Of a DNA stretch of 64,000 bases, positions 1 to 64,000 are shown one piece after another (the first letter of the stretch is position 1; each line of letters begins with the position of its first letter). Under the pieces are notes generated by a model. The model had not been told where the DNA came from, made no database searches, and worked only from the letters and a program-made list of their open reading frames with translations. Source of the DNA: Arenicella xantha. Its GTDB lineage: Bacteria > Pseudomonadota > Gammaproteobacteria > Arenicellales > Arenicellaceae. Both the position numbers and the translations under genes were made by a program. The stretch covers positions 62,001 through 126,000 of the forward strand of contig NZ_QNRT01000002.1 of assembly GCF_003315245.1 (NCBI RefSeq), in the 5' to 3' direction.

Positions 1-499
1 TCATCAGTTTTTGACATGCTTTTGCTGATCCCAATGCGCGTTTCAGTAAAGGGTAAACCGGATAGCTAACCGTTGCAAAGCTTGCGGCTAACAGCGTTTT
101 GTCGCCATATTTTTCAACGATTTCGTTCCGCAATAAGTCAAGATTATCTAAGTTATGAAGCGTTGCATGAGCAAAGCGAAAGCCGAGCCCAGTCGTACCT
201 GCCGTCGGCCAATCGTTATTGATACATGCCGTGAGTTGCTTGGCGTCTACGCCTGCCTCTAATAAACGATCGATTACTAATTGTGCACAGGGGCCACAGT
301 CTCCATACAAAGTGGCGGCCAACGCAGCCCCGCCCCATATGGGCTTATTGGTTCCAGAATAATTTGTCATGCCCGATAGCATCATCAATCGGGTTGTTGC
401 ACTTGCAGAAATGGCGTTAATGTCATGCATGTAGCTAGCATCGTAGTCGTAATGAGATTCGAATTTTCTAATCATTTTGCTCAGTATTGATTTAAGCAT
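1..499 (-). CDS. AhpD-like/carboxymuconolactone decarboxylase-family protein (partial, runs off left edge)
   Basis: The frame opens with ATG at 499 and stays open to base 2, so the C-terminus lies outside the window. The visible 166 residues begin MLKSILSKMIRKF and contain a GGAALAATLYGDCGPCAQL segment near residue 65-85. Its C-x-x-C preceded by a helix is the hallmark of AhpD-like alkylhydroperoxidase/CMD folds, where the cysteine pair does thiol-based peroxide or redox chemistry in the cytoplasm. Its start overlaps the stop of the upstream membrane-protein gene by 8 bases, so the two are probably translationally coupled. Substrate cannot be told from sequence. Family assignment rests on the CxxC context only. 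Confidence 0.6.
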   Translation of the reverse strand, partial: MLKSILSKMIRKFESHYDYDASYMHDINAISASATTRLMMLSGMTNYSGTNKPIWGGAALAATLYGDCGPCAQLVIDRLLEAGVDAKQLTACINNDWPTAGTTGLGFRFAHATLHNLDNLDLLRNEIVEKYGDKTLLAASFATVSYPVYPLLKRALGSAKACQKLM

Positions 500-875
500 T
501 GCGCACCTCATTAAATCGAATTGCCAACAACATCACAAGTAAGCCTGGAATAATAACCGCTAGAAAATCTGACACGCTAACACGGTCCACGACGAAGTCT
601 CGTCTGACCCATATCGTTATATGAAATAGCGCATGTAACAATGGCCATAATGCGCCTATCACCACCGCGAGTTTATTGTGTTGAATCGTGCCCAATTGAA
701 GCGCGATGCCGCTGGCCAGAAATGCAAATGACACGTCACGGATAAAATGACTGTTGTACGGGCCCATCATCGACACGCCAGGTGTTACCGCATAAAAATG
801 CGCCGGTGCAAATAACAAGTAGATTCCTAGCAATGTGTAATAGATCCCTAAGCCAAAAAGTAGTTTATTCATCAT
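492..875 (-). CDS. Small four-helix membrane protein of unknown function
   Basis: This 127-residue protein is mostly hydrophobic, with about four predicted transmembrane segments (near residues 4-24, 48-64, 68-88 and 102-120). A conserved-looking FIRDVSFAFLASG stretch lies in the second helix. I do not recognise the family with certainty; small membrane proteins of this kind with an R-D pair at a helix start occur beside AhpD-like genes. It starts at the ATG pair at 872-875 and its last codons overlap the AhpD-like gene. No catalytic motif is visible. Confidence 0.65.
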   Translation of the reverse strand: MMNKLLFGLGIYYTLLGIYLLFAPAHFYAVTPGVSMMGPYNSHFIRDVSFAFLASGIALQLGTIQHNKLAVVIGALWPLLHALFHITIWVRRDFVVDRVSVSDFLAVIIPGLLVMLLAIRFNEVRNA

Positions 876-1010
876 AGATAAGTAAGTAGTTTGTGTATTG
901 CTATGACGAAATAGCGCAGTAATTTGTGACTCAATTATCGAAAATAGTGTTTTACTTGGTTGGGCATTTAACTAATTGCAGCTGATTGCATTGCAAAGTA
1001 TTGTGTAGTG

Positions 1011-1379
1011 ATGAAAGCGTGTAACTCCTGTGGAAAATGTTGTATCAAATACAGTAATGGTGGCTTGTCGGCTTCTGACCAAGACCTTGAGCTGTGGGAG
1101 ACCTTACGACCAGAGATATTTCGCTATGTACGTAATGGTAATATCTGGATGGATCCGCTAACGGGCGAGCAAATAGAGCTGTGCCCTTGGTTGCGTCGCG
1201 AGCCCGAACAGATCCAGTTTAGCTGTGCCATCTACTTTGATCGACCTGAGGATTGCCGAGTTTATCCGGCCACGGTTAGCGATATGATCAAAGATGAGTG
1301 TGAGATGTTAGAACCGCACGACCTAAGCGATTTGCCACGAGCAACAAGAACTCTTAAAGCGAATTTCACTGACTATTAG
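1011..1379 (+). CDS. YkgJ-like cysteine-cluster protein
   Basis: The protein begins MKACNSCGKCC, the N-terminal C-x2-C-x2-CC cluster typical of the YkgJ/CxxCxxCC zinc- or iron-binding family (UPF0153-like). Further cysteines occur in the middle (ELCPWL), later (FSCAIY), and in the conserved DRPEDCRVYP motif near residue 85. Members are small soluble putative metal- or Fe-S-binding proteins, with no settled function known to me. I chose ATG 1011; a GTG lies one codon upstream at 1008. Length 122 residues is normal for the family. It is transcribed away from the preceding minus-strand pair and stands alone. Confidence 0.8.
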   Translation: MKACNSCGKCCIKYSNGGLSASDQDLELWETLRPEIFRYVRNGNIWMDPLTGEQIELCPWLRREPEQIQFSCAIYFDRPEDCRVYPATVSDMIKDECEMLEPHDLSDLPRATRTLKANFTDY

Positions 1380-1432
1380 CCGCACACTCACATTGGTTAT
1401 AAAAGTTAGACGCTGAGCTAGCTCCGGGTTTA

Positions 1433-1465
1433 GGCGACGCTCAACCTCATATGGTTCGCGTCGCC
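1433..1465. terminator. Hairpin between convergent genes
   Basis: GGCGACGC (1433-1440) pairs exactly with GCGTCGCC (1458-1465), and an inner AACC/GGTT pair extends the stem. There is no clear T-run, so this is a terminator-like hairpin that could serve both the YkgJ-like gene and the convergent DUF885 gene. Confidence 0.4.
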
Positions 1466-1480
1466 ATCTGCAGGCCGTTG

Positions 1481-3331
1481 CTAGGTTAATTTGATTCGAG
1501 CGATATGCTCATCGACAACCCGCTCCAGCACGGTCATTGGCACGGCGCCGCCAAGCACTACAGCATCGTTAAATTGTCGGTAGTCAAATTGTTTACCGAG
1601 AACGCGTTCTGCTTTTGATCGTAACTGGTTGATAGCCGTATGGCCGACTTTATATCCGCAGGCCTGACCCGGCCATGCACAATAACGATCGACTTCGCCA
1701 CGAACTTCCTCTGGATTCGAACCATTATTGGTAACAAACCATGTATTGGCTTCCTCACGAGTCCAGCGTTTAGCGTGTAAGCCAGTATCAACCACCAAAC
1801 GGCATGCTCGGAACGCGAGTGACTGCAGATACCCTAGACGACCGACTGGCGATTCACTGTAAACTCCAAGCTCATCGGCGATTTGCTCGGCGTACAATGC
1901 CCAGCCTTCCGAATATGCATTGAACGCCAACAGAGATCGGATTAATGGTTGTTTGAAGGTGTATTCGCCCTGCCAAACGTGACCCGGAATTGCTTCGTGA
2001 TAGGTCAGGTCTTTGAGGGTATATTTATTGTGTAGGTCAGTGGTACGCAAATTGATCCAAAAGTGGCCCGGTTGCTTACCATCAATAGAACCGGCACCAC
2101 CATAAGCGCCAGGCGCGCCGGCTTCGACTTCCGGTGCGATCCGTGTCACTTCTAGAAACCCTGGTACCTGCGTAGCAAACGCTTGCGGCATAAGGCCGCG
2201 AATCTCAGTTAATGTTTCATCGATGAAAGCCATTATCTCGGCGCGGCCTTTATCACCTGGTGAGAAGTGATACAGAGGGTCTTTAGCCAGCGCGGTCATG
2301 CGCTCTCCAACCGAACCCTGCGTGTAACCAATCGAGCGTAATATCGGATCCATGCGAGCGTGCAAACTAGCCAGCTCATCCAGCCCCATTTGATGCACTT
2401 CGTCAGGGCTCATGGTGGTGGTTGTACCGGCCTGTAATGCCCAAGCATAATACTGATCACCGTCTGGTTTAGCCCATACACCGGCATCACTATTGGCTTG
2501 CGGTGCGACGGCTTCTAGAGCGGCTATTTGCCGGTCAATTGCAGGGCCAATAGTTTTTGTGGCCAGCGATTTAGCCGTTGCGGCAAAGTTACCGTCCAAC
2601 GTCGATGTGCGAGTTTCAAGTGAGGTGACAATGCCCCACTGCTCGGCTGAACGGCTGCGAGCGCCGCGTAATTGACCAAGCGTTTTTTCCATCAAAAAAT
2701 CTGGCAATATCACGCCCTTCTCTGCGTCAATTCGAATGCGCTCACTTTCTCCGTCGAGCTGCTCAGCATAAGCCTCCATCCTTGCCAAGTAGGCTTGCGC
2801 GTCTTGTGTGGTTTTAATGCTATGACTTGCGTCCAAAAAGCTAGGTATCTCAATAAACGCTCCAGTGTTTTGAGCCACCGCATAGGGGCTATTTCGATAC
2901 GACCAATTGTAGTTGAGCAAGGCCATGTCACCGTACGGTAGATCGAAGCCTTTAGCACTCATATCGAATACCGTGCGTATTACATCGATATTTAGCGTCT
3001 CGTCAGCGGTCAGCTCGTTAGTATCCACCGAGTTTAACTTTGCCAGCATCGCTTTTACACCGGCCTTAATTGCCGCTTGACCATCAGGTGATCGATCGGT
3101 TAACGCAAATTTATGCTGAGCGTACTGGCCAGTATCGATGCCAGCACTTGAGGCACTTTCAGGATAAGATTTGAGCATCAAGTCAGTTGCTTCAGCTAAC
3201 AAATCATTAATGCTGGGCTTCTTTGCAGGGATTGGTTTTGTCGCTTTTGACGTTGCGCAGCCTGACGCTGCTAAGGTAGATGCTACAGCAACGGCTGATG
3301 TCTTTAAAAGTGAGCGGCGCGATAATTTCAT
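1481..3331 (-). CDS. DUF885-family lipoprotein, putative zinc metallopeptidase
   Basis: The 616-residue protein opens with SRRSLLK, a Tat-like twin-arginine motif, followed by a lipobox ending at Cys25 (AASGC), so it is probably a lipoprotein in the envelope. The C-terminal half carries HEAIPGH at residues 445-451 and SEGWALYAE at 474-482. HExxxGH plus the downstream Glu form the presumed zinc site of DUF885 proteins, which resemble M32/M2-type metallopeptidases. Length is normal for the family. It stands alone, with its 3' end facing the cysteine-cluster gene. Peptide or dipeptide hydrolysis is inferred from the family; the substrate is unknown. Confidence 0.85.
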   Translation of the reverse strand: MKLSRRSLLKTSAVAVASTLAASGCATSKATKPIPAKKPSINDLLAEATDLMLKSYPESASSAGIDTGQYAQHKFALTDRSPDGQAAIKAGVKAMLAKLNSVDTNELTADETLNIDVIRTVFDMSAKGFDLPYGDMALLNYNWSYRNSPYAVAQNTGAFIEIPSFLDASHSIKTTQDAQAYLARMEAYAEQLDGESERIRIDAEKGVILPDFLMEKTLGQLRGARSRSAEQWGIVTSLETRTSTLDGNFAATAKSLATKTIGPAIDRQIAALEAVAPQANSDAGVWAKPDGDQYYAWALQAGTTTTMSPDEVHQMGLDELASLHARMDPILRSIGYTQGSVGERMTALAKDPLYHFSPGDKGRAEIMAFIDETLTEIRGLMPQAFATQVPGFLEVTRIAPEVEAGAPGAYGGAGSIDGKQPGHFWINLRTTDLHNKYTLKDLTYHEAIPGHVWQGEYTFKQPLIRSLLAFNAYSEGWALYAEQIADELGVYSESPVGRLGYLQSLAFRACRLVVDTGLHAKRWTREEANTWFVTNNGSNPEEVRGEVDRYCAWPGQACGYKVGHTAINQLRSKAERVLGKQFDYRQFNDAVVLGGAVPMTVLERVVDEHIARIKLT

Positions 3332-3467
3332 GTACGAAACCTAAGAGCATATTGAGGCTTGCAACGGTAACCGAATGAGATGCTTCTAGCAAGCCAATGA
3401 CCTGCGAGACCAGTTGCCCGCTTCTAACCTAGCCCGACTATCCAGTGTGATAAGTAGCTGAGGGCAA

Positions 3468-5063
3468 CTATGGACTCAGCGCAACAACATGCGATGCAAA
3501 GCCGTTACCGGCTTCGGCATACACATTGAATACAGTGGTGGCTCCGGCCTGTTTGAGTGCCTCAGCTTCATCGTCAAATTTTGCAGTAACGGCAATTTTC
3601 CCCGAAAACGAAGCTTCTTTAAGCTGTTCAAGTACCGCTAAATTGCTCGAAAATTTAGGCAAAGCTAGCATCACCGTTTTTAGTGTGTGGGTACTTTGAA
3701 CTCGGTCCCAAAAGTCGGAGTCACTTGGGTCACCAAGTAATACACGACGACCCGCAGCCTGTTGATTTTTTACCGTCACCGAATCTATATCAATACCGAC
3801 TAGGGTCTCGCCATGTTGGTCGCGCATGCGGTCATATGCTCCGGTGCCGATACCGCCCATACCAATTATCACAATCGTAGCGCCGTCGATATTGAATAGA
3901 CTGTCGTCGGCTAGCCGTTTTGGTCGTTGCATGCGTCGCCAGGTTGGTTGGTAGCGCGCATAAATATGATGTGCATTCTTGTTTAAGCCTGCCGCAATAA
4001 CAAACGATACGGCCAGCGTAATGGCCATGACAATTAGCCATCCGTCTGCAATCCAGCCATTGCTAACCCCAATAGCGGCGACAATGAGTCCAAACTCGCT
4101 GAAATTTGTTAGATTTAACGAGGTTAGTAATGAGGTTCGTGCGCGCAACCTAAAACCAGCGAGCAGTGCAAAAAATAAGGCCGACTTTATTAGCACAAAT
4201 GGAGCAATCAAAGCGCCAATTAATACCGTTTCAATGGTCAATTGCCCAGACATGCCGATCGATAAAAAGAAGCCTAGCAAAAACAAGTTTTTGAACTCCA
4301 ACATGGTTTTAGCTAGCTCTCCGGCTTTAGGGTGGCTGGCAATTAGGACACCTAACAGTAATGCGCCCAAATCGCCCTTCAGACTCACTAGTTCGAATAA
4401 CTCTGCACCACCTAGCGCTAAGGTGAAGCCAAACAATACCAGCAACTCGCCGTGCCCTACTCGCTTTAAAACGTAAAACAAAACGAAGCGCAATGGGATA
4501 AGCAAAACAAGGAAAAATGCCCATGCCGACGGCCATTTCCCGGTAGAAACAGCCAGAAATAACACCGCGATAATGTCTTGCATGATTAAGATGCCAACTG
4601 CGATCCGCCCATGCAGCGACGCCATTTCGCCCTTCTCTTCCAACACTTTTACCGCAAATACAGTGCTTGAGAAACTCAAAGCAAATGCAATAAGAAATGC
4701 CCCTTTAAAGTCTAAGTTAGAAACATACGGTATGCCTATCAGTGCTAAGCCATAAATCACAAAGCCAAACAATGCAACAACGACGGTCGTATGCAGGCCC
4801 GCCACTGCCCATACTTGAGGCCTAGCAAGCGTCCGCAGATTCAGCTTAAGACCAACCGTAAAAAGCAGTAATGTGATGCCGATATTTGCGAGTTTTTCTA
4901 AGGTATCGCCGGCAGCGATGCCTTGTGAGTTAAGCAAAAACCCAGTCGCAAGAAACCCAACCAGTGGCGGAAGCCCAACACTTCTAGCAATAAACCCGAA
5001 TACGAAAGCCAGTGAAATCCAAGCCACGTCGCCAAGCGCTAAGGCAATTAAGTCAAAATTCAT
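3468..5063 (-). CDS. Kef-type monovalent cation:proton antiporter (CPA2) with RCK domain
   Basis: Residues 1-360 form a 12-helix Na+/H+-exchanger domain that includes QDIIA (162-166), the CPA2 signature also seen in KefB/KefC and YbaL. Residues from about 395 form a TrkA-N (RCK) nucleotide-binding domain with GMGGIG at 401-406 and an acidic VGIDIDS strand end. Expected role: K+ or Na+ efflux coupled to proton uptake at the inner membrane, gated by a nucleotide or glutathione-like ligand. At 531 residues the RCK domain is present but no TrkA-C domain is obvious. It lies 5 bases downstream of the universal stress protein gene, so the two are surely co-transcribed, suggesting a stress- or pH-linked efflux function. 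Confidence 0.9.
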   Translation of the reverse strand: MNFDLIALALGDVAWISLAFVFGFIARSVGLPPLVGFLATGFLLNSQGIAAGDTLEKLANIGITLLLFTVGLKLNLRTLARPQVWAVAGLHTTVVVALFGFVIYGLALIGIPYVSNLDFKGAFLIAFALSFSSTVFAVKVLEEKGEMASLHGRIAVGILIMQDIIAVLFLAVSTGKWPSAWAFFLVLLIPLRFVLFYVLKRVGHGELLVLFGFTLALGGAELFELVSLKGDLGALLLGVLIASHPKAGELAKTMLEFKNLFLLGFFLSIGMSGQLTIETVLIGALIAPFVLIKSALFFALLAGFRLRARTSLLTSLNLTNFSEFGLIVAAIGVSNGWIADGWLIVMAITLAVSFVIAAGLNKNAHHIYARYQPTWRRMQRPKRLADDSLFNIDGATIVIIGMGGIGTGAYDRMRDQHGETLVGIDIDSVTVKNQQAAGRRVLLGDPSDSDFWDRVQSTHTLKTVMLALPKFSSNLAVLEQLKEASFSGKIAVTAKFDDEAEALKQAGATTVFNVYAEAGNGFASHVVALSP

Positions 5064-5068
5064 TGGCG

Positions 5069-5905
5069 TTAACTATGCAGCATAAAAATCGGGATATTGG
5101 CATGCTTAAGCATGTAATCGGTCACGCCCCCGAAGATGCTTTGTCGCAGGCGGCTATGGCTATAAGCGCCCATTACTAAGAGGTCGGAATTAATGTTTTG
5201 GTACGCTTGAAGAATCGCTTTGGCATCGTCGGTGCCGCTTGCTTTGATGCGCTTGGCCTTGACGCCCCATGCGTCGAGATAACTCGCGAGTTGGGTTGAT
5301 TTAGGTCCAATACCTGCTTCGGAACCGCAAGTGATGATATTAACTTGATCCGCTTTAAGCAGTAACGGCATGGCGGCTGAAACTGCTTGCGCCGCTTCAG
5401 CACTTTGATTCCACGCAATGCTGATACATTTACCGGGCGAGGTTTTAAACGATTGTGGTAGCACGAGCACCGGCCGCGCAGTATTAAGCAGGCTGGCTTG
5501 CATGAATGTCTGAGCCAATTTACTACTTTTGTTTTTCGGCCTTGAAACGATGATTAAATCAGCGAGCGGCCCTATGTTCGCTAATACCTTGTCCGGTGAC
5601 CCGACCTTCTCGGCCCAGACCGCACCAGCTTGTAGCTTCGGCTTTTTAATTACTGAGTAGTGTTGACTCTCGGCAATGTTAGCAAATAGTGTATGTGCTG
5701 CAACGCTGGCTGTACTATCCTGTGCTTTTGTATCAATCGAACTCGCGGATTGCGAGTCCGCAGATACACTGAGGTCTGAGTCGCTGTGAGCTCGTATGTG
5801 GCAACCGTAAACATTAGCGTCCAATTTTCCGGCTATATCGAATGCTACTTTCAAGGCACGCATACACTCAGGTCTGTCGGCGACGGGAACAAGTATTACT
5901 CGCAT
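5069..5905 (-). CDS. Universal stress protein with tandem UspA domains
   Basis: The 278-residue protein has two UspA-like repeats. The first begins MRVILVPVADRPECMRALKVAFDIA; the second begins near residue 155 (KCISIAWNQSAEAAQAV) and ends in MGAYSHSRLRQSIFGGVTDYML, the degenerate ATP-loop region of the family. Such proteins are cytoplasmic and bind ATP or act as dimeric stress modulators. It is the first gene of a two-gene operon with the Kef-type antiporter, 5 bases apart. A candidate FNR/Anr site lies about 240 bases upstream of its start. The domain assignment is sure; the physiological partner is inferred to be the antiporter. Confidence 0.88.
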   Translation of the reverse strand: MRVILVPVADRPECMRALKVAFDIAGKLDANVYGCHIRAHSDSDLSVSADSQSASSIDTKAQDSTASVAAHTLFANIAESQHYSVIKKPKLQAGAVWAEKVGSPDKVLANIGPLADLIIVSRPKNKSSKLAQTFMQASLLNTARPVLVLPQSFKTSPGKCISIAWNQSAEAAQAVSAAMPLLLKADQVNIITCGSEAGIGPKSTQLASYLDAWGVKAKRIKASGTDDAKAILQAYQNINSDLLVMGAYSHSRLRQSIFGGVTDYMLKHANIPIFMLHS

Positions 5906-6137
5906 TCTAATTTCTCAAGTTGTTTCAAATAATATTCGACGTAACACCGTTTCATCATAGTGGCATTCAGTCAGGTATACCTACAATCTTAGCCGAGACC
6001 TCCTACAAATTAAAATTCCGTTTGTGTCTGCCGTTCAATGACCAAGTGATATGGTCAATGGATATGCAAAATTCAATCGAATAACGGTAGTTAGCGACTT
6101 CTTTGATTGAATTTAAGCACAGACGAGTTAGCTAATT

Positions 6138-6151
6138 TTGACCTAAATCAA
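6138..6151. promoter_or_regulatory. Candidate FNR/Anr box upstream of usp-kef
   Basis: TTGACCTAAATCAA matches the TTGAT-N4-ATCAA consensus at 9 of 10 defined positions. It lies in the 467-base gap (5906-6372) upstream of the universal stress protein gene, whose homologues are often anaerobically induced. The distance to the start codon is long, so the match could be chance. Apart from this and a short CCTTAA/TTAAGG inverted repeat near 6226-6242, I see nothing in this gap. Confidence 0.35.
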
Positions 6152-6372
6152 ATTACTGGTCATTTAACATTTACTGAAGTCGATTGGCCTAAGATGGCGT
6201 AAAATCTAGCTGCAACACGAGGTGACCTTAAGTCAGTTAAGGCAACGGAATTCCTCTATTTGCGGCTCAAGTGACGTATCTCGACTTTTTCAACTAGAGT
6301 GATTTTCTGAACACAGGATAATAACTAGCAGTTTCATTGGCGAATGAGCAGGCTCACAAAAGTGTTTGTGGT

Positions 6373-7875
6373 TCAGAGCTGAATGCTGAAATCAATACGC
6401 TTTTTTACGCTAGCTGCGTCTTGCTCGCTTAGCTCGACGCTGGCCGCAATTATGTTAGTAAAATGTTTATCGTCCCATGTATTGTCGCCGCTTGAACAGT
6501 AAACATAAAGCTCTGGCGCGTCTTCAACGGCAATGTGATCGGCAATGTAAAGCGTCTCGATCAATTTTGAGTCCTCGCCTTTGCGTTGTATGGCGTAAGC
6601 TCCGTCAGTCGGTAGTACACTTTTACGACACAATAAACTGCCTTCCCATAGCCGTACATTCGAACAATATACTTTATCATTGTTGCGATGGTGAATTAGC
6701 CAACGGGGTAACACTGACGCGGGTTTATTCTGACGATAGATGACCTGCAGTTGCTTGGTAATGCGTTCTGGATGATACCAATCGTCATCGTCCCATTGGC
6801 AAATAAATTCACCGTGAGCGAGACCAATCGACAAATTTCGTAGCGCTCCTAAGCTGAGTTTTGGTTCGACCGGCACCACATGTAAGCGAATATTTGCAGC
6901 ATTTAGTTGATCTATATATTGGATTGTTGCTGTGTCGTCGGACTCGCAGACGATCAATAATTCGGTGTGCAAATAGCTCTGTGCTTGGAAGCAAGCTATC
7001 GCACGCTGCAAAGAGTTGACTCGGTTTCTGGTAACGCATAAACATGAGACCAGTGGTGAATCTTGACTAAGCGTCGATGAGGCCAGTTTCGCCGTTACAT
7101 ATTTCGCCTCAGAAGCATTCGTTGCTGAATCAGCTTGGGCGACTTGCTGATAGAACGACTGTGGTCGTTCATAGTACAGCGTTAATAAGCCGAGGTTTCG
7201 AATGTAATCATGTGACTCTTCAAGGCGCGGTGCGCTTGGTGGATGCCAGAGATGATAGGCCTGATGATCTAAACTAATCATATTTGAGGCAAAGTGAGCG
7301 ACCCGCTTTGAGATGGCGTCGTCTTCGCCGCCCCAACCTTCAAAACGTTCATCCATACCTCCGCAGACCTCAAAAAGTGCACGCGTCACGGCAAAGACAC
7401 CTCCACAAAACGGTGGATTCTGCCCGATTGATTTGCGATTTAGAAGTGCATCACTTCGCTCTATATGAACCGCGCTTGCATTGCTCAGTAGTTGTTGCGT
7501 TTCGTGTTCATCTAAATCTATCAGTGCGGTGTAAGGATTAATTGCATCGACATCACCGGCCATAAGCTGCGACATTTCTTGTAATGCTAATGCATCGATT
7601 AGCATATCTGAATCAGCTAATATCAAGCGCTCACAGTTAGCGTGTTTCGCCGCGATATTTAGCCCCCACGATTTGTTGAACGAACCTGCATTTTCGACAA
7701 AAATATAGCGTAAATTAGTTTGATCACCGACCTCAAAATGTGGGGACACATCCTGTTCTACCAAGATAATCTCTAAGCTTGAGTCGCGTGCCAGTTGGTT
7801 TAGCAAGTAGCGCAAGTTGTTACGTCGACTGGCGTCAGATTCGCGGTAAGTTATGAGGTAAGAGAAACGGTGCAT
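6373..7875 (-). CDS. Two-domain family 2 glycosyltransferase
   Basis: Two GT2-like catalytic modules are fused. The first (to about residue 230) has LILADSDML, the DxD metal/nucleotide-sugar motif, followed by GGMDERFEGWGGEDDAISKR, the galactosyltransferase-type acceptor segment (Glyco_transf_7C). The second begins near residue 275 at VSCLCVTRNRV and has QWDDDDWYHPER as its DxD motif. Both are predicted retaining- or inverting-type GT-A folds acting in the cytoplasm. I chose ATG 7875; the longer reading begins with TTG at 7893. It diverges from the small GT at 8055 and borders the glycosylation island, so a role in building the same glycan is inferred. Sugar specificity is unknown. Confidence 0.85.
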   Translation of the reverse strand: MHRFSYLITYRESDASRRNNLRYLLNQLARDSSLEIILVEQDVSPHFEVGDQTNLRYIFVENAGSFNKSWGLNIAAKHANCERLILADSDMLIDALALQEMSQLMAGDVDAINPYTALIDLDEHETQQLLSNASAVHIERSDALLNRKSIGQNPPFCGGVFAVTRALFEVCGGMDERFEGWGGEDDAISKRVAHFASNMISLDHQAYHLWHPPSAPRLEESHDYIRNLGLLTLYYERPQSFYQQVAQADSATNASEAKYVTAKLASSTLSQDSPLVSCLCVTRNRVNSLQRAIACFQAQSYLHTELLIVCESDDTATIQYIDQLNAANIRLHVVPVEPKLSLGALRNLSIGLAHGEFICQWDDDDWYHPERITKQLQVIYRQNKPASVLPRWLIHHRNNDKVYCSNVRLWEGSLLCRKSVLPTDGAYAIQRKGEDSKLIETLYIADHIAVEDAPELYVYCSSGDNTWDDKHFTNIIAASVELSEQDAASVKKRIDFSIQL

Positions 7876-8054
7876 GATTTTATTCGGTGTCAAAACAAGT
7901 CGAGGTTTGGCAAAATTTAGTGTCGCAGGTCATTACTGGAGTGTCGATTGAATTACGCGGCAAGCGAAGCTTTATTGAATTTAGGGTAAGATATCACGAC
8001 CTCCGATCATTGAGAGTCACTCAATGGATGACCTAATCTACAATTTAGCGCGCT

Positions 8055-8711
8055 ATGAACCAGACGACACCTCCAAACGTTTTGATCGGCACACCGGCTT
8101 ACAACGGCATGTTACACACCGACTATTTGCATGCGATCCTAGGATTTGCCAACAACGACATCCCGCACTCAGTGATGACGATTGGTAACGAAAGCCTGAT
8201 TACCCGAGCCCGCAATGCGATTTTAGCTACGTTCTGGGAGTCCGAGATATTTACTCATTTATTGTTTCTTGATGCTGACGTTTTTCTCGATCATCAAGGG
8301 CTAAAAGACATGTTGAACCATAACAAAGATGTTGTCGGTGCTCCGGTATTTCTGAAAAGTAAAACAGCTGCCGGTGAGCAAACGTTAAACACCGACGCTG
8401 ATCCTAAGCTAGCGCCGGTTCTGCAATCGGTCTCGCGCGTCGGTACGGCCGCGTTACTACTGTCGCGTGCGGCCGTTAATTCCTTAGTAGAGCACGCAGT
8501 AAAACAGGATCGGGTATATCAAATCAACAGTATGTTGCAACGTGAGGGAATGGCGAGTAACCACTACGATGTGTTTAGAGTGGGAATATCTAACGGCGAA
8601 TACTTGTCAGAAGATTTTTGGGTTTGCAAAGAATTAATTGAACTAGGCTACGAGGTTTTTGTGGATACCTCAGTCTATACTCGCCACCATGGCATGGTTT
8701 GCTTTGACTAA
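8055..8711 (+). CDS. Small GT-A type glycosyltransferase
   Basis: This 218-residue protein starts NVLIGTPAYNGMLHTDYL, a GT2-like N-terminal strand, and has HLLFLDADVFLD near residue 75, a DAD metal-binding motif. It resembles short GT-A proteins (Anp1/GT2-like) also found in phage and exopolysaccharide loci. There is no membrane helix, so it should be cytosolic. It is shorter than ordinary GT2 enzymes but appears complete: the ATG follows a stop-rich leader and the C-terminus ends in RHHGMVCFD. Neighbours on both sides belong to the glycosylation island. Donor and acceptor cannot be read from sequence. Confidence 0.72.
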   Translation: MNQTTPPNVLIGTPAYNGMLHTDYLHAILGFANNDIPHSVMTIGNESLITRARNAILATFWESEIFTHLLFLDADVFLDHQGLKDMLNHNKDVVGAPVFLKSKTAAGEQTLNTDADPKLAPVLQSVSRVGTAALLLSRAAVNSLVEHAVKQDRVYQINSMLQREGMASNHYDVFRVGISNGEYLSEDFWVCKELIELGYEVFVDTSVYTRHHGMVCFD

Positions 8712-8754
8712 ACCTATCCCTGTTTAACCTGAACCCTATTTAATTAACGTTAGT

Positions 8755-8785
8755 CTTATGCAGATCATAGCTAGATCTGCATAAG
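8755..8785. terminator. Bidirectional hairpin between convergent genes
   Basis: CTTATGCAGATC (8755-8766) and GATCTGCATAAG (8774-8785) are perfectly complementary, 12 bp with a 7-base loop. It sits between the converging small GT and Tat-protein genes. There is no U-run on either side. Confidence 0.5.
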
Positions 8786-8813
8786 AGCGGAAGCAAGGTG
8801 TTAACGCGTTAAT

Positions 8814-9638
8814 CTACGTCCAGTACGACTTTGACAAGCTAAAGTTAAACGCAACATTCGCGTTAGGGTTAGGCGTTGTCGTCGGCGTTGGGACGGCCGT
8901 TGTCGTCGGTGTGGCTGTAGTAGTTGGTGTCGCCGTAGTCGTTGGAGCTGCGGTAGTTGTTGGTGTAGCTGTAGTAGTTGGTGCTACGGTAGTCGTCGGT
9001 GTTGTCACAGCAGCACAAACTGGGTCAGCAGATGTCACAGTAAATGATCCACTGTCACCAAACCCACTTACTGTACCGGTACAGGTAGTTGGAGCACTTG
9101 CACTATCAAGCGTTCCACTTACTGTGTAGCCTGAATGGAGTCCACTAACATTCACCGAGGTACCACTGACTGTGCCTGTTTTTGTGTCAACGGCATTGGT
9201 ATTCAATGTCATTTCAACGGTAGCGACTGATCCCTCGACTGTAAGCAATACGCAACCGCCAGCCAATTCACCACTCGCCGCATGAGCTTCGCTAACAAAC
9301 ATACCTAGTATGTCACTTGCATCGAAACCTTTGTTATCGGCTTTAGTAACCAAAATACCACTACCGCCGCCCATCACAATGGCTGCGCCACTAGTTTGTG
9401 CATGGCTCGGTAAGATCACCGCATCGAGAATTGGCTTCTTCCATTTGTCCGCGATTAGGCCGGTTGAAATAACCGCCCCGCCGCCAATCAACGTACTTTT
9501 TAACAACTGGCGTCGATCATTTTTCTGATCAGCACCTAGAGCTTGATCTTGCTCAACGACTAAGTCAGGTGAGGAGTCTTTATTGGTGTTAGGCAGAACG
9601 CTGCTACCCGTTTTATTATTGTCTCTATTCTTGCTCAT
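8814..9638 (-). CDS. Tat-exported protein with mucin-like Pro-Thr repeat tail
   Basis: The 274-residue protein has a polar N-terminal leader (1-40), then DRRQLLK at 41-47 followed by a hydrophobic stretch and ILPSHAQTS near 75-83, i.e. a twin-arginine signal with an AxA-like cleavage site. The mature part is Ser/Thr/Gly rich (about 84-210) with cysteines at 129, 186 and 208. Residues 213-257 are nine or so PTTT-type repeats, a classic O-glycosylation-like sequence, before a short aromatic C-terminus NFSLSKSYWT. No known enzymatic domain is visible. It sits among four glycosyltransferase genes, which makes it the obvious candidate acceptor. Function is otherwise unknown. Confidence 0.75.
   Translation of the reverse strand: MSKNRDNNKTGSSVLPNTNKDSSPDLVVEQDQALGADQKNDRRQLLKSTLIGGGAVISTGLIADKWKKPILDAVILPSHAQTSGAAIVMGGGSGILVTKADNKGFDASDILGMFVSEAHAASGELAGGCVLLTVEGSVATVEMTLNTNAVDTKTGTVSGTSVNVSGLHSGYTVSGTLDSASAPTTCTGTVSGFGDSGSFTVTSADPVCAAVTTPTTTVAPTTTATPTTTAAPTTTATPTTTATPTTTAVPTPTTTPNPNANVAFNFSLSKSYWT
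8868..9002. repeat. Pro-Thr coding tandem repeat
   Basis: The region encodes PTTTAT-type hexapeptides on the minus strand, giving an approximate 18-bp period with synonymous variation among copies. The variation shows the array is not a very recent expansion. Confidence 0.85.
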
Positions 9639-9830
9639 CGTGATGTAATTTATCCGTTGATTTTGTGACTAGTCGATAATACTCAAATGACTAACTAATT
9701 GACAAGGCGTTATCGACTGATTCTCAATGCGATACACATTAATCTAAGGCTCAGCTGTCACTAAAACATCGTTCGTTGTTACATTGAGCTGAGTTACAAT
9801 GAGCTGAACCGATCGGACTATCGATTCAGT

Positions 9831-11645
9831 ATGATCCCAAAAATAATTCATCAAACATGGAAAACAGAGCAAATACCAGAGCAATGGAAATCATTCGCTG
9901 AGTCATGGAAATTACATCATCCTGATTGGGATTATATTCTCTGGACTAATGCTGATGGCCTTAGGTTTGTAGAGAGTTTTTACCCAAAATTTCTGCCCAC
10001 CTACTTAGCTTACCCTCACGACATACAGCGAGCTGACGCGATTCGATATCTTGTTATCCATCATTATGGCGGGCTGTACGTTGATCTTGATTTCGAGTGT
10101 TTACAATCATTCGAGCCGCTACTCAATACCAAACAACTTATTGCAGGCTTCGAACCGCAAAAGCACGCGAATCAACAGTCGCGTCCGGAAATGTTATGTA
10201 ACGCCTTGCTTGCTTCTCAACCTCGGTCTCCTTTTTTGCAAGCGGTTATCGATTTTTTAGCATCGAATAACACTAAGGGGTTTGCGCACGACATACTGGC
10301 AACTACCGGGCCAGTGATGTTGCAGTCGATCTACGAGTTGTCGAACAAGGTCGGTGTGGATGCACATCCAGCGATACGTTTCTATCCATTTGTCAATAAC
10401 GCACCGGAGTTATTACGGCTTGCTGAGAATTCTGCGACCAGTGAAAGTATCCGCGAAGAGTTGGTTAACTTAGGATGTTTTGCGGTTCATCATTGGGCGA
10501 ACTCTTGGCTTACTCAGTCATCTGAGGCGCTGTTAAATCCCGACCCCAAATCAATAAATGGATATGACTTCTATCCAAGGCAGGATTCTCCCGGCGCGGA
10601 TCTATTCAATGGTGGTAGAGATATCATGCTGTTAGCGGACCGCTGCCGCAATAATCCTAAGGTAGTGGCATTCAACACCAAAGGCTTTGCTAAACACACA
10701 ATTTGCGCTACCACTGACTTTCAGACCATGCTAAACGCGAAGTCTAATGAGGGCATCTACGTTAAACACAGGAACAATCCGTGGACCGAGCAATCAAATC
10801 AACCGCTGAGCATGCAGTTCGCTAATCTTACCGCGGTGGGGCCTAAACCGTTTCGGTTGTTTTTGGACGACGCAAATGATTCAACTGTGAGTCCATACAT
10901 TCGTCATAACCAAGTTTGGGAACCCGTGGAAACAGCGCTGATCAATAAACTTGTTGGGTCTGGTGACACGGTACTTGATGTCGGTGCGCATATTGGCTAC
11001 TTCACGGTGCTGCTGTCACAATTAGTCGGCCCGCATGGCAAGGTGTACAGCTTTGAGCCAGAGTTCGCTAATCACGCTCTACTCCATACCAATGTTTTGA
11101 CAAATTGTCTGCGCAACGTAACGATCGAAAATCAAGCAATCTCTAGCCATACAGGTGTCGCTGAGCTGTATTTGTCTAGCTATAACAAAGGCGACCATAG
11201 GATTGCGTTCACGCCGGGTCGAGAGGTGCAAAAAATTAGCCGGACTACGCTTGACGAGTACTTCGGGAATGATCCGGCGCCGGTGCATTTTATTAAATGC
11301 GACACGCAAGGTCATGAGCTAGATGTATTGCGTGGGATGCGCGGCATTATCCAACACAATTTAGAGCGCTTATGTTGCTTACTCGAGTTTTCTCCGAATC
11401 TATTAAATGCAACAAATATTGATGGAACTAGCCATTTCATTGAGTTTTTTAGCCGCTACGAAGCTGAAATATATTGGATTAACGAGGAATCTGGAAATCA
11501 TAAACTAGTATTTATGGATAAAGCAGCCCTGTACGACCTCGCGGGTATTATGGTGGATCACGAGGACTATGATTATTCCAATAACATGCTGGTATTTTTC
11601 AGCAAACAAGCTCGGCTCAGCTATTTTAAAAAATTAGGTTGGTGA
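9831..11645 (+). CDS. GT32-type glycosyltransferase fused to FkbM-type methyltransferase
   Basis: The N-terminus (IPKIIHQTWK) and YGGLYVDLDFECL (DxD at residues 85-87) mark a Gly_transf_sug/GT32 sugar transferase, about residues 1-240. A central segment (about 242-312) containing GYDFYP, DSPG and FNTKGFAKH looks like a PAN/apple-like binding module; this is an inference. From about residue 360 the protein is a class I SAM methyltransferase of the FkbM family, with DVGAHIGYF at 383-391, YSFEPE, and HFIKCDTQGHELDVL. FkbM enzymes commonly O-methylate sugars, so the fusion could both attach and cap a glycan. The gene is cytosolic by sequence and reads in the same direction as the 897-residue GT 150 bases downstream. 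Confidence 0.85.
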   Translation: MIPKIIHQTWKTEQIPEQWKSFAESWKLHHPDWDYILWTNADGLRFVESFYPKFLPTYLAYPHDIQRADAIRYLVIHHYGGLYVDLDFECLQSFEPLLNTKQLIAGFEPQKHANQQSRPEMLCNALLASQPRSPFLQAVIDFLASNNTKGFAHDILATTGPVMLQSIYELSNKVGVDAHPAIRFYPFVNNAPELLRLAENSATSESIREELVNLGCFAVHHWANSWLTQSSEALLNPDPKSINGYDFYPRQDSPGADLFNGGRDIMLLADRCRNNPKVVAFNTKGFAKHTICATTDFQTMLNAKSNEGIYVKHRNNPWTEQSNQPLSMQFANLTAVGPKPFRLFLDDANDSTVSPYIRHNQVWEPVETALINKLVGSGDTVLDVGAHIGYFTVLLSQLVGPHGKVYSFEPEFANHALLHTNVLTNCLRNVTIENQAISSHTGVAELYLSSYNKGDHRIAFTPGREVQKISRTTLDEYFGNDPAPVHFIKCDTQGHELDVLRGMRGIIQHNLERLCCLLEFSPNLLNATNIDGTSHFIEFFSRYEAEIYWINEESGNHKLVFMDKAALYDLAGIMVDHEDYDYSNNMLVFFSKQARLSYFKKLGW

Positions 11646-11795
11646 GCCACACGCGGATCAAATACTATTGGTCATTCGAGTCGACCATTTGTTTAAAGTC
11701 TCTACTTGGCTAACGGCCTGCGCAATAACTGGCACTAGCTTTACATCAGAAGATCAAGTCGGCTAATACACGTAAATAACGGTACCAAGTAATTT

Positions 11796-14489
11796 ATGAA
11801 AACTCAGATTCCGAAGCTTTTTCATTTTGTGTTCGGTTTAAAGGAACAGACCGAGCCCTTCCACTTGGCTTACTTTCTGTGTTTGAAATCGTGTATTGAG
11901 GTTAATAAACCCAGTGCGATTCACTTCTATTATCATCATGAACCTTACGGCGACTATTGGGAGCTAATCAAACCGCAATTGACGCTGATCGAGGTGCAGC
12001 TGGAATCCTTTGTGCAGGACAATAAGGCTTACGAAAATCATCAGGAAGGTCAGTTCATCAAGGCCGCGAAACTGGACTACGCTCACCAAACGGATTTTAT
12101 TCGACTCAAAAAGTTGATTCAATACGGCGGCGTTTATGCGGATATGGACACTCTGTTTGTGAATACTATTCCAGATGAGCTATATCAGCATCCGTTTGTG
12201 ATTGGCCGAGAGCAAGGCGTGACCGATACGCTGACTAAGCAACAGCGTCCATCATTGTGTAACGCTCTACTCATGGCCGAACCTAATTCCGCGTTTGCGA
12301 AAGCGTGGCTGCAAGCTAGTTACGAGTCCTTTGATGGCACTTGGAGCTCACATTCTTGTCAACAGGCGGCAACCTTAGCAGCTGAGATGCCGAATGAAGT
12401 TTACGTAGCGCCACAACGATATTTTTATAAGCACATGTGGACTCAACAAGGCATCAGTACATTGTTTGAGGGCTTAGATAACGACTTTGAACACGTTTTT
12501 AGCATGCATATGTGGAACCACTTATGGTGGGACAAGTCGCGAGTAGATTTTTCTGAGTTTCACTCAGGGCTAATTAATGAAGCAACTATACTAGCCGTTG
12601 ATACTACCTATAACGTTATCGCAAGACGCTTTTTGCCGGATCAAGCATCGAGAAAAAACATAATTAGACGAATCTTAAAGCTACCAGAACATGATGAACC
12701 AACACCTATGAAAAAATCATCTTCATCTATTCTAGTTCCTGAAATCGTCGATGGTTGGGAGCTGTCGTTAGAGCAAAGCCCTACTCGCTTTTTGCAGCGA
12801 ACTTCAGGTCAGTTTTTTGTCACTAATGACATTACTAATATGATTCTGGAGTATTGCGACGGCATTAATAGTGTCGAACGCATTATTCAACAGTTGCTTG
12901 AGCGCTTTCCCAATGATGGCGAAGACATCAGTAAGGACGTGCAATTAACACTGCGCGACCTGGCCCTCAATGGCGCAATTCGATTTAACCAGACCGCTAA
13001 GCAAGTAGCCGTTACACCAAGGTACTCGCCGCCTCCGGTCTCGTCTACTCAAGCCAAGTTATGCATCGGCATGGCGACTTATGACGACTACGATGGGGTT
13101 TATTTTTCAGTCCAAGCGATTCGTCTTTATCATCCGGAAGTATTGGATGACATTGAGTTTGTGGTGCTGGATAACAACCCTTCAGGAGTTTGTGCTGAAG
13201 CACTGCAGAGTTTAGGTCACTCAATGCCGAACTATCGCTATGTCCCCGGCGATAACTTTCAAGGTACATGGTCGCGATTTTCGTTGATCAATCAAACCAA
13301 TGCACCGTACATATTGTGTATTGATTCTCATGTAATGATTGCGCCTGGTGCGATTAAGCAATTATTGGACTATTTTGACACGCATCCTGACACCGCTGAT
13401 TTTTTACAAGGACCGTTAGTTAGTGATGACCTGGTGTCGCTGTCATCACATTTTACGCCGGGCTGGAGCGGAGGCATGTATGGTCAGTGGGCGAGCGACC
13501 CAAGGGCTGAAGACGCCGCTAACGATGCGTTTGAGATCCCGATGCAAGGACTCGGTTTATTTGCACTCAGACGCGACAATTGGCCTCAGGTTAACCCGCG
13601 TTTCAAAGGGTTCGGCGGTGAAGAAGGATATGTACAAGAGAAAATAAGACGGTCCGGCGGACGGGCTTTGTGTTTGCCATTTTTACGCTGGATACATCGT
13701 TTTAACCGTCCAATGGGGACGCGCTATGCGCTTAATTGGGAAGACCGAATCCGTAATTATCTGATTGCTCACCACGAATTAGCCACTGACCCAAACGAGA
13801 CTATTGAACACTTTAAATCCCATATAGGGGCAACTGAGACAGCAAATATAGTTGCTAGAGTTGAGTCTGAAATAGCTAACCCGTTTTATTATTTTGATGC
13901 CATTTATTGCATTAATAAAGATACTGCCGTTGAGCGATGGAACCTTGCTAAGCAGCAGTTTGAGGCGCTTAACATCAGTCACCGGGTACAGCGCTTGTCA
14001 GCCATCGAAACACCGCAAAACCATCAGATAGGTCGCGCGCTTTCGTATCGAAGTATTATTCAGTTGGCGAGCATGAATAAATTTAACAACGTACTGATAC
14101 TGGAGGATGACGTTGTTTTTGATTCAAACACGCTCAACAATCTAGCTCAAAGCCTAGCGCACCTAAGCAGCGTAGATTGGGACATTCTGTATTTAGGTAC
14201 AGGCCTGCAAGATAATCAAGGTCACCGCGTAGCAAGCGATGAATATGCTCGCGAAGTCACACGAGACGACGAATTCTCGGCCAAGGCGCTGGTTGTCAAA
14301 GCGTCAAGCTATGAGTCAATTCTAAATGGGCTGCCTGACAATGCTGATGAAATGGCCAGATACATTAAGCTATATCAGCCGTCAATAGACCACCATCTTG
14401 CTGCCGTTGGCGCACTGAGTCAGTTTGTTGTGGAAGCATCGTTGGTCAACCAATCAGTGGCTATCGACCGCAACCACAAGTCGAGCTAA
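11796..14489 (+). CDS. Four-part glycosyltransferase with PqqD-like peptide-binding segment
   Basis: Domains in order: residues 1-270, Gly_transf_sug-like with YGGVYADMD (DMD 116-118); about 314-398, a PqqD-like winged-helix segment (FFVTNDITNMILEYCDGINS, then IIQQLLERF and DVQLTLRDLALNGAI), the fold used as a RiPP recognition element; about 420-665, a GT2 domain with CIDSHVMI, a DxH at 510-512 instead of DxD, and GFGGEEGY at 606-612, features reminiscent of polypeptide GalNAc-transferases (GT27); about 700-890, a GT25-like domain with LILEDDVVF near 768-775. The combination suggests an enzyme that binds a peptide and adds several sugars. There is no signal peptide, so it acts in the cytoplasm. 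The PqqD and GT27 likeness is by eye and needs a profile search. Confidence 0.8.
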   Translation: MKTQIPKLFHFVFGLKEQTEPFHLAYFLCLKSCIEVNKPSAIHFYYHHEPYGDYWELIKPQLTLIEVQLESFVQDNKAYENHQEGQFIKAAKLDYAHQTDFIRLKKLIQYGGVYADMDTLFVNTIPDELYQHPFVIGREQGVTDTLTKQQRPSLCNALLMAEPNSAFAKAWLQASYESFDGTWSSHSCQQAATLAAEMPNEVYVAPQRYFYKHMWTQQGISTLFEGLDNDFEHVFSMHMWNHLWWDKSRVDFSEFHSGLINEATILAVDTTYNVIARRFLPDQASRKNIIRRILKLPEHDEPTPMKKSSSSILVPEIVDGWELSLEQSPTRFLQRTSGQFFVTNDITNMILEYCDGINSVERIIQQLLERFPNDGEDISKDVQLTLRDLALNGAIRFNQTAKQVAVTPRYSPPPVSSTQAKLCIGMATYDDYDGVYFSVQAIRLYHPEVLDDIEFVVLDNNPSGVCAEALQSLGHSMPNYRYVPGDNFQGTWSRFSLINQTNAPYILCIDSHVMIAPGAIKQLLDYFDTHPDTADFLQGPLVSDDLVSLSSHFTPGWSGGMYGQWASDPRAEDAANDAFEIPMQGLGLFALRRDNWPQVNPRFKGFGGEEGYVQEKIRRSGGRALCLPFLRWIHRFNRPMGTRYALNWEDRIRNYLIAHHELATDPNETIEHFKSHIGATETANIVARVESEIANPFYYFDAIYCINKDTAVERWNLAKQQFEALNISHRVQRLSAIETPQNHQIGRALSYRSIIQLASMNKFNNVLILEDDVVFDSNTLNNLAQSLAHLSSVDWDILYLGTGLQDNQGHRVASDEYAREVTRDDEFSAKALVVKASSYESILNGLPDNADEMARYIKLYQPSIDHHLAAVGALSQFVVEASLVNQSVAIDRNHKSS

Positions 14490-14499
14490 TGTGGGCTTC

Positions 14500-15086
14500 A
14501 CCGCTGAGCGAGTAAAGAATTGTCCGGCCACAGGTGCTGAGTATGCCAAGCAACCTGGTCATCAAGTCAACATAGTCATCAAGTTCAACATAGTCATCAA
14601 GTTCAACATAGTCATCAAGTTCAACATAGTCATCAAGTTCAACATGGGCAATTAGCAGCTCTCCCCAGTGGCCCTCGCACATTTGACGTCATTACACTGT
14701 GGCATGTTCCATCCCCACGAGAGTTGCTGGAGGACATTCGATACCACCTCTCACCAAATGGGATTTTGGCAGTTGCCATACCTAATGAATTAGCTCCGCT
14801 GCTGAGAGTCAGAGTCATTGCTTCAAATCATCTGCCAGTTGCTCGGCACGCTCTAGGCGAGTTTAGATTTGTAGAAGAAATCCATTTAACCCACTTTACC
14901 CCAAGATTGTCAAAGGCACTTCTTCAACAACGTGATTTCAAGATTCTAGCGTTTGGAGTAGACGATGTTCACGTAGATAGAACCGTCTACACGACAGTTA
15001 AATATCACGCTAATCGTGTAATCAATGCGCTGACGAACACGCATTTCGATAGTGCGATGTACGTCATTTGTTCACCGAATAGATAA
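14500..15086 (+). pseudogene. Decayed class I SAM-dependent methyltransferase
   Basis: The 3' part reads as a clear Methyltransf_23-type C-terminal half: FDVITLWHVPSPRELLEDI, then LSPNGILAVAIPNE and EIHLTHFTPRLSKALLQQ. No start codon, no glycine-rich SAM motif I, and an in-frame stop at 14538 precede it. Upstream sequence GAEYAKQPGHQV in another frame is a plausible continuation of the same protein, joined by a one-base deletion in the first copy of the 18-bp repeat. The usual V-L-E-H after LWH is missing, as if deleted between short direct repeats. The last 15 bases overlap the convergent TPR gene. It was probably a sugar methyltransferase of the glycosylation island. A TTG-initiated 120-residue product from 14724 could still be made but would lack the SAM site. 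Confidence 0.7.
14560..14648. repeat. 18-bp tandem repeat inside the methyltransferase remnant
   Basis: Five copies of CATCAAGTTCAACATAGT. Copy 1 (14560-14576) lacks one T and is 17 bases; copies 2-4 are exact; copy 5 diverges at its end. In one frame they encode repeated HQVQHS, matching a GHQVQHG-like loop expected in the parent methyltransferase. Confidence 0.9.
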
Positions 15087-15500
15087 GTTCAATCCTCGAG
15101 TAACGAGTTGCTCGGTAGGTACTATATCTTCATCGCTCGACGCTAGGAGGCAGCAATTTTTATGTCGATTTAGAGCCGCGTAAGTTTTGATTGTGCCACG
15201 CAGAAGCGCTTGATGGCGCGCATGATTCGACGGCGTGTTGCTGAGTGCGTTTAGTAGCATGGAGTGCGCTTTTTCTAACACGTGTCGTGCTGAGCAAACC
15301 AGTCCGAGTTTTTGGTATAGGTCGGCAATGTTATGGTGCGTCACTACTATCATTGATACCGCTTCATTCGGCTCGCTCCAGCGTGGGAATAGGCGCTCAG
15401 CGGCTTGCAGCGCCGCGGCATAAGACGACTGTGCTCTGTCAAAATCATGATTAACAAATTGTCGGTTTCCCAGTGTAATGTGGTGTTTCCACTCATGCAT
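15072..15500 (-). CDS. TPR-like small protein of an iron-locus operon
   Basis: The 142-residue protein is helical, with a TPR-like repeat (GNRQFVNHDFDRAQSSYAAALQAAERLF) at 11-38, a second helix pair VVTHHNIADLYQKLGLVCSARHVLEKAHSML, and no signal peptide. It is the third gene after the TonB receptor and the Cys-rich protein, 12 bases behind the latter, so it is probably co-transcribed and iron-regulated. TPR proteins mediate protein contacts; the partner may be the Cys-rich neighbour. I do not know a named family for it. Confidence 0.65.
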   Translation of the reverse strand: MHEWKHHITLGNRQFVNHDFDRAQSSYAAALQAAERLFPRWSEPNEAVSMIVVTHHNIADLYQKLGLVCSARHVLEKAHSMLLNALSNTPSNHARHQALLRGTIKTYAALNRHKNCCLLASSDEDIVPTEQLVTRGLNLSIR

Positions 15501-15512
15501 GACTTCTGACCT

Positions 15513-15857
15513 CTATACTAAAAAATAGTTAGATAGCATTCTGAATTCGGTTTCGATTCTGGCTACCTCGCGTTTTTGTTGATCGGATTGCGACAAAATA
15601 CGCAAGTAAGCCATCGGTCGATAGACATTGTCTAAACACCAACCTCGCCAGCATTTGGCGATCTGGCAATCACAGATGGTATCGAGAATAATCCGTAACA
15701 TATCGATCTGAAGCTGGCGCTGTTGGCTCGCTGGCATTTTTTCTCCTGCTTGACAGCACGCGTCGATCCAACCAGTAAGAAGTTTTGGGCAGGTGCCGCA
15801 TTGACCGTTGCGTACCGCTTTACTGAGCGGATATTGACTTAACTCTCGAGTAAACAC
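15513..15857 (-). CDS. Conserved-looking cysteine-rich small protein
   Basis: At 114 residues it contains C-x2-C (QCGTCPKLL, near residue 20), ACC, and then ICDCQIAKCWRGWCLDN around residues 58-74, giving eight cysteines in two clusters with an IILDTI helix between. This suggests metal, Fe-S or heme-related ligation, or a thiol function, in the cytoplasm. No family name comes to mind. It lies between a TonB receptor gene and a TPR gene on one strand with short gaps (37 and 12 bases), so it should be produced under iron limitation. Confidence 0.65.
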   Translation of the reverse strand: MFTRELSQYPLSKAVRNGQCGTCPKLLTGWIDACCQAGEKMPASQQRQLQIDMLRIILDTICDCQIAKCWRGWCLDNVYRPMAYLRILSQSDQQKREVARIETEFRMLSNYFLV

Positions 15858-15894
15858 GTGCCTGCCCTATTTCGTTGCTGGTATCGGTTTCAAT

Positions 15895-18003
15895 TTAGAA
15901 TTGGTAGCTAATGCTGCCAATGACAGAGCGACGCTCTCCTTGAAAGCAATCACCTCGCGAAATACAGGTTGATTGATATTCCTCGTCGGCTAAATTACGA
16001 GCATTTACGCGCCATACCCAATGCTCCATTTGATATGCCAACATGGCGTCAATCAATGTGTAGGAAGGTGTTTCGATGGTATCGACTCCATCAAATGATT
16101 CGCCGGTATAGCGCGCGCCTAGGCCTGCTCGAAAGCCATTTCCAGGGTTATAAGTAACCCAACTTGATGCTTGATCTTCTGGCACGGTGGTAAATCTATA
16201 GCCATCTTGTGTTTGTGTGTCTAGCTGACTTAGATTGGTTTCTATCTCAAACTTACCAAGACTAAACTTGGCTTCTAGCTCCCAGCCTGACACGCTATCG
16301 ATACCGCCGGCCTGTGTGCTTCCAGTTGGGGTTGATGTCAGCAAATTGGATTGTTCAATATCAAAGTACGCCACCGTTATATAGCCAATATTGTCTGGCA
16401 ACTGTACTTTCACACCAGCTTCTATCTGTTCTCCGTCCTGTGCTTGAAACGGAGTTCCTGTCACTGCATCAAGACCAACCACCGGCTGAAACGATTCAGC
16501 GTAGCTAAGATATGGCGAAACTCCGCTGTCAAAAGCATAGAGCAGCCCGCTTGCTATGCTGGTGGATGAGTCCTTTTGGCGCACATCGGCACCAACCGTT
16601 ACGTTGGTAACATCATCACGTCGCACACCGATATTCCAATGCAAATTGCCTACTTGCATCTGATTGTTGATATACAGGCCGCGATCTTTCACATTGCTGG
16701 CAGGCGCATCGTAAAAGTATTGATCTAAGATATCTTGGCTCGGAACATCACCATATTGCGGGGCGAATACATTGATCCAATAGCGGTCGCCGAGTATTGC
16801 ATCGGGGCCTGCGCTGGCGAAGTCGTAACCAAGGGCATAAGCATAGGCGCTGCTATCGTTGGTTGTTACGTCTTGGTATTGCCCGCCGATCATCAGTTGG
16901 TGGTTAACTGCGCCAGTATCAAAGTCTGCTCTAAACCTCAGATCCACTGCGTTTTGCTCGGATTCGGCGGCTGCTTGATAAAAACTTCGAGGAACCAGCC
17001 CGCCGCCGTAAAGGCTACCATCGGCATTGCGCACATAACGATCGGCGCTAAAGCCCAGCGCGATCCAAGCTTGTTCGTAGTCGCGATCGCCAGTTGTGCG
17101 ACGCGCGGTAAATTCAGTTGACCAAACGTCGTTTAATTGATGGTTTGCGAGTAAGGTAACGGACTCAGTAGTGCCATCATAATAACTGAACTCTGGGTCA
17201 CCAGCATTGAAATCAGACGCAATAAACTCACCATTTGGTGCAGCAATTAACGTGCCGGCAATCGGCAAAAATTGTGCGCCAGCATCTGCCTTAGAATCTT
17301 GATAACTTAGCAATAATGTTACTTCGGTATCGTCCGAAGGTTGGTAGCTTATCGACGGTGCAATTACACGCGCGTTATTCTCCACAAACTGGACTTGTGT
17401 TTCTGACTCGCGAGCCAAACCTATCAAGCGGTATAGCCAATGACCTTGCGAGTCTAGCTGGCCGTTGACATCAGCGGCGATTTGTTGGTAATTGAAATTG
17501 CCAAATGACACGACTAACTCATTGCTAGCATCAGCATTTGGTCGTTTGCTGACGGTATTTACTATCCCTCCTGGTGAGCCTTGACCATACAGCACTGAGG
17601 CAGGCCCTTTTAAAATCTCAACTTGTTCCAAGGTATACACTTCAGGGCGAGTGTTGTTGTAATTACCAAACAAGGATTGCAGGCTGTCCTGGTATTGCGG
17701 CACGTCGAGTCCACGCACTCTTACCCAGTCACCTCGCGTCGAAAAGCCGAATGCTTCGCCGGCTACACCAGCGCTATAAGTGTAGGCATCGGCGAGTTCA
17801 ACCGCTCCAAAGTCCAATAAAGATTGACGATCTTCTACCGAAAGCGAGCGAGCCGTTTCTAGGATTGGAGTGTCAGATTTAGTGGCTGAGTAACGAGACA
17901 ATTCACCGATGACGGTGATCTCCTCCAGCGGCCCGTCTTGAGATTGTGCAAAGGCGCCATTTGAAAAAAGTGCAAGGAGAAGTAACTGGGAACGAAGTTT
18001 CAT
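15895..18003 (-). CDS. TonB-dependent ferric-siderophore receptor
   Basis: A cleavable signal peptide (MKLRSQLLLLALFSNGAFAQ) is followed by the TonB box region EEITVIGEL, a plug domain with VEILKGPASVLYGQGSPGG and VNTVSKRP, and a beta-barrel ending in the C-terminal phenylalanine of SISYQF. At 702 residues it has the FhuE/FpvA-type siderophore-receptor length and plug motifs but no N-terminal signalling domain, so it does not use an anti-sigma factor. It sits in the outer membrane and imports a ferric siderophore with TonB-ExbBD energy. It heads an operon with the Cys-rich and TPR genes and faces a divergent PepSY operon across a Fur box. Confidence 0.92.
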   Translation of the reverse strand: MKLRSQLLLLALFSNGAFAQSQDGPLEEITVIGELSRYSATKSDTPILETARSLSVEDRQSLLDFGAVELADAYTYSAGVAGEAFGFSTRGDWVRVRGLDVPQYQDSLQSLFGNYNNTRPEVYTLEQVEILKGPASVLYGQGSPGGIVNTVSKRPNADASNELVVSFGNFNYQQIAADVNGQLDSQGHWLYRLIGLARESETQVQFVENNARVIAPSISYQPSDDTEVTLLLSYQDSKADAGAQFLPIAGTLIAAPNGEFIASDFNAGDPEFSYYDGTTESVTLLANHQLNDVWSTEFTARRTTGDRDYEQAWIALGFSADRYVRNADGSLYGGGLVPRSFYQAAAESEQNAVDLRFRADFDTGAVNHQLMIGGQYQDVTTNDSSAYAYALGYDFASAGPDAILGDRYWINVFAPQYGDVPSQDILDQYFYDAPASNVKDRGLYINNQMQVGNLHWNIGVRRDDVTNVTVGADVRQKDSSTSIASGLLYAFDSGVSPYLSYAESFQPVVGLDAVTGTPFQAQDGEQIEAGVKVQLPDNIGYITVAYFDIEQSNLLTSTPTGSTQAGGIDSVSGWELEAKFSLGKFEIETNLSQLDTQTQDGYRFTTVPEDQASSWVTYNPGNGFRAGLGARYTGESFDGVDTIETPSYTLIDAMLAYQMEHWVWRVNARNLADEEYQSTCISRGDCFQGERRSVIGSISYQF

Positions 18004-18066
18004 GATGAGTTGAGTTTGTTATTCAAAATTGTTTCTTGTTGGCGAGGAATTTAGTACAATTCATTT

Positions 18067-18085
18067 GCTAATGCAAATCATTCTC
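18067..18085. promoter_or_regulatory. Fur box in the divergent iron-locus promoter
   Basis: GCTAATGCAAATCATTCTC matches the 19-bp Fur consensus GATAATGATAATCATTATC at 15 positions. It lies between the TonB receptor start (18003, minus) and the plus-strand membrane protein, where it can repress both operons with iron. Confidence 0.75.
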
Positions 18086-18100
18086 ATTCGCGTTCTCAAT

Positions 18101-18676
18101 ATGCCAATAATAATACTGGCGGTTTTAATGGCCGCACTCGGATTTACTTTGATTTTTATAAGTTGGAAATCGAAAGGATCATCACCAGACACAACCAACG
18201 TCAAGTCACATGCTCGGGCGTACACGTTTATCGGCTGGGTTTTGCTTCTCACTTCAGTGGTGCTTGCTATCCGTCAATGTGGGTTGGAGTTTGGACTTAT
18301 GTATGCGTCGTTTTGGCTAGCCTTGATTCCTTTGTTGATTGCTGGGCTTAACGTTCAGCGACGTCGTAACGTCAAGGTCGCCGTCACTAACAGTCAGCTA
18401 ACAAAGTTAGCGCCAAAACACCTGCTAATGAACGTTATACACTTCTGGATCATCGTCCCTGCCCTCTGTTTGCTTAGCTTGTTGCTAAGCCTAGGTATGA
18501 CCAGCCTGACTAATTGGCAAGCAGTAAACAAAATGACGTTTATAGTGCTTATTTTTCCGCTGCTTTGGGGATTGCTTGCCTATTGGTATCTGTACAGCGA
18601 ACGTCGTGTGGTATCGACTGCATTAATCATCACTGCGACGTCCGTAATCGGATTTAGCCTTTTCTTATCTCAATAG
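18101..18676 (+). CDS. Multi-helix membrane protein of the iron-reductase locus
   Basis: A longer reading opens at 18029, but that start and the next ATG would run through the Fur box, so I take ATG 18101 (MPIIILAVLMAAL), giving 191 residues. There are about six transmembrane segments. The first half (GWVLLLTSVVLAIRQCGLEFGLMYASFW) resembles DUF3325-type and the second half DUF3649-type proteins, small membrane proteins found with PepSY and TonB-receptor genes; this is from memory of context. It is 13 bases upstream of the PepSY gene and probably assists it in iron uptake or siderophore reduction. Function is not established. Confidence 0.6.
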   Translation: MPIIILAVLMAALGFTLIFISWKSKGSSPDTTNVKSHARAYTFIGWVLLLTSVVLAIRQCGLEFGLMYASFWLALIPLLIAGLNVQRRRNVKVAVTNSQLTKLAPKHLLMNVIHFWIIVPALCLLSLLLSLGMTSLTNWQAVNKMTFIVLIFPLLWGLLAYWYLYSERRVVSTALIITATSVIGFSLFLSQ

Positions 18677-18689
18677 TCGGTACCCTGTC

Positions 18690-20120
18690 ATGACATTCTC
18701 CAACGCATTTTTCTCGCGATCTTTAGCTGCGCACTCATGGATGGGCCTTTTCGTTGGCGCCTTGATGTACCTCATTTGCTTGAGCGGTACCTTGGCTGTC
18801 TACTTTGAGGAGTTTGAACGCTGGGAGCAACCCACGGCACAAGAGTTCTTCGATTTTGATATTGGCATGGTGGATCGAGCGTTTAATCGACTGCTAGCAA
18901 GTGGTGATACTGAGGTCACTCCGCATATGTATGTCACGTTGCCAACGCAAGGTAATCCACGAGTTGGTCTTATTACCGAGAATGAAGGTTGGTTTATGAA
19001 TCAAGCTGGTGAGCTAACATCGTCGACGGCGCACCCTTGGACCGATGTCTTGACTGACCTTCACCTTTATTTGCACTTACCAAAGGCTTGGGGAATGATT
19101 GTTGTTAGTGCACTTGGCGCGATGTTGTTGGCCTTGGTTATATCTGGTTTTGCATCTCATCGCACGCTGTTTAAAGATGCATTTAAATTGCGCTTATTTG
19201 GCAACAAGCAGCTCGAGCAAACTGATATTCATAATCGCTTAAGTGTTTGGGGAGCGCCCTTCCACTTGATGATTGGTGCGACTGGCGCATTTTTCGGATT
19301 TTCGATGGTGGTGGTCGCACTTTATGCGGCGGTATATCACAACAACGATACCGATCGCGTAACCCAGTTAGTCTTTGGTGACGAGCCAGAGTTAAGTCAA
19401 GAAATTGGTCGTGTCGAACTAGCGAAAGCGTTTAACCAAATGCCTGAGTTGGCACCGAACACTAAGCCTATATTGGCTATCGTGCATGACACTGGGACTC
19501 CGGGGCAATTTATTGAAATATATGCTCAATATCCGAATCGACTTATTTATTCAGATAATTTTGTTTTCGACGCCAGCGGCAACTTTATCAAGCAAGAAGG
19601 ATTTTCTGATGGTGCTATAGGTAAACAAATTATCTATTCGATGTATCGATTACATTTTGGGCACTTCGGCGGCTGGTGGACCAAAGTGGTTTACGTGTTA
19701 CTGGGCTTGGCATTGACGGTTATCTCGGTCAGCGGTATCAATATCTGGTTGGCCAAACGACGGCGCAAAGACTTGATTAACTATTGTTGGAACGGTTTTG
19801 TCTGGGGTACACCGGTCGCATTAACCATACCCGCGATTACCCGTTTTGCTTTTGACTTCACAAATTTTAGTCTGTTCTGGTTGAGCCTAGTGGTCAGTTG
19901 CGTTTATGCCTGCGTAACTCGCAATGAAGCGAAATCAAAGCGCCGCCTCATCGTCGCGTGGGCATTGCTCAGCGTAATTTTGGTAACGACCTATATTTGG
20001 CGATTCGAGGCCTATGCCCTCCAAACCTTACCGCTGGTAATCAACTTAACGCTGATATGCATGCCGGTGACCCTGTTTATTGCAATGACTAAATTAGTGC
20101 AAAAACAAACTTTAACGTGA
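18690..20120 (+). CDS. PepSY-associated transmembrane protein (PiuB-like)
   Basis: The 476-residue inner-membrane protein starts with a helix at AHSWMGLFVGALMYLICLSGTLAVYF, the family's first segment, and has periplasmic PepSY-type stretches and later helices at 143-163, 196-220, 337-360 and a C-terminal group of four. Conserved histidines (HLYLHLPK, MYRLHFGHFGG) suggest heme or metal binding, as in ferrisiderophore-reductase-like PiuB. It follows the small membrane protein by 13 bases and diverges from the TonB receptor under the shared Fur box, so it likely handles reduction of the imported iron chelate at the inner membrane. Confidence 0.88.
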   Translation: MTFSNAFFSRSLAAHSWMGLFVGALMYLICLSGTLAVYFEEFERWEQPTAQEFFDFDIGMVDRAFNRLLASGDTEVTPHMYVTLPTQGNPRVGLITENEGWFMNQAGELTSSTAHPWTDVLTDLHLYLHLPKAWGMIVVSALGAMLLALVISGFASHRTLFKDAFKLRLFGNKQLEQTDIHNRLSVWGAPFHLMIGATGAFFGFSMVVVALYAAVYHNNDTDRVTQLVFGDEPELSQEIGRVELAKAFNQMPELAPNTKPILAIVHDTGTPGQFIEIYAQYPNRLIYSDNFVFDASGNFIKQEGFSDGAIGKQIIYSMYRLHFGHFGGWWTKVVYVLLGLALTVISVSGINIWLAKRRRKDLINYCWNGFVWGTPVALTIPAITRFAFDFTNFSLFWLSLVVSCVYACVTRNEAKSKRRLIVAWALLSVILVTTYIWRFEAYALQTLPLVINLTLICMPVTLFIAMTKLVQKQTLT

Positions 20121-20146
20121 AGCCACTAAGTGAGCATTTACAATAC

Positions 20147-21040
20147 TTACTCAACCTTGGTAATGCTGACAAACTGATCCCATAAGGTCTGTGCTACCGG
20201 GCCAAGTATTTGATCTTGATTTTTAATGATCTGGTAGCTTAAATTTACATAATTTTTGTTATCGCTTAGTTGTAACAATACTAATTCACCACTGTCAATC
20301 TTGTCTCTAGCCAAAAAATATGGAACTTTGCCCCAGCCCATGCCGCGTTCGATCAACATCTGTTTAGTTGAGAAGTCGTTGACGAACCAGCACCTCTGTC
20401 CATCTTGCACGCCAAAATTATGACCCTTAGTTGTCACACCACTGCCTTGCAAAACTATTTGGTACTCATTGATCAGATCAAGGCTGCTGCTTAAGTTTGG
20501 ATGGCGCGAAACCAGCTTCGGTGCGGCGACATTGACCAATTTCCCTGACGCTAAAAAATGGTGTTCCAATTTAGTATCGATTAAAAAGGCGCTATCTAAT
20601 GGCGAAATGCATAGTGTTGCAGCTCGATTGGTCAGGGCTTCTAATGCACCACTAATATATTCTTGCCGAAGCACGATTTGCGTATTTGGAAACATACCTT
20701 GAACAGTTTCAAGGATGGGCAATACGATCTTCAAATCGAATGATGCTTCAATAGCAATGGTAATACTAGGTTCGTTTCCAGCTCCAATATGATCAGCGAT
20801 CTGACGTAAAGACGCTGCCTCATGTTTTACTCGAAGCGCTTGTTGATAGACTACCTTACCGGCATCTGTGAGCGCTAATCGATATCCTGAACGACTGAAC
20901 AACTCTAGGTTTAATGAGTTTTCGAGTTGTCGAATTGCTTGGCTAATAGCAGGCTGAGTTTTATTTATCTCTCGACTTGCGCCACTAAGAGACCCCAATT
21001 CAGCGACAGATATGAACATCATCAATTGATCAAGCTTCAT
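20147..21040 (-). CDS. LysR-family transcriptional regulator
   Basis: Residues 1-60 form the winged helix-turn-helix (AELGSLSGASREINKTQPAISQAIRQLENSLNLELF), followed by a substrate-binding domain from about residue 90. I chose ATG 21040 (MKLDQLMMF); ATG 21046 and a TTG at 21052 are alternatives, and a GGGA stretch precedes. It converges with the PepSY operon and diverges from a DoxX-like gene 170 bases away, its most likely target by the usual LysR arrangement. The effector is unknown. Confidence 0.9.
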   Translation of the reverse strand: MKLDQLMMFISVAELGSLSGASREINKTQPAISQAIRQLENSLNLELFSRSGYRLALTDAGKVVYQQALRVKHEAASLRQIADHIGAGNEPSITIAIEASFDLKIVLPILETVQGMFPNTQIVLRQEYISGALEALTNRAATLCISPLDSAFLIDTKLEHHFLASGKLVNVAAPKLVSRHPNLSSSLDLINEYQIVLQGSGVTTKGHNFGVQDGQRCWFVNDFSTKQMLIERGMGWGKVPYFLARDKIDSGELVLLQLSDNKNYVNLSYQIIKNQDQILGPVAQTLWDQFVSITKVE

Positions 21041-21211
21041 AGGCATTCCCAAAAAATAAATTTTTCCTTATGGAGATATAAAAATATATTAGATATTTAT
21101 TCACAGCAAGTGGCTGTACTCTCGCTAAGCGGTTCGGTACTTAAAACTAGGAATCGCTTGGATTGCTTTAAAAGGCAATAACAATCACAAAAAAGCTTGC
21201 TGGAGACAGAC

Positions 21212-21568
21212 ATGAGTAAAGCAGTAAAAATTAGTTTTTGGATTAGCGTGACGTTGGCGAGTCTTGCCCTTGTTGCAGGTGGTGCGGCCAAACTTGCCAG
21301 CGTTGAGCAAGTGCATACGTCATTTTCGGTTATGGGTTTGCCCGTTTGGTTCGGTTATTTCATTGGGCTGTGTGAGGTATTAGGTGGTATTGGCCTTTGG
21401 TTGCGCAAGGTGAGTGCATTGGCCGCTGGCGGACTGCTAATTATCATGGCCGGTGCTATGTATTTTCACATTGTCTATGACTCTATAGCTAACGGCATTC
21501 CGGCCTTTGTTATCAGTCTATTGTTAATACATATTTTGATTAGCCGTATTAAAAATAGCATTAACTAG
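21212..21568 (+). CDS. DoxX-like membrane protein
   Basis: This 118-residue protein has four transmembrane segments and the DoxX-family pattern: ASLALVAGGAAKLASVEQ, then GYFIGLCEVLGGIGLWLRK, and AGGLLIIMAGAMYFHI. I start it at ATG 21212, which has GGAGA six bases upstream; the reading from TTG 21197 is longer but lacks a site. DoxX-like proteins are small inner-membrane proteins linked to redox or thiol stress and terminal oxidation. It is divergent from the LysR regulator and probably controlled by it. Confidence 0.85.
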   Translation: MSKAVKISFWISVTLASLALVAGGAAKLASVEQVHTSFSVMGLPVWFGYFIGLCEVLGGIGLWLRKVSALAAGGLLIIMAGAMYFHIVYDSIANGIPAFVISLLLIHILISRIKNSIN

Positions 21569-21587
21569 CAAAAATTTTATGGCCCTA

Positions 21588-21627
21588 CGATTCGGTAAAC
21601 TATTCTAAAAATAGTTTTACCGAATCG
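21588..21627. terminator. Hairpin between DoxX-like gene and efflux operon
   Basis: CGATTCGGTAAA-CTAT and ATAG-TTTTACCGAATCG form a long stem around a short AT-rich loop. The genes on both sides converge on it, so it likely terminates both. A free U-run is lacking. Confidence 0.5.
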
Positions 21628-21707
21628 ACTAACAAATCGTTTGTAAGGTCTCTCGCTACAAAATTTGAATGCGACGACTCCCTCACCATTCTCCGTCTTA
21701 AGCGTTT

Positions 21708-23108
21708 TCAGCCAGCCCCCAACGCTCTGAATACTGCGATTTGTGCAATGATAATGTCGTAAACACCGCGCTTGGAGGCTAGCTCCGTTTGCAGCAACTT
21801 TAGTTCGGCATCTAGCAAGTCGCGAAACGGCGATGCCCCGAATTCGTACTGAGCCTTAGCGATTCTGGCCGATTCAATTGAATCGCTGAGTGCGGAGTCC
21901 AGCAATGGCTGTCGATCGCGAGCTGCTTTTTGATTTGATAAGGCAGCATTGAGGTCTTCGAGTGCAACTAACACACTTTTTTCATACTCGGCAAACGCCG
22001 CATTTGAGCGGTGTTCAGCGGCATTGACCCTTTGCTTACCTAGCACCAAATTACTTAATGACCAAGATAGGGTCGGCCCAAACGCGAATTGCAGCGCATT
22101 ATCTTCAAATAATTGTTCAGACTCTTGAGCCGAGTAACCCACAGAACCGACAAGTGATACTTGTGGAAACATAGATGACACGGCCAAGCCGACTTCGCTA
22201 ACTGAACTAGCCAACTTACGTTCAGCCACCTGAATTCCAGGTTGGCGACGAATCAGCTCGGCTAGCTCGCCAATTGGAAGTGATTGGTCAATATAAGAAG
22301 CCGTGCTACGCGTTGAGAGCTGTTGTTTAAGCGCACCAGGAGCGCGACCGGTCAGCACGGCTAATCGAGCTTCGACTTGTGATAATGAGGCTTCAATTGT
22401 AGGCATCGCCGCTTGACTGGATTGCAGTTGCGCGCGCGCATTCAGTACATCGACTTCAATGCCTCGACCATATTCCAAAAGCACTTCAGCGACTCTGAGA
22501 CTGTCTTGCTGTAAACCAATATTGCGTTGCAGTGTCTCGCGTTCCGACAATAGCGATTGAAGTTGAAAGTATTGAGTTGCCACTTCACCAACGACCATCA
22601 ATTGCAAGCCACGCAACTGCATCAATTGTCCTTCATAGTTGCTTTTGGAAATCTCAATCTGGCGCGATAGTCGACCAAACAGGTCTAGATCCCATTGCGG
22701 AGCAAAGCTTACCGAATACAAATCGGTGTCGGCAAACGCATCTGACTGCCCTACTGCGGCCGCTGATTGGCGCGACTCGCTTGAGGATGCACTTATTTGA
22801 TCAGATGGAATTCGGTCTAGTCTAGCAAGCGTTAAATTTGCCCGCGACGCTTGAATGTTCGCGCTCAGTGCTACCAAATCTCGATTGTGTTGTAGTGCTT
22901 GGTCGACTAGCTCTGATAACCGGTCATCATCAAATACCTTCCACCATTCGGTTAGCACCTCGTTAGTATTTTGATACGCTGATATTAAGGCGCCATCTGA
23001 CAGGAGTGATTGTGTATTAGGCGTCGAGTATTGTGGGCCAATTGTCGCGCATCCGCTGCTAATCAGGGTTAAGCCGAGCCAGAAAAAAGTACGTGTGATG
23101 TTGTTCAT
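21708..23108 (-). CDS. Outer-membrane efflux lipoprotein (NodT/OprM type)
   Basis: The signal peptide ends in a lipobox with Cys20 (LISSGCATIG), so the protein is an outer-membrane lipoprotein. Two OEP repeats follow: SELVDQALQHNRDLVALSANIQASRANL (about 70-97) and the second half near 290-440 ending in the RDLLDAELKLLQTELA helix. At 466 residues it has the usual trimeric TolC-like channel length. It is the last gene of an adaptor-pump-channel operon and overlaps the pump gene by 4 bases. Confidence 0.93.
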   Translation of the reverse strand: MNNITRTFFWLGLTLISSGCATIGPQYSTPNTQSLLSDGALISAYQNTNEVLTEWWKVFDDDRLSELVDQALQHNRDLVALSANIQASRANLTLARLDRIPSDQISASSSESRQSAAAVGQSDAFADTDLYSVSFAPQWDLDLFGRLSRQIEISKSNYEGQLMQLRGLQLMVVGEVATQYFQLQSLLSERETLQRNIGLQQDSLRVAEVLLEYGRGIEVDVLNARAQLQSSQAAMPTIEASLSQVEARLAVLTGRAPGALKQQLSTRSTASYIDQSLPIGELAELIRRQPGIQVAERKLASSVSEVGLAVSSMFPQVSLVGSVGYSAQESEQLFEDNALQFAFGPTLSWSLSNLVLGKQRVNAAEHRSNAAFAEYEKSVLVALEDLNAALSNQKAARDRQPLLDSALSDSIESARIAKAQYEFGASPFRDLLDAELKLLQTELASKRGVYDIIIAQIAVFRALGAG

Positions 23109-26100
23109 ACCTGCCCCTGCAGTTCTGTTTCATTGCTTCGCGTTCTTCTTTGCTCTCGAGCGATCGTGAGACGATCAAGCATACTGCCCAGAGCTGGGAC
23201 CAATAGCATTTGAATGAACGTGCCGATTAATACTCCAAAAGCGATGCTTGCCGCCATTGGAATCAGAAATTGAGCTTGGACGCTTTGTTCTAACATTAGT
23301 GGTCCAACTCCTAGAAAGGTTGTCAGAGCCGTTAGGAAAATAGGTCTAAAACGGCTCTTGCCGGCCTCAATCCAAGCCTGTCGCGAATCAACACCTTGCG
23401 CGCGCAACTCGTTTGCGAAGTCAACTTGAACCAATGCGCCATTAATTACCACGCCGGCTAATCCAACAATGCCAAATATACTCAACAAGCCCATATAAAG
23501 ATCCATGACCAGATGGCCTAGTACCGCGCCAACCAACCCAAAGGGAATGGCTAACATTACCACTATTGGTTGTGAGTACGAGCGAAACGGGATCGCTAAT
23601 AGAATAAAGATTGCCAACAACGCGAGTGTGAAATTTCGACCTAATACTGATCCAACATCGCCCATCTCTCTTGCTTCACCACCAAAGTCAAACCGCACAT
23701 CTGGCACTGACTTCTCGATCTCCGGCAGAATCGCCTCAGTTAATACCGCGTTGGCTTGCTGGCCACTAATTACCGCATTATCGACATCGGCAGTAATCGT
23801 AATTAACCGTCGACCGTTGCGACGGTTAATGGTCGACGGACTGAGCGTCTCAGTAACATTGGCCACTTGCGATAGCGGTATGAATTCGCCGGTGCTAGTT
23901 TGAATCCGGTAGTCAAACAAGTCGCTGATATGACTTCGTTCAGTTTTAGGTAGACGAACATAGACTCGTACTTCGTCGCGACCACGCTGCACTCTAAGCG
24001 CTTCGTCGCCGAAAAACGCACCGCGTACTTGCAAAGCAAGTGACTGCAAACTTAAGCCATAGCGGCGTGCTTCGTCTTTGAGTTCGATTTTGAATTCGCG
24101 TTTACCTGCATCAAAGTCATTTCTGACGTCGAATACTCCATTTATCGAGTTTAGCCCAGCCTCAGTTTGGCTAATTGCCTCACGCAAGCTGGAATCTGTA
24201 TCCGCTGAAACCTCAACCTGAACCGACGCACCAAGTGACACTAGGTTGGATGCGACACTAATCTTGGCCTGGCTTTTGAACGGTGCTAGCGCTTTTCGCC
24301 ACTTTGCTTCAAATTCAGATGACGAAAAATCGCGATCTTCCGGCGAGGCAAGCTGAATGACGACTGAGCCTTGATTGGATTTAGGTGCGTTTAGTCCGCC
24401 GGACCCCGGTGGTCCGCCAGCTTCCTCTTGAGTACCGACTAACACTAATTGCCCTAGCATAAGCTCGTCGACTGTTTGTTTGTCAGTTGCCATTGACCGC
24501 GCTACCTCAACTCCCGCCTGTTCGACTTCGGCGATTAATTGAGCGGTTCGCTGCAACGATGTTCCTTCGGTCATTTCGACTGAGGCCGTGACATAGTTAC
24601 CCTCAATCTGAGGAAAGAAAGAAAATTTAATATAGCCGTTCGCGAGAATGCCAATAGTCAAAACTAACACCGTTACGGCGCCAGTTATGGTGACAAACCA
24701 GTGCTTCGTGGTGAAGTCCAAAATACGTTCTAAAGGGCCTTCAATAAAGCGCTTTAATGCGCCATCGACTTTATCTCGAGCTTTGGCAAAAAACTGAAAA
24801 ACGAAGTTGCGCGGCGGCTCTTGTACATTTATATGTGATAAATGGTGCGGCAAAATCAATAGCGATTCGATTAACGAGAGCCCTAAAATGATGATCACAA
24901 CAGCGGGAATATCCGTTAGAAACTTACCTAAAATGCCAGGCAGTAATAGCAGTGGGACGAATGCCGCCACGGTAGTTGATACCGCGAATATGACCGGTGC
25001 GGCAACTCGACTAGCCCCTTTAACCGCCGCCTCCATGGGCGGCGTGCCACGCTCCGCTTCGGCAAAAATATTTTCGCCGGTAACGATAGCGTCATCAACC
25101 ACGATGCCGATCGCTAGTATAAATCCAAACATAGATAGCGAGTTTATCGACAGGCCAAGCAATGACATGGGAATAAACGCGGCAGTAAACGACACACCAA
25201 TTCCAGCTGAGACCCAGAACGCCAGACGCAAATCGAGAAACAGTGTTAGCGCAAGTGCGACCAACAATATGCCGATGATTGCGTTCTTCACCAAAAGATC
25301 AATGCGTTGATCCAACTCAACGGCATCGTTGCGCCAAATGACTACGTTGACGCTCTCTGGGAGGCTAGGCTTCAAACTTTGCTCTATATACGTTTCGGCG
25401 CTTTCAATTACGTCAAGCACGCGCTCGTCACCAACACGGAAAACGTCGAGGAAGACCGCGGGTTGACCGTTGAACAGCGCAAACTGATCGCGCTCCTGAA
25501 AACCGTCGACGACGCGAGCGATATCACGAACTCGAATGACTCCGTCACTCGGTGATGATCGAACAATGATCTCTTCAAAGTCTTGTCGCGTGAGGTTCCG
25601 TCCGACTGTACGAATCAGAATATTCTCTTTGGCGGTGTCGATATCGCCGCCGGGTAACTCTAAACTTTCGAGCCGAATTGCATTTGACAAGTCAGCTAAA
25701 CTTACGTCGTAAGCACGCAAATTATCGCGCGATACTTCGATTGAGATTTCATAATCGCGAGCCCGCTTGACCTCAATCAATGAAATATTGTCTTCAAGAA
25801 CGAGATCGTCTTTTATGCGGTACGCCAGCTCCTTCAAAGCGGCTTCGGGCAATGCGCCGCTGATCGCTATTTCAGCAACACGAGTTTTACCACTAACTTG
25901 CGAGACGATTGGTTCCTCGGCGTCGTCTGGAAAAACCGTTATGCGATCTACCTCTGATTTAACATCATTTAGAGCGCGGCCAATATCGGCGGTTCGCGAA
26001 AACTCGAGCTTAACAACCCCAACGCCTTCAGCCGCAGTTGCCGTTACTTCCTTAACACCTTCCACGCCATTGAGTTGCTGCTCAAGCGGCTGAATGATCG

Positions 26101-26287
26101 ATTTCTCAATTTCATCAGGTGATGCGCCGACATACGGCACTTCGACTTGGATTATCTCAAGCGTGAATTCAGGAAAGGCCTCTTGCGAGGTGTTTGACAT
26201 GCTGATCAAACCGCCAATCAGCATGAAGCCCATCAGTAGGTTTGACGCAACTGGATGTCTAGCAAACCATTCAATAATACCGTTCAT
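23105..26287 (-). CDS. RND efflux pump permease (AcrB/MdtC-like)
   Basis: The 1060-residue protein has 12 transmembrane helices and two large periplasmic loops. Proton-relay aspartates are visible in FILAIGIVVDDAIVTGENIF (around residue 405). The N-terminus begins IEWFARHPVASNLLMGFMLIGG, as in RND pumps of the AcrB/AcrD/AcrF cluster. It exports hydrophobic substrates through the inner membrane with the neighbouring adaptor and channel. Both ends overlap neighbours by 4 bases (ATGA-type), so the pump is translationally coupled with them. Substrates cannot be inferred. Confidence 0.95.
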   Translation of the reverse strand: MNGIIEWFARHPVASNLLMGFMLIGGLISMSNTSQEAFPEFTLEIIQVEVPYVGASPDEIEKSIIQPLEQQLNGVEGVKEVTATAAEGVGVVKLEFSRTADIGRALNDVKSEVDRITVFPDDAEEPIVSQVSGKTRVAEIAISGALPEAALKELAYRIKDDLVLEDNISLIEVKRARDYEISIEVSRDNLRAYDVSLADLSNAIRLESLELPGGDIDTAKENILIRTVGRNLTRQDFEEIIVRSSPSDGVIRVRDIARVVDGFQERDQFALFNGQPAVFLDVFRVGDERVLDVIESAETYIEQSLKPSLPESVNVVIWRNDAVELDQRIDLLVKNAIIGILLVALALTLFLDLRLAFWVSAGIGVSFTAAFIPMSLLGLSINSLSMFGFILAIGIVVDDAIVTGENIFAEAERGTPPMEAAVKGASRVAAPVIFAVSTTVAAFVPLLLLPGILGKFLTDIPAVVIIILGLSLIESLLILPHHLSHINVQEPPRNFVFQFFAKARDKVDGALKRFIEGPLERILDFTTKHWFVTITGAVTVLVLTIGILANGYIKFSFFPQIEGNYVTASVEMTEGTSLQRTAQLIAEVEQAGVEVARSMATDKQTVDELMLGQLVLVGTQEEAGGPPGSGGLNAPKSNQGSVVIQLASPEDRDFSSSEFEAKWRKALAPFKSQAKISVASNLVSLGASVQVEVSADTDSSLREAISQTEAGLNSINGVFDVRNDFDAGKREFKIELKDEARRYGLSLQSLALQVRGAFFGDEALRVQRGRDEVRVYVRLPKTERSHISDLFDYRIQTSTGEFIPLSQVANVTETLSPSTINRRNGRRLITITADVDNAVISGQQANAVLTEAILPEIEKSVPDVRFDFGGEAREMGDVGSVLGRNFTLALLAIFILLAIPFRSYSQPIVVMLAIPFGLVGAVLGHLVMDLYMGLLSIFGIVGLAGVVINGALVQVDFANELRAQGVDSRQAWIEAGKSRFRPIFLTALTTFLGVGPLMLEQSVQAQFLIPMAASIAFGVLIGTFIQMLLVPALGSMLDRLTIAREQRRTRSNETELQGQV

Positions 26288-27873
26288 TGCCCCTGACCTA
26301 CTGCTGTTGTTGCTTCAGGCTTGGCGTTGATTTCGGCTTCAGTTATTGGCTCGCTGGACGTATCACCTCGACTGGGATTCAGCAACGGTTCCGACATATC
26401 TTGAGTTTGTGGTGAGGCGGATTCAGTGCTAATTGTGTTGCTTGGTTTGACACTTTGGGTTTCGACAGCTTCGTTAAGTGCGGATGGGGCAGTTGACGCT
26501 GAGGGCTCTTGTTGTGCTGAGGGCTTTTGTTGTGCTGAGGGCTTTTGTTGTGCTGAGGGCTCTTGTTCCGTTGAAGGCTCTTGTTCCGCTGAAGGCTCTT
26601 GTACCGCTGATGGCTCTTGTTCCGCTAAAGGCTCTTCTCCAGCTAAAGGCTCTTGCATCAAGGCAGCTGGGCTGGGTTCGTGGTTGCGAATCTGTACGTG
26701 GTTGCCGGGTAGCACACCGCCGATGTCAGACCCCAGAACATAAAGTTCGCCGTTATTCTCAATTGCTGGCTTTATGAAGGCTGTTTCTTGTTGGTTGCTG
26801 AGGGTTTTGATGCTCGCTGATTGCACTACGCCAATGCCTTCTTGGTTTACTGCTACGAACCAAATGCTGTTATCTGATCGTACGCTGTCACGATTGACCT
26901 TGATATATCGCCCCATGTCGCGGGTTTGAATAAAAGCTTGGGCAAACATGCTTGGTAAAAGTGGAGGTGCTTCGACGTCGGTTTCTTGCAGGGCTATCCC
27001 GCGAGCTTCAGGCGCATCTACGCGCACAATCACGTCAATAGTACGAGAGGCGCTGTCTAGTCCGGCTTCAACTCGGTCGACTACAGCAGGCCAATAAAAG
27101 CGACTACCACCAAATGATGCTTCTACCCGCGCGGCAATATGAGCCGTTTCAGTACTGAATAAATTCTCCAGCAGCACTGCATCTGATTCAGCTAATGCTA
27201 CGGAGAGTTCGAATGCTTCGGTTGAATAAATGTCGGCAAATTGCACGCCTGGAGCCAACACATCACCAGTGCTGACTTGCTCGCTAATAACTCGGCCATT
27301 GAACGGCGCTCGGATAACACTGCGACTCAGGTCGGTTTGGGCACTTTTAAGACTGGCTTCGAATTGAGCTACTCGTGCTTTAGCCGCACCTAAGGCTGCT
27401 TGTCTTTGATCTAGCTCCTCCTGCGCAGCTGCTTTTAGCTCAACTAATTTTTTCGATCTTGCCAATTGCGCCGTCGCAAGAACTAGATCGGCCTTGGCAC
27501 TGGCTAATTGGGCCTTAAGTTCTGCAACTCGCGCGGACAAGCTAACTGGGTCGATTGTCAGCAATGCGTCACCGGCTTTGAAATAGGCTCCCGACTTAAA
27601 GTTATCGCTTAGCTCAATCACTTCACCGGATACCTGTGCTTGTAGCTTAACGGTTGCTACTGGCACAACACGGCCACTGGCAGAAATCTCAAAGTGGCCG
27701 CTTTGCCACACCAAAGGTTCGGCATCAATCACAGGAGTTCGTGTTTCAATTGGTGTGAGTTGGGGTTCTGACTTTAGCGCCGTCAATAACAGTAAAACAA
27801 CCGCTCCGAAACCAACTATTGCCAAGCAAACGAGTAGCCAGCGTTTACGTTCATCGTCAATGTGAAAAGTCAT
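26284..27873 (-). CDS. RND periplasmic adaptor with repetitive C-terminal tail
   Basis: Residues 1-390 are a normal membrane-fusion protein: N-terminal anchor (LLVCLAIVGFGAVVLLLL), lipoyl segment (GEVIELSDNFKSGAYFKAGDALLTID), alpha hairpin, and second lipoyl half (GRVISEQVSTGDVL). Beyond about residue 405 comes an unusual tail of about 120 residues built of EPSAxQ hexapeptides, rich in Pro, Glu and Gln. Such tails are not normal in the family. It should lie in the periplasm, where the tail may span or interact with the envelope. The start overlaps the TetR stop by one base (TAATG) and the end overlaps the pump gene by 4 bases. Confidence 0.92.
   Translation of the reverse strand: MTFHIDDERKRWLLVCLAIVGFGAVVLLLLTALKSEPQLTPIETRTPVIDAEPLVWQSGHFEISASGRVVPVATVKLQAQVSGEVIELSDNFKSGAYFKAGDALLTIDPVSLSARVAELKAQLASAKADLVLATAQLARSKKLVELKAAAQEELDQRQAALGAAKARVAQFEASLKSAQTDLSRSVIRAPFNGRVISEQVSTGDVLAPGVQFADIYSTEAFELSVALAESDAVLLENLFSTETAHIAARVEASFGGSRFYWPAVVDRVEAGLDSASRTIDVIVRVDAPEARGIALQETDVEAPPLLPSMFAQAFIQTRDMGRYIKVNRDSVRSDNSIWFVAVNQEGIGVVQSASIKTLSNQQETAFIKPAIENNGELYVLGSDIGGVLPGNHVQIRNHEPSPAALMQEPLAGEEPLAEQEPSAVQEPSAEQEPSTEQEPSAQQKPSAQQKPSAQQEPSASTAPSALNEAVETQSVKPSNTISTESASPQTQDMSEPLLNPSRGDTSSEPITEAEINAKPEATTAVGQGQ
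26506..26655. repeat. 18-bp tandem repeat encoding the adaptor tail
   Basis: About eight diverged 18-bp units of the GGCTCTTGTTCCGCTGAA type encode EPSAxQ on the minus strand. Three central units are nearly identical, implying recent duplication. Confidence 0.85.
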
Positions 27874-28538
27874 TAGGCCCCCTCTGGCAACAATAGTTTT
27901 TGAATATTTGAGAATACAACTCGTTTTATCTGTGCAACTTCTTCAGCCCCAAATGTGCTTATGTTAAGCGCGATTTTGGAGCTCAAGCGACTAACCCTGA
28001 ACACCAATATTTGCCCAAATATAGTTTGCGCAATGATCGCGTTTTCCAATCTGTTGTCCGGTTGATGCCGAACGATAGACACCAATTTAGTGACTAGACC
28101 ATGAAACGGGTTTTTGCTTAATTGGTGGTCTTGATTGTGCTCACCTAGTTGAAATTGCGTGACGAACCGTGCCCACCTCTTAGTTTGGTCGGAATCGGGA
28201 ATCAGTATCTCGATAGTATTTTCGACAATATTCAAAATGTGTTGTAACGCCTCGCCGGCATCCAAACTTGCTGAATTGATAAAACTTTCTGCCGCCGCAA
28301 CTGGTGCATTACTGTGTGTAGCAATTTGCTCACTTATATAATCCGCAACGGCGCTGTATAGGCCATCTTTGCTGCCAAAATGGTAGCTGATTGAGGCGAC
28401 ATTCATACCTGCGGAATCGCTAATTTGACGAATCGAAACACCGTCAAAACCATGTTGCCCGAACATATCCAAGGCTGCTTGTATTAGCTTTGTTCGAGCT
28501 AATTCGCCTACTCCCGGAGAATCATTTTTTACTGTCAC
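27873..28538 (-). CDS. TetR-family repressor of the efflux operon
   Basis: Residues about 10-58 form the TetR helix-turn-helix: ARTKLIQAALDMFGQHGFDGVSIRQISDSAGMNVASISYHFGSKDGLY. The rest (221 residues in total) is the ligand domain, of the CerR/DUF1956-like type by length and YFG spacing; this subtype is a guess. It is the first gene of the operon with adaptor, pump and channel, so it likely represses itself and the pump. The 46-bp palindrome 46 bases upstream of its start is the obvious operator. Confidence 0.9.
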   Translation of the reverse strand: MTVKNDSPGVGELARTKLIQAALDMFGQHGFDGVSIRQISDSAGMNVASISYHFGSKDGLYSAVADYISEQIATHSNAPVAAAESFINSASLDAGEALQHILNIVENTIEILIPDSDQTKRWARFVTQFQLGEHNQDHQLSKNPFHGLVTKLVSIVRHQPDNRLENAIIAQTIFGQILVFRVSRLSSKIALNISTFGAEEVAQIKRVVFSNIQKLLLPEGA

Positions 28539-28584
28539 GCGGTTTTACCTATAGTCACTCACTGCATTATTGGCGGACAATACG

Positions 28585-28630
28585 CTAGATCTAAAATTAA
28601 ATCAAACGTTTGATTTAATTTTAGATCTAG
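28585..28630. promoter_or_regulatory. Perfect 46-bp palindrome, putative TetR operator
   Basis: Each 23-base half is the exact reverse complement of the other, with centre AATCAAACGTTTGATT. The core looks like TetR-type operators. It lies upstream of the tetR-efflux operon. Its perfect symmetry over 46 bp far exceeds what one repressor dimer needs, so two dimers or a cruciform are possible. Confidence 0.8.
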
Positions 28631-28793
28631 GCAGATTAGGCTTATATACTCGAGCTGTTAAAGCCTGCGAACGTATATCTGCGGAGAGTTTGAATTTTTG
28701 CCAGCTAAAGGAGGAGAAAACAAATCGTCGGCATCCATCTAATGTCAGCTGACAATGCTTCGATTTTGGCTAAGCGTTGCGCTTATTCTTGCG

Positions 28794-29300
28794 TTACTTG
28801 TTAGAGTCTATTGGCGGTTCGCTAGATTCGTCCGCTTGTACATTGCCAACTATAAGGAGTGGCGCGGCATCAATATCTTGCGCATCCATCATCTGCGCGA
28901 CACGCTGCAAAGCAGCGATGATCATGGATTGTTCCCAGGCTTGAAGTTGATCAAACTGTTCGGTGAAGCGATCTTGTAGTGGCACCGGGGCATCTCGCAG
29001 TGCAACGGCGCCTTTATCACTCAGATGCACGTGCACTTTGCGTCGATCCTGCTGAGACCGCTCACGGTACAAGTACCCTCGCCCCTCGAGTCGCCCCAAT
29101 ATATTGGTAACCGTGGGCTGGCTTAAGCTCATCTCGTCAGCTAATTTGCTAATCGTTGCATCGCTATGATGCTGGACTGTTTGCAGCAACAAAATCTGCG
29201 GACCGGTGAGCCCGATTGTTTTAGCCAGGTGTTTGGAATGTAGGTCGGTTGCTCGAATAACTCTGCGTAATGCGATCAACACTTTCTCGGCTTGTTTCAA
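28794..29300 (-). CDS. MarR-family transcriptional regulator
   Basis: The winged helix-turn-helix is plain: TISKLADEMSLSQPTVTNILGRLEGRGYLYRERSQQDRRKVHVHLSDKG at about residues 50-98, with the DRR wing. At 168 residues it has a C-terminal extension (DAAPLLIVGNVQADESSEPP) beyond the dimerisation helices. It starts at ATG 29300. It diverges from the TonB receptor gene at 29634 across a 333-base gap (29301-29633) that probably holds both promoters; I see no clear operator there. Ligand unknown. Possible targets are the receptor-sulfotransferase-BCCT genes. Confidence 0.9.
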   Translation of the reverse strand: MKQAEKVLIALRRVIRATDLHSKHLAKTIGLTGPQILLLQTVQHHSDATISKLADEMSLSQPTVTNILGRLEGRGYLYRERSQQDRRKVHVHLSDKGAVALRDAPVPLQDRFTEQFDQLQAWEQSMIIAALQRVAQMMDAQDIDAAPLLIVGNVQADESSEPPIDSNK

Positions 29301-29633
29301 TGTTTGTAAGACCGCGGCGTAGCGTTTTGCTGTGTGCTTAAAGAATACAACGGAGTGACCATTTCGCCAAACTTGTTAATGAGTCTTATTGAAATAGACA
29401 GCTTACGACGCAGCTGCAATCGGTTTCAGGGTGTTGCGTTTGATGAATAATGTATATAACTGAATGTATTATTTACTATGGGAATTCGCTTTGAATCGAA
29501 TTTGCACAAGTGTTACTATGCCTTTCGGCAAAATCTTGCCACATTTCCTCTATATTTATTATATTCAGCTGAAACTAAATAAGATTTGGTTGACGGATGT
29601 TCTTTATCAATTGGGCCACGGACCCACTACTAC

Positions 29634-32216
29634 ATGTTCTTTAAGAAAAAATTACCCTTAGCAATCGCGCTCGCTACTTCTGGTTCGGTGTACGCGCAGC
29701 AATCGGCAATCGAAGAAATAGTGGTGACCGCCACCAAGCGAGCAGCAAGCACGCAAGACATTCCGATTGCAGTAACCGCTGTATCAGAAAAAACTCTTGA
29801 ACAGCTTGGGATATCTAACTTCTCTGACTACCTAGTGCAACTGCCAGGCGTCACAGCAGGCGGCAGTGGACCGGGGCAAAACACTATCTATATTAGAGGC
29901 GTTGCTTCCACCACACCAAACCTAACTACTGCGGGCGTCGCCGGCCTTGCGCCAAACGTAGCGCTGTACTTAGATGAACAACCCTTGGCGCAACCAGGCC
30001 GTAATCTAGACGTATATACCGCCGACATGAATCGTGTTGAAGTATTGTCCGGCCCACAAGGAACACTATTTGGTGCTAGCTCGCAAGCCGGCACGGTTCG
30101 CTTGATCACCAATAAGCCAGATCCAACGGACACTTACGGCAACGTAAAAGTTGGCTTTGCTACGACTAAACTGGGCGAAGAAAGCAACAATATCGAAGCC
30201 ATGTTAAACCTACCCATCACTGAGCAGTTCACACTGCGTGGTGTGGTTTACCGAGACGATCAAGGTGGTTACATTGACAATGTTGCAGGAAACCTAAATC
30301 TGACAGAAAGCGCTCGGTTCCGCCCACAAGGAACGGTTCGAGCAAATGGCGTGCCGGTCAGCGCGGATCGCGCTGGTTTTCAATCTACCGCCGATCTGAG
30401 CGGTGTACAGTTTATTAATGCAGATAATAGCGCCTTAGTTGAAGAAGACTTTAATGACACCACTTACACCGGTGGCCGTCTTACCGCACTCGTTGATATC
30501 AACGATGAGTGGAGTGTGCTGCTGTCTCAATCAGCCCAGCAATTGGACTCGGACGGCGTTTTCTTTGCCGACCCAGACTTAGGCGACTTGGAAATTGCGC
30601 GTTACGAACAAGACACAATGGAAGACAGTTTCAGCAACACAAGTTTGACTCTAACTGGTCGATTTGCTGAATTAGAAGTCGTGTATGCGGGCGCATATAC
30701 TGATCGAGAAACAGAGCAAGTTATTGATTATGCTGACTATATGTTCGTCGGTCAGTACCTGCCCTACTACATTTGTGATAGCTCTGTGTCCTACCCAGGT
30801 AGTGCAGCGCCGAGCGGCGTGTGTCAAGCTCCAAACCTGCTTGTCGACAGTCTAACCAACACTAAGATCCAAACCCATGAGATCCGTGTGTCGACGCTGT
30901 CTGACTCAAAAGTCAGTGCGACTGTTGGTGCGTTCTATAGTGATTTGGAGTTAGAGGAACGCAATGACTTCACTTACAAAGGATCAACCCAGATTGACGG
31001 TTATGGAGCCCAAACCGGCTTTTCACCTAACTTTCCATTCACCACTGGCTATATTTCCGATGCGGGACCATTTCCTGCCGACGTTATCTTCCGCAACGAT
31101 ATCCGCCGTACTGATGAGCAGTTCGGTGTATTTGGCGAAGTAACTTACGAAATGAATGATCAGTTTGCGTTAACATTTGGCGCGCGCTACTACGATATTG
31201 AGGTGGATTTTGAAGGCAGCGCTAACTCGTCATTCTGTAACTTGTTTCAATCAGATTCGAACTCGTTCGGTACTGATATCAGCGATATTTACAACGGTGA
31301 TGGTCAAATCACTTTTCGCGGTACGTGTAGCCCCGATGCACAAATCACCTATAGCGCTGAGACAATTGATGAGAACACTCCAGCCTCTGTGGTAGCTGCG
31401 TTAAACGCACCTGATAAAGCAAAAACCGACGGCACAATCTTTAAACTAACCGGAAATTGGACGCCTAGTGCTGACCAACTGTTCTACGCGACTGTGTCAG
31501 AAGGCTTTAGACCTGGACTATTAAACCGACCTGGTGGCGCGACTAACCCTGCCGGCACTTTTAGTGTTCCATTTGCCTTGGATACCGATGAAGTGCTGAA
31601 TATGGAAGTTGGTTGGAAAACCGATTTGTTAGACGGTGCCTTGCGTTTGAATGGTAGTGTATTCAGAGTGGACATCGAAAATCTACAAACGACAATCCTC
31701 GATCCGAGTATTACCAACCTATTCTTCTCTGATAATGCGGCCAATGCAGAAGTTACTGGACTTGAAACTGACTTCATTTGGTTGCCTGATCTAGCCGGTT
31801 TAACTGTTCGTGGCGCGGTGTCATTTTTAGATACTGAGATCACCGAAGTACTTACCCCGACCAACGATGTTAGAGTTGGCGATGAATTGGCGTTTGCACC
31901 AAGTATGCAAGCCAACCTGTTAGCCCGATATGAGTGGAACCTGAGTGGCGATAAAGTTGCTCATGTCATGCCGCATATGGCCTACTCAGATGAATCGTAC
32001 TCTGACATTATTTCGATTAACCGTTCACGAATCGACAGCTGGACTATGTTTGGCATCACCGCTGGTGTTAGCACTGAAAAGTGGTCTGCGGAGTTGTATA
32101 TCGATAATTTGAGTGACGAGCGCGCTGAGTTATCACGTAACTTCGTGAATGATCGCCACCGTGTGTCGTATGCGCGTCCACGCACCGCTGGCGTACGTTT
32201 AAGTTACAACTTCTAG
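29634..32216 (+). CDS. TonB-dependent receptor, paired with a sulfotransferase
   Basis: The ATG at 29634 (MFFKKKLPLAIALATSGSVYAQQ) gives a proper signal peptide, so I prefer it to the longer reading from 29586. The TonB box EEIVVTATKRA, plug motif VEVLSGPQGTLFGASSQAG, and C-terminal GVRLSYNF are present; 860 residues is typical. It belongs to the COG1629 receptors of marine Gammaproteobacteria and Sphingomonads, which import glycans, lipids or other organics. A TPR-sulfotransferase follows 67 bases later; such pairs recur in these bacteria. The substrate is not evident. Confidence 0.9.
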   Translation: MFFKKKLPLAIALATSGSVYAQQSAIEEIVVTATKRAASTQDIPIAVTAVSEKTLEQLGISNFSDYLVQLPGVTAGGSGPGQNTIYIRGVASTTPNLTTAGVAGLAPNVALYLDEQPLAQPGRNLDVYTADMNRVEVLSGPQGTLFGASSQAGTVRLITNKPDPTDTYGNVKVGFATTKLGEESNNIEAMLNLPITEQFTLRGVVYRDDQGGYIDNVAGNLNLTESARFRPQGTVRANGVPVSADRAGFQSTADLSGVQFINADNSALVEEDFNDTTYTGGRLTALVDINDEWSVLLSQSAQQLDSDGVFFADPDLGDLEIARYEQDTMEDSFSNTSLTLTGRFAELEVVYAGAYTDRETEQVIDYADYMFVGQYLPYYICDSSVSYPGSAAPSGVCQAPNLLVDSLTNTKIQTHEIRVSTLSDSKVSATVGAFYSDLELEERNDFTYKGSTQIDGYGAQTGFSPNFPFTTGYISDAGPFPADVIFRNDIRRTDEQFGVFGEVTYEMNDQFALTFGARYYDIEVDFEGSANSSFCNLFQSDSNSFGTDISDIYNGDGQITFRGTCSPDAQITYSAETIDENTPASVVAALNAPDKAKTDGTIFKLTGNWTPSADQLFYATVSEGFRPGLLNRPGGATNPAGTFSVPFALDTDEVLNMEVGWKTDLLDGALRLNGSVFRVDIENLQTTILDPSITNLFFSDNAANAEVTGLETDFIWLPDLAGLTVRGAVSFLDTEITEVLTPTNDVRVGDELAFAPSMQANLLARYEWNLSGDKVAHVMPHMAYSDESYSDIISINRSRIDSWTMFGITAGVSTEKWSAELYIDNLSDERAELSRNFVNDRHRVSYARPRTAGVRLSYNF

Positions 32217-32232
32217 TCAACTGTAATGAATT

Positions 32233-32269
32233 CACCAATGTGCGCTTTACTGATCGGCGCACATTGGTG
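32233..32269. terminator. Strong hairpin after the TonB receptor
   Basis: CACCAATGTGCGC (32233-32245) pairs perfectly with GCGCACATTGGTG (32257-32269) around an 11-base loop. No U-run follows. It could attenuate transcription into the sulfotransferase gene 15 bases later or protect the receptor message. Confidence 0.5.
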
Positions 32270-32283
32270 ATTCCGTCAATTCT

Positions 32284-34281
32284 ATGCCTGCAGCGAAACC
32301 TGATTCTGAACTATCTAGCGTAGAACCGCTGATGCGCGCTGGCGATTTCGCCGCTGCGCTATCCAGCTTAATGGCTCGCCCTAAACAAGACGTTGAAACA
32401 CTGTATCTAATTGCCGTTTGTTTGCGTTATCAAAAGAACTTCGATGGCGCTCTTGAGACGCTTCAACAACTCCATAGACTATCGCCAGACCATAGCCGAG
32501 CCTTACAGGAAGAAGGCCACGTTTTTCGTGCTAAACAAGACTGGAACCATGCACTCGCAGCCTATTCCCGCGCGACTCAGCTTAACCCCGCGTTAGCGGC
32601 AAGTTGGCAAGCGCAGTTCGAAATATTGCGTATGCAGCAGCGCGCACCAGAAGCGAATATGATTCTTGAGCGAATCGAACGCTTACAGCAACTTCCCAAG
32701 ATCTTGGTGTCAGCCACTGATTTAGTCGCTCAAGGTAAACTGGTTAAGGCAGAACAAGTGTGCCGAGCGTTCTTACACAAAAACCCATTGAACGTTGAGG
32801 CCATGCGGCTTTTAGCTGACATAGGCCTTAAACTCGGCGTGTTAGAAGATGCTGAGTTTTTACTTAGCACAGCCGCTGACCTTGCGCCAGATGACCCTCA
32901 AATTCAGATGGAACTGCTACAAGTATTGCGCAAGCGTCAGAAGTTTAATGCTTCGCTGGCCTGTGCTAAGCGTTTGCTTGAAAAGGCTCCGAATAACCCT
33001 CAGTTCCAATCCTTATATGCCATTGAGTGTATGCAAACTGGTGACTACCAAAAAGCGCTAGCACTGTTTGACACTGTATTAACGGCGTTACCTGGCGAAC
33101 CGATCACGCTGACTTCGCGCGGTCATGCACTTAAGACTGATGGCCAACAGAGTGCTGCCATTGATTCATATACCCGCGCGCTTGCGTCCAAACGCAGCCA
33201 CGGAGAGGCATGGTATTCGCTCGCCAACTTAAAGACCTTTACCTTCTCGGCTCAGCAAATTACCGAAATGCAGTCATTAGTAGAGCAAGCCTACTTGTCA
33301 CACAATGATCGTGTATACCTTAATTTCGCGTTGGGCAAAGCCTTAGAGGATCAAGCTCAGTACCACGATTCGTTTGCTCACTATCAGGCGGGAAATGATC
33401 TTAAGAAAGCTCAAAGCCGATATTTGGCCAGCAAGATGAAAGAAGAGTTTGACCTGCAACGCAAGCATTGCAACGCCGAATTTGTGTCACGAATTAGTGG
33501 CGCTGGCGACCCGTCCCCTGCTCCCATATTTATTGTCGGCTTGCCGCGTGCTGGTTCAACTCTATTAGAGCAAATTCTGTCGTCTCATAGCCAAGTAGAC
33601 GGCACCTTAGAACTACCTAATATTCCAGCGCTGGCACACCGCTTAAGGCGTGGTCCGCGTGAACAAATTACCGCTAGCAATCAGTACCCAGAAGTATTGC
33701 ATAGACTGACAAAACAAGAGCTTGCGGAATACGGGGCGACCTATTTACGCGACACTCAAATCCATCGCCAGGACGCACCATTCTTCATCGATAAAATGCC
33801 GAATAATTTTCGACATATCGGTCTCATAAAAGCGATTTTGCCGAATGCGAAAATTATTGATGCTCGACGTCATCCGATGGCGTGTTGTTTTAGCGGTTAC
33901 AAACAGCTGTTTGCTGAAGGCCAAGAGTTTACCTACGACCTAACTGACATAGGTCGCTATTATCGTGACTATGTCGAGCTAATGGCACACTGGCAATCGG
34001 TACTCCCTGAGCAAATTTTGCAAGTGAATTATGAGGATGTAGTCGACGACCTTGAGACGCAAGTGAGTCGTATTCTCGATTATTGCGGCTTGCCACATGA
34101 AAGCGCATGTATCGACTTCCACCGTACTAAACGAGCGGTCAGAACCCCCAGTTCTGAACAGGTTCGACAACCGCTGTTCCGCTCTGGGCTTGAACAATGG
34201 CGTCACTATGACGCATGGCTGAGTCCGTTACGCGACGCGCTCGGCGATCTCCCAACTACTTGTGACCTTCCAACTACTTAA
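32284..34281 (+). CDS. TPR-sulfotransferase
   Basis: Residues 1-380 are TPR repeats (for example EGHVFRAKQDWNHALAAYSRATQLNP and DYQKALALFDTVLTALPGEPITLTS). From about residue 415 a sulfotransferase domain begins with IFIVGLPRAGSTLLEQILSSHSQ, the PAPS-binding 5' loop (PRAGST), and later has DARRHPMACCFSGYKQ and KMPNNFRHIG. It should transfer a sulfate from PAPS to an unknown acceptor in the cytoplasm; the TPRs may bind a partner or peptide. The ATG lies 15 bases after the hairpin. The C-terminus carries a tandem duplication, LPTTCDLPTT, of 18-bp period. Confidence 0.88.
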   Translation: MPAAKPDSELSSVEPLMRAGDFAAALSSLMARPKQDVETLYLIAVCLRYQKNFDGALETLQQLHRLSPDHSRALQEEGHVFRAKQDWNHALAAYSRATQLNPALAASWQAQFEILRMQQRAPEANMILERIERLQQLPKILVSATDLVAQGKLVKAEQVCRAFLHKNPLNVEAMRLLADIGLKLGVLEDAEFLLSTAADLAPDDPQIQMELLQVLRKRQKFNASLACAKRLLEKAPNNPQFQSLYAIECMQTGDYQKALALFDTVLTALPGEPITLTSRGHALKTDGQQSAAIDSYTRALASKRSHGEAWYSLANLKTFTFSAQQITEMQSLVEQAYLSHNDRVYLNFALGKALEDQAQYHDSFAHYQAGNDLKKAQSRYLASKMKEEFDLQRKHCNAEFVSRISGAGDPSPAPIFIVGLPRAGSTLLEQILSSHSQVDGTLELPNIPALAHRLRRGPREQITASNQYPEVLHRLTKQELAEYGATYLRDTQIHRQDAPFFIDKMPNNFRHIGLIKAILPNAKIIDARRHPMACCFSGYKQLFAEGQEFTYDLTDIGRYYRDYVELMAHWQSVLPEQILQVNYEDVVDDLETQVSRILDYCGLPHESACIDFHRTKRAVRTPSSEQVRQPLFRSGLEQWRHYDAWLSPLRDALGDLPTTCDLPTT

Positions 34282-34301
34282 GGCGCCATAGGGGCCAGTA
34301 T

Positions 34302-36284
34302 ATGTCTGATAATAATGCAACTTCACAAAGCACACGATTTTCAGTTGATCGCCCGGTGTTTTATACCTCCATTATCGCCCTACTAGCATTGGTGGCTTAT
34401 GCTGGATTGATGCCTAAACAAAGCGGTGAATTTTTCAGCTTGCTGCAGAGTGGAATCGTTACTTACGCAAGTTGGTATTATGTAATGGTGGTGGCAATTA
34501 TTCTGGTCTGCGTTTTGGTGCTGGGGTTCTCACGAGCTGGTGACATCAAGCTTGGCTTAGATCACAGCCAACCCGAGTATTCGAACTTGTCTTGGTTTGC
34601 CATGCTGTTTTCGGCGGGAATGGGCATTGGACTGATGTTCTTTGGGGTAGCGGAACCGGTTATGCATTTTATGTCGCCGCCTCGAGGTGATGGCAACACC
34701 GTGGCCGCGGCACGTGAAGCGATGCGTCTAACGTTTTTTCACTGGGGGCTGCATGCCTGGTCGATTTACGCGATTGTTGCGTTGATCCTTGGGTACTTTT
34801 CGCACCGTCACGGTTTACCGCTAACGCTTAGATCCGCGCTTTACCCGTTGATTGGCGAGCGAATTTACGGGCGCTGGGGCACCACTATTGATGTGTTTGC
34901 CATTCTCGGCACCACCTGTGGTATCGCAACTAGTCTTGGCTTGGGCGTGATTCAGATAAACTCTGGACTGGATCACTTGTTCGGTATAGAGATTAGCAAG
35001 GCAACGCAGGTGCTATTGATAATAGGCACGATGGGGCTCGCCACAGTTTCGGTGCTTATGGGGCTCGATGCCGGTATCAAACGACTGTCAGAACTTAATA
35101 TGACGCTCGCAGCGATTCTATTGGCGATCATTGTCTTGGTCGGCCCAACGGTGTTTATCTTTCAGACGTTCATGCAGAATATCGGTGACTATCTGTCGGA
35201 AATTGTATCGAAGACCTTTAATTTATATGCCTATGACCCAACCGACTGGTTAGGTGGCTGGACGATCTTATATTGGGGATGGTGGTTATCTTGGGCCCCG
35301 TTTGTCGGGTTGTTCATTGCTCGCATCTCAAAAGGTCGAACGATTCGTGAGTTCGTGTTCGGCGCGATGCTAGTTCCTTGTGTGTTTAACTTATTTTGGT
35401 TTAGCGCGTTTGGCAACAGCGCAATTGACCTGATTCTTAGCGGCACAATGCCGGAGCTTGGTGCAGCGGTACAGGAAAATCAGGCCGTCGCGCTGTTTGG
35501 TTTCTTGGAAAGCTTCCCAATGTCATCCGTCTTAGCTTTTATTGCGCTATTGATGGTAGTTGTGTTCTTTGTGACATCGGCAGACAGTGGTGCAATGGTG
35601 CTGAATATGTTGGCCTCTAAAGGTGAAGATAATACCTCTGCATGGCAGCGGGTCATTTGGACCGTCATGATAGGCTTAATCACCGTAGTGTTGTTGTACG
35701 CTGGTGGACTATCAGCATTACAAACCGCATCTATTGCCGGTGCGTTGCCGTTTTCCCTCGCGCTATTGTGGGCAATTTATGGATTCTTTAAAGCGGTGCG
35801 CATCGATGTGGCTAAGCGTGATGTAGAAGCATCGATGCAGCCAGCCGCAATGGCAAGCGGCGAAAGTGCATGGCGTGATCGACTTGACCGTCTATTGCAT
35901 TATCCAGATACCGCAAAAGTAAGCACCTTCCAAACCTCGGTTGTGCTACCCGCCATGACTGAATTTGTAAGCGAACTAAAGGCGCATGGCATTGAGGCAT
36001 CGGTGACTGACCGAGTAGCTCAAGAAGGTAAAGTCGCCTTAGAAGTTAATCACGAACAGGAAATTAACTTTGTCTACGAAGTGATCTGCGTTAGTAGTGC
36101 AGTACCTAAAGTCGGCGAAGTGACAGATACCGAGGACTTAGATGAAACCTACTCGCAAGCAGAGGTTCATCTAAGCGAAGGTGGTCAAGGTTATGACATT
36201 ATGGGTTGGTCTAAAGACAGTGTCGTTAGCGATATCGTCAGCCGCTATGAAAATCATTTATATTTTATTGACGGCATCAGTTAG
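34302..36284 (+). CDS. BCCT-family betaine/choline/carnitine transporter
   Basis: Twelve transmembrane segments with family motifs MLFSAGMGIGLMFFGVAEPVMHF and WTILYWGWWLSWAPFVGLFIARISKGRT are present. The N-terminus is cytosolic and polar, and a cytosolic tail of about 150 residues starts near residue 510, as in BetT-like proteins. It imports quaternary amines, probably for osmoprotection, with Na+ or H+. ATG 34302 is preceded by AGGGGCC. It follows the sulfotransferase by 20 bases and may share its promoter, but the next gene is 58 bases away. Confidence 0.9.
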   Translation: MSDNNATSQSTRFSVDRPVFYTSIIALLALVAYAGLMPKQSGEFFSLLQSGIVTYASWYYVMVVAIILVCVLVLGFSRAGDIKLGLDHSQPEYSNLSWFAMLFSAGMGIGLMFFGVAEPVMHFMSPPRGDGNTVAAAREAMRLTFFHWGLHAWSIYAIVALILGYFSHRHGLPLTLRSALYPLIGERIYGRWGTTIDVFAILGTTCGIATSLGLGVIQINSGLDHLFGIEISKATQVLLIIGTMGLATVSVLMGLDAGIKRLSELNMTLAAILLAIIVLVGPTVFIFQTFMQNIGDYLSEIVSKTFNLYAYDPTDWLGGWTILYWGWWLSWAPFVGLFIARISKGRTIREFVFGAMLVPCVFNLFWFSAFGNSAIDLILSGTMPELGAAVQENQAVALFGFLESFPMSSVLAFIALLMVVVFFVTSADSGAMVLNMLASKGEDNTSAWQRVIWTVMIGLITVVLLYAGGLSALQTASIAGALPFSLALLWAIYGFFKAVRIDVAKRDVEASMQPAAMASGESAWRDRLDRLLHYPDTAKVSTFQTSVVLPAMTEFVSELKAHGIEASVTDRVAQEGKVALEVNHEQEINFVYEVICVSSAVPKVGEVTDTEDLDETYSQAEVHLSEGGQGYDIMGWSKDSVVSDIVSRYENHLYFIDGIS

Positions 36285-36342
36285 CGCCGTGTTAGCAGCT
36301 CCACTCGTCATCGAGCGCTAATAAGTCGTCACTGCGAGCATT

Positions 36343-37611
36343 ATGAAAAGCACCTTGCTATCGATAGCGGCGTTGTTGTTTGGCGTCGCAATACTTCTTA
36401 CCGGTCAAGGGCTTCAGGGCGCGTTAGTGCCCACTCGGGCGGCCCTTGAGAGCTTTCCGACTGCTACGATTGGTGCCATTGGTGCTGCGTATTTTCTCGG
36501 CTTTATGATCGGCTGCTTACGTGGCGGCGTATTGATTAGCGCAGTGGGACATGTTCGAGTGTTCGCTGCAATGACAGCCCTAGCCTCAGCGACGCCACTA
36601 CTGTTGGGCTTGTGGACCGATCCTTGGTTTTGGAGCGTATTACGCTTTCTCACCGGTTTCTGTTTTGCCGTTTTGTATATCGTAATTGAGAGTTGGTTAA
36701 ATGGCATAGCAACCAATAAAACACGGGGCCTTATTTTTTCAGTTTATGTGTTTATCACATTAACCGTCATGGCTATTGGTCAAATGATGTTGCTACTTTA
36801 CGACCCGCAAGCGTTACAACTTTTCGTAATCGCGTCAATATTGGTGTCGGTGGCAGCCATCCCCGTGGCCTTGTCGCGCTCTGAGGCTCCGGTTAAACCG
36901 CGAGCGGTACGCATTGACCTTCGGCGACTGATAAGCATCTCACGTGCTGGCACAGCAAGTTGCTTCGCAGCCGGATTAACCAACGGATCGTTTTGGGCCG
37001 TGTCGGCCATTTTCGCTACGCAATATACCGGAGATACCGATTCAGCTGCTTGGTATATGACGGCTGGGGTAATTGGTGGTGCTGTTTGTCAATGGCCGCT
37101 TGGCTATTTATCGGATCGGGTTGAACGGCGTAAAGTGCTTATCGGTACCGCGCTCGGCGCCGGCTTACTCAGTATTTTTATTGTGCTAGCCGGCCGGCAA
37201 TTAAGTGAGATTCAGCTCATGATGTTTGGCGTGTTATGGGGCGGTATGGCGTTTCCCCTGTATTCGGTGGCAGTTGCCTTAACCAATGATTACGCAAAGC
37301 CTTATGAATATGTGCGTGTCTCCAGTGGCTTGTTATTGATTTATGGTATTGGCGCGGTGATTGGTCCGATACTCTCGTCGATATTGATGGGCACTTTGGG
37401 GCCAACCGGCTTATATGTTTTCTGCGCTGCAGTGTATGCCCTACTTTGCGCTGTGATTGCTCAAACCATGAACCGCCCACCTGCAACCGACGAGGCACAG
37501 TGCGATTTCTCCGATGCAATCGCCAGTGTTTACACCGCATCGAACGTGCTGCAAAGTTCTGATTCGGGGCTGACTAACGACCAGCGGGCGAACGCCAGCG
37601 GCGCAAAGTAA
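36343..37611 (+). CDS. MFS transporter (YcaD-like)
   Basis: The 422-residue protein has 12 hydrophobic segments; the first two read STLLSIAALLFGVAILLTGQGLQGALVP and AIGAAYFLGFMIGCLRGG, as in the YcaD-type MFS proteins. The loop-2/3 GHVRVFAAM and central SRSEAPVKPR loop fit. Substrate unknown. It reads in the same direction as BCCT and CaCA but has its own gap on each side (58 and 141 bases) and a hairpin after it. Confidence 0.82.
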   Translation: MKSTLLSIAALLFGVAILLTGQGLQGALVPTRAALESFPTATIGAIGAAYFLGFMIGCLRGGVLISAVGHVRVFAAMTALASATPLLLGLWTDPWFWSVLRFLTGFCFAVLYIVIESWLNGIATNKTRGLIFSVYVFITLTVMAIGQMMLLLYDPQALQLFVIASILVSVAAIPVALSRSEAPVKPRAVRIDLRRLISISRAGTASCFAAGLTNGSFWAVSAIFATQYTGDTDSAAWYMTAGVIGGAVCQWPLGYLSDRVERRKVLIGTALGAGLLSIFIVLAGRQLSEIQLMMFGVLWGGMAFPLYSVAVALTNDYAKPYEYVRVSSGLLLIYGIGAVIGPILSSILMGTLGPTGLYVFCAAVYALLCAVIAQTMNRPPATDEAQCDFSDAIASVYTASNVLQSSDSGLTNDQRANASGAK

Positions 37612-37658
37612 TCTATATTGATATTGGGCTATTAGTGCTATTGGCGGCAACCATGTGC

Positions 37659-37688
37659 TTTAATAGCCGAATGAATCAGGCTATTAAA
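37659..37688. terminator. Hairpin downstream of the MFS gene
   Basis: TTTAATAGCC and GGCTATTAAA are complementary over 10 bases with a 10-base loop. There is no long T-run. Confidence 0.35.
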
Positions 37689-37752
37689 CAACTGACGCTG
37701 TAATGCAATTAAGGCTAATTTTGGCCGACTGGTTAAACTCCTCAATCACTCA

Positions 37753-38730
37753 ATGCTAATTTCACTGATAGCAATCATTATTGGGCTTGCAGCATTGGTT
37801 TGGAGCGCTGATCGGTTCGTGGCTGGTGCCTCGGCTATGGCGAATCACGTCAATGTGCCACCGTTGTTGATTGGAATGATTATCGTTGGGTTTGGTACAT
37901 CGATGCCAGAAATGATTGTGTCCGCAAGCGCCTCGCTCAACGGTAATACCGGGTTGGCGCTTGGCAACGTAATTGGATCTAATATTGTCAATATTGGGTT
38001 GATTTTGGGCGTCACAGCTCTAGTCGCACCAATTATGGTCAGTTCTCAGATTGTCCGCCGAGAACTACCGGCTCTAGTGTTAATCAGTATTCTTTTTGGC
38101 TTAGCAATCTGCGACTTTAAGCTCTCACGGCTTGAATCAGTAGGTTTGCTGCTCGGCTTTTTTACACTCATTGCATGGTCGATTTATACCGCTCTACGGC
38201 AGCGAGATGATGCGCTAGGTATAGAAATAGCGTCGTCACTCTCCACCACAGATGCAATGAGTATGTCGAAATCGACACTATGGACCGCTGTCGGTTTGGC
38301 GCTGCTGATACTCAGTTCACAAGTATTGATTTGGGGAGCAGTTACCTTAGCTGCCGCTGTTGGTATGAGCGACCTAGTGATAGGCCTAACAATTGTGGCG
38401 TTTGGAACCTCATTTCCTGAATTAGCCACATCGATAATTGCCGCGCGTAAGGGCGAACATGACATTGCTATCGGCAATGTGGTGGGTTCAAATATGTTCA
38501 ATTTACTCGCAGTTGTTGGTGTGGCTGGAGTTATTCAGCCGATGCAGTCCATTGCGCAACAAGTATTGATTCGAGACTGGTCTGTTATGCTCGCTTTAAC
38601 CATAGCCTTACTGCTGATGGCCTATGGTTTTAAGCGCCAAGGCCGCATAAATCGATTTGAAGGCATTGCGCTATTGTGTGCTTACAGTGTCTACACCGGA
38701 TACCTTGTTGTATCGTCAACCACCAGCTAG
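37753..38730 (+). CDS. Calcium/sodium antiporter (CaCA family, YrbG-like)
   Basis: Two inverted halves each carry the alpha repeat: [18 protein letters not shown] with [15 protein letters not shown] in the first, and [18 protein letters not shown] with [15 protein letters not shown] in the second. The glutamates in GTSxPE are the ion ligands. At 325 residues with about ten helices it is of usual family length and acts in the inner membrane to export Ca2+ against Na+. It converges with the CorC-like gene across 32 bases. Confidence 0.93.
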
Positions 38731-38762
38731 CTAGGTCGAACTAATGGAGCGGAACAGCATTG

Positions 38763-40178
38763 TTAATCCGTGTCCTTGGTGCCGATATACTTAGAACCAG
38801 TATTACTTGATAGCTCGGAGGCGCTCATGGATGAGTTAACAGGAAATATCGTCACTTTACCAATTCTATTACGCTCTTCCGTCACGGCGATAAATCGAAG
38901 GTCATAGTATTCAATTTGATCATTCTGTTTAGGCATACGATCGAGTTGCTTCATAAATAGTCCGTTGATGGTGTTCGCGTCAGGAAAATTTGGAAAATCA
39001 ACATCGATGGCACGCGACAGATCGTTTAATGAAACCATGCCGTCGGTCTGCCAATGATCCTCGACCCAGATAACCGCAGCATGAGGGTCGTCTATATCAA
39101 GCTCATCAGATATCTCGCCAACAATTTCTTCCAACATGTCTTCCATGGTTACAACACCAGAAAAACTACCATATTCATCCATTACCACCGCTAAGTGTAC
39201 TCGGTCTTTGCGCATAAGCTCGAATAGGTTGCTAACTTGTTGACGCTCAGGCACCAGTAATGGTGTGCGCAAACACTGTCTTATAACGCCTAATGGATCG
39301 GGCGCTTGAGCTCGGTCTGAGCCACCATTAACGGTGACGCCTCCCATCGAACTTACGATGGCACTGTAGATATCCTTGACTAGCACAACCCCAATTGGAT
39401 TATCAGTATTGCCATCAAAAACAGGAAAGCGCGAATGTCCGCTACTTTGCATAACCCGCAAGGCGTCTTCCCATGAGTCGTTTAGATTGAGTATTTCGAC
39501 CTGCGGTTTGGGCACCATGATTTGTTGTACTGAATGACTGTCAAATTTAAACATGTTTTGCAGCATTGTCGCGCGGTCAGTATCCAATTCACCGTGTTGC
39601 TCAGAGGTATCGATGATCCCTTGTATTTCGGCGTTTGATAACACGTCCGCATGCGTTGCCTCTTCAACATTGAACAACGATAGTATTGAACCCGACGCCT
39701 TGTTTAACAGCCAATTCAACGGAAAGGCGCAAAGATAAAACCAGTGCAACGGATAGGCTGACCATAACGACACTGGCTCGGATTTACGAATTGCAAATGT
39801 TTTGGGTACTTGCTCACCAATAATGATGTGGAGTGACGAAAAGATTAGAAAACCTAAAATAAATGACGTGGTGTGTACCGTATTGCCGGACATTCCCAGA
39901 GCGTGAAACATTGGCTCAAGTAGCGCCGCCACAACGGGTTCCCCAACCCAACCGAGGCCCAGTGACGCCATGGTAATACCCAGTTGACAGGCGGCTAAGT
40001 ATGATTCTAACTTCTGCTGTATACGCTGAGTTAGCTTGGCCGCACGACTGCCGCTATCTGCCATCTGGTCAATTCGGAATGCGCGAGCTTTAACTAAGGC
40101 GAACTCCGCCGCAACGAAGAAAGCGTTAATTGCGAGTAAAACTAAGATCGTTAATATGCCAATTGTTTCGCTACTCAT
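38763..40178 (-). CDS. CNNM/CorC-type hemolysin-family membrane protein
   Basis: From ATG 40178: a DUF21/CNNM transmembrane domain (about 1-190), two CBS domains (IMVPKPQVEILNL... and LFELMRKDRVHLAVVMDEYGSFSGVVTMEDMLEEIVGEI), then a CorC_HlyC domain with DVDFPNFPDANTINGLF. Such proteins export Mg2+ or Co2+ or act as their regulators. The ATG at 40178 has GGA eight bases upstream; the TTG at 40190 is a longer alternative. The upstream gap (40179-40483, 305 bases) shows nothing I can name. Confidence 0.9.
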   Translation of the reverse strand: MSSETIGILTILVLLAINAFFVAAEFALVKARAFRIDQMADSGSRAAKLTQRIQQKLESYLAACQLGITMASLGLGWVGEPVVAALLEPMFHALGMSGNTVHTTSFILGFLIFSSLHIIIGEQVPKTFAIRKSEPVSLWSAYPLHWFYLCAFPLNWLLNKASGSILSLFNVEEATHADVLSNAEIQGIIDTSEQHGELDTDRATMLQNMFKFDSHSVQQIMVPKPQVEILNLNDSWEDALRVMQSSGHSRFPVFDGNTDNPIGVVLVKDIYSAIVSSMGGVTVNGGSDRAQAPDPLGVIRQCLRTPLLVPERQQVSNLFELMRKDRVHLAVVMDEYGSFSGVVTMEDMLEEIVGEISDELDIDDPHAAVIWVEDHWQTDGMVSLNDLSRAIDVDFPNFPDANTINGLFMKQLDRMPKQNDQIEYYDLRFIAVTEERNRIGKVTIFPVNSSMSASELSSNTGSKYIGTKDTD

Positions 40179-40483
40179 AATCGCATCCAAGTGTTGTTAA
40201 AGGCTACCCGTGCTGAAGCAGCATTGGGTTGGCAAAGTAATTCGTCGGCAGTATGGGGTAACGAATCGCAAATTAATAGTGGCGCCAATTCGAATCTTTC
40301 GCTTGGCGGATGCTTGCTTAAACCCAGTTCTGAAAGCTCTCGCTAAACCTATCACACGACGTGCTGCAAGCAGCGGATTGCAACGCCCTTTTGATGAGCC
40401 TAACCCAAGTGTCTAGCGCAGTTTAGTTATGCTTGTTCAACGCTAGGGCTTACGTCAAGCAACCAACATGCAGTGAGTTTGTA

Positions 40484-41452
40484 CTAGAGCCACCTTTTCC
40501 GACGAAAATAGAAAACTTGTATTACCGCTACCACCGCCATAATTGCTAGCAGCACAAAGTATCCGCCTTTGAACCCTAGCTCGGGTATGTATTCAAAGTT
40601 CATTCCATAAATGCCGGCCATAAATGTGAGTGGCACAAAGATAACGGTAATAATCGTTAATAGTTGCATTACGCGGTTTAGTTGATGCGACGACATCCCC
40701 AAATACCCATCGGTTAAATCGTTGCAAATCTGGTAATACATATTAGCCAGCGTTTGTGTACGCTCAATTTGCTCGTATAGGTCGACTATTTCATGAACTA
40801 GTGAATCAGCTAGCAGCGGTTCATCATGACTACGCAAGGCCATCGCCACGTCGCGATGATAGTTAGCGGTTCGGGTCAGCTTTCGAAGTCGCGACTTGTA
40901 GCCCGTTAGCTCAGCCAACAGCGTATCGTCCGGACTTTTAAACATCTCCTCCTCTATTTCATCAAGCCGAGGTTCGAGTTCAAGTAAAATTTCAACATAG
41001 CGTCGAGCTAGTCGATTACTTAAGCGAATAGCCAGCGCACCAGGACCGTCATAGATTAATGACGGGTCTTTTTCGAGCTGATCAAACAACCAATTGGCGG
41101 AAGCCGATGGTTTTGCATGGCGTGTAATCAGAAATCGAGGGCTGATAAAGCAGGAAAGCTGAATAGTGCCACTATTGATGCCATTGGTATCAGCATCTAA
41201 GCCTCGCAGTAAGATGAACAAGAACTGCTGAAAGCGTTCTATTTTAGGCGGATGTCGTGGTCGCAAGGCATCCTGAATTGCCAATGGATGGATGCCAAAT
41301 TCTGCCAATAAAGCATTATCGTGCTCATCAGCCTTGCCTTCAATATCAAGCCAAATGATGTTGCGATCTGATTGCTTCCACATTTCAATCAGCTCTTCCC
41401 CACCACTCTGCGATGTCTTGGTTTTGGGGTCGTAAACAAACGCTCGTATCAT
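40484..41452 (-). CDS. CorA-family divalent cation transporter
   Basis: The C-terminus has the two helices MQLLTIITVIFVPLTFMAGIYGMNFEY with the GMN selectivity motif and GYFVLLAIMAVVAVIQVFYFRRKRWL, ending in the conserved basic tail. The N-terminal half is a cytosolic funnel domain. At 322 residues it fits CorA or ZntB. It imports Mg2+/Co2+/Ni2+ or moves Zn2+; which cannot be told. It and the CorC-like gene 300 bases away are likely functionally related Mg genes. Confidence 0.9.
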   Translation of the reverse strand: MIRAFVYDPKTKTSQSGGEELIEMWKQSDRNIIWLDIEGKADEHDNALLAEFGIHPLAIQDALRPRHPPKIERFQQFLFILLRGLDADTNGINSGTIQLSCFISPRFLITRHAKPSASANWLFDQLEKDPSLIYDGPGALAIRLSNRLARRYVEILLELEPRLDEIEEEMFKSPDDTLLAELTGYKSRLRKLTRTANYHRDVAMALRSHDEPLLADSLVHEIVDLYEQIERTQTLANMYYQICNDLTDGYLGMSSHQLNRVMQLLTIITVIFVPLTFMAGIYGMNFEYIPELGFKGGYFVLLAIMAVVAVIQVFYFRRKRWL

Positions 41453-41723
41453 CGTCGATTCCTTAATTTTTTTCAGTGTGACACTGGACTTAATAAGAAT
41501 AACCCACTACTAAGGATTGTAGTGTCGGTTCAGGTAACAACACCGTTGTGTCAGGAGATAATTACCATATCACATAGAATATCGCATCGGTGCGACTTCA
41601 TATAACTGACTTGATTACCCTTTGTGTGCTCGTAAATAGAACCTAGTCATCTAGCATCCATGCAGATGCTGTATGCTCAAACACAGCTATTCAGTGGCGG
41701 CGTGTTTGTCGGACTGCTTTGTC

Positions 41724-41763
41724 TAGGTATAGCGTGTGCAGTACGCGAAACACGTTATACCTA
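41724..41763. promoter_or_regulatory. Long stem-loop in the gap before rimK
   Basis: TAGGTATAGCGTGT (41724-41737) pairs with ACACGTTATACCTA (41750-41763), 14 pairs including one G.U, with a 12-base loop. It is about 70 bases before the rimK ATG in the 380-base gap (41453-41832). It may be a leader structure or a terminator without U-run. Otherwise this gap shows no gene. Confidence 0.4.
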
Positions 41764-41832
41764 ATTCGCTCCGGCTAAGCATGAGTCATGACCACGTCCT
41801 ACTTACATACCTTACTAATCCAGGAATCTATT

Positions 41833-42738
41833 ATGCGCATCGCCATATTATCTAGAAACAAAAAGCTCTATTCCACTCGACGATTAATTGAAGCTGGTAA
41901 GGCTCGTGGTCATGAAGTAGATGTTATAGATACATTACAGTGCTATATGGATATCACCAAGAATCGTCCGGTTGTTCGGTACCGTGGTGCCGAGTTGCCA
42001 AAATATGATGCGATTATTCCGCGCATCGGCGCCTCAATCACATTTTATGGAACCGCGGTAGTGCGACAGTTTGAAATGATGGGCACCTTCTCGGTCAATG
42101 AATCCGTAGCGATAAGCCGGTCGCGTGACAAGCTCCGCTCTTTGCAGCTATTGTCACGGAAAGGGATTGGACTGCCGCGCACCGGTTTTGCCAATAAATC
42201 ATCGAATACACAAGACTTGATTAAGACCGTAGGAGGCGCCCCATTGGTTATCAAGTTGTTAGAAGGTACCCAAGGAATTGGTGTTGTGCTGGCGGAAAAC
42301 ACCAAAACGGCAGAGGCCGTTATTGAAGCGTTTATGGGGCTAAACGCCAATATTTTAGTGCAGGAGTTTGTCAAAGAGGCAAGTGGTGTGGATATCCGCT
42401 GCTTTGTTGTAGGCGACAAAGTCGTAGCGGCTATGAAGCGACAAGGAGCTGAGGGCGAGTTCCGCTCCAATTTGCATCGTGGCGGTTCGGCCAAACTAAT
42501 AAAACTTAGCCCTGACGAACGCGCTACCGCTATGGCCGCCGCTAAAGCAATGGGACTGGGCGTATGTGGTGTCGACATTTTACAGTCCAATCACGGCCCA
42601 GTCGTCATGGAGGTTAATTCAAGCCCAGGGCTTGAAGGCATAGAAGCCGCAACTAAGCGAGACGTGGCCGGAATGATTTTTGAACATATTGAAAAACATG
42701 CTAAACCCTTTGCAACCAAGACTCGCGGAACTGGTTAG
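41833..42738 (+). CDS. rimK: Ribosomal protein S6 glutamate ligase
   Basis: From ATG 41833 the protein is 301 residues, as in E. coli RimK, and starts [26 protein letters not shown] lies seven bases upstream, which decides against the upstream ATG at 41788. It has the ATP-grasp fold with [15 protein letters not shown] (about 140-155), [18 protein letters not shown], and the Mg-binding [16 protein letters not shown]. It ligates glutamate residues to the C-terminus of ribosomal protein S6 in the cytoplasm. Confidence 0.95.
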
Positions 42739-42795
42739 CCGAATTCGTCAACAATAGAAAATCAACTAGGCATGCTCATGCAGCAAAAAATGCAC

Positions 42796-44523
42796 TCATC
42801 GACCTAAGCTGTTGCTGATTGATTTGTAGGCATCGTAGTGACTCAGAAAGAGTGAGCCAGTGAGCCTATCAATGAACCCGACTTTGTCCAATTGTGCTTT
42901 AACCGGCACTTTTAGTTCAGATAGGTGTAACTGCTTGGATTGCTCACGCATTCGAGTGTTTTGCTGTTCCAACATTTCCAGCGCACTAAGGTCTATGCCG
43001 TTAATAGCGCCACAGTGAAGAATTATGTGCTTGACTTGGGGGCGATCGATCAACAAGTTATCGATATAGTCTTCAAGATAGCCAGCGTTGGAAAATAGCA
43101 GGCTTTCATCGATACGCAGCGACACAATAGCGGAGTTGGTTTCAACCTCAAAATGCTTGATGTTTCTAAAATGGTGGGAATCTTGAAGTAGCCCTATCTC
43201 GGCAATATGAGGCTCAGACGTGTGATACAGATGAAGTAAAATAGACGTGACTATTCCGCTGGCAACGCCGATCTCAACGCCAAGGTAAAGCGTCATCGCG
43301 ACCGTGATCAGCATGGCACTAAAATCACTTTTGGAAAATCGCCATGCCTCGCGAAATATCGCGATATTGACCAAAGACAGCACGGCCACAATGATGGTTG
43401 CCGCTAACATAGCTACCGGTAAGTAGTGAAGTAACGGTGTCAAAAACAGCGCAGCTAATGTAATGCCTATTGCGGTAAAGATCCCTGCGAGTTGGGTTTC
43501 TGCACCAGCGTCAAAGTTAACGACCGAGCGAGCAAATCCACCGGTCACTGGGAACCCTGCGGATATACCGGATGCTAAATTAGCGGCACCAAGCCCTATA
43601 AGCTCCTGATTTCCATCTATCTTTTCACGTCTTTTAGCTGACAAGGTTTTACCAACAGACACCGATTCAACGTAGCCGATAATTGAGATTAGCATTGCTG
43701 GCAATGCCAACGCCTTAACCGCGTCCATCGAAATTCCAGGCAACTGAAGAGCCGGAATGCCGGTTGGAATAGCCCCGACGATATCCACGCCGCGAAGGTC
43801 AAGCGCAAAGCCTGCGACAATAATTGTGGTTGCAACAACGCCGATAACCGGTGCGACTTTGGCGAGCACCTTCGCTAAATCTGCCTGAACTCCGCATAAC
43901 TCTAATAGTCGCGGCGCGCCGCGCCTAGCCCATACCAAAAAACCTAAAGAGCCTATTCCGAGTGCTAAAGTATATTTATTAAACTGCGTGACACTCGCAA
44001 AAATCGACTGTACGAGCTCAAAGAAGTTGTGCCCTGAGGCTGGGATTCCCAAAATATGTTTAAGCTGACTCAGCGCAATCACCAAGCCGGATGCAGTGAT
44101 AAAGCCTGCAACCACGGAGTGTGACAAGAAGTGCGATAGAAACCCGAGCCGCAAAATTCCCAGCAGTAATAAAAAACCGCCTGACAGTAGCGCTAGCAAC
44201 ATGGCGCCTTCGACATAGCCAACAATACCTTGCTCAGTAACGACGCTAAGCGCCGATGCCGTCATAAGCGAAGCAATCGCGACGGGGCCAACGGCAAGTG
44301 TTTTACACGAGCCAAATATCGCGTAAGCGACTAGTGGCAGAATGCTCGCATAGAGGCCCACCTCTGGCGGCAGACCAGCCAACATGGCGTACGCCAATGA
44401 CTGTGGGATCAACATGATTGTGACCACAATTGCCGCAATTAGGTCACGGCCAAGCTTGCCGCGATCATAGTCGCGCAGCTGTCCGATAATCGGAACGGTC
44501 TTGGTTAGTCGGCTCAATAGCAT
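42796..44523 (-). CDS. SulP-family anion transporter with STAS domain
   Basis: Residues 1-430 form the SulP transmembrane domain (GRDLIAAIVVTIMLIPQSLAYAMLAGLPPEVGLYASILPLVAYAIFG is the classical N-terminal signature). From about 450 a STAS domain ends the protein (VKHIILHCGAINGIDLSALEMLEQQ). It lies downstream of the SQR fusion and dioxygenase genes on the same strand, 40 bases after the former. It probably exports or imports sulfate, thiosulfate or sulfite generated in sulfide oxidation, but this is inference from context. Confidence 0.92.
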   Translation of the reverse strand: MLLSRLTKTVPIIGQLRDYDRGKLGRDLIAAIVVTIMLIPQSLAYAMLAGLPPEVGLYASILPLVAYAIFGSCKTLAVGPVAIASLMTASALSVVTEQGIVGYVEGAMLLALLSGGFLLLLGILRLGFLSHFLSHSVVAGFITASGLVIALSQLKHILGIPASGHNFFELVQSIFASVTQFNKYTLALGIGSLGFLVWARRGAPRLLELCGVQADLAKVLAKVAPVIGVVATTIIVAGFALDLRGVDIVGAIPTGIPALQLPGISMDAVKALALPAMLISIIGYVESVSVGKTLSAKRREKIDGNQELIGLGAANLASGISAGFPVTGGFARSVVNFDAGAETQLAGIFTAIGITLAALFLTPLLHYLPVAMLAATIIVAVLSLVNIAIFREAWRFSKSDFSAMLITVAMTLYLGVEIGVASGIVTSILLHLYHTSEPHIAEIGLLQDSHHFRNIKHFEVETNSAIVSLRIDESLLFSNAGYLEDYIDNLLIDRPQVKHIILHCGAINGIDLSALEMLEQQNTRMREQSKQLHLSELKVPVKAQLDKVGFIDRLTGSLFLSHYDAYKSISNSLGR

Positions 44524-44563
44524 AGTTTTAGGTTTGTGTTGGTTAGCAGTTGATGGCGTCTAA

Positions 44564-46141
44564 CTACATCGGCGAGGCCATCCACTCCCTACCCTTCAAC
44601 ATCGCATGCCAGTAAATTGCGGGTAAGATATTGGCCTTGAGTATCCAAGCAAACTTCGTCGGTTTAGTACCATTATTTAGCCACGCTGGAAATGACGGAG
44701 CTAATTTTCCACCATAAGTGAATTCCGCCAATACAATTTTGCCACGTTCTACTGTAAGCGGACACGAGCCATAGCCATCGTAGGCGACACGCGACTGATT
44801 GCTGGCAAACACATTTGCAATATTCTGAGCCACCACTGGTGCTTGTTTACGAGCTGCAGCCATGGTCTTTGCATTGCCAGTGTTCATTACATCGCCAGCG
44901 CCCCAGATATTTGGATACTGTTTGTGTTGCAATGTTGCAGGGTCGACATCTAACCATCCTGCGGCATCGCTCAACTCGCATTCGCGAATAAATTGCGGTG
45001 CTCGCTGCGGTGGGCATACATGCAAAAAGTCGAACTTAGTTTCCACGATTCGTTCTTGTCCGTCGCCATCAACCTGCTTAAACCAAGCCGTTTTAGTGTT
45101 GCCGTCGACTTTCATCAAGGTGTGCGAAAGCTTCAATTGAGCACGGTATTTTTCGATATAGCTCATCAGTGCTGGCACGTACTCTTGCACACCGAACAGG
45201 ACGCCGCCAGCATTGTAAAATTCAATATCGATATCCTTTAATCGGTTTGAGCTAAGCCACTCCGAAGCCGAAAGGTAGAGCGCTTTTTGCGGTGCGCCGG
45301 CGCACTTGATGGGCATCGGTGGTTGCGTGAAAATCGCTTTTCCCTGCTTCAAATTCTGTACCAACTCCCACGTGTACGGAGCGAGGTCATATCGATAATT
45401 AGAAGTGACCCCATTTTTACCAAGAGTCTCCTCTAAGCCTTCAATGCCGGCCCAATTGAGTTCTAGACCGGGCGCAATAACCAATTGCTGATAGCTGACC
45501 GTGCCGCCATCATCAAGGCTCACGTTATTGTCGTTTGGTGTAAAGCCCGTCACGGCTGCTTGAAGCCACTGCACTCCAGAAGGTATGACGTCTTTAGTCA
45601 TTCTATGTGTGCTCTTAACGTCAAATACTCCCCCACCGACCATAGTCCAGCCAGGTTGATAGTAGTGATCGTCCGATGGGTCGATGACCGCAATGGTCAC
45701 TGATTTATTGCGCTTCCTTAGGCTGGCGGCCGTCGCGATACCAGCCGAGCCGGCACCAACTATGACAACATCAAATGCGCGATTATTAGCGCCAGTTGGC
45801 GCGGCACTTTTTGGCAATGTGTTAGCGCGCTCAAAAATGACTTTTGAACGAGCTCCAGACCGACAATAAGCGTGAATCTTCTTGCAAGAGGCCAGTAATT
45901 GGTGGAATTCTTCAAGCTGCGCATCGCTGAGCTTTCCGGGTTCGAATGGAATCGCGTACGCGTCAATTCCAAGCTTTTCCGCAGCGGTTTTGATTTCGTC
46001 ATAACTAGGCTGTTCAGCAGACTCGCCATCGGGTCGGTTGCATACCAGAATTTCCACGCCGTCGGCTTTCAAACGAGTGATGTCATCCGGCAAAATCTGA
46101 TCGGAGACGGACATTGAGGCGTTTATTTTTTCGATTTTCAT
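44564..46141 (-). CDS. Phosphatase-like (DUF442) domain fused to sulfide:quinone oxidoreductase-type flavoprotein
   Basis: Residues 1-115 are a DUF442/beta-lactamase-hydrolase-like dual-specificity phosphatase segment with HAYCRSGARSKV (Cx5R). From about 125 a flavoprotein of the SQR/FCC family begins: VVIVGAGSAGIATAASLRKRNK (FAD motif), DHYYQPGWTMVGGG, and the second nucleotide-binding half, WGAGDVMN. Such fusions are reported as phosphatase/oxidoreductase proteins. It oxidises sulfide to persulfide or sulfane sulfur at the inner membrane with quinone as acceptor. ATG 46141 is preceded by AAAGGAGTAGC. It is the second gene of an operon with a persulfide dioxygenase-like MBL protein and SulP. 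Confidence 0.9.
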   Translation of the reverse strand: MKIEKINASMSVSDQILPDDITRLKADGVEILVCNRPDGESAEQPSYDEIKTAAEKLGIDAYAIPFEPGKLSDAQLEEFHQLLASCKKIHAYCRSGARSKVIFERANTLPKSAAPTGANNRAFDVVIVGAGSAGIATAASLRKRNKSVTIAVIDPSDDHYYQPGWTMVGGGVFDVKSTHRMTKDVIPSGVQWLQAAVTGFTPNDNNVSLDDGGTVSYQQLVIAPGLELNWAGIEGLEETLGKNGVTSNYRYDLAPYTWELVQNLKQGKAIFTQPPMPIKCAGAPQKALYLSASEWLSSNRLKDIDIEFYNAGGVLFGVQEYVPALMSYIEKYRAQLKLSHTLMKVDGNTKTAWFKQVDGDGQERIVETKFDFLHVCPPQRAPQFIRECELSDAAGWLDVDPATLQHKQYPNIWGAGDVMNTGNAKTMAAARKQAPVVAQNIANVFASNQSRVAYDGYGSCPLTVERGKIVLAEFTYGGKLAPSFPAWLNNGTKPTKFAWILKANILPAIYWHAMLKGREWMASPM

Positions 46142-46179
46142 TTCGGTGCTACTCCTTTGGTGGTCGTGGGCGGTTGATA

Positions 46180-47085
46180 CTATTGCGAATGTGCAATGAG
46201 TATTTTCTTTAGGCCTGCGACCGGAATTTTCAGATAAGTCGTTTGATTATCCTCTGGTTCAGGAAAGTGACCTGCTCGCATGTTTACCTGCAATGAAGGC
46301 AGAATAAGGCGCGGCATGCCTAAGCTGGCATCTCGAGTTTGCCGCATCGTCACGAACGCATCTTCTGATATGCTGTCATTTACGTGGATGTTCGAGCGCT
46401 TTTGCTCTGCTACCGTGGTCAAATATTCTAATTCTCGGCCGTTTGGTTGATAGTCGTGACACATAAACAGGCGCGTGTCGTCAGGCAGACTTAAGACCTT
46501 TTTAATTGATCTATAGAGTATCCGCGCATCGCCACCGGGGAAATCGGCGCGTGCTGTGCCACCATCAGGCATAAACAATGTGTCACCAACGAAAGCCGCA
46601 TCACCAATCAAATGCGTCATGCAGGCTGGGGTATGTCCTGGAGTATGAATTGCACGACCTTCAAGCGCGCCGATTTGGTAGCGCTCATCGTCATCAAACA
46701 ACACATCGAACTGCGAGCCATCACGCTCAAACTCGGTGCCTTCATTAAACGTTTTACCGAAAACACCCTGAACATCGACGATATGTTTACCAATTGCAAT
46801 TTTTCCGCCCAGAACTGACTGAATATAGGGCGCAGCGGATATATGGTCAGCATGAACGTGAGTTTCTAACAAGTACACCACGTTTAGGCCTTTTTTGTTA
46901 ACGCAATCAATTATTTTATTAGCACCATCATAGGCAACGGTGCCGGACGGATAATCGAAATCGAGTACTGAATCAACGATTGCGCAAGCGCTTGAAGTCG
47001 GGTCTTTAACGATATAGGAAAAGGTGTTTGAGTCTTCGTCAAAAAACGGAAGGACTTCAGGTTTCACTGGTTTTTGATTTGTCAT
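46180..47085 (-). CDS. Persulfide dioxygenase-like metallo-beta-lactamase fold protein
   Basis: The motif HVHADHISAAPYIQS (H-x-H-x-D-H) is the metal site, followed by GHTPACMTHLIGD and a C-terminal H (MCHDYQPNGRE). The length of 301 residues and the context fit the ETHE1/Blh persulfide dioxygenase group, which oxidises glutathione persulfide to sulfite. It leads the sulfide operon; ATG 47085 has GAGGTAAGCC before it. It is downstream of a clear -24/-12 promoter, so it should require sigma-54 and the FisR-like activator. Confidence 0.9.
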   Translation of the reverse strand: MTNQKPVKPEVLPFFDEDSNTFSYIVKDPTSSACAIVDSVLDFDYPSGTVAYDGANKIIDCVNKKGLNVVYLLETHVHADHISAAPYIQSVLGGKIAIGKHIVDVQGVFGKTFNEGTEFERDGSQFDVLFDDDERYQIGALEGRAIHTPGHTPACMTHLIGDAAFVGDTLFMPDGGTARADFPGGDARILYRSIKKVLSLPDDTRLFMCHDYQPNGRELEYLTTVAEQKRSNIHVNDSISEDAFVTMRQTRDASLGMPRLILPSLQVNMRAGHFPEPEDNQTTYLKIPVAGLKKILIAHSQ

Positions 47086-47185
47086 ATTAGGCTTACCTCT
47101 TTGAGTTTATTCTTCGCTGGGGCCGAGGTTTTATGGTGATTTCAGCCCAAATCGAATGCGTTGTGAATTTCTATGAATCGTATTA

Positions 47186-47203
47186 AGCATAAGTCGTGCC
47201 AAC
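47186..47203 (-). promoter_or_regulatory. Sigma-54 (-24/-12) promoter of the sulfide operon
   Basis: Read on the minus strand, TTGGCACGACTTATGCTT has TGGCACG, the -24 element, and TGC of the -12 element, with the GG and GC dinucleotides exactly 12 bases apart as required. It lies about 100 bases upstream of the MBL gene start. Confidence 0.8.
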
Positions 47204-47252
47204 TTCAAAATGGCGAACTTGTTGGGGGATATAGGGTTAGATTCATGCATTC

Positions 47253-47290
47253 TTTGTCATTATTGACATATCTGTGCTATTAATGACAAA
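47253..47290. promoter_or_regulatory. Inverted repeat, possible FisR binding site
   Basis: TTTGTCATTA (47253-47262) and TAATGACAAA (47281-47290) form 10-base inverted arms 18 bases apart; GTCATTATTGAC is also internally symmetric. It sits about 50-90 bases upstream of the sigma-54 promoter, right for an activator site, and overlaps the start region of the activator gene, so autoregulation is possible. Confidence 0.45.
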
Positions 47291-48626
47291 AATCCTGCGC
47301 TTAGTTCAAATTATGCAAAACCACGACAACATGGGGCAAATGCTCGAAGCCTACGATGTGCCAGCTATTTTAGTTACCGCGGACTATGAGATTTTGGCGA
47401 GCAATACAAAATATCGTGAGAGCTTCGGTGAAATAGATTGGCAAACTAAGCCCCGTTGCTATGCAGTCTCTCATGGTTACAATCGTCCGTGCGACCAAGC
47501 TGGAGAAGACTGCCCCTTATTGGCGGCTAAGGAGTCGAAACACAAAGAGACAGTTCTGCACATCCACCAAACGCCAAATGGGCGCGAGCATGTAGACGTC
47601 GAAATGATTCCGATCTTTGACGAGCAGGATCAGTTGAGTTTTTTCGTTGAACTATTAAAACCAGTGCCCTTAGCGAGCGGCAGTTTGGGAACCCAGAAGA
47701 TGTTGGGCTCCAGTCAGGCGTTCGAGAGGATGCTTCGATCTGTAACCCAAGTAGCGAATAGTAACGCCAGCGTATTGCTGCTGGGCGAATCAGGCACCGG
47801 CAAGGAGCTCGTAAGCCAAACGATACATATGGCAAGTAAACGCAGCGACCAAGCTTTGGTGACACTAGAATGTTCAGGTTTAAGCGAGACCTTAATTGAG
47901 AGTGAGTTATTTGGACACAAAAAAGGTGCATTCACCGGCGCTAATTCTGATAAGCCTGGCCTCGTTGAGAAGGCGCATGGAGGCACACTCTTTCTTGATG
48001 AAATTGGTGATGTTTCGCTAGCCACTCAAGTAAAACTGCTGCGACTCATTGAAAGCAAGACATTCCGCCGAGTTGGTGGCACCGAAGTTCGCACTGCCGA
48101 TTTCAGATTGATCTGCGCAACCCATCGTGATCTAGCGAACTTGATTGAGCAAGGGCTATTTCGACTAGACCTTTATTATCGAATTAATGTATTTCCAATT
48201 CTGATACCGTCACTTGATGACAGGCTGTCGGACATACCTCAGTTAGTGGAGCATTTCCTTAGGCTTGAGGACGAGAGCTTACATATTACTCAATCGGCCA
48301 TCGACGTGTTACAGCATCATCGCTATCGCGGCAATATTCGAGAGCTTAGGAATATCATTGATCGAGCCGTGGTACTTTGTGAAACAAATATAATAGATGA
48401 GACCGTAATCACTGAGTGTATTGATTTAGACCGCTCTCTACATCACGCTCCGAGTTTGACATCGAAGCACGCCCTCTCTTTGCGAGATATCGAAGCTGAG
48501 TATCTAAACGACCTAATGAAGCAGTGTCGAGGCGATAAACAAAAAGTTGCCAATATCGCTAAAGTGAGCTTACGGACACTCTATCGAAAGCTTGACCGGT
48601 ATGCCATAAGCGAGGCTGACACTTAA
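47283..48626 (+). CDS. fisR: FisR-type sigma-54 activator of sulfide oxidation
   Basis: Domains: a PAS-like sensor (1-125), AAA+ domain (about 145-365, with GESGTGKE and GAFTGA, the sigma-54 contact loop) and a C-terminal Fis helix-turn-helix (KVANIAKVSLRTLYRKLDRY). Counting from the longest start (GTG 47274), the sensor has Cys62, Cys73 and Cys80, spaced 11 and 7, the same spacing as Cys53, Cys64 and Cys71 of the published Cupriavidus FisR, which sense sulfane sulfur. It is divergent from the sulfide operon with its sigma-54 promoter. I use ATG 47283; GTG 47274, ATG 47313 and ATG 47331 are alternatives, and none has a clear ribosome-binding site. Confidence 0.9.
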   Translation: MTKILRLVQIMQNHDNMGQMLEAYDVPAILVTADYEILASNTKYRESFGEIDWQTKPRCYAVSHGYNRPCDQAGEDCPLLAAKESKHKETVLHIHQTPNGREHVDVEMIPIFDEQDQLSFFVELLKPVPLASGSLGTQKMLGSSQAFERMLRSVTQVANSNASVLLLGESGTGKELVSQTIHMASKRSDQALVTLECSGLSETLIESELFGHKKGAFTGANSDKPGLVEKAHGGTLFLDEIGDVSLATQVKLLRLIESKTFRRVGGTEVRTADFRLICATHRDLANLIEQGLFRLDLYYRINVFPILIPSLDDRLSDIPQLVEHFLRLEDESLHITQSAIDVLQHHRYRGNIRELRNIIDRAVVLCETNIIDETVITECIDLDRSLHHAPSLTSKHALSLRDIEAEYLNDLMKQCRGDKQKVANIAKVSLRTLYRKLDRYAISEADT

Positions 48627-48716
48627 GATTAGACGTGCTAACTTTGCTTAAATACATTCTTTAAGCGACTGTTAAATAAAGGAATATGTGAAAATAAAAG
48701 CCGCTATTTTAACCAA

Positions 48717-48745
48717 CTGGAAGCTTATCAAGAGCGAGCTTCCAG
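48717..48745. terminator. Hairpin between fisR-like gene and DUF4156 gene
   Basis: CTGGAAGCT and AGCTTCCAG form a 9-bp stem with an 11-base loop between two convergent genes. No U-run follows. Confidence 0.4.
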
Positions 48746-48771
48746 CTAAGCAATGTGAATTGATATGTTAA

Positions 48772-49113
48772 CTAGGGCAAACAACGAAAAATAGCGAATG
48801 TTTGCTGTCCATCTTGGATCTTGGATGTAGCGGCAATTGTGTCTCCTTGTCGCTCAACGGCATCATTCATCGCCAGCGTTTGTAGTTCCTGCCGAACCTT
48901 CTCAGCACTTCGATTGAGTACCGACACTGAGTCCTTAGTGTAGGCAGTCACTGAGCCAAGATTTCGGCAATCAGTGACTCTGTCCAGTGGCACAACGCGC
49001 ACACGCTCAGCACCTGGTGTTTTTTTTACCCAAGTACAACCGGTTACTATCGTTGATGTAATCAAAATGGTCATACATAACACCGGAAGCTTTTTGGAAC
49101 GAGTTCTAAGCAT
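48772..49113 (-). CDS. DUF4156-like lipoprotein
   Basis: The signal peptide ends in a lipobox with Cys26 (STIVTGCTWVK). The mature 88 residues have W-x-K, GAERVRVVPLDRVTDCRNLGSVTAYT, and the paired cysteines (DCRNLG and IFRCLP) of DUF4156 proteins. It sits in the envelope; function unknown. It stands alone between the sulfide locus and the PepSY pair. Confidence 0.75.
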   Translation of the reverse strand: MLRTRSKKLPVLCMTILITSTIVTGCTWVKKTPGAERVRVVPLDRVTDCRNLGSVTAYTKDSVSVLNRSAEKVRQELQTLAMNDAVERQGDTIAATSKIQDGQQTFAIFRCLP

Positions 49114-49386
49114 AGATTTTCTCCAACAGTGTGCGTTCGCCGCATCAAAAGTGAATCATTAATTTAGCCTTCAATATTACTCTAGTTAAACACTAGCGCT
49201 AGCTGGCTGTCAGTTTTGTAACCTCGTAAGCATAAAACAGACGCCTAACTTAATAATCTAAGATAGAACAAACAGACATGTTTAGATAATCGAGTATGAA
49301 ACATGGATTGCACGACCACTTGGATGATGGCGCTACTTAAGCTAGAGTAAGCGCCTCCACCAAACGACCCACATAATTACCTGCTC

Positions 49387-50109
49387 TTGAAAGCCAGTCG
49401 ACTCTCTCAGAAATTGCATAAATGGTTAGGACTGCTGGTTGGCCTACAGCTACTGATTTGGACTCTCAGTGGTTTGTATATGGTCGTGATAGATATCGAT
49501 ATTATCCATGGCGATCACTTAGTTGTGGAACCTTCAAATCAGCTCGATTTAATCGACTGGCCTTCGCTGCCGCCAACATTGTTTGAGACGCTCGCTAAAG
49601 CCAACCCTGAAGCTCAATCGATATCGCTGAATTTACTTAGAAGTCAGCTAATGTACCATGTTGACAACCCTAACAAGACCACTCTATACGATGCAAAATC
49701 TGGCTTAACGGTGGCTGATCTGACAGTCGAGGAAGCTCACCAACAAGCCCAGCAATACTATGCTGGCGATGCTGAAATCAGTAGCGCAACTCTAATAGAG
49801 GCCAATCCACCATCTGAAATTGGTTCTCGTGCCCTGCCCTTATGGCGTATTGATTTTGATGATATATGGGGATCAAGCCTATATATTTCTCCTCAAACTG
49901 GTGAATTAGTAAGCAAGCGACATACGCTGTGGCGAGTGTTCGATTTCGCGTGGATGCTCCATATTATGGATTACGACGAGCGGGAGAATGTCAATAATGG
50001 CATCTTACGGATCACCTCGAGTCTAGCTCTGCTGCTGGTTTTCAGCGGCGTTTGGTACTTGTACTTCCGACTTAATTTGGGTCGTATTTGGCGGAGAAAA
50101 GCACAGTGA
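49387..50109 (+). CDS. PepSY-domain membrane protein 1
   Basis: The 240-residue protein begins with helix LHKWLGLLVGLQLLIWTLSGLYMVV and ends with ITSSLALLLVFSGVWYLYFRLNLG; between are periplasmic PepSY-like stretches, including PLWRIDFDDIWGSSLYISPQTGELVSKR. An HTLWRVFDFAWMLHIMDY motif carries histidine and aromatic residues. The only usable start is TTG 49387 with no good ribosome-binding site. It overlaps its paralogue by four bases (GTGA). Role: probably assists metal or heme reduction at the inner membrane; unproven. Confidence 0.8.
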   Translation: MKASRLSQKLHKWLGLLVGLQLLIWTLSGLYMVVIDIDIIHGDHLVVEPSNQLDLIDWPSLPPTLFETLAKANPEAQSISLNLLRSQLMYHVDNPNKTTLYDAKSGLTVADLTVEEAHQQAQQYYAGDAEISSATLIEANPPSEIGSRALPLWRIDFDDIWGSSLYISPQTGELVSKRHTLWRVFDFAWMLHIMDYDERENVNNGILRITSSLALLLVFSGVWYLYFRLNLGRIWRRKAQ

Positions 50110-50810
50110 CACTGCGTTTTCTGCATAAGTGGCTCGGCGTGGTTATCGGCTTGCAAGTGATAATATGGGTAGTCAGTGGCATGCTGATTAGTTTTATTGA
50201 TCATAAAACAGTTTCTGGTCGACTAACTCGTACGCCCCAAGACTTGCCTGCCATAGCCCAGGTAAAAGCGCCGTTATTTCCAATTCAGAAACTGATTGCG
50301 TCGGCACCAACATCTCAGGTCAGTTCAGTCGCATTAACGACCTTCATGCAAACCTTGAGTTATCGCTTAGAAACGCCTAGCGGCCCACTTTTTTATGATG
50401 CGACAACTGGCCGCCCTCTGACCGTATCGAAGCAGGAAGTGCAACAAGTGGCGGTACAAAGCTATCAAGGTGACGGCCGATTAATGTCTGTTGAATACCT
50501 TAAAAGCGGAAGTCGTGACGATAATATTAAGGACGCTGCCTGGCGCGCCAACTTTGATGATGACCTCGCTACACGAGTTTACATTTCTACCGCCGACGCG
50601 TCGGTTCTGGCGCATCGAAACCGTTACTGGAAAGTGGTCGACTTTCTGCTAATGTTGCACTTCATGGACTATCCTCGAAAGCATAATTTCAATAACCCGC
50701 AAATACTGATTGTGGCATTTTTGACATTATGGTTAGCAATCTCAGGAGTATTGCTGGTGATGACGACCTTTACACGTCGTGATTTTACTCGGCGTGGCTT
50801 AGTTCGCTAA
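50106..50810 (+). CDS. PepSY-domain membrane protein 2
   Basis: This paralogue of the preceding protein (LHKWLGVVIGLQVIIWVVSGMLISF, then AAWRANFDDDLATRVYISTADASVLAHR and RYWKVVDFLLMLHFMDY) starts at GTG 50106, which overlaps the previous stop as GTGA and has GGAGAAAA ten bases before it. The 235 residues include two membrane segments and a periplasmic PepSY region. The two genes are a recent-looking tandem duplication and may form a heterodimer. Confidence 0.82.
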   Translation: MTLRFLHKWLGVVIGLQVIIWVVSGMLISFIDHKTVSGRLTRTPQDLPAIAQVKAPLFPIQKLIASAPTSQVSSVALTTFMQTLSYRLETPSGPLFYDATTGRPLTVSKQEVQQVAVQSYQGDGRLMSVEYLKSGSRDDNIKDAAWRANFDDDLATRVYISTADASVLAHRNRYWKVVDFLLMLHFMDYPRKHNFNNPQILIVAFLTLWLAISGVLLVMTTFTRRDFTRRGLVR

Positions 50811-50829
50811 AGCGCTTGGCGCGACTTAC

Positions 50830-50909
50830 GTTTTTGCTTTGCATAGTTTTTGCTTTGCATAGTTTTTGCTTTGCATAGTTTTTGCTTTGCATAGTTTTAG
50901 CTCTGTATA
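50830..50909. repeat. Tandem repeat of 16 bp at the end of the Lnt-like gene
   Basis: Five units of GTTTTTGCTTTGCATA; copies 1-4 are exact and copy 5 is diverged. The last copy overlaps the final codons and stop (50897) of the minus-strand Lnt-like gene, so the array probably grew from that 3' end. Confidence 0.9.
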
Positions 50910-52531
50910 GTTGCTGATCTCACTAGCGCCAAACCACAAATGAGAATGAGTAGAGCCAGCAATGCGCGATCAAATAAAGCCGGATGTTGGCTATAAAATG
51001 AGCCTTGTGCCTTATTCGAAATCGGCACGTCGACCAAGTAGCCCGCAGCACGTCTGAAATCTGACTCAAATAGTCTATCCCCACTCGGTGAAACGACAAT
51101 TGACGGCCCGTTGTTAGTGACGTGTACCAGCGGGAGCCGGTTTTCGACAGCTCTGAGCGTCGATGACATAATATGTTGATAAGGTTGAATACTTGAACCA
51201 AACCAACCGTCATTTGATAGCCCCAGCAACAACCCGCCGGGTCTGTCTGTTTGACCACGCTCTAGGCGGGACTTGTGAACCGCTGTGCCAACGAATGCAG
51301 GAAATGTTGTTTCATAACAAATCAACGGAATTATTGTGGCCGACTCGGTGTCAAACGACAAAAACTGATCTCCGGCCTGAATTTCATTGAGAAAGTCTCC
51401 CAACCAACGTTTAATCGCCGCCTTGGAAGCCGGTTCGCCTACGAACCATGGCAAATATTCACCGAAAGGAATGCGCTTTAATTTTTGATATTGGCCTAAC
51501 TCAGAGCCTGTAGCATCGATCATAATGGCCGTATTGTATTGGCTCTCAATTTTCCCAGTCAAAGCGTTGCGTCGCTGACTGGTATCCTGAAAAATTAGCT
51601 GCACCGCAAGGTCTTGAGTTCGTGCGGCAAACGCATGTTGAACCTGCTGATGATTCAAATATCCTTTAGGTTGTGCTTCCGGCCATACGACTATTTTCGC
51701 GCCGAGTTCACTTAAGCGCTCGGTCATGTGCATCTCTGGCGGAAAGCTAAGGCTATAGCCTACATGCTGAATAGTCTTGCCCAGAGTCGGCGTCTCGTTG
51801 GGTTGCACAATGCCAACTTTAAGCTTGTCCCATGCCGTCGTTTCTTGCTGCCACCACCGATAGGAAGAGTGGCCATATGAAAACCAGACTATTACGATGA
51901 ACCCAGCAATCAACCATGCCAGTTTACCTGGAGCTTCACCACGAGGTGCGAGCGGAATAAACCGATGAATCGAGTAAAAAACAATAATATTCACCAAAGC
52001 GATCAGCGCATCAAGTCCGTGGGTTCCAACCCACTGCGTGGCTTGCAGCGCTGGTAAGAAGTCGCTCTGAGTTTCAGCAAGTTTCATCGGAAACAACACT
52101 GGGAAATAGACTGTCATCGCCGCCACGATGATTGGAAACAAAAGAAACTCTGATACCGTTGTAGCGCGGCGAAGCCACTGAAATATCAAGGTGATTGCGG
52201 CAATTTGATGTGCACAATATAACCACACAATGAAGGCTAACAAGGTGCTCTCAAGCCGAGTTAAGCCTTTTGACAACACAATAAAATCGACCATCCAGTA
52301 CATAGCCATTGCATACGCAACTAAGCCACCAAACAGTCCTAGTAGATAGCTACGCTTGAGTGACGCTTTTTCCAACGCAAAAAGCAAAGGCACGAAAGCG
52401 ATCCAAGTGAAGAAAAAGTCACTTTGCCGAATAAATGCCGCGGACAACAACGCTGCGAAAATGAACATCAGCATGAGTTGCTTTAACCACATGTTCATTC
52501 CGACCAAACGCGTCTTATTCCGATTAATCAC
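50897..52531 (-). CDS. Apolipoprotein N-acyltransferase-like protein (Lnt)
   Basis: The 544-residue protein has N-terminal membrane helices (SYLLGLFGGLVAYAMAMYWMVDF) and a nitrilase domain with the triad in order: Glu in KIVVWPEAQPKGYL, Lys in YQKLKRIPFGEYLPWF and Cys in IIPLICYETTFP. A last helix ends it. It would N-acylate lipoproteins at the inner membrane. It is the last gene of the polyester-hydrolase operon, overlapping the foldase-like gene by 8 bases, rather than in the usual corC/ybeZ-type locus, so it is probably an extra copy. The helix and loop lengths differ from E. coli Lnt (512 residues). Confidence 0.85.
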   Translation of the reverse strand: MINRNKTRLVGMNMWLKQLMLMFIFAALLSAAFIRQSDFFFTWIAFVPLLFALEKASLKRSYLLGLFGGLVAYAMAMYWMVDFIVLSKGLTRLESTLLAFIVWLYCAHQIAAITLIFQWLRRATTVSEFLLFPIIVAAMTVYFPVLFPMKLAETQSDFLPALQATQWVGTHGLDALIALVNIIVFYSIHRFIPLAPRGEAPGKLAWLIAGFIVIVWFSYGHSSYRWWQQETTAWDKLKVGIVQPNETPTLGKTIQHVGYSLSFPPEMHMTERLSELGAKIVVWPEAQPKGYLNHQQVQHAFAARTQDLAVQLIFQDTSQRRNALTGKIESQYNTAIMIDATGSELGQYQKLKRIPFGEYLPWFVGEPASKAAIKRWLGDFLNEIQAGDQFLSFDTESATIIPLICYETTFPAFVGTAVHKSRLERGQTDRPGGLLLGLSNDGWFGSSIQPYQHIMSSTLRAVENRLPLVHVTNNGPSIVVSPSGDRLFESDFRRAAGYLVDVPISNKAQGSFYSQHPALFDRALLALLILICGLALVRSATIQS

Positions 52532-53261
52532 TTATTTTCTGCGAGTTATCGCGAGCCAGCCGAGTCGTTTGATACTCTTGTCGCAAAGTGTTTAAGCGCG
52601 TTACCTTCTGCGCCTTAGTAAGGCTTGGATCGAGTTGAATGAGTCGACGTTGATTTAGGTAATGTGTTGTTATATTTCGCTGGCTAAATAGCGCACTCGC
52701 TTGCTCATGCCCAAAAAAATCTTGTTGTTGCTGCTCTAGGGTTCGATCCAAGGTCTGCAACAACCTATATTTGTCACCATCCAACAGACTGTTGAGCTTG
52801 CTCTGACCTGCTCGGTAAGCGCTCCGGTAGTGATTATATTGTCGCAATAACGGCGCGATTTCCACGCTGCGAGTATCAGGCCAAATTTTAGCCGTTAGTA
52901 AAGCCAGACGACGGTAATCGCTGGGAACCATTTGATCCGGTAGATAGCGGTTGATTGAATGTAGGATCTCAGCCGTTTCAGGGCCGAGGGTCAGCGCCCC
53001 CGACGGGTTAATTTGAACTTTCCAAAGAAGCTTCTCGATGGCATAGAAGTCAATGTTCCCCGCGTAACTTCCCACTGGCTCTGGGTACTTTTCATCTAAG
53101 GTGCGGGGTTGTAGCCATGCCTGCGACGCAGACCTGGTTTCGCTATCAAAGCTTGAGTGATGTAATCGATAATGATGAGCCACAAGCCAGCAAACTATGC
53201 CGATCAGCAAGTAGAACCCGCCCGCTCTGAGTGTACTAGTCAACATAGTCGGTAATGACAC
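52524..53261 (-). CDS. Lipase-foldase (LifO)-like protein 2
   Basis: A single N-terminal helix (LRAGGFYLLIGIVCWLVAHHYRL) anchors a periplasmic, highly helical domain with INPSGALTLGPETAEILHSIN, RQYNHYRSAYRAGQSKLN, and LDPSLTKAQKVTRLNTLRQEYQ. This order of INPSGxLxL, the RxYxxY helix and the final LTxAQKxxRLxxLR helix resembles lipase-specific foldases. It is 245 residues, shorter than typical Lif (about 330), and lacks the RxxFDY signature. It starts at GTG 53261 (ATG 53246 is the alternative) and is 51 bases after the first foldase-like gene. Confidence 0.6.
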   Translation of the reverse strand: MSLPTMLTSTLRAGGFYLLIGIVCWLVAHHYRLHHSSFDSETRSASQAWLQPRTLDEKYPEPVGSYAGNIDFYAIEKLLWKVQINPSGALTLGPETAEILHSINRYLPDQMVPSDYRRLALLTAKIWPDTRSVEIAPLLRQYNHYRSAYRAGQSKLNSLLDGDKYRLLQTLDRTLEQQQQDFFGHEQASALFSQRNITTHYLNQRRLIQLDPSLTKAQKVTRLNTLRQEYQTTRLARDNSQKISD

Positions 53262-53312
53262 GCAAGCAGTGACTTGGGGAAATCAGCCATTCCATTGTCA
53301 CTGACATCGTGT

Positions 53313-54110
53313 TTACTGAACTGGAGTTTGAGTTTGAGTTTGAGTTTGATCTTTTAATCGATCTTGCAGTTCCTGTTGTCGTGCGGCAATTTGTTCGCTC
53401 GACAGACTCGGGTCTACACCTAGCTTCAAACTTTCAAACATGTACTCGGCGTTCGCGTCAGACACTTGAAACAGCTGCTTAGTCGTCTCACTACCCAAAT
53501 AAACCTCTCGTAACGCCTGCAATTCAGAATACAGTTGTTGGTCGCTGGTCAACGACTGCAAGGTCGGCTCACCGTGTGCGTTTGCAGTATTCTCATACAT
53601 TTGACTAAACTCCTCCTTGGCACGCAAGAACTGCCGGTAATCGTCAACTAGCTCAGCGGTTTGCTCACCGGCCTTTCCAGGCAGCGCTGATTTGATCAGC
53701 TCTTGTAGCTCGGTGGCAGATGCTTGGTCTAGCCTATTGTAAATTCGCTCCAAGGCTTCATCAAGCGATAGCAAAGCGTCATGATCGAGGACCACGTCGC
53801 CGTTATCATCTAGTTTCACTGCCTGCAAAGCATCATAAACAGACTTTGGCGTAAATGGCCGTGAGGATTGGTCGGCGGCAGCATCGGCCGTGTTACCAGA
53901 CACGCCAACCTTGTCCCAACGCCATGCGCTTCCAATATTGTCGGCCACAGACTGTTGCGTTGTCGCCGATAATGTATTTTCTGAAATTCGGTCGGCAGAT
54001 CGCTGAGGGGGGTACGTTGGGACGCTAGAATTCTTTTGCACCACGACAATACCAACCAACAACAGTAGAGCCACCGAGACCGCGATAATTGTAAGGCTGA
54101 GTTTCGACAT
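53313..54110 (-). CDS. Lipase-foldase (LifO)-like protein 1
   Basis: I start it at ATG 54110, which has GAGGAGG five to ten bases upstream; the longer frame from 54173 lacks this. A single anchor helix (LSLTIIAVSVALLLLVGIVVV) precedes a helical periplasmic part with LDDNGDVVLDHDALLSLDEALERIYN, PGKAGEQTAELVDDYRQFLRAKEEF, and a C-terminal LSSEQIAARQQELQDRL helix, in the order seen in lipase chaperones. It lacks the RxxFDY signature. It ends with a QTQTQTQTP tail from a 6-bp repeat (53331-53352). It lies between the polyester hydrolase and the second foldase-like gene. Confidence 0.62.
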   Translation of the reverse strand: MSKLSLTIIAVSVALLLLVGIVVVQKNSSVPTYPPQRSADRISENTLSATTQQSVADNIGSAWRWDKVGVSGNTADAAADQSSRPFTPKSVYDALQAVKLDDNGDVVLDHDALLSLDEALERIYNRLDQASATELQELIKSALPGKAGEQTAELVDDYRQFLRAKEEFSQMYENTANAHGEPTLQSLTSDQQLYSELQALREVYLGSETTKQLFQVSDANAEYMFESLKLGVDPSLSSEQIAARQQELQDRLKDQTQTQTQTPVQ

Positions 54111-54280
54111 ATAACCTCCTCTTCTATGGAACGTACGTCGAGGAGTGTGTGGCAAGGGTATGCGCCTTACCAACTCCTCATGTAACTAGAAAACATGGAA
54201 CTCGATTGCTCGAGCCCCATGTCAACGCGCGCATCACCGTTTAGTTGATAACACTGTGCGCGTTATTGCTAAACAATCTT

Positions 54281-55216
54281 CTAGGTAAAGTCGCAAGTAT
54301 CACGAAATTCAGAGATGCGGCTATTCGACTCGTGATTTGGTCCGCATAGGAATTGATTATAGCGGTGATCCTTGTCCAAAAATCGTTTCATCCAAGACAC
54401 ACCATAGGTCGCGAGCAAAGCATTATTGCTATTGCTACCATTGGCGCAATTATGTTGACCGCCAGAAATCTCCATAAAAGCTTTGTCCGTGCTTGTAGGA
54501 ATTGTGTTGTAGAAAGGACTGGCGTGCGAGCTAACGTTAGCAGTGGAGTCGTTTTCGCAGGCCATGATCATTGTTGGTACCGCTATTTGATTAAAGCTAT
54601 TACTACCTGAATTCCAAGGAGCAAGAGGCACCGCCGCACTTAAGCGATTACGAGAGGCGCTTTGTAGCGATCCGCCACCGCCCATGGAAAATCCCATGGT
54701 TGCCAAGCGATTTTCGTCCACCAGGCCAGAGATAGAACTACTTGAGCTATCACTTTGCGATATCAAATACGACAATGCACTGTCGAGCTGTCGGCTTCGG
54801 CTATCAGGCTGATCGAAGCGCGAGTTAGTATCGATGGTAATGACTACAAAGCCATGAGAAGCCAACAACGGCCCCCACCAAGCAATTGCCGACTGCGTAT
54901 TGGTAAAGCCTGGCGCTATAGAAATTGCCGCCATTTCTTGGGATATGTTACTTGGATAGTAAATCGTACCGCCGCCGAATCCATCGACAGAGCTAGACAC
55001 ACTGACTGTTGAGACTGGCTGGGGTCCTTGCGCGGCACTCACGAAAGAGAGACTTGGGTTAGGGCCAAGTTCGTATCCGCAATTGCTGGTGCAAGTATCT
55101 GGCAACGGTAGGTCGTCACCGGTACTGCCTCCCCCGCTGCCGCCACCGAACGCGGACAAAGAAAAAGAGAGAGAGATGATACATAGGGTTGATTTGATTA
55201 ATGTGGTGGTTTTCAT
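54281..55216 (-). CDS. PETase-like polyester hydrolase (cutinase-type alpha/beta hydrolase)
   Basis: The secreted 311-residue protein has a signal peptide followed by a Gly-rich linker. Catalytic residues by alignment with the Ideonella PETase sequence as I remember it: Ser177 (GFSMGGGG), Asp223 (ACENDS), His255 (GGQHNCAN). Cys220 and Cys257 match the extra active-site disulfide of type II PETases, and the APWNSG Trp201 matches W185. F104, F176 and N256 replace Y87, W159 and S238. Other matching parts: YYPSN, WWGPLLASHGFVVITIDTNS, and VSWMKRFLDKDHRY. It should hydrolyse polyesters or cutin-like substrates outside the cell. ATG 55216 has AAAGGA upstream. It heads an operon with two foldase-like genes and an Lnt-like gene. 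Confidence 0.88.
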   Translation of the reverse strand: MKTTTLIKSTLCIISLSFSLSAFGGGSGGGSTGDDLPLPDTCTSNCGYELGPNPSLSFVSAAQGPQPVSTVSVSSSVDGFGGGTIYYPSNISQEMAAISIAPGFTNTQSAIAWWGPLLASHGFVVITIDTNSRFDQPDSRSRQLDSALSYLISQSDSSSSSISGLVDENRLATMGFSMGGGGSLQSASRNRLSAAVPLAPWNSGSNSFNQIAVPTMIMACENDSTANVSSHASPFYNTIPTSTDKAFMEISGGQHNCANGSNSNNALLATYGVSWMKRFLDKDHRYNQFLCGPNHESNSRISEFRDTCDFT

Positions 55217-55644
55217 AGAGTTATCCTTTGGTTTATATCATTATTGTTTTAATAAAATACTTCATTGATCAACTACAAAAAACTACGTGTCCAGTTACCT
55301 GAACAGATTAATCATATAATAATAAGATATATTAATAAACAGATGACAAGGAAGTCATGCGCAGACCCATGCACACCGAAGCTCCGCTCAAGCCGACCTA
55401 AGGTTTTATAAGCTCTCCGTGGCTTTGACGTAGGCGTCCTAAAGTAAATTATTAGTGACTGTTGGCAAAAAACGTAGCCGCCGCGAAAAATCTTAAGTAC
55501 TTGATAAATAGTATTATTTACCTTCAACGTGCGAGATTCGAAGCGATGAATAGATGAACACTAAGCGATTCCTTTTGCAGGTATCCGAAAAATAGCTTGG
55601 AAAGCCTTAATTTGACTGCTTACTGTTTTAAGCGCAAACCAGTC

Positions 55645-55684
55645 ATAAAAAAGAGGCTGAACTAGTTAACTAGCTCAGCCTCTT
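55645..55684 (-). terminator. Rho-independent terminator of the sugar dehydrogenase gene
   Basis: On the minus strand, AAGAGGCTGA and TCAGCCTCTT form a stem with an inner CTAGTTAACTAG palindrome, followed by a run of six T. It lies 82 bases downstream of the sugar dehydrogenase stop. The rest of the 549-base gap (55217-55765) is AT-rich and shows no convincing gene. Confidence 0.85.
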
Positions 55685-55765
55685 ATTGGTATTCACAGAT
55701 ACTTTACTAAATACTATCGATTCGCATCCGCGTCATCTTAATAAGTGCGAATGAGCAATAGGCTC

Positions 55766-56878
55766 CTATTGAATAGTGCTTTCGGTAAGCTTCAACAGAC
55801 GCCCTCCCTTGCTGTCTTCTAATACCCATATCGCGCCATCGGGCCCTTGTTCTAATTCACGAATACGGGTTCCCATATCAAAACGATCGACCTCCTTAGC
55901 AGTATCGCCGTTAATCTCAACTCGTATGATCGCGGCCGATTTTAGGCCAGCAATAAATGCCGAACCCTGCCAATCTGGAAATACTTTGCCGTTGTAGAAG
56001 ATTAGCTCGGATGGCGCAATGCTCGGTACCCAATAAGCCTTAGGTGCCTCGAATTCAGGTCTGGTGTCGTGGTTCGGGATTTCATCGCCATTATAATGGT
56101 CACCATTCGACACTATGGGATAACCGTAGTTTTTAGCTGGTTTCACCAGGTTGAGTTCGTCACCGTGTAGTGGCCCCATTTCAGTATTCCATAGGCGACC
56201 CTCTGCATCGAATGCCAGCCCCAGTGGATTGCGATGACCCAACGACCAAATCTGAGCAGTAATGCCGCCTTGATCAAAAAACGGGTTATCGCTTGGAATC
56301 GACCCATCGTCATTTAGACGTAAAATTTTACCCAGGTTACTCTTCATGTCTTGCGAGGGATCAAATTTTTGCCGTTCGCCGGAAGAAATAAACAGAAAGC
56401 CATTAGCATCAAATGCGATTCGGTGACCGTAGTGACCGCTGCCTGTGACTTTAGCACTTTGTCGCCATATAACTTTGGAGTCAGTCAAAGCGGCGGCACC
56501 GTCATCGCCAAGCTCCAATGTGGCACGGAGCACTGCAGCCCCACGGGTATTATTATCGCCTGCCTCAGCGTAGCTTATATAAACAAGATTGTTGTTTTTG
56601 AAATCGGGATGTAACACCACATCGCCTAAGCCGCCCTGCCCGCGGTAATCGACTTTTGGAACGTTCTTTACCGGCCTCGAAACGTCACCATTTTGCGTTA
56701 CCACCAACAATCGCCCAGGTTTTTCCGTAATCAACATTCGACCGTCAGGTAGAAAGGTCATGGCCCAGGGTTCATCAAAAGAAGCAATCGGAGTGACCAT
56801 AAAAGGTAATCCGTTACTGGCGGCCATAACAACCGCTGTGAAACAATAGGTTATGAAAAAAATAACGATCTTCTGCAC
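55766..56878 (-). CDS. PQQ-dependent soluble aldose dehydrogenase (Asd/YliI-like)
   Basis: From GTG 56878 (TAGGAG seven bases upstream; the frame opens earlier at 56917) the protein begins with a signal peptide (QKIVIFFITYCFTAVVMAASNG) and is 371 residues. Beta-propeller motifs include FDEPWAMTFLPDGRMLITEKPGRL, HYGHRIAFDANGFLFISSGE, GHRNPLGLAFDAEGRLWNTEMGPLHGDELNLV, and GLKSAAIIRVEI. It should be periplasmic and oxidise aldoses with PQQ and Ca2+. It stands alone with a terminator after it. No pqq genes are in the window, so PQQ must come from elsewhere. Confidence 0.9.
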   Translation of the reverse strand: MQKIVIFFITYCFTAVVMAASNGLPFMVTPIASFDEPWAMTFLPDGRMLITEKPGRLLVVTQNGDVSRPVKNVPKVDYRGQGGLGDVVLHPDFKNNNLVYISYAEAGDNNTRGAAVLRATLELGDDGAAALTDSKVIWRQSAKVTGSGHYGHRIAFDANGFLFISSGERQKFDPSQDMKSNLGKILRLNDDGSIPSDNPFFDQGGITAQIWSLGHRNPLGLAFDAEGRLWNTEMGPLHGDELNLVKPAKNYGYPIVSNGDHYNGDEIPNHDTRPEFEAPKAYWVPSIAPSELIFYNGKVFPDWQGSAFIAGLKSAAIIRVEINGDTAKEVDRFDMGTRIRELEQGPDGAIWVLEDSKGGRLLKLTESTIQ

Positions 56879-57006
56879 GGTGAATCTCCTAGAATTATCT
56901 GCGTCAATTATAGACAATTCAGGTGATGGAAATGCGCATGATTTTGCCTGCTACAATGAGCGAAGATAACTATCTCAAATCAATCCACACGCATAAGGCT
57001 TAAGCT

Positions 57007-57948
57007 ATGGACTTAAAAAATATCATCAATGAATTTTCCCAAGATGATCTGATCTATGTGTTTTTGCCAATTTTTTTCGCGGCACTATTGATTGAATGGA
57101 TTTATAGCCGTCGTTATCGTCCCGAGCTATTCGAAATCGGAGATACTAAAGCGTCGATTTGGATGATGTTGTTGGTTGGTGTGGTTGACCTTGCGCCCAA
57201 GTTTTTAGCATTTATTGCGCTGGTCTACTTAGCCGACCTGTCTCCATTGCGCGATATTGTGCGGCGTCAATGGTGGGCTTGGGTCTTACTATTTTTATTA
57301 GACGACTTTATTTATTACTGGTTTCATAGACTAAATCATCAAGTTCGTCTTTTCTGGGCTGGGCATGTGTCGCATCACTCGGCGATCCGAATGAATTTCG
57401 CCACCGCACTTCGCCAAGGTGTTGGAGAACGCTTACACAAATATCTATTTTGGCTGCCACTTCCTCTGTTGGGCTTTGACCCATTGATGATTTTGACTGT
57501 TATGGCGTGGAATTTATTCTATCAATACTGGCTCCATACTGAACTCATCGGCCGCTTACCGACCTGGTTTGAATGGATATTTAATACGCCCTCACATCAT
57601 CGAGTACACCATGCATCGAATATACGGTACCTAGATTGTAATCATGGCGGCATGCTCATAATTTGGGATCGCCTATTTGGTAGCTTCTCGAAGGAAGTAG
57701 CCACAGAGAAACCCGTGTATGGATTGACTACGAATATTACCTCGCTGCGGCCAATTGATGTTGCAACGCATGAGTACCGCGCGATTCTAAGTGACGTGCA
57801 TCGCGCAACTAGCTGGAGCGATAAACTACGCTATCTATTTTTAGCGCCCGGCTGGAGCCATGATGGTGAAGACAAACGATCTAAGGTGTTGCGATCTAAG
57901 GTGTTGAGATCTAATTCCGATAGCAATACCGATGAAGTCGCAGGCTGA
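57007..57948 (+). CDS. Fatty acid hydroxylase/sterol desaturase-family membrane protein
   Basis: Histidine boxes are HRLNH (about residue 107), HVSHH (about 120) and HRVHHASN (about 200), as in the diiron membrane hydroxylases. Four hydrophobic segments are present, and the C-terminus carries a repeat, RSKVLRSKVLRS, of 15-bp period (near 57878-57910). It hydroxylates or desaturates a lipid in the membrane. Related enzymes act on alkylglycerol or sterol-like lipids. It overlaps neither neighbour; the HExxH protein follows 16 bases later, so they may be co-transcribed. Confidence 0.88.
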   Translation: MDLKNIINEFSQDDLIYVFLPIFFAALLIEWIYSRRYRPELFEIGDTKASIWMMLLVGVVDLAPKFLAFIALVYLADLSPLRDIVRRQWWAWVLLFLLDDFIYYWFHRLNHQVRLFWAGHVSHHSAIRMNFATALRQGVGERLHKYLFWLPLPLLGFDPLMILTVMAWNLFYQYWLHTELIGRLPTWFEWIFNTPSHHRVHHASNIRYLDCNHGGMLIIWDRLFGSFSKEVATEKPVYGLTTNITSLRPIDVATHEYRAILSDVHRATSWSDKLRYLFLAPGWSHDGEDKRSKVLRSKVLRSNSDSNTDEVAG

Positions 57949-57964
57949 CGCAGACAGGTAAACC

Positions 57965-58759
57965 ATGCCAACAATCCGTCAATGCCCCAAATGCGACTAC
58001 ATTAGAAATGCAGGTGATGCCCTTGTGCTGGATAGTATTTGTCCAGCCTGCGGTATAGTCTATGAGCGCTTTCTTGCGCAGCGCGAGCCGCAGGCTCACA
58101 ACGATTTACCAACAAATGTCACTAGCCGCAATAGACGAGATTCATTACCCAATGCCGGTAACGATGCTCGCCAAAACCAACCAACCAGTATGCTGCACTA
58201 CCTGATGCCCAACACATCACAATCCGTAATTCTCGAACAGCTGCTCGGATACGGAGTGCTGTATCTGATTGTGTTTATTTGGGGTTGGCGTTTTATTATC
58301 GCAGGCCTGAGTGTTGAACCAATTATGGGCTCGTTTATGCACTTGGTAAACTTACCGTTCCATGAGTTTGGTCACATCCTATTTAGACCCTTTGGGAACT
58401 TTATGACCATCCTTGGAGGCAGCTTGTTTCAGGTTGCTCTGCCGCTGGCACTGACCATTATTTTTGTATTTAAGAAACGCCATCCATTCGCCGCGTCGGT
58501 CACTTTATGGTGGTGCGGTCAGAGTTTTATCGATTTATCACCCTATATCGCAGACGCAAGTTTTCGTAGTTTGCCGTTGATTGCAGGTCTTGGTGAGGAG
58601 TCTCACGATTGGGGAAATTTGCTGACACAGCTCGATTGCTTGCAATACGACACCCAATTGGCGAGCTTCAGCTTTTGGTTAGGGTCGAGCATTCTTCTAA
58701 TTAGCTTAGTGTGGGGAGCATTAGTGCTACACAAGCTGGTTAAACAGCATCGGGCATAG
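57965..58759 (+). CDS. Zinc-ribbon membrane protein with HExxH motif
   Basis: The N-terminus has CPKCDYIRNAGDALVLDSICPACGIVY, two CxxC pairs of a zinc ribbon. A polar linker follows, then about four transmembrane segments (near 90-115, 145-168, 178-190, 235-255). NLPFHEFGHILFRPFG near 127-142 contains HEFGH, an HExxH zinc metallopeptidase motif at the membrane surface, reminiscent of M50 site-2 proteases. A second conserved feature is WWCGQSFIDLSPYIADA, which could supply the third ligand (D). I know no named family. Its position after a fatty acid hydroxylase does not tell its job. Confidence 0.6.
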   Translation: MPTIRQCPKCDYIRNAGDALVLDSICPACGIVYERFLAQREPQAHNDLPTNVTSRNRRDSLPNAGNDARQNQPTSMLHYLMPNTSQSVILEQLLGYGVLYLIVFIWGWRFIIAGLSVEPIMGSFMHLVNLPFHEFGHILFRPFGNFMTILGGSLFQVALPLALTIIFVFKKRHPFAASVTLWWCGQSFIDLSPYIADASFRSLPLIAGLGEESHDWGNLLTQLDCLQYDTQLASFSFWLGSSILLISLVWGALVLHKLVKQHRA

Positions 58760-58772
58760 ACCACTTCTTACG

Positions 58773-59714
58773 TCATTCAATATACGGCTTTACTGCGTCG
58801 TAGCTAAACGACCACAATTGCTCCGCTAAATCGACACTTTGCCCATATCGACTCGGTCGCTCTTCACTGCAATCTGCAAAGTATTTACCGTTCGCCGTCG
58901 ATAATTCAGGCGCAGTTGCTACATAGCATTGGGTTGCCGCGCCTTGCGCGATTGTCTTGGTGCCCAGCATTTTTCCGACAAACCAACCACTGATAGGATT
59001 ATTAAACAAGACACCTTGAATACCGCCCATATTGCGGCTCAGGTTAGTGCGTATGATGCCCGGATGTACCGCGTTGGCCGTGGCAGAACTGCCCTCTAAA
59101 CGAGCGGAAAGCGCGAGCGCTGTCAGCATATTGGCTAATTTTGACTGACCATAAAACGGCCAATCTTTGTACCACTTGGAGCCGTCGAGGTTGTCAAATA
59201 ATATCCCCCCTAAAGGCGCCATTTTATGCGCTAAGCTCGACAACATCACAATACGCCCTTGATCAGCCCGTTTAATTGAGTCAAGTAGCCTATTCACCAA
59301 AATGAAGTGCCCTAAATGATTGGTATTAAACTGTTGTTCAAAACCATTCGCTAATTCCAGTTTCGGTAAGGCCATAATTCCGGCGTTACAAATCAATCCA
59401 TCTATCGGTAGATCGAGCGCATTAACCTGATCAGCGCATTGTCTAACTGATCCAAAATCACTGAGTTCGCAGATAACGGTGGTTACTTTGCCATCGATAG
59501 ACGCAGCGGCTGTTGCCGCTTTCTCTTTGGTTCGAGCAGTACCGATAATGTGCGCGCCACGACTCGTTAGCACGCGCATGGTTTCAAGCCCTAGTCCTGA
59601 GTTTATGCCGGTGACCACAATATTTTTACCCGCCAAGTCGACCCCTTCGGTGACATCAGTGGCAGTACTAGTCTTAGTAAATTCACGCGGCTTGGTAATT
59701 TGGTTGGTGGTCAT
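58773..59714 (-). CDS. SDR-family oxidoreductase (retinol dehydrogenase-like)
   Basis: The Rossmann motif VVTGINSGLGLETM (about 32-46), NAGIMALPKL (about 110), MLSSLAHKM with the catalytic Ser, and YGQSKLANML with Tyr-x3-Lys mark a classical short-chain dehydrogenase. The acceptor side resembles RDH/WWOX-like enzymes. It likely reduces or oxidises a hydrophobic alcohol with NAD(P)H in the cytoplasm. It lies downstream of the DUF411 gene (30 bases) on the same strand, but a functional link is not obvious. Confidence 0.9.
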   Translation of the reverse strand: MTTNQITKPREFTKTSTATDVTEGVDLAGKNIVVTGINSGLGLETMRVLTSRGAHIIGTARTKEKAATAAASIDGKVTTVICELSDFGSVRQCADQVNALDLPIDGLICNAGIMALPKLELANGFEQQFNTNHLGHFILVNRLLDSIKRADQGRIVMLSSLAHKMAPLGGILFDNLDGSKWYKDWPFYGQSKLANMLTALALSARLEGSSATANAVHPGIIRTNLSRNMGGIQGVLFNNPISGWFVGKMLGTKTIAQGAATQCYVATAPELSTANGKYFADCSEERPSRYGQSVDLAEQLWSFSYDAVKPYIE

Positions 59715-59744
59715 CGCTTGGTCCTCAATTAAATGCTTAAAGCG

Positions 59745-60215
59745 TTATTGATTAACATGAGCATACACAGAACTCGACCCGTCTTCATTGAGCTGCAGCA
59801 CTTGGTAGTAATCAAGTCGGTCACCGACTTCCATGCCGGGGCTCCCAACTGGCATACCAGGAACCGACAGCCCAAACGCGCCTGCTGGCGGGTTGGCTAA
59901 AAACGCTTCAACGTACTTGGCCGGTATATGGCCTTCAAAAATATAATGCTTGCCTTCAGAGTACTCAGTAGCAACCAAGCCAGTATGGCAGGATCGGTAA
60001 CGACCTTGCACACCATGCTTCGACTTGATTGGAGCGAGGTCAGACAATGCAATAACATTGGTTTGAATGCCATTCTCGGTTAAATGATCAACCCATTTTT
60101 GACAACATCCACAGCTAGGTGTCTTGTATACCGTCATCGATACTTCTGCCATGGATTGAGTGGTGTAACTGCTGATAAGCCCGATAAATATCCAGGCTTT
60201 GATTCGTATATTCAT
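59745..60215 (-). CDS. DUF411-family metal-binding protein
   Basis: A signal peptide (MNIRIKAWIFIGLISSYTTQSMA) leads into a periplasmic domain with YKTPSCGCCQKWVDHL (the CxCC motif), LSDLAPIKSKHGV, SCHTGLV, and FEGHIPAKYVEAFLANPPAGAFGLSVPGMPVGSPGME. DUF411 proteins bind copper or other metals and occur in metal-resistance loci. It is upstream of the SDR gene and divergent from the SqrR-like repressor. Confidence 0.88.
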   Translation of the reverse strand: MNIRIKAWIFIGLISSYTTQSMAEVSMTVYKTPSCGCCQKWVDHLTENGIQTNVIALSDLAPIKSKHGVQGRYRSCHTGLVATEYSEGKHYIFEGHIPAKYVEAFLANPPAGAFGLSVPGMPVGSPGMEVGDRLDYYQVLQLNEDGSSSVYAHVNQ

Positions 60216-60431
60216 ATTTCTTAGGCCTAAGCTTCAAACACTGTTTAGTACATTGCTGGCATAGTTTAACGTAAGTTACGCAAAGTATCGTGACTTCCAT
60301 GAGTCAGCTATCACTCGAGTCTGGGCTTAATAAAGTACATTATTAATGGTGGCTTCCCTCTAAGCTCTTGCTCATCATTATCAAATAAACCGTACTTCAG
60401 ACAACAATTTAATCATCAAGCGCTGTTTATT

Positions 60432-60457
60432 ATTCGTTATTTGCATATATAATGAAT
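60432..60457. promoter_or_regulatory. Candidate operator of the SqrR/BigR-like repressor
   Basis: ATTCGTTAT (60432-60440) and ATAATGAAT (60449-60457) are inverted arms, 8 of 9 bases matching, with an 8-base AT-rich spacer. It abuts the ArsR start codon, so the repressor may autoregulate its own operon. Confidence 0.5.
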
Positions 60458-60458
60458 T

Positions 60459-60758
60459 ATGAATATTGAAAGACTTAACCAATCAGCAACGCAAGTCAGC
60501 GAACTAATGAAGATGCTTTCTAGCGTTAATCGTTTACTAATACTTTGCCAATTGACTGATGGCGAGAAATCGGTTGGCGAACTCTGTAAGCTGGTTTCAA
60601 TGAAGCCGCCGGCTATGTCTCAACAACTATCCATTCTACGTCGTGAAGGTTTACTCAAAAGCAATCGTGTCGGTCAATCAATCTTTTATTCGATCACTGA
60701 TGACAATCTGCTGAAGCTAATTTCATTTCTTCACGACACTTATTGTTCTGAACCTTAA
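60459..60758 (+). CDS. BigR/SqrR-type ArsR-family persulfide sensor
   Basis: The winged helix (VGELCKLVSMKPPAMSQQLSILRREGLL at 39-66) and FYSI wing are clear. Cys30 (LILCQL) and Cys96 (TYCSEP) are 66 residues apart, the spacing of Cys41/Cys107 in SqrR and Cys42/Cys108 in BigR, which form a tetrasulfide bridge with sulfane sulfur. There is a third cysteine at 43. It precedes two YeeE-type genes by 18 bases. It should derepress them when persulfide rises. Confidence 0.88.
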   Translation: MNIERLNQSATQVSELMKMLSSVNRLLILCQLTDGEKSVGELCKLVSMKPPAMSQQLSILRREGLLKSNRVGQSIFYSITDDNLLKLISFLHDTYCSEP

Positions 60759-60776
60759 CTCAACTCGGCAAAACAT

Positions 60777-61199
60777 ATGAACGACTATCTAATAGCTCTA
60801 CTCGGCGGTGGCTTAATAGGCCTAGCAAGTGTAATTTTAATGGCTTCGCAAGGAGCCGTCATGGGAATCAGCGGCATTGTCAGTCGAGCCATTTCTAGAC
60901 CAACAAGTGTGACTGCCTGGCGGCTGGTGTTTATTGCCGGCGTACTCGCTGCACCGATTGTTTATTCGCTCTTTGCCAACAACTTCATTGCTCTCGAAAT
61001 CACTGAAAACTCAGTATTGTTAGTGATAGCGGGATTATTCGTTGGTGTCGGTACGGTAATTGGAAACGGCTGCACATCGGGGCACGGAGTCTGCGGATTA
61101 TCGCGCTTATCGGCTCGCTCAATGGTTGCGACAATCACTTTTATGTTAACCGCCGTGTTGACTGTTGCTGCCGTCAACTACTTGTCAGGAGTTAATTAA
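60777..61199 (+). CDS. YeeE/YedE half-protein 1 (thiosulfate/sulfane-sulfur transporter family)
   Basis: Residues 1-140 have four helices and the conserved GNGCTSGHGVCGLSRLSARS loop near 96-115, whose cysteines line the transport path in YeeE-type transporters. It is one of two half-size subunits. It follows the SqrR-like gene and ends one base before the second half (TAAATG), so the two are translated together and should combine as a heterodimer in the inner membrane. Confidence 0.9.
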   Translation: MNDYLIALLGGGLIGLASVILMASQGAVMGISGIVSRAISRPTSVTAWRLVFIAGVLAAPIVYSLFANNFIALEITENSVLLVIAGLFVGVGTVIGNGCTSGHGVCGLSRLSARSMVATITFMLTAVLTVAAVNYLSGVN

Positions 61200-61616
61200 A
61201 TGCGACTTATTACGATTTTTATCTCTGGGTTAGTATTCGGCATTGGAATTATTGTGTCTGGCATGGTCAACCCTGCCAAAGTAATTGGATTCCTCGATAT
61301 TTTTGGCGCTTGGGACCCAAGCTTGGCTTTCGTTATGATTGGTGCAATCAGTGTCACTATGGTCGGTTATAAGCTGGTCTTGAAGCGAGATGTGTCGCTG
61401 TTCAATTTGAAATTCTCCCTACCAACAAATACCGACTTAGATCGAAAATTGATCATCGGCGCAGTTCTATTTGGAATTGGTTGGGGGCTCGTAGGGGTTT
61501 GCCCGGGCCCAGCCGTTGTTGGTTTTTTGGTGGCACCGAAGCCACTCGGCCTATTTTTAGTATCTATGCTAGTTAGCATGGCACTTGCGCGTCGTTATAT
61601 GGATCGAGTTCGATAA
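61200..61616 (+). CDS. YeeE/YedE half-protein 2 (DUF6691-like)
   Basis: At 138 residues it begins MRLITIFISGLVFGIGIIVSGMVNPAKVIGFLDI and has GVCPGPAVVGFL near 98-109, the second-half cysteine signature. Four helices are present. Paired with the preceding half (start at 61200, directly after its stop) it likely moves thiosulfate or sulfane sulfur across the inner membrane. Regulated by the upstream SqrR/BigR-like repressor by inference. Confidence 0.9.
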   Translation: MRLITIFISGLVFGIGIIVSGMVNPAKVIGFLDIFGAWDPSLAFVMIGAISVTMVGYKLVLKRDVSLFNLKFSLPTNTDLDRKLIIGAVLFGIGWGLVGVCPGPAVVGFLVAPKPLGLFLVSMLVSMALARRYMDRVR

Positions 61617-61679
61617 GCCAAACTCGTGATCTCTGCCGACTTGATCATTCAACCGTAATCCAATGTAGTTAAACCCTCG

Positions 61680-61716
61680 AAAAAAAAGCTCGACCATTAT
61701 TATGATCGAGCTTTTT
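61680..61716. terminator. Bidirectional rho-independent terminator
   Basis: AAAAAGCTCGA and TCGAGCTTTTT form a stem around a short loop, and the minus-strand side ends in a T-run of eight. It is placed between the convergent YeeE and gdhA genes. Confidence 0.88.
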
Positions 61717-61759
61717 ACGCCGCCTGTGTCAGCGAAGTCTTGCAGTGTCAGCCCGTGTA

Positions 61760-63121
61760 TTACATAACACCATAAGCTAGCATGGCGTCCGCAACTTTGA
61801 TAAACCCAGCGATGTTGGCACCTTTGACGTAGTCGACCTGATCCGTCGTTGGATGGCCGTCACCGTGCTTAACACAGCTATCATGAATGCCAGTCATTAT
61901 TTTACGCAGACGAGCATCTAACTCCTCTCGGTCCCACGATAATCGCATGCTATTTTGCGTCATCTCTAGACCCGATACCGCTACACCACCAGCATTCGCG
62001 GCTTTGCTCGGAGCAAATAACACGCCGGCGTGCTGGAATGCGTCAATACCGTCTTTGTAGGTCGGCATATTAGCTCCTTCGCACACGGCTTTGATACCGT
62101 TGCCAATCAACGTTTTGGCATCTTCAACGGTAATCTCATTTTGCGTAGCACATGGAAACGCTAAGTCACCTTTGACGCTCCAAGGTGCTTTACCTGCGTG
62201 GAATTCAACACCGTATTTATCAGCGTACTCAGAAATGCGCCCACGGCGAACCCCCTTCAACTCCATAATAAAGGCAAGCTTTTCCGCATCGATGCCATCT
62301 TTGTCATATATATACCCCGACGAGTCCGACATAGTGACCACTTTCGCGCCCAACTGTGTCGCCTTTTCGCACGTGTACTGCGCGACATTACCAGACCCAG
62401 ACACAATGGCGATTTGATCCTTAAGTGTCATGTCATGATGGTTAAGCATGTCTTGCATCATATAAACGCATCCATAACCGGTTGCCTCGGTACGAATTTC
62501 GCTACCGCCAAACTGCAGACCTTTACCGGTAAGCACGCCTACAAACTCATTTTTTAAGCGCTTGTATTGGCCAAACATATAGCTAACTTCGCGCGCACCG
62601 ACACCGATATCGCCAGCAGGCACGTCAGTATTTGGGCCGATATGTCGAAATAATTCAGTCATAAAAGCTTGGCAGAAGTGCATGACTTCGCGGTCACTCT
62701 TACCTTGCGGATTAAAATCTGCACCGCCCTTACCACCGCCCATTGGCAGTCCGGTTAGACTATTTTTAAACGTCTGTTCAAACGCGAGAAACTTCAAAAT
62801 ACTCGGCGTAACGCTTTTATGAAAGCGCAAACCACCTTTATATGGCCCAATCGCATTATTGCACTGTACACGATAGCCGCGGTTGACCCGCACATTGCCT
62901 TCGTCGTCTTCCCAAGCAACACGAAAGCTTATCATTCGATCTGGTTCACACATTCGCTCAAGAATACGTGCCTTTTTGTATTTAGGATTCTTTGCTATAT
63001 ACGGCAAAATCGTTGTTGCGACCTCCTCTACCGCTTGCAAGAATTCAGTTTCGCCTGAATTTCGTCGCTCTAACCCGGCCATGAATGCATCTACTTCATC
63101 CGTTTCGTATGTATTTGACAT
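61760..63121 (-). CDS. gdhA: NADP-specific glutamate dehydrogenase
   Basis: From ATG 63121 (MSNTYETDEVDAF; GGGGAGC upstream) the protein is 453 residues, near the usual 447. Motifs: GPYKGGLRFHKSVTPSILKFLAFEQTFKNSLTGLPMGGGKGGADFNP with the catalytic Lys, VPAGDIGVGAREVSYMFGQYKRL, and GSGNVAQYTCEKATQLG for NADP. It makes glutamate from 2-oxoglutarate and ammonium in the cytoplasm. The longer start at 63136 (MWGAPMS) is unlikely. It stands alone with a terminator. Confidence 0.96.
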   Translation of the reverse strand: MSNTYETDEVDAFMAGLERRNSGETEFLQAVEEVATTILPYIAKNPKYKKARILERMCEPDRMISFRVAWEDDEGNVRVNRGYRVQCNNAIGPYKGGLRFHKSVTPSILKFLAFEQTFKNSLTGLPMGGGKGGADFNPQGKSDREVMHFCQAFMTELFRHIGPNTDVPAGDIGVGAREVSYMFGQYKRLKNEFVGVLTGKGLQFGGSEIRTEATGYGCVYMMQDMLNHHDMTLKDQIAIVSGSGNVAQYTCEKATQLGAKVVTMSDSSGYIYDKDGIDAEKLAFIMELKGVRRGRISEYADKYGVEFHAGKAPWSVKGDLAFPCATQNEITVEDAKTLIGNGIKAVCEGANMPTYKDGIDAFQHAGVLFAPSKAANAGGVAVSGLEMTQNSMRLSWDREELDARLRKIMTGIHDSCVKHGDGHPTTDQVDYVKGANIAGFIKVADAMLAYGVM

Positions 63122-63385
63122 TGGTGCTCCCCACATTGTTTGAATTTTTATACAGTACTTGAACCCTCACAGTACTACCTGCTGACTACTAACATAACTC
63201 CTACAGAATAGTATATGCCCGTCAGCTGGGTCTTGTCTGGCTTTTCTGCCATAAGCGACGTCCACGACCTCTGGTGAACGTCGAAGTTAAACGGGCAGTT
63301 TGAATAGTTAAAGGAAGCAAGTGGAGCATCGCAGCCCCCTCTGATTTACAATCGCATTGTTTTAAAAATACGTTGAATTGAGTCT

Positions 63386-64000
63386 TTAGGTAATGCAGAA
63401 AACGGTGTTTAACAGCAATGGGTAGTCATTTAGGAATTCACGCGAAACCCAGTACGGCGCGGTGAGCATGGCCAGCCCACCAAGAATGAAAAACAGACCA
63501 CCGATAGTTTGACTGTAGCGGTTGGAAACAACAGACTGAAACCGCTTAAACAGCAAACCAGACAATACTAGCGCGGGCATAGTTCCAATCGCGAACCCCA
63601 GCATCACCAAACCAGCACCGAATACGTCGGCGGAAAACACGCTTGTTAAAAGAACCCCATAGACCAAACCACATGGCAGAAAGCCCCAGGCAATTCCCGC
63701 CAAAAATGATCGGTAGCGTCGATTACTGTCATGCACAATGAGTTTACTAATTGGTCGCCAGATTGAACTGGCTAACTGCTCCAAGCGTTGGAATGGGCGC
63801 TTTTTTCGCATCAATAATTGAATGCCAATCAATACAATAGTCAGTGCCGTGGCAATTCGTAAGGCACGACTCACGGCGCTAATATTAAGCTGAGCGACCA
63901 CCGTGTAGCTCAACAATGTGAATACTACTCCGAGGCTCACATAGGTAACCATACGACCGAAGTTAAGTAATGCAACGTGCCAAATAGCATCGGTTTGGGA
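63386..64000 (-). CDS. TauE/SafE-type (COG2836) sulfite/anion exporter-like protein (partial, runs off right edge)
   Basis: An internal ATG sits at 63952, but the frame stays open to 64000 and reads WHVALLNFGRMVTYVSLG, matching the NlGRltsY start of a helix in the TauE/SafE family, so the N-terminus lies beyond the window. It has about five helices here and GFLPCGLVYGVLL, the conserved PCG(L/M)V motif. Such proteins occur in cytochrome oxidase assembly clusters as copper or sulfite handlers. The role is inferred only from the family. Confidence 0.8.
   Translation of the reverse strand, partial: SQTDAIWHVALLNFGRMVTYVSLGVVFTLLSYTVVAQLNISAVSRALRIATALTIVLIGIQLLMRKKRPFQRLEQLASSIWRPISKLIVHDSNRRYRSFLAGIAWGFLPCGLVYGVLLTSVFSADVFGAGLVMLGFAIGTMPALVLSGLLFKRFQSVVSNRYSQTIGGLFFILGGLAMLTAPYWVSREFLNDYPLLLNTVFCIT

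Follow-up and report, generated by a model that had tools for sequence, protein, structure and literature searches.

Eukaryotic mucin-type O-glycosylation employs the polypeptide GalNAc-transferases of family GT27. In the passages dealing with their motifs, GT27 and GT60 are described as carrying DxH instead of DxD, with GT27 also possessing a C-terminal histidine (PMC7185993), and GT27 is described elsewhere with a C-terminal ricin-type lectin domain (PMC4202792). An archaeal protein has also been annotated as a polypeptide N-acetylgalactosaminyltransferase (PMC10939349). RiPP pathways, including those for PQQ and lasso peptides, make use of the PqqD fold, and a section of PMC12710340 reports W/Y/LxxP, partly by prediction, as the recognition sequence of RiPP recognition element (RRE) groups including PqqD. 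Fusions of an RRE with a glycosyltransferase (GT) were noted in general terms by RRE-Finder (PMC7470986, PMC12710340), with PF00535 as the partner in PMC12710340; unlike the account given below, the sections concerned do not mention a substrate, a leader, a Tat route, or a fold of the GalNAc-transferase kind.

The locus addressed here belongs to the gammaproteobacterium Arenicella xantha (GCF_003315245.1, NZ_QNRT01000002.1, positions 62,001-126,000), and this whole stretch of 64,000 nucleotides is referred to as the window. The cluster at window positions 6373-15086 (Table 1) is rather likely to represent a dedicated bacterial system that is guided by an RRE and acts in the cytoplasm, giving the Thr/Pro tails of Tat-exported proteins a dense, mucin-type O-glycosylation. 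The original prediction of a peptide-directed O-glycosylation system is supported by a PF05402 match and by a neighbourhood test, glycosylation itself being predicted. Its statement that no described system places a PqqD-GT fusion beside a Tat substrate with a mucin tail stands in part. An RRE-GT fusion alone is not new, since such fusions had been noted earlier in general terms and may include the present enzyme family; the whole system was not found in open-licence PubMed Central.

Table 1. Features of the Arenicella xantha cluster, in window coordinates. L005 is the closest relative cassette.
Feature	Coordinates	Strand	Basis
506-aa protein, two GT2-type stretches, one with Glyco_transf_7C	6373..7893	-	Pfam; conserved in L005
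Small glycosyltransferase-like protein, 218 aa	8055..8711	+	Sub-threshold Anp1/GT21 matches; conserved in L005
Tat-exported candidate substrate, 274 aa	8814..9638	-	Sequence; homologue in L005
Candidate O-glycosylation region: tail of Thr/Pro repeats in PTTTxx units	8865..9008	-	Sequence, repeats
Leader segment RR..LLK...W66KKP69...P77SHA80	9390..9527	-	Leader alignment
W66-P69, candidate PqqD recognition motif	9432-9443	-	Leader alignment; motif reported in part of PMC12710340
GT32-like glycosyltransferase (Gly_transf_sug) with fused FkbM-type methyltransferase	9831..11645	+	Pfam; conserved in L005
897-aa multidomain GT protein	11796..14489	+	Pfam
GT32-like (Gly_transf_sug) domain, residues 1-290, YADMD DxD motif	11796..12665	+	Pfam, sequence
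PqqD/RiPP recognition element-like domain, residues 311-403	12726..13004	+	Pfam, model, profile
GT-A domain similar to polypeptide GalNAc-transferases, residues 415-690	13038..13865	+	Alignment, profile, model
GT-A motif sites: D510-x-H512; GGEE 607-610; H634	13323-13331 (D510-x-H512); 13695-13697 (H634)		
GT25-like domain, residues 693-897	13872..14486	+	Pfam
Class I methyltransferase C-terminal remnant	14676..15086	+	Methyltransf_23 partial match

The open reading frames were borne out at the coordinates given in the original prediction, and so were its three or more GT-type genes and its broken methyltransferase. GT matches were obtained for the 506-aa protein, the FkbM fusion, and the 897-aa protein, those of the 218-aa protein all being sub-threshold (best Anp1, 22.7 bits against a Pfam cut-off of 28.8). 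The methyltransferase remnant covers only positions 81-162 of the 164 of Methyltransf_23 (25.9 bits, cut-off 27), is preceded by an 18-bp tandem repeat (14558-14645), and is probably non-functional.

Pfam and structural modelling give the domain order of the 897-aa enzyme as GT32-like (PF04488, residues 68-130, 37.7 bits), PqqD (PF05402, residues 337-394, 30.4 bits against a cut-off of 23.4), GT-A (PF00535, residues 425-593, 33.8 bits), and GT25-like (PF01755, residues 693-803, 27.7 bits), confirming the PqqD-like segment proposed earlier. Searched against the PDB, the PqqD family profile yielded 7 matches at E <= 0.1, all of them PqqD, PqqC/D, or PqqD-family/lasso B1 proteins, and PF05402 matched 16/16 members of the PqqD alignment, which had been picked by profile. 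An AlphaFold model of the full-length protein without alignment was unusable (mean pLDDT 33.9), and its place was taken by a model of a 392-residue PqqD+GT unit, built from an alignment of 60 rows. This model reached a pLDDT of 90.7 even with the displayed PqqD-only rows (6 of 12) misaligned under the GT domain, and the usable fold is confined to it, residues 1-300 and 700-897 lying outside. Its PqqD domain displays the three strands followed by three helices of RRE/PqqD domains (E8-12, E16-19, E26-29, and a short E35-37, then H40-48, H55-65, and H70-86).

Structure comparisons were restricted to model residues 112-392, which make up the GT part, and PqqD was checked by sequence profile instead. 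Ranks 1-29 of the best 50 PDB entries were all polypeptide GalNAc-transferases (Z 19.3-22.2), with a drop to Z 17.5 at rank 30, and the best 50 rows listed by Foldseek belonged entirely to the same enzymes, a likeness of fold only at 14-17% identity. The GT family profile aligned with GalNAc-T10 at E=4e-4, matching DSH, GGE, and the final His, and scored slightly better with 6h1j, which we take to be TarP (E=2e-4); searched as a single sequence, the GT-A part had GalNAc-T10 as its sole match (E=0.6). D510, H512, E609, and H634 are invariant across the alignment (52/52 GT sequences). The domain combines DxH and a C-terminal His with GT27 as its closest solved fold, a likeness that is new relative to the original prediction. 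A ricin-type lectin domain gave no Pfam match up to E=1 in the 897-aa protein, whose C-terminal part matches GT25 instead, and the enzyme is for this reason called GT27-like rather than a GT27 enzyme. Like the eukaryotic system, the one proposed here would use Thr/Pro-rich acceptor tails, glycosylated before the protein reaches the surface. Unlike it, the enzyme is bacterial and carries fused PqqD and further GT domains, and its action is proposed to be cytoplasmic and followed by Tat export.

The candidate substrate consists, from N- to C-terminus, of an N-region, a twin-arginine signal with WKKP, an SHA cleavage site, a middle part, and a Thr/Pro tail. Its R42 R43 pair and its Thr/Pro repeats at residues about 211-258 agree with the earlier description of a Tat protein with a mucin-like end. 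The twin-arginine, the hydrophobic stretch, and the AxA-type site are visible in the sequence and conserved in leader alignment A2, the Pfam TAT_signal match being weak (12.0 bits, cut-off 22.7). W66-K-K-P69 lies within this signal and is followed by P77-S-H-A80, so that a precursor with a recognisable leader motif adjoins an RRE enzyme. The locus thus shares with the PQQ and lasso pathways the PqqD fold, a W..P in the N-terminal segment, and the adjacency of precursor and enzyme genes. Unlike in those pathways, the N-terminal segment doubles as a Tat signal, a long repeat tail forms the candidate core, and a Pfam scan of nine window proteins gave no cyclase, radical SAM enzyme, or leader protease.

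The substrate gene contains an 18/36-bp tandem repeat at 8896-9002. Across the 4.44-Mb genome of A. xantha, the codon pattern for PTTTxxPTT occurs at 13 sites, all within two Tat leader proteins that adjoin the genome's only two GTs of the 897-aa enzyme's kind, and the reversed pattern occurs at 0 sites. Overall matches in 47 other genomes were not above the reversed control (53 vs 70); pattern counts by themselves are no evidence there, and only tandem clusters may be telling.

Comparison across 48 genomes, controlled by distance (near versus far) in addition to the reversed DNA pattern, placed 34/98 leaders no more than 8 kb from a GT gene where 0.50 were expected, although not all are independent, since some are paralogues from a single cluster and the genomes of L016 and L017 are nearly identical. 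Counted by GT gene, 21/55 have a leader within this distance. The 98 include a few weak, spurious-looking leaders (e.g., G282:C133) and one with in-frame stops (G283:C46), which were kept as far. A Thr-rich end (at least 7 Thr in the last 40 residues) characterises 28 of the 34 near leaders versus 7 of the 64 far ones (Fisher 2e-12), so that the co-occurrence proposed earlier is found far above expectation and the tail tracks the GT. Leader homologues without GT genes, named in the original prediction as evidence against it, do exist, 64 of the 98 being located over 8 kb away from a GT or on a separate contig; a Thr-rich end is, however, missing from 57 of these, and for this reason the leader is regarded as a wider tag, with the tail, not the leader, marking the GT substrate. 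Most leader proteins in the 48 genomes are without both a Thr-rich tail and a nearby GT. In a separate count over 52 loci, the window being one of them, 41 Thr-rich ORFs lay within 3 kb of the GT (34/52 loci) versus 5 at 5-10 kb; these were six-frame ORFs, some of which are not genes.

Within 8 kb of the 55 GT genes, PqqD and leader were found together at 19, PqqD only at 9, leader only at 2, and neither at 25 (p 4e-6). This co-occurrence argues against an unlikely reading in which the GT does glycosylate Thr/Pro tails, PqqD has another job such as oligomerisation or binding another partner, and W..P serves Tat-signal cleavage or folding. In keeping with that reading, W..P stands just ahead of the cleavage site in all rows of A2, an invariance partly built in by the regex containing W..P and P.HA that picked them, and it does so in GT-distant leaders too; moreover, a leader without PqqD accompanies the GT genes G317:C96 (= L051) and G274:C197, as well as the second GT gene of A. 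xantha, which is joined to TPRs. PqqD is indeed not obligatory, as the 25 GT genes with neither partner indicate. Nevertheless, W..P was present in 0/22 other Tat-like segments of the same loci, a small, filtered set compared with leaders partly chosen by motif, and four sugar-enzyme-like genes of one cluster, L016, carry PqqD segments, three of them above the Pfam cut-off. The W/Y/LxxP recognition sequence, reported partly by prediction for RRE groups that include PqqD, likewise speaks against that reading.

Polysaccharide loci frequently contain GT32-, GT25-, GT2-, and FkbM-type genes, which lends some plausibility to the improbable alternative of a cluster for surface or capsular polysaccharide synthesis, with the Thr/Pro-tailed protein as an unmodified carrier or linker that lies nearby by chance. 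Against this, the GT fold and DxH indicate a polypeptide acceptor, Thr-rich tails track this very GT, whose neighbours in some Streptomyces and Bryobacterales loci include Thr-repeat ORFs that lack this leader, and no flippase or polymerase domain was found by Pfam among the nine window proteins scanned.

It is very improbable that the main job is phosphorylation or phospho-glycosylation with the GT secondary, after the pattern of lasso peptides whose pathways include an HPr-like kinase and nucleotidyltransferase (described in part of PMC8498205), for although in L025, L027, L030, and L045 the N-terminal portion of the GT protein shows similarity to HprK-related kinase A (74-89 bits, cut-off 200) and a separate A. 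xantha set, L003, brings HprK_rel_A-like, PqqD, and NTP_transf_5 proteins near a leader protein at scores below NCBIfam cut-offs, neither HprK-related kinase A nor a nucleotidyltransferase was found among nine window proteins (Pfam) or seven (NCBIfam), the 897-aa enzyme included, and it is the GT that the Thr-rich tail accompanies. The leader class is thus shared with HPr-rel-A sets (TIGR04352/TIGR04353) in some relatives and in A. xantha itself, the window cassette differing in having only PqqD of these components.

Under the favoured reading of RRE-guided O-glycosylation, the precursor would be made with its Tat signal, W..P lying in the distal part. In the 897-aa enzyme, the PqqD domain would grip this segment as RREs bind leaders, and the adjoining GT-A domain, with DxH and a further His as putative metal ligands, would add the first sugar to tail Thr residues. 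Extension of the glycan would then fall to the fused GT32-like and GT25-like domains together with the GTs encoded nearby, and the FkbM domain may methylate it. Export by Tat, with signal peptidase predicted to cleave after SHA80, would complete the order of events that we infer.

The chances appear even that the locus exemplifies a widespread bacterial equivalent of mucin synthesis, in which a PqqD-steered GalNAc-transferase-like enzyme reads W..P in a Tat signal, glycosylates Thr/Pro tails in the cytoplasm ahead of Tat export, and shares its tag with many other cargoes. As part of this same evenly balanced reading, steering modules would be swapped between lineages, the options being fused PqqD, separate PqqD combined with a GT that carries an HprK-like domain, TPR, and a PqqD-like domain borne by the substrate itself. 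If true, these proposals would describe a bacterial form of mucin-type O-glycosylation with its own substrate-steering logic, bear on the origin of polypeptide GalNAc-transferases, define a Tat-exported RiPP-like class whose modification is a sugar, supply an enzyme set for producing glycosylated Thr/Pro tails in bacteria, and offer a first handle on the leader class W..P...PAHA.

A further cleavage-like site (A[HY]A), no more than 70 residues from the first, was seen in 14/107 leader proteins versus 4/52 control windows, an unclear enrichment that was dropped. The leader class W..P...PAHA, for which open-licence PubMed Central yielded no explanation, is present in up to 14 copies in one genome.

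The interpretation of this cluster as a peptide-directed O-glycosylation system is supported by tests able to fail it, which have added a GalNAc-transferase-like fold. All genes that the original prediction had listed between positions 6373 and 15086 are present, including the methyltransferase it had called broken, of which Pfam found a remnant, and a Tat protein with a Thr/Pro repeat end, whose signal and PTTTxx tail are visible in the sequence. The window spans C2:62001-126000 of a source genome that measures 4.44 Mb and is 99.3% complete. Scanning genome contigs with the 897-aa glycosyltransferase (GT) protein gave 52 loci, most matched through its GT part alone. The cassette is complete in locus L005, where the Tat protein, the GT32/FkbM fusion and the genes for the 506-aa and 218-aa proteins all have counterparts, and where a 1314-aa protein shows the four domains of the 897-aa protein preceded by a GT4-type one. 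At E 1e-3, the methyltransferase remnant goes unmatched in that locus.

Features of the cluster and related loci (coordinates without prefix are window positions; L numbers, loci matched in genome contigs; C2, contig of the window)
Feature	Position	Strand	Content and basis
897-aa protein	11796-14489		Pfam: Gly_transf_sug 37.7 bits, Glycos_transf_2 33.8, PqqD 30.4 (cut-off 23.4; residues 337-394), Glyco_transf_25 27.7
GT32-like/FkbM fusion	neighbour of 897-aa gene		Pfam
Two-part GT2 protein, 506 aa	neighbour of 897-aa gene		Pfam
Small GT-like protein, 218 aa	neighbour of 897-aa gene		sub-threshold Pfam matches only
Tat protein	8814-9638	minus	R42R43, W66KKP69, P77SHA80, PTTTxx tail (sequence)
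18-bp tandem repeat	14558-14645		4.9 copies, 98% match, directly 5' of methyltransferase remnant
PTTTxxPTT matches, leader protein at second GT gene	C2:29836-29987		8 matches
Four sugar-enzyme-like genes of one cluster	L016:7365-13662		PqqD segments: GT2-type 30.3 bits, GT gene 15.0 (below cut-off), PIG-L-like 41.4, GT32-like 28.5; GT2-type and PIG-L family matches themselves slightly under cut-off
Bryobacterales, apparent single protein	L038:8825-9706		PqqD-like (17.8 bits, below cut-off), Tat-like stretch, Thr-rich repeats
Microthrix, apparent single protein	L013:1787-2716		PqqD-like (12.5 bits, below cut-off), Tat-like stretch, Thr-rich repeats
Microthrix, apparent single protein	L015:2153-3118		PqqD-like (15.6 bits, below cut-off), Tat-like stretch, Thr-rich repeats
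AraC-type regulator fused to PqqD domain	L027:5738-7210		in cluster with four leader proteins
DUF6065 protein	L026:8342-10945		one protein: DUF6065 (290 bits), then HprK-like and GT part

In the GT-domain alignment (52 sequences, window included, duplicates L004 and L017 left out), D510, H512, G607, E609, E610, W632 and H634 each occur in all 52 and G608 in 47; alignment A1 comprises 50 of these, omitting L015 and L044. A PDB profile search with the domain retrieved 6h1j, which we take to be TarP (E 2e-4), GalNAc-T10 (E 4e-4) and chondroitin synthase (E 0.05), and the GalNAc-T10 profile alignment matched up the DSH, the GGE and the final His. With a structure model of residues 306-697 (mean pLDDT 90.7, pTM 0.74), the top 29 VIA-align entries are polypeptide GalNAc-transferases (Z 19.3-22.2 over 246-262 residues, rmsd 3.0-3.6, 14-17% identity); GlfT2 (Z 17.5) comes next, and all 50 matches listed by Foldseek belong to the polypeptide GalNAc-transferase family. 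GT27 enzymes are described with a lectin domain, whereas none was found in the 897-aa protein. The pertinent sections of a GT-A survey report DxH instead of DxD in GT27 and GT60, polypeptide Ser/Thr O-glycosylation common to both, and metal bound by the C-terminal His in GT27 (PMC7185993). Because the modelled fold matches GalNAc-transferases and the DxH motif agrees with these GT27 and GT60 data, a polypeptide is the likeliest acceptor, with the reservations that a fold match does not establish function and that no GT27-type lectin domain turned up.

The PqqD-like segment expected in the 897-aa protein was borne out by Pfam; the NCBIfam PqqD model scores 36.2, below its cut-off of 46. PF05402 was matched by 16/16 aligned PqqD members, themselves selected by profile, and the seven PDB matches of the PqqD profile are PqqD, PqqC/D, PqqD-family or lasso-peptide chaperones, including TbiB1 and TfuB1, presumably lasso B1 proteins. 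W/Y/LxxP/L/I is given, partly by prediction, as the recognition sequence of RiPP recognition element (RRE) groups including PqqD, and RREs fused to PF00535 glycosyltransferases are mentioned (PMC12710340, relevant sections); RRE-glycosyltransferase fusions are elsewhere named as absent from known classes (PMC7470986, likewise). The sections of both papers on such fusions name no substrate of the present leader and tail kind.

The leader, a class of Tat signal with W..P, was defined from 28 sequences picked by regex, of which 24 were aligned after dropping four near-duplicates. Their consensus is RR..LK...W..P......P.HA, the invariance of W..P and P.HA being partly circular because the regex required both. 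The leader profile was run on 48 of the GT-holding genomes, the two Streptomyces ones (L044, L055) not being among them, and found 98 leaders in 25 genomes, all mapped to sequence; the GT profile found 55 genes in 48/48. The pairing of GT and Tat genes seen in the window recurs: 34 of the 98 leaders, in 19 genomes, have a GT gene no more than 8 kb away, where chance would give 0.50. Near and far leader counts are inflated by same-cluster paralogues (L027, L033, L049) and by the near-identical L016 and L017 genomes; so read, at least 7 Thr among the last 40 residues occur in 28/34 near leaders vs 7/64 far (p 2e-12), and at least 12 in 17/34 vs 0/64. Counted by GT gene, 21/55 have a nearby leader. 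Median length past the P.HA site is 49.5 residues near the GT vs 129.5 far, so several near proteins consist almost entirely of leader plus Thr/Pro tail. One genome (G287, source of L019) has 14 leader matches, one adjoining the GT.

Within 8 kb of the 55 GT genes, PqqD and leader occur together at 19, PqqD alone at 9, leader alone at 2 and neither at 25 (Fisher 4e-6). PqqD lies within 8 kb of 31/34 near leaders vs 6/64 far. Among 274 genomes of the window's class, the GT is found in 3 and leaders (E 1e-8) in 6, three of which (the window's and two of the 48) had already entered the counts given above; PqqD (E 1e-5) is present in 5 of these 6 vs 69/268 others (p 0.006). Two genomes of the window's genus hold leaders and PqqD, with no such GT at E 1e-30 and no tandem PTTTxxPTT repeat (0 and 1 single match). 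Regardless of leader, 41 ORFs with at least 8 Thr per 20 residues lie no more than 3 kb from the GT gene (265 kb covered; 34/52 loci), compared with 5 at 5-10 kb (312 kb).

The PTTTxxPTT codon pattern has 13 matches in the window's genome (reversed control, 0): eight in the leader protein at the second GT gene, locus L059, and five in the window's Tat protein. The L059 leader protein carries TTTSAP repeats and overlaps, as an ORF, a GT fused to TPRs instead of PqqD; this second copy without PqqD counts against RRE-guided glycosylation. So does the reversed control in 47 further genomes, where summed matches were 53 vs 70 for the reversed pattern and frequency alone is therefore uninformative. 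Of ten tandem clusters counted there by hand, five have the GT no more than 8 kb away, and two others sit in leader proteins with the GT elsewhere in the genome (G290, G292). A match occurs in 38 of the 274 class genomes, and among the matches listed only those of the window's genome are tandem.

Beyond domain assignment, we infer steps that probably run as follows. In the cytoplasm, PqqD would hold the Tat signal by its W..P part; glycans on the tail would be started by the GalNAc-transferase-like domain and extended by the remaining GT domains; and the product would be exported by Tat, with signal peptidase cleavage after SHA80. This would explain the use of Tat, since a protein glycosylated ahead of export depends on nucleotide sugars of the cytoplasm. 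RRE, Tat and GT-A are each familiar kinds of component, and no description of such a system was found in the open literature. We judge RRE-guided mucin-type O-glycosylation followed by Tat export to be fairly probable.

Relatives vary in the parts around the GT. At least 150 residues precede the GT domain in 36/52 GT proteins, 22 of which have a loose Walker-A match, several probably spurious; in the four relatives tested (L025, L027, L030, L045) this stretch is similar to HprK-related kinase A (74-89 bits against a cut-off of 200). ORFs with Pro/Thr repeats (PPVTTT and similar) lie upstream of the GT gene in three Streptomyces loci (L036, L044, L055), with neither a Tat nor another export signal visible, and the GT of L050 adjoins a Sec-type protein ending in an APTTT tail. 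What stays constant seems to be the combination of this GT with a Thr/Pro repeat, the steering module and export route being variable. The HprK/nucleotidyltransferase variants resemble lasso-peptide modification, in which, according to the relevant section of PMC8498205, the C-terminal Ser is modified by an HPr-like kinase and a nucleotidyltransferase; by analogy, this hints that the leader class may be modified in parallel ways. In L003 (window's genome, about C1:1048599) and L067, genes for an HprK_rel_A-like protein, PqqD and NTP_transf_5 follow one another; they lie about 2.6 kb from the gene of a leader protein without the PTTTxxPTT repeat, and may form a second PqqD set acting on that class.
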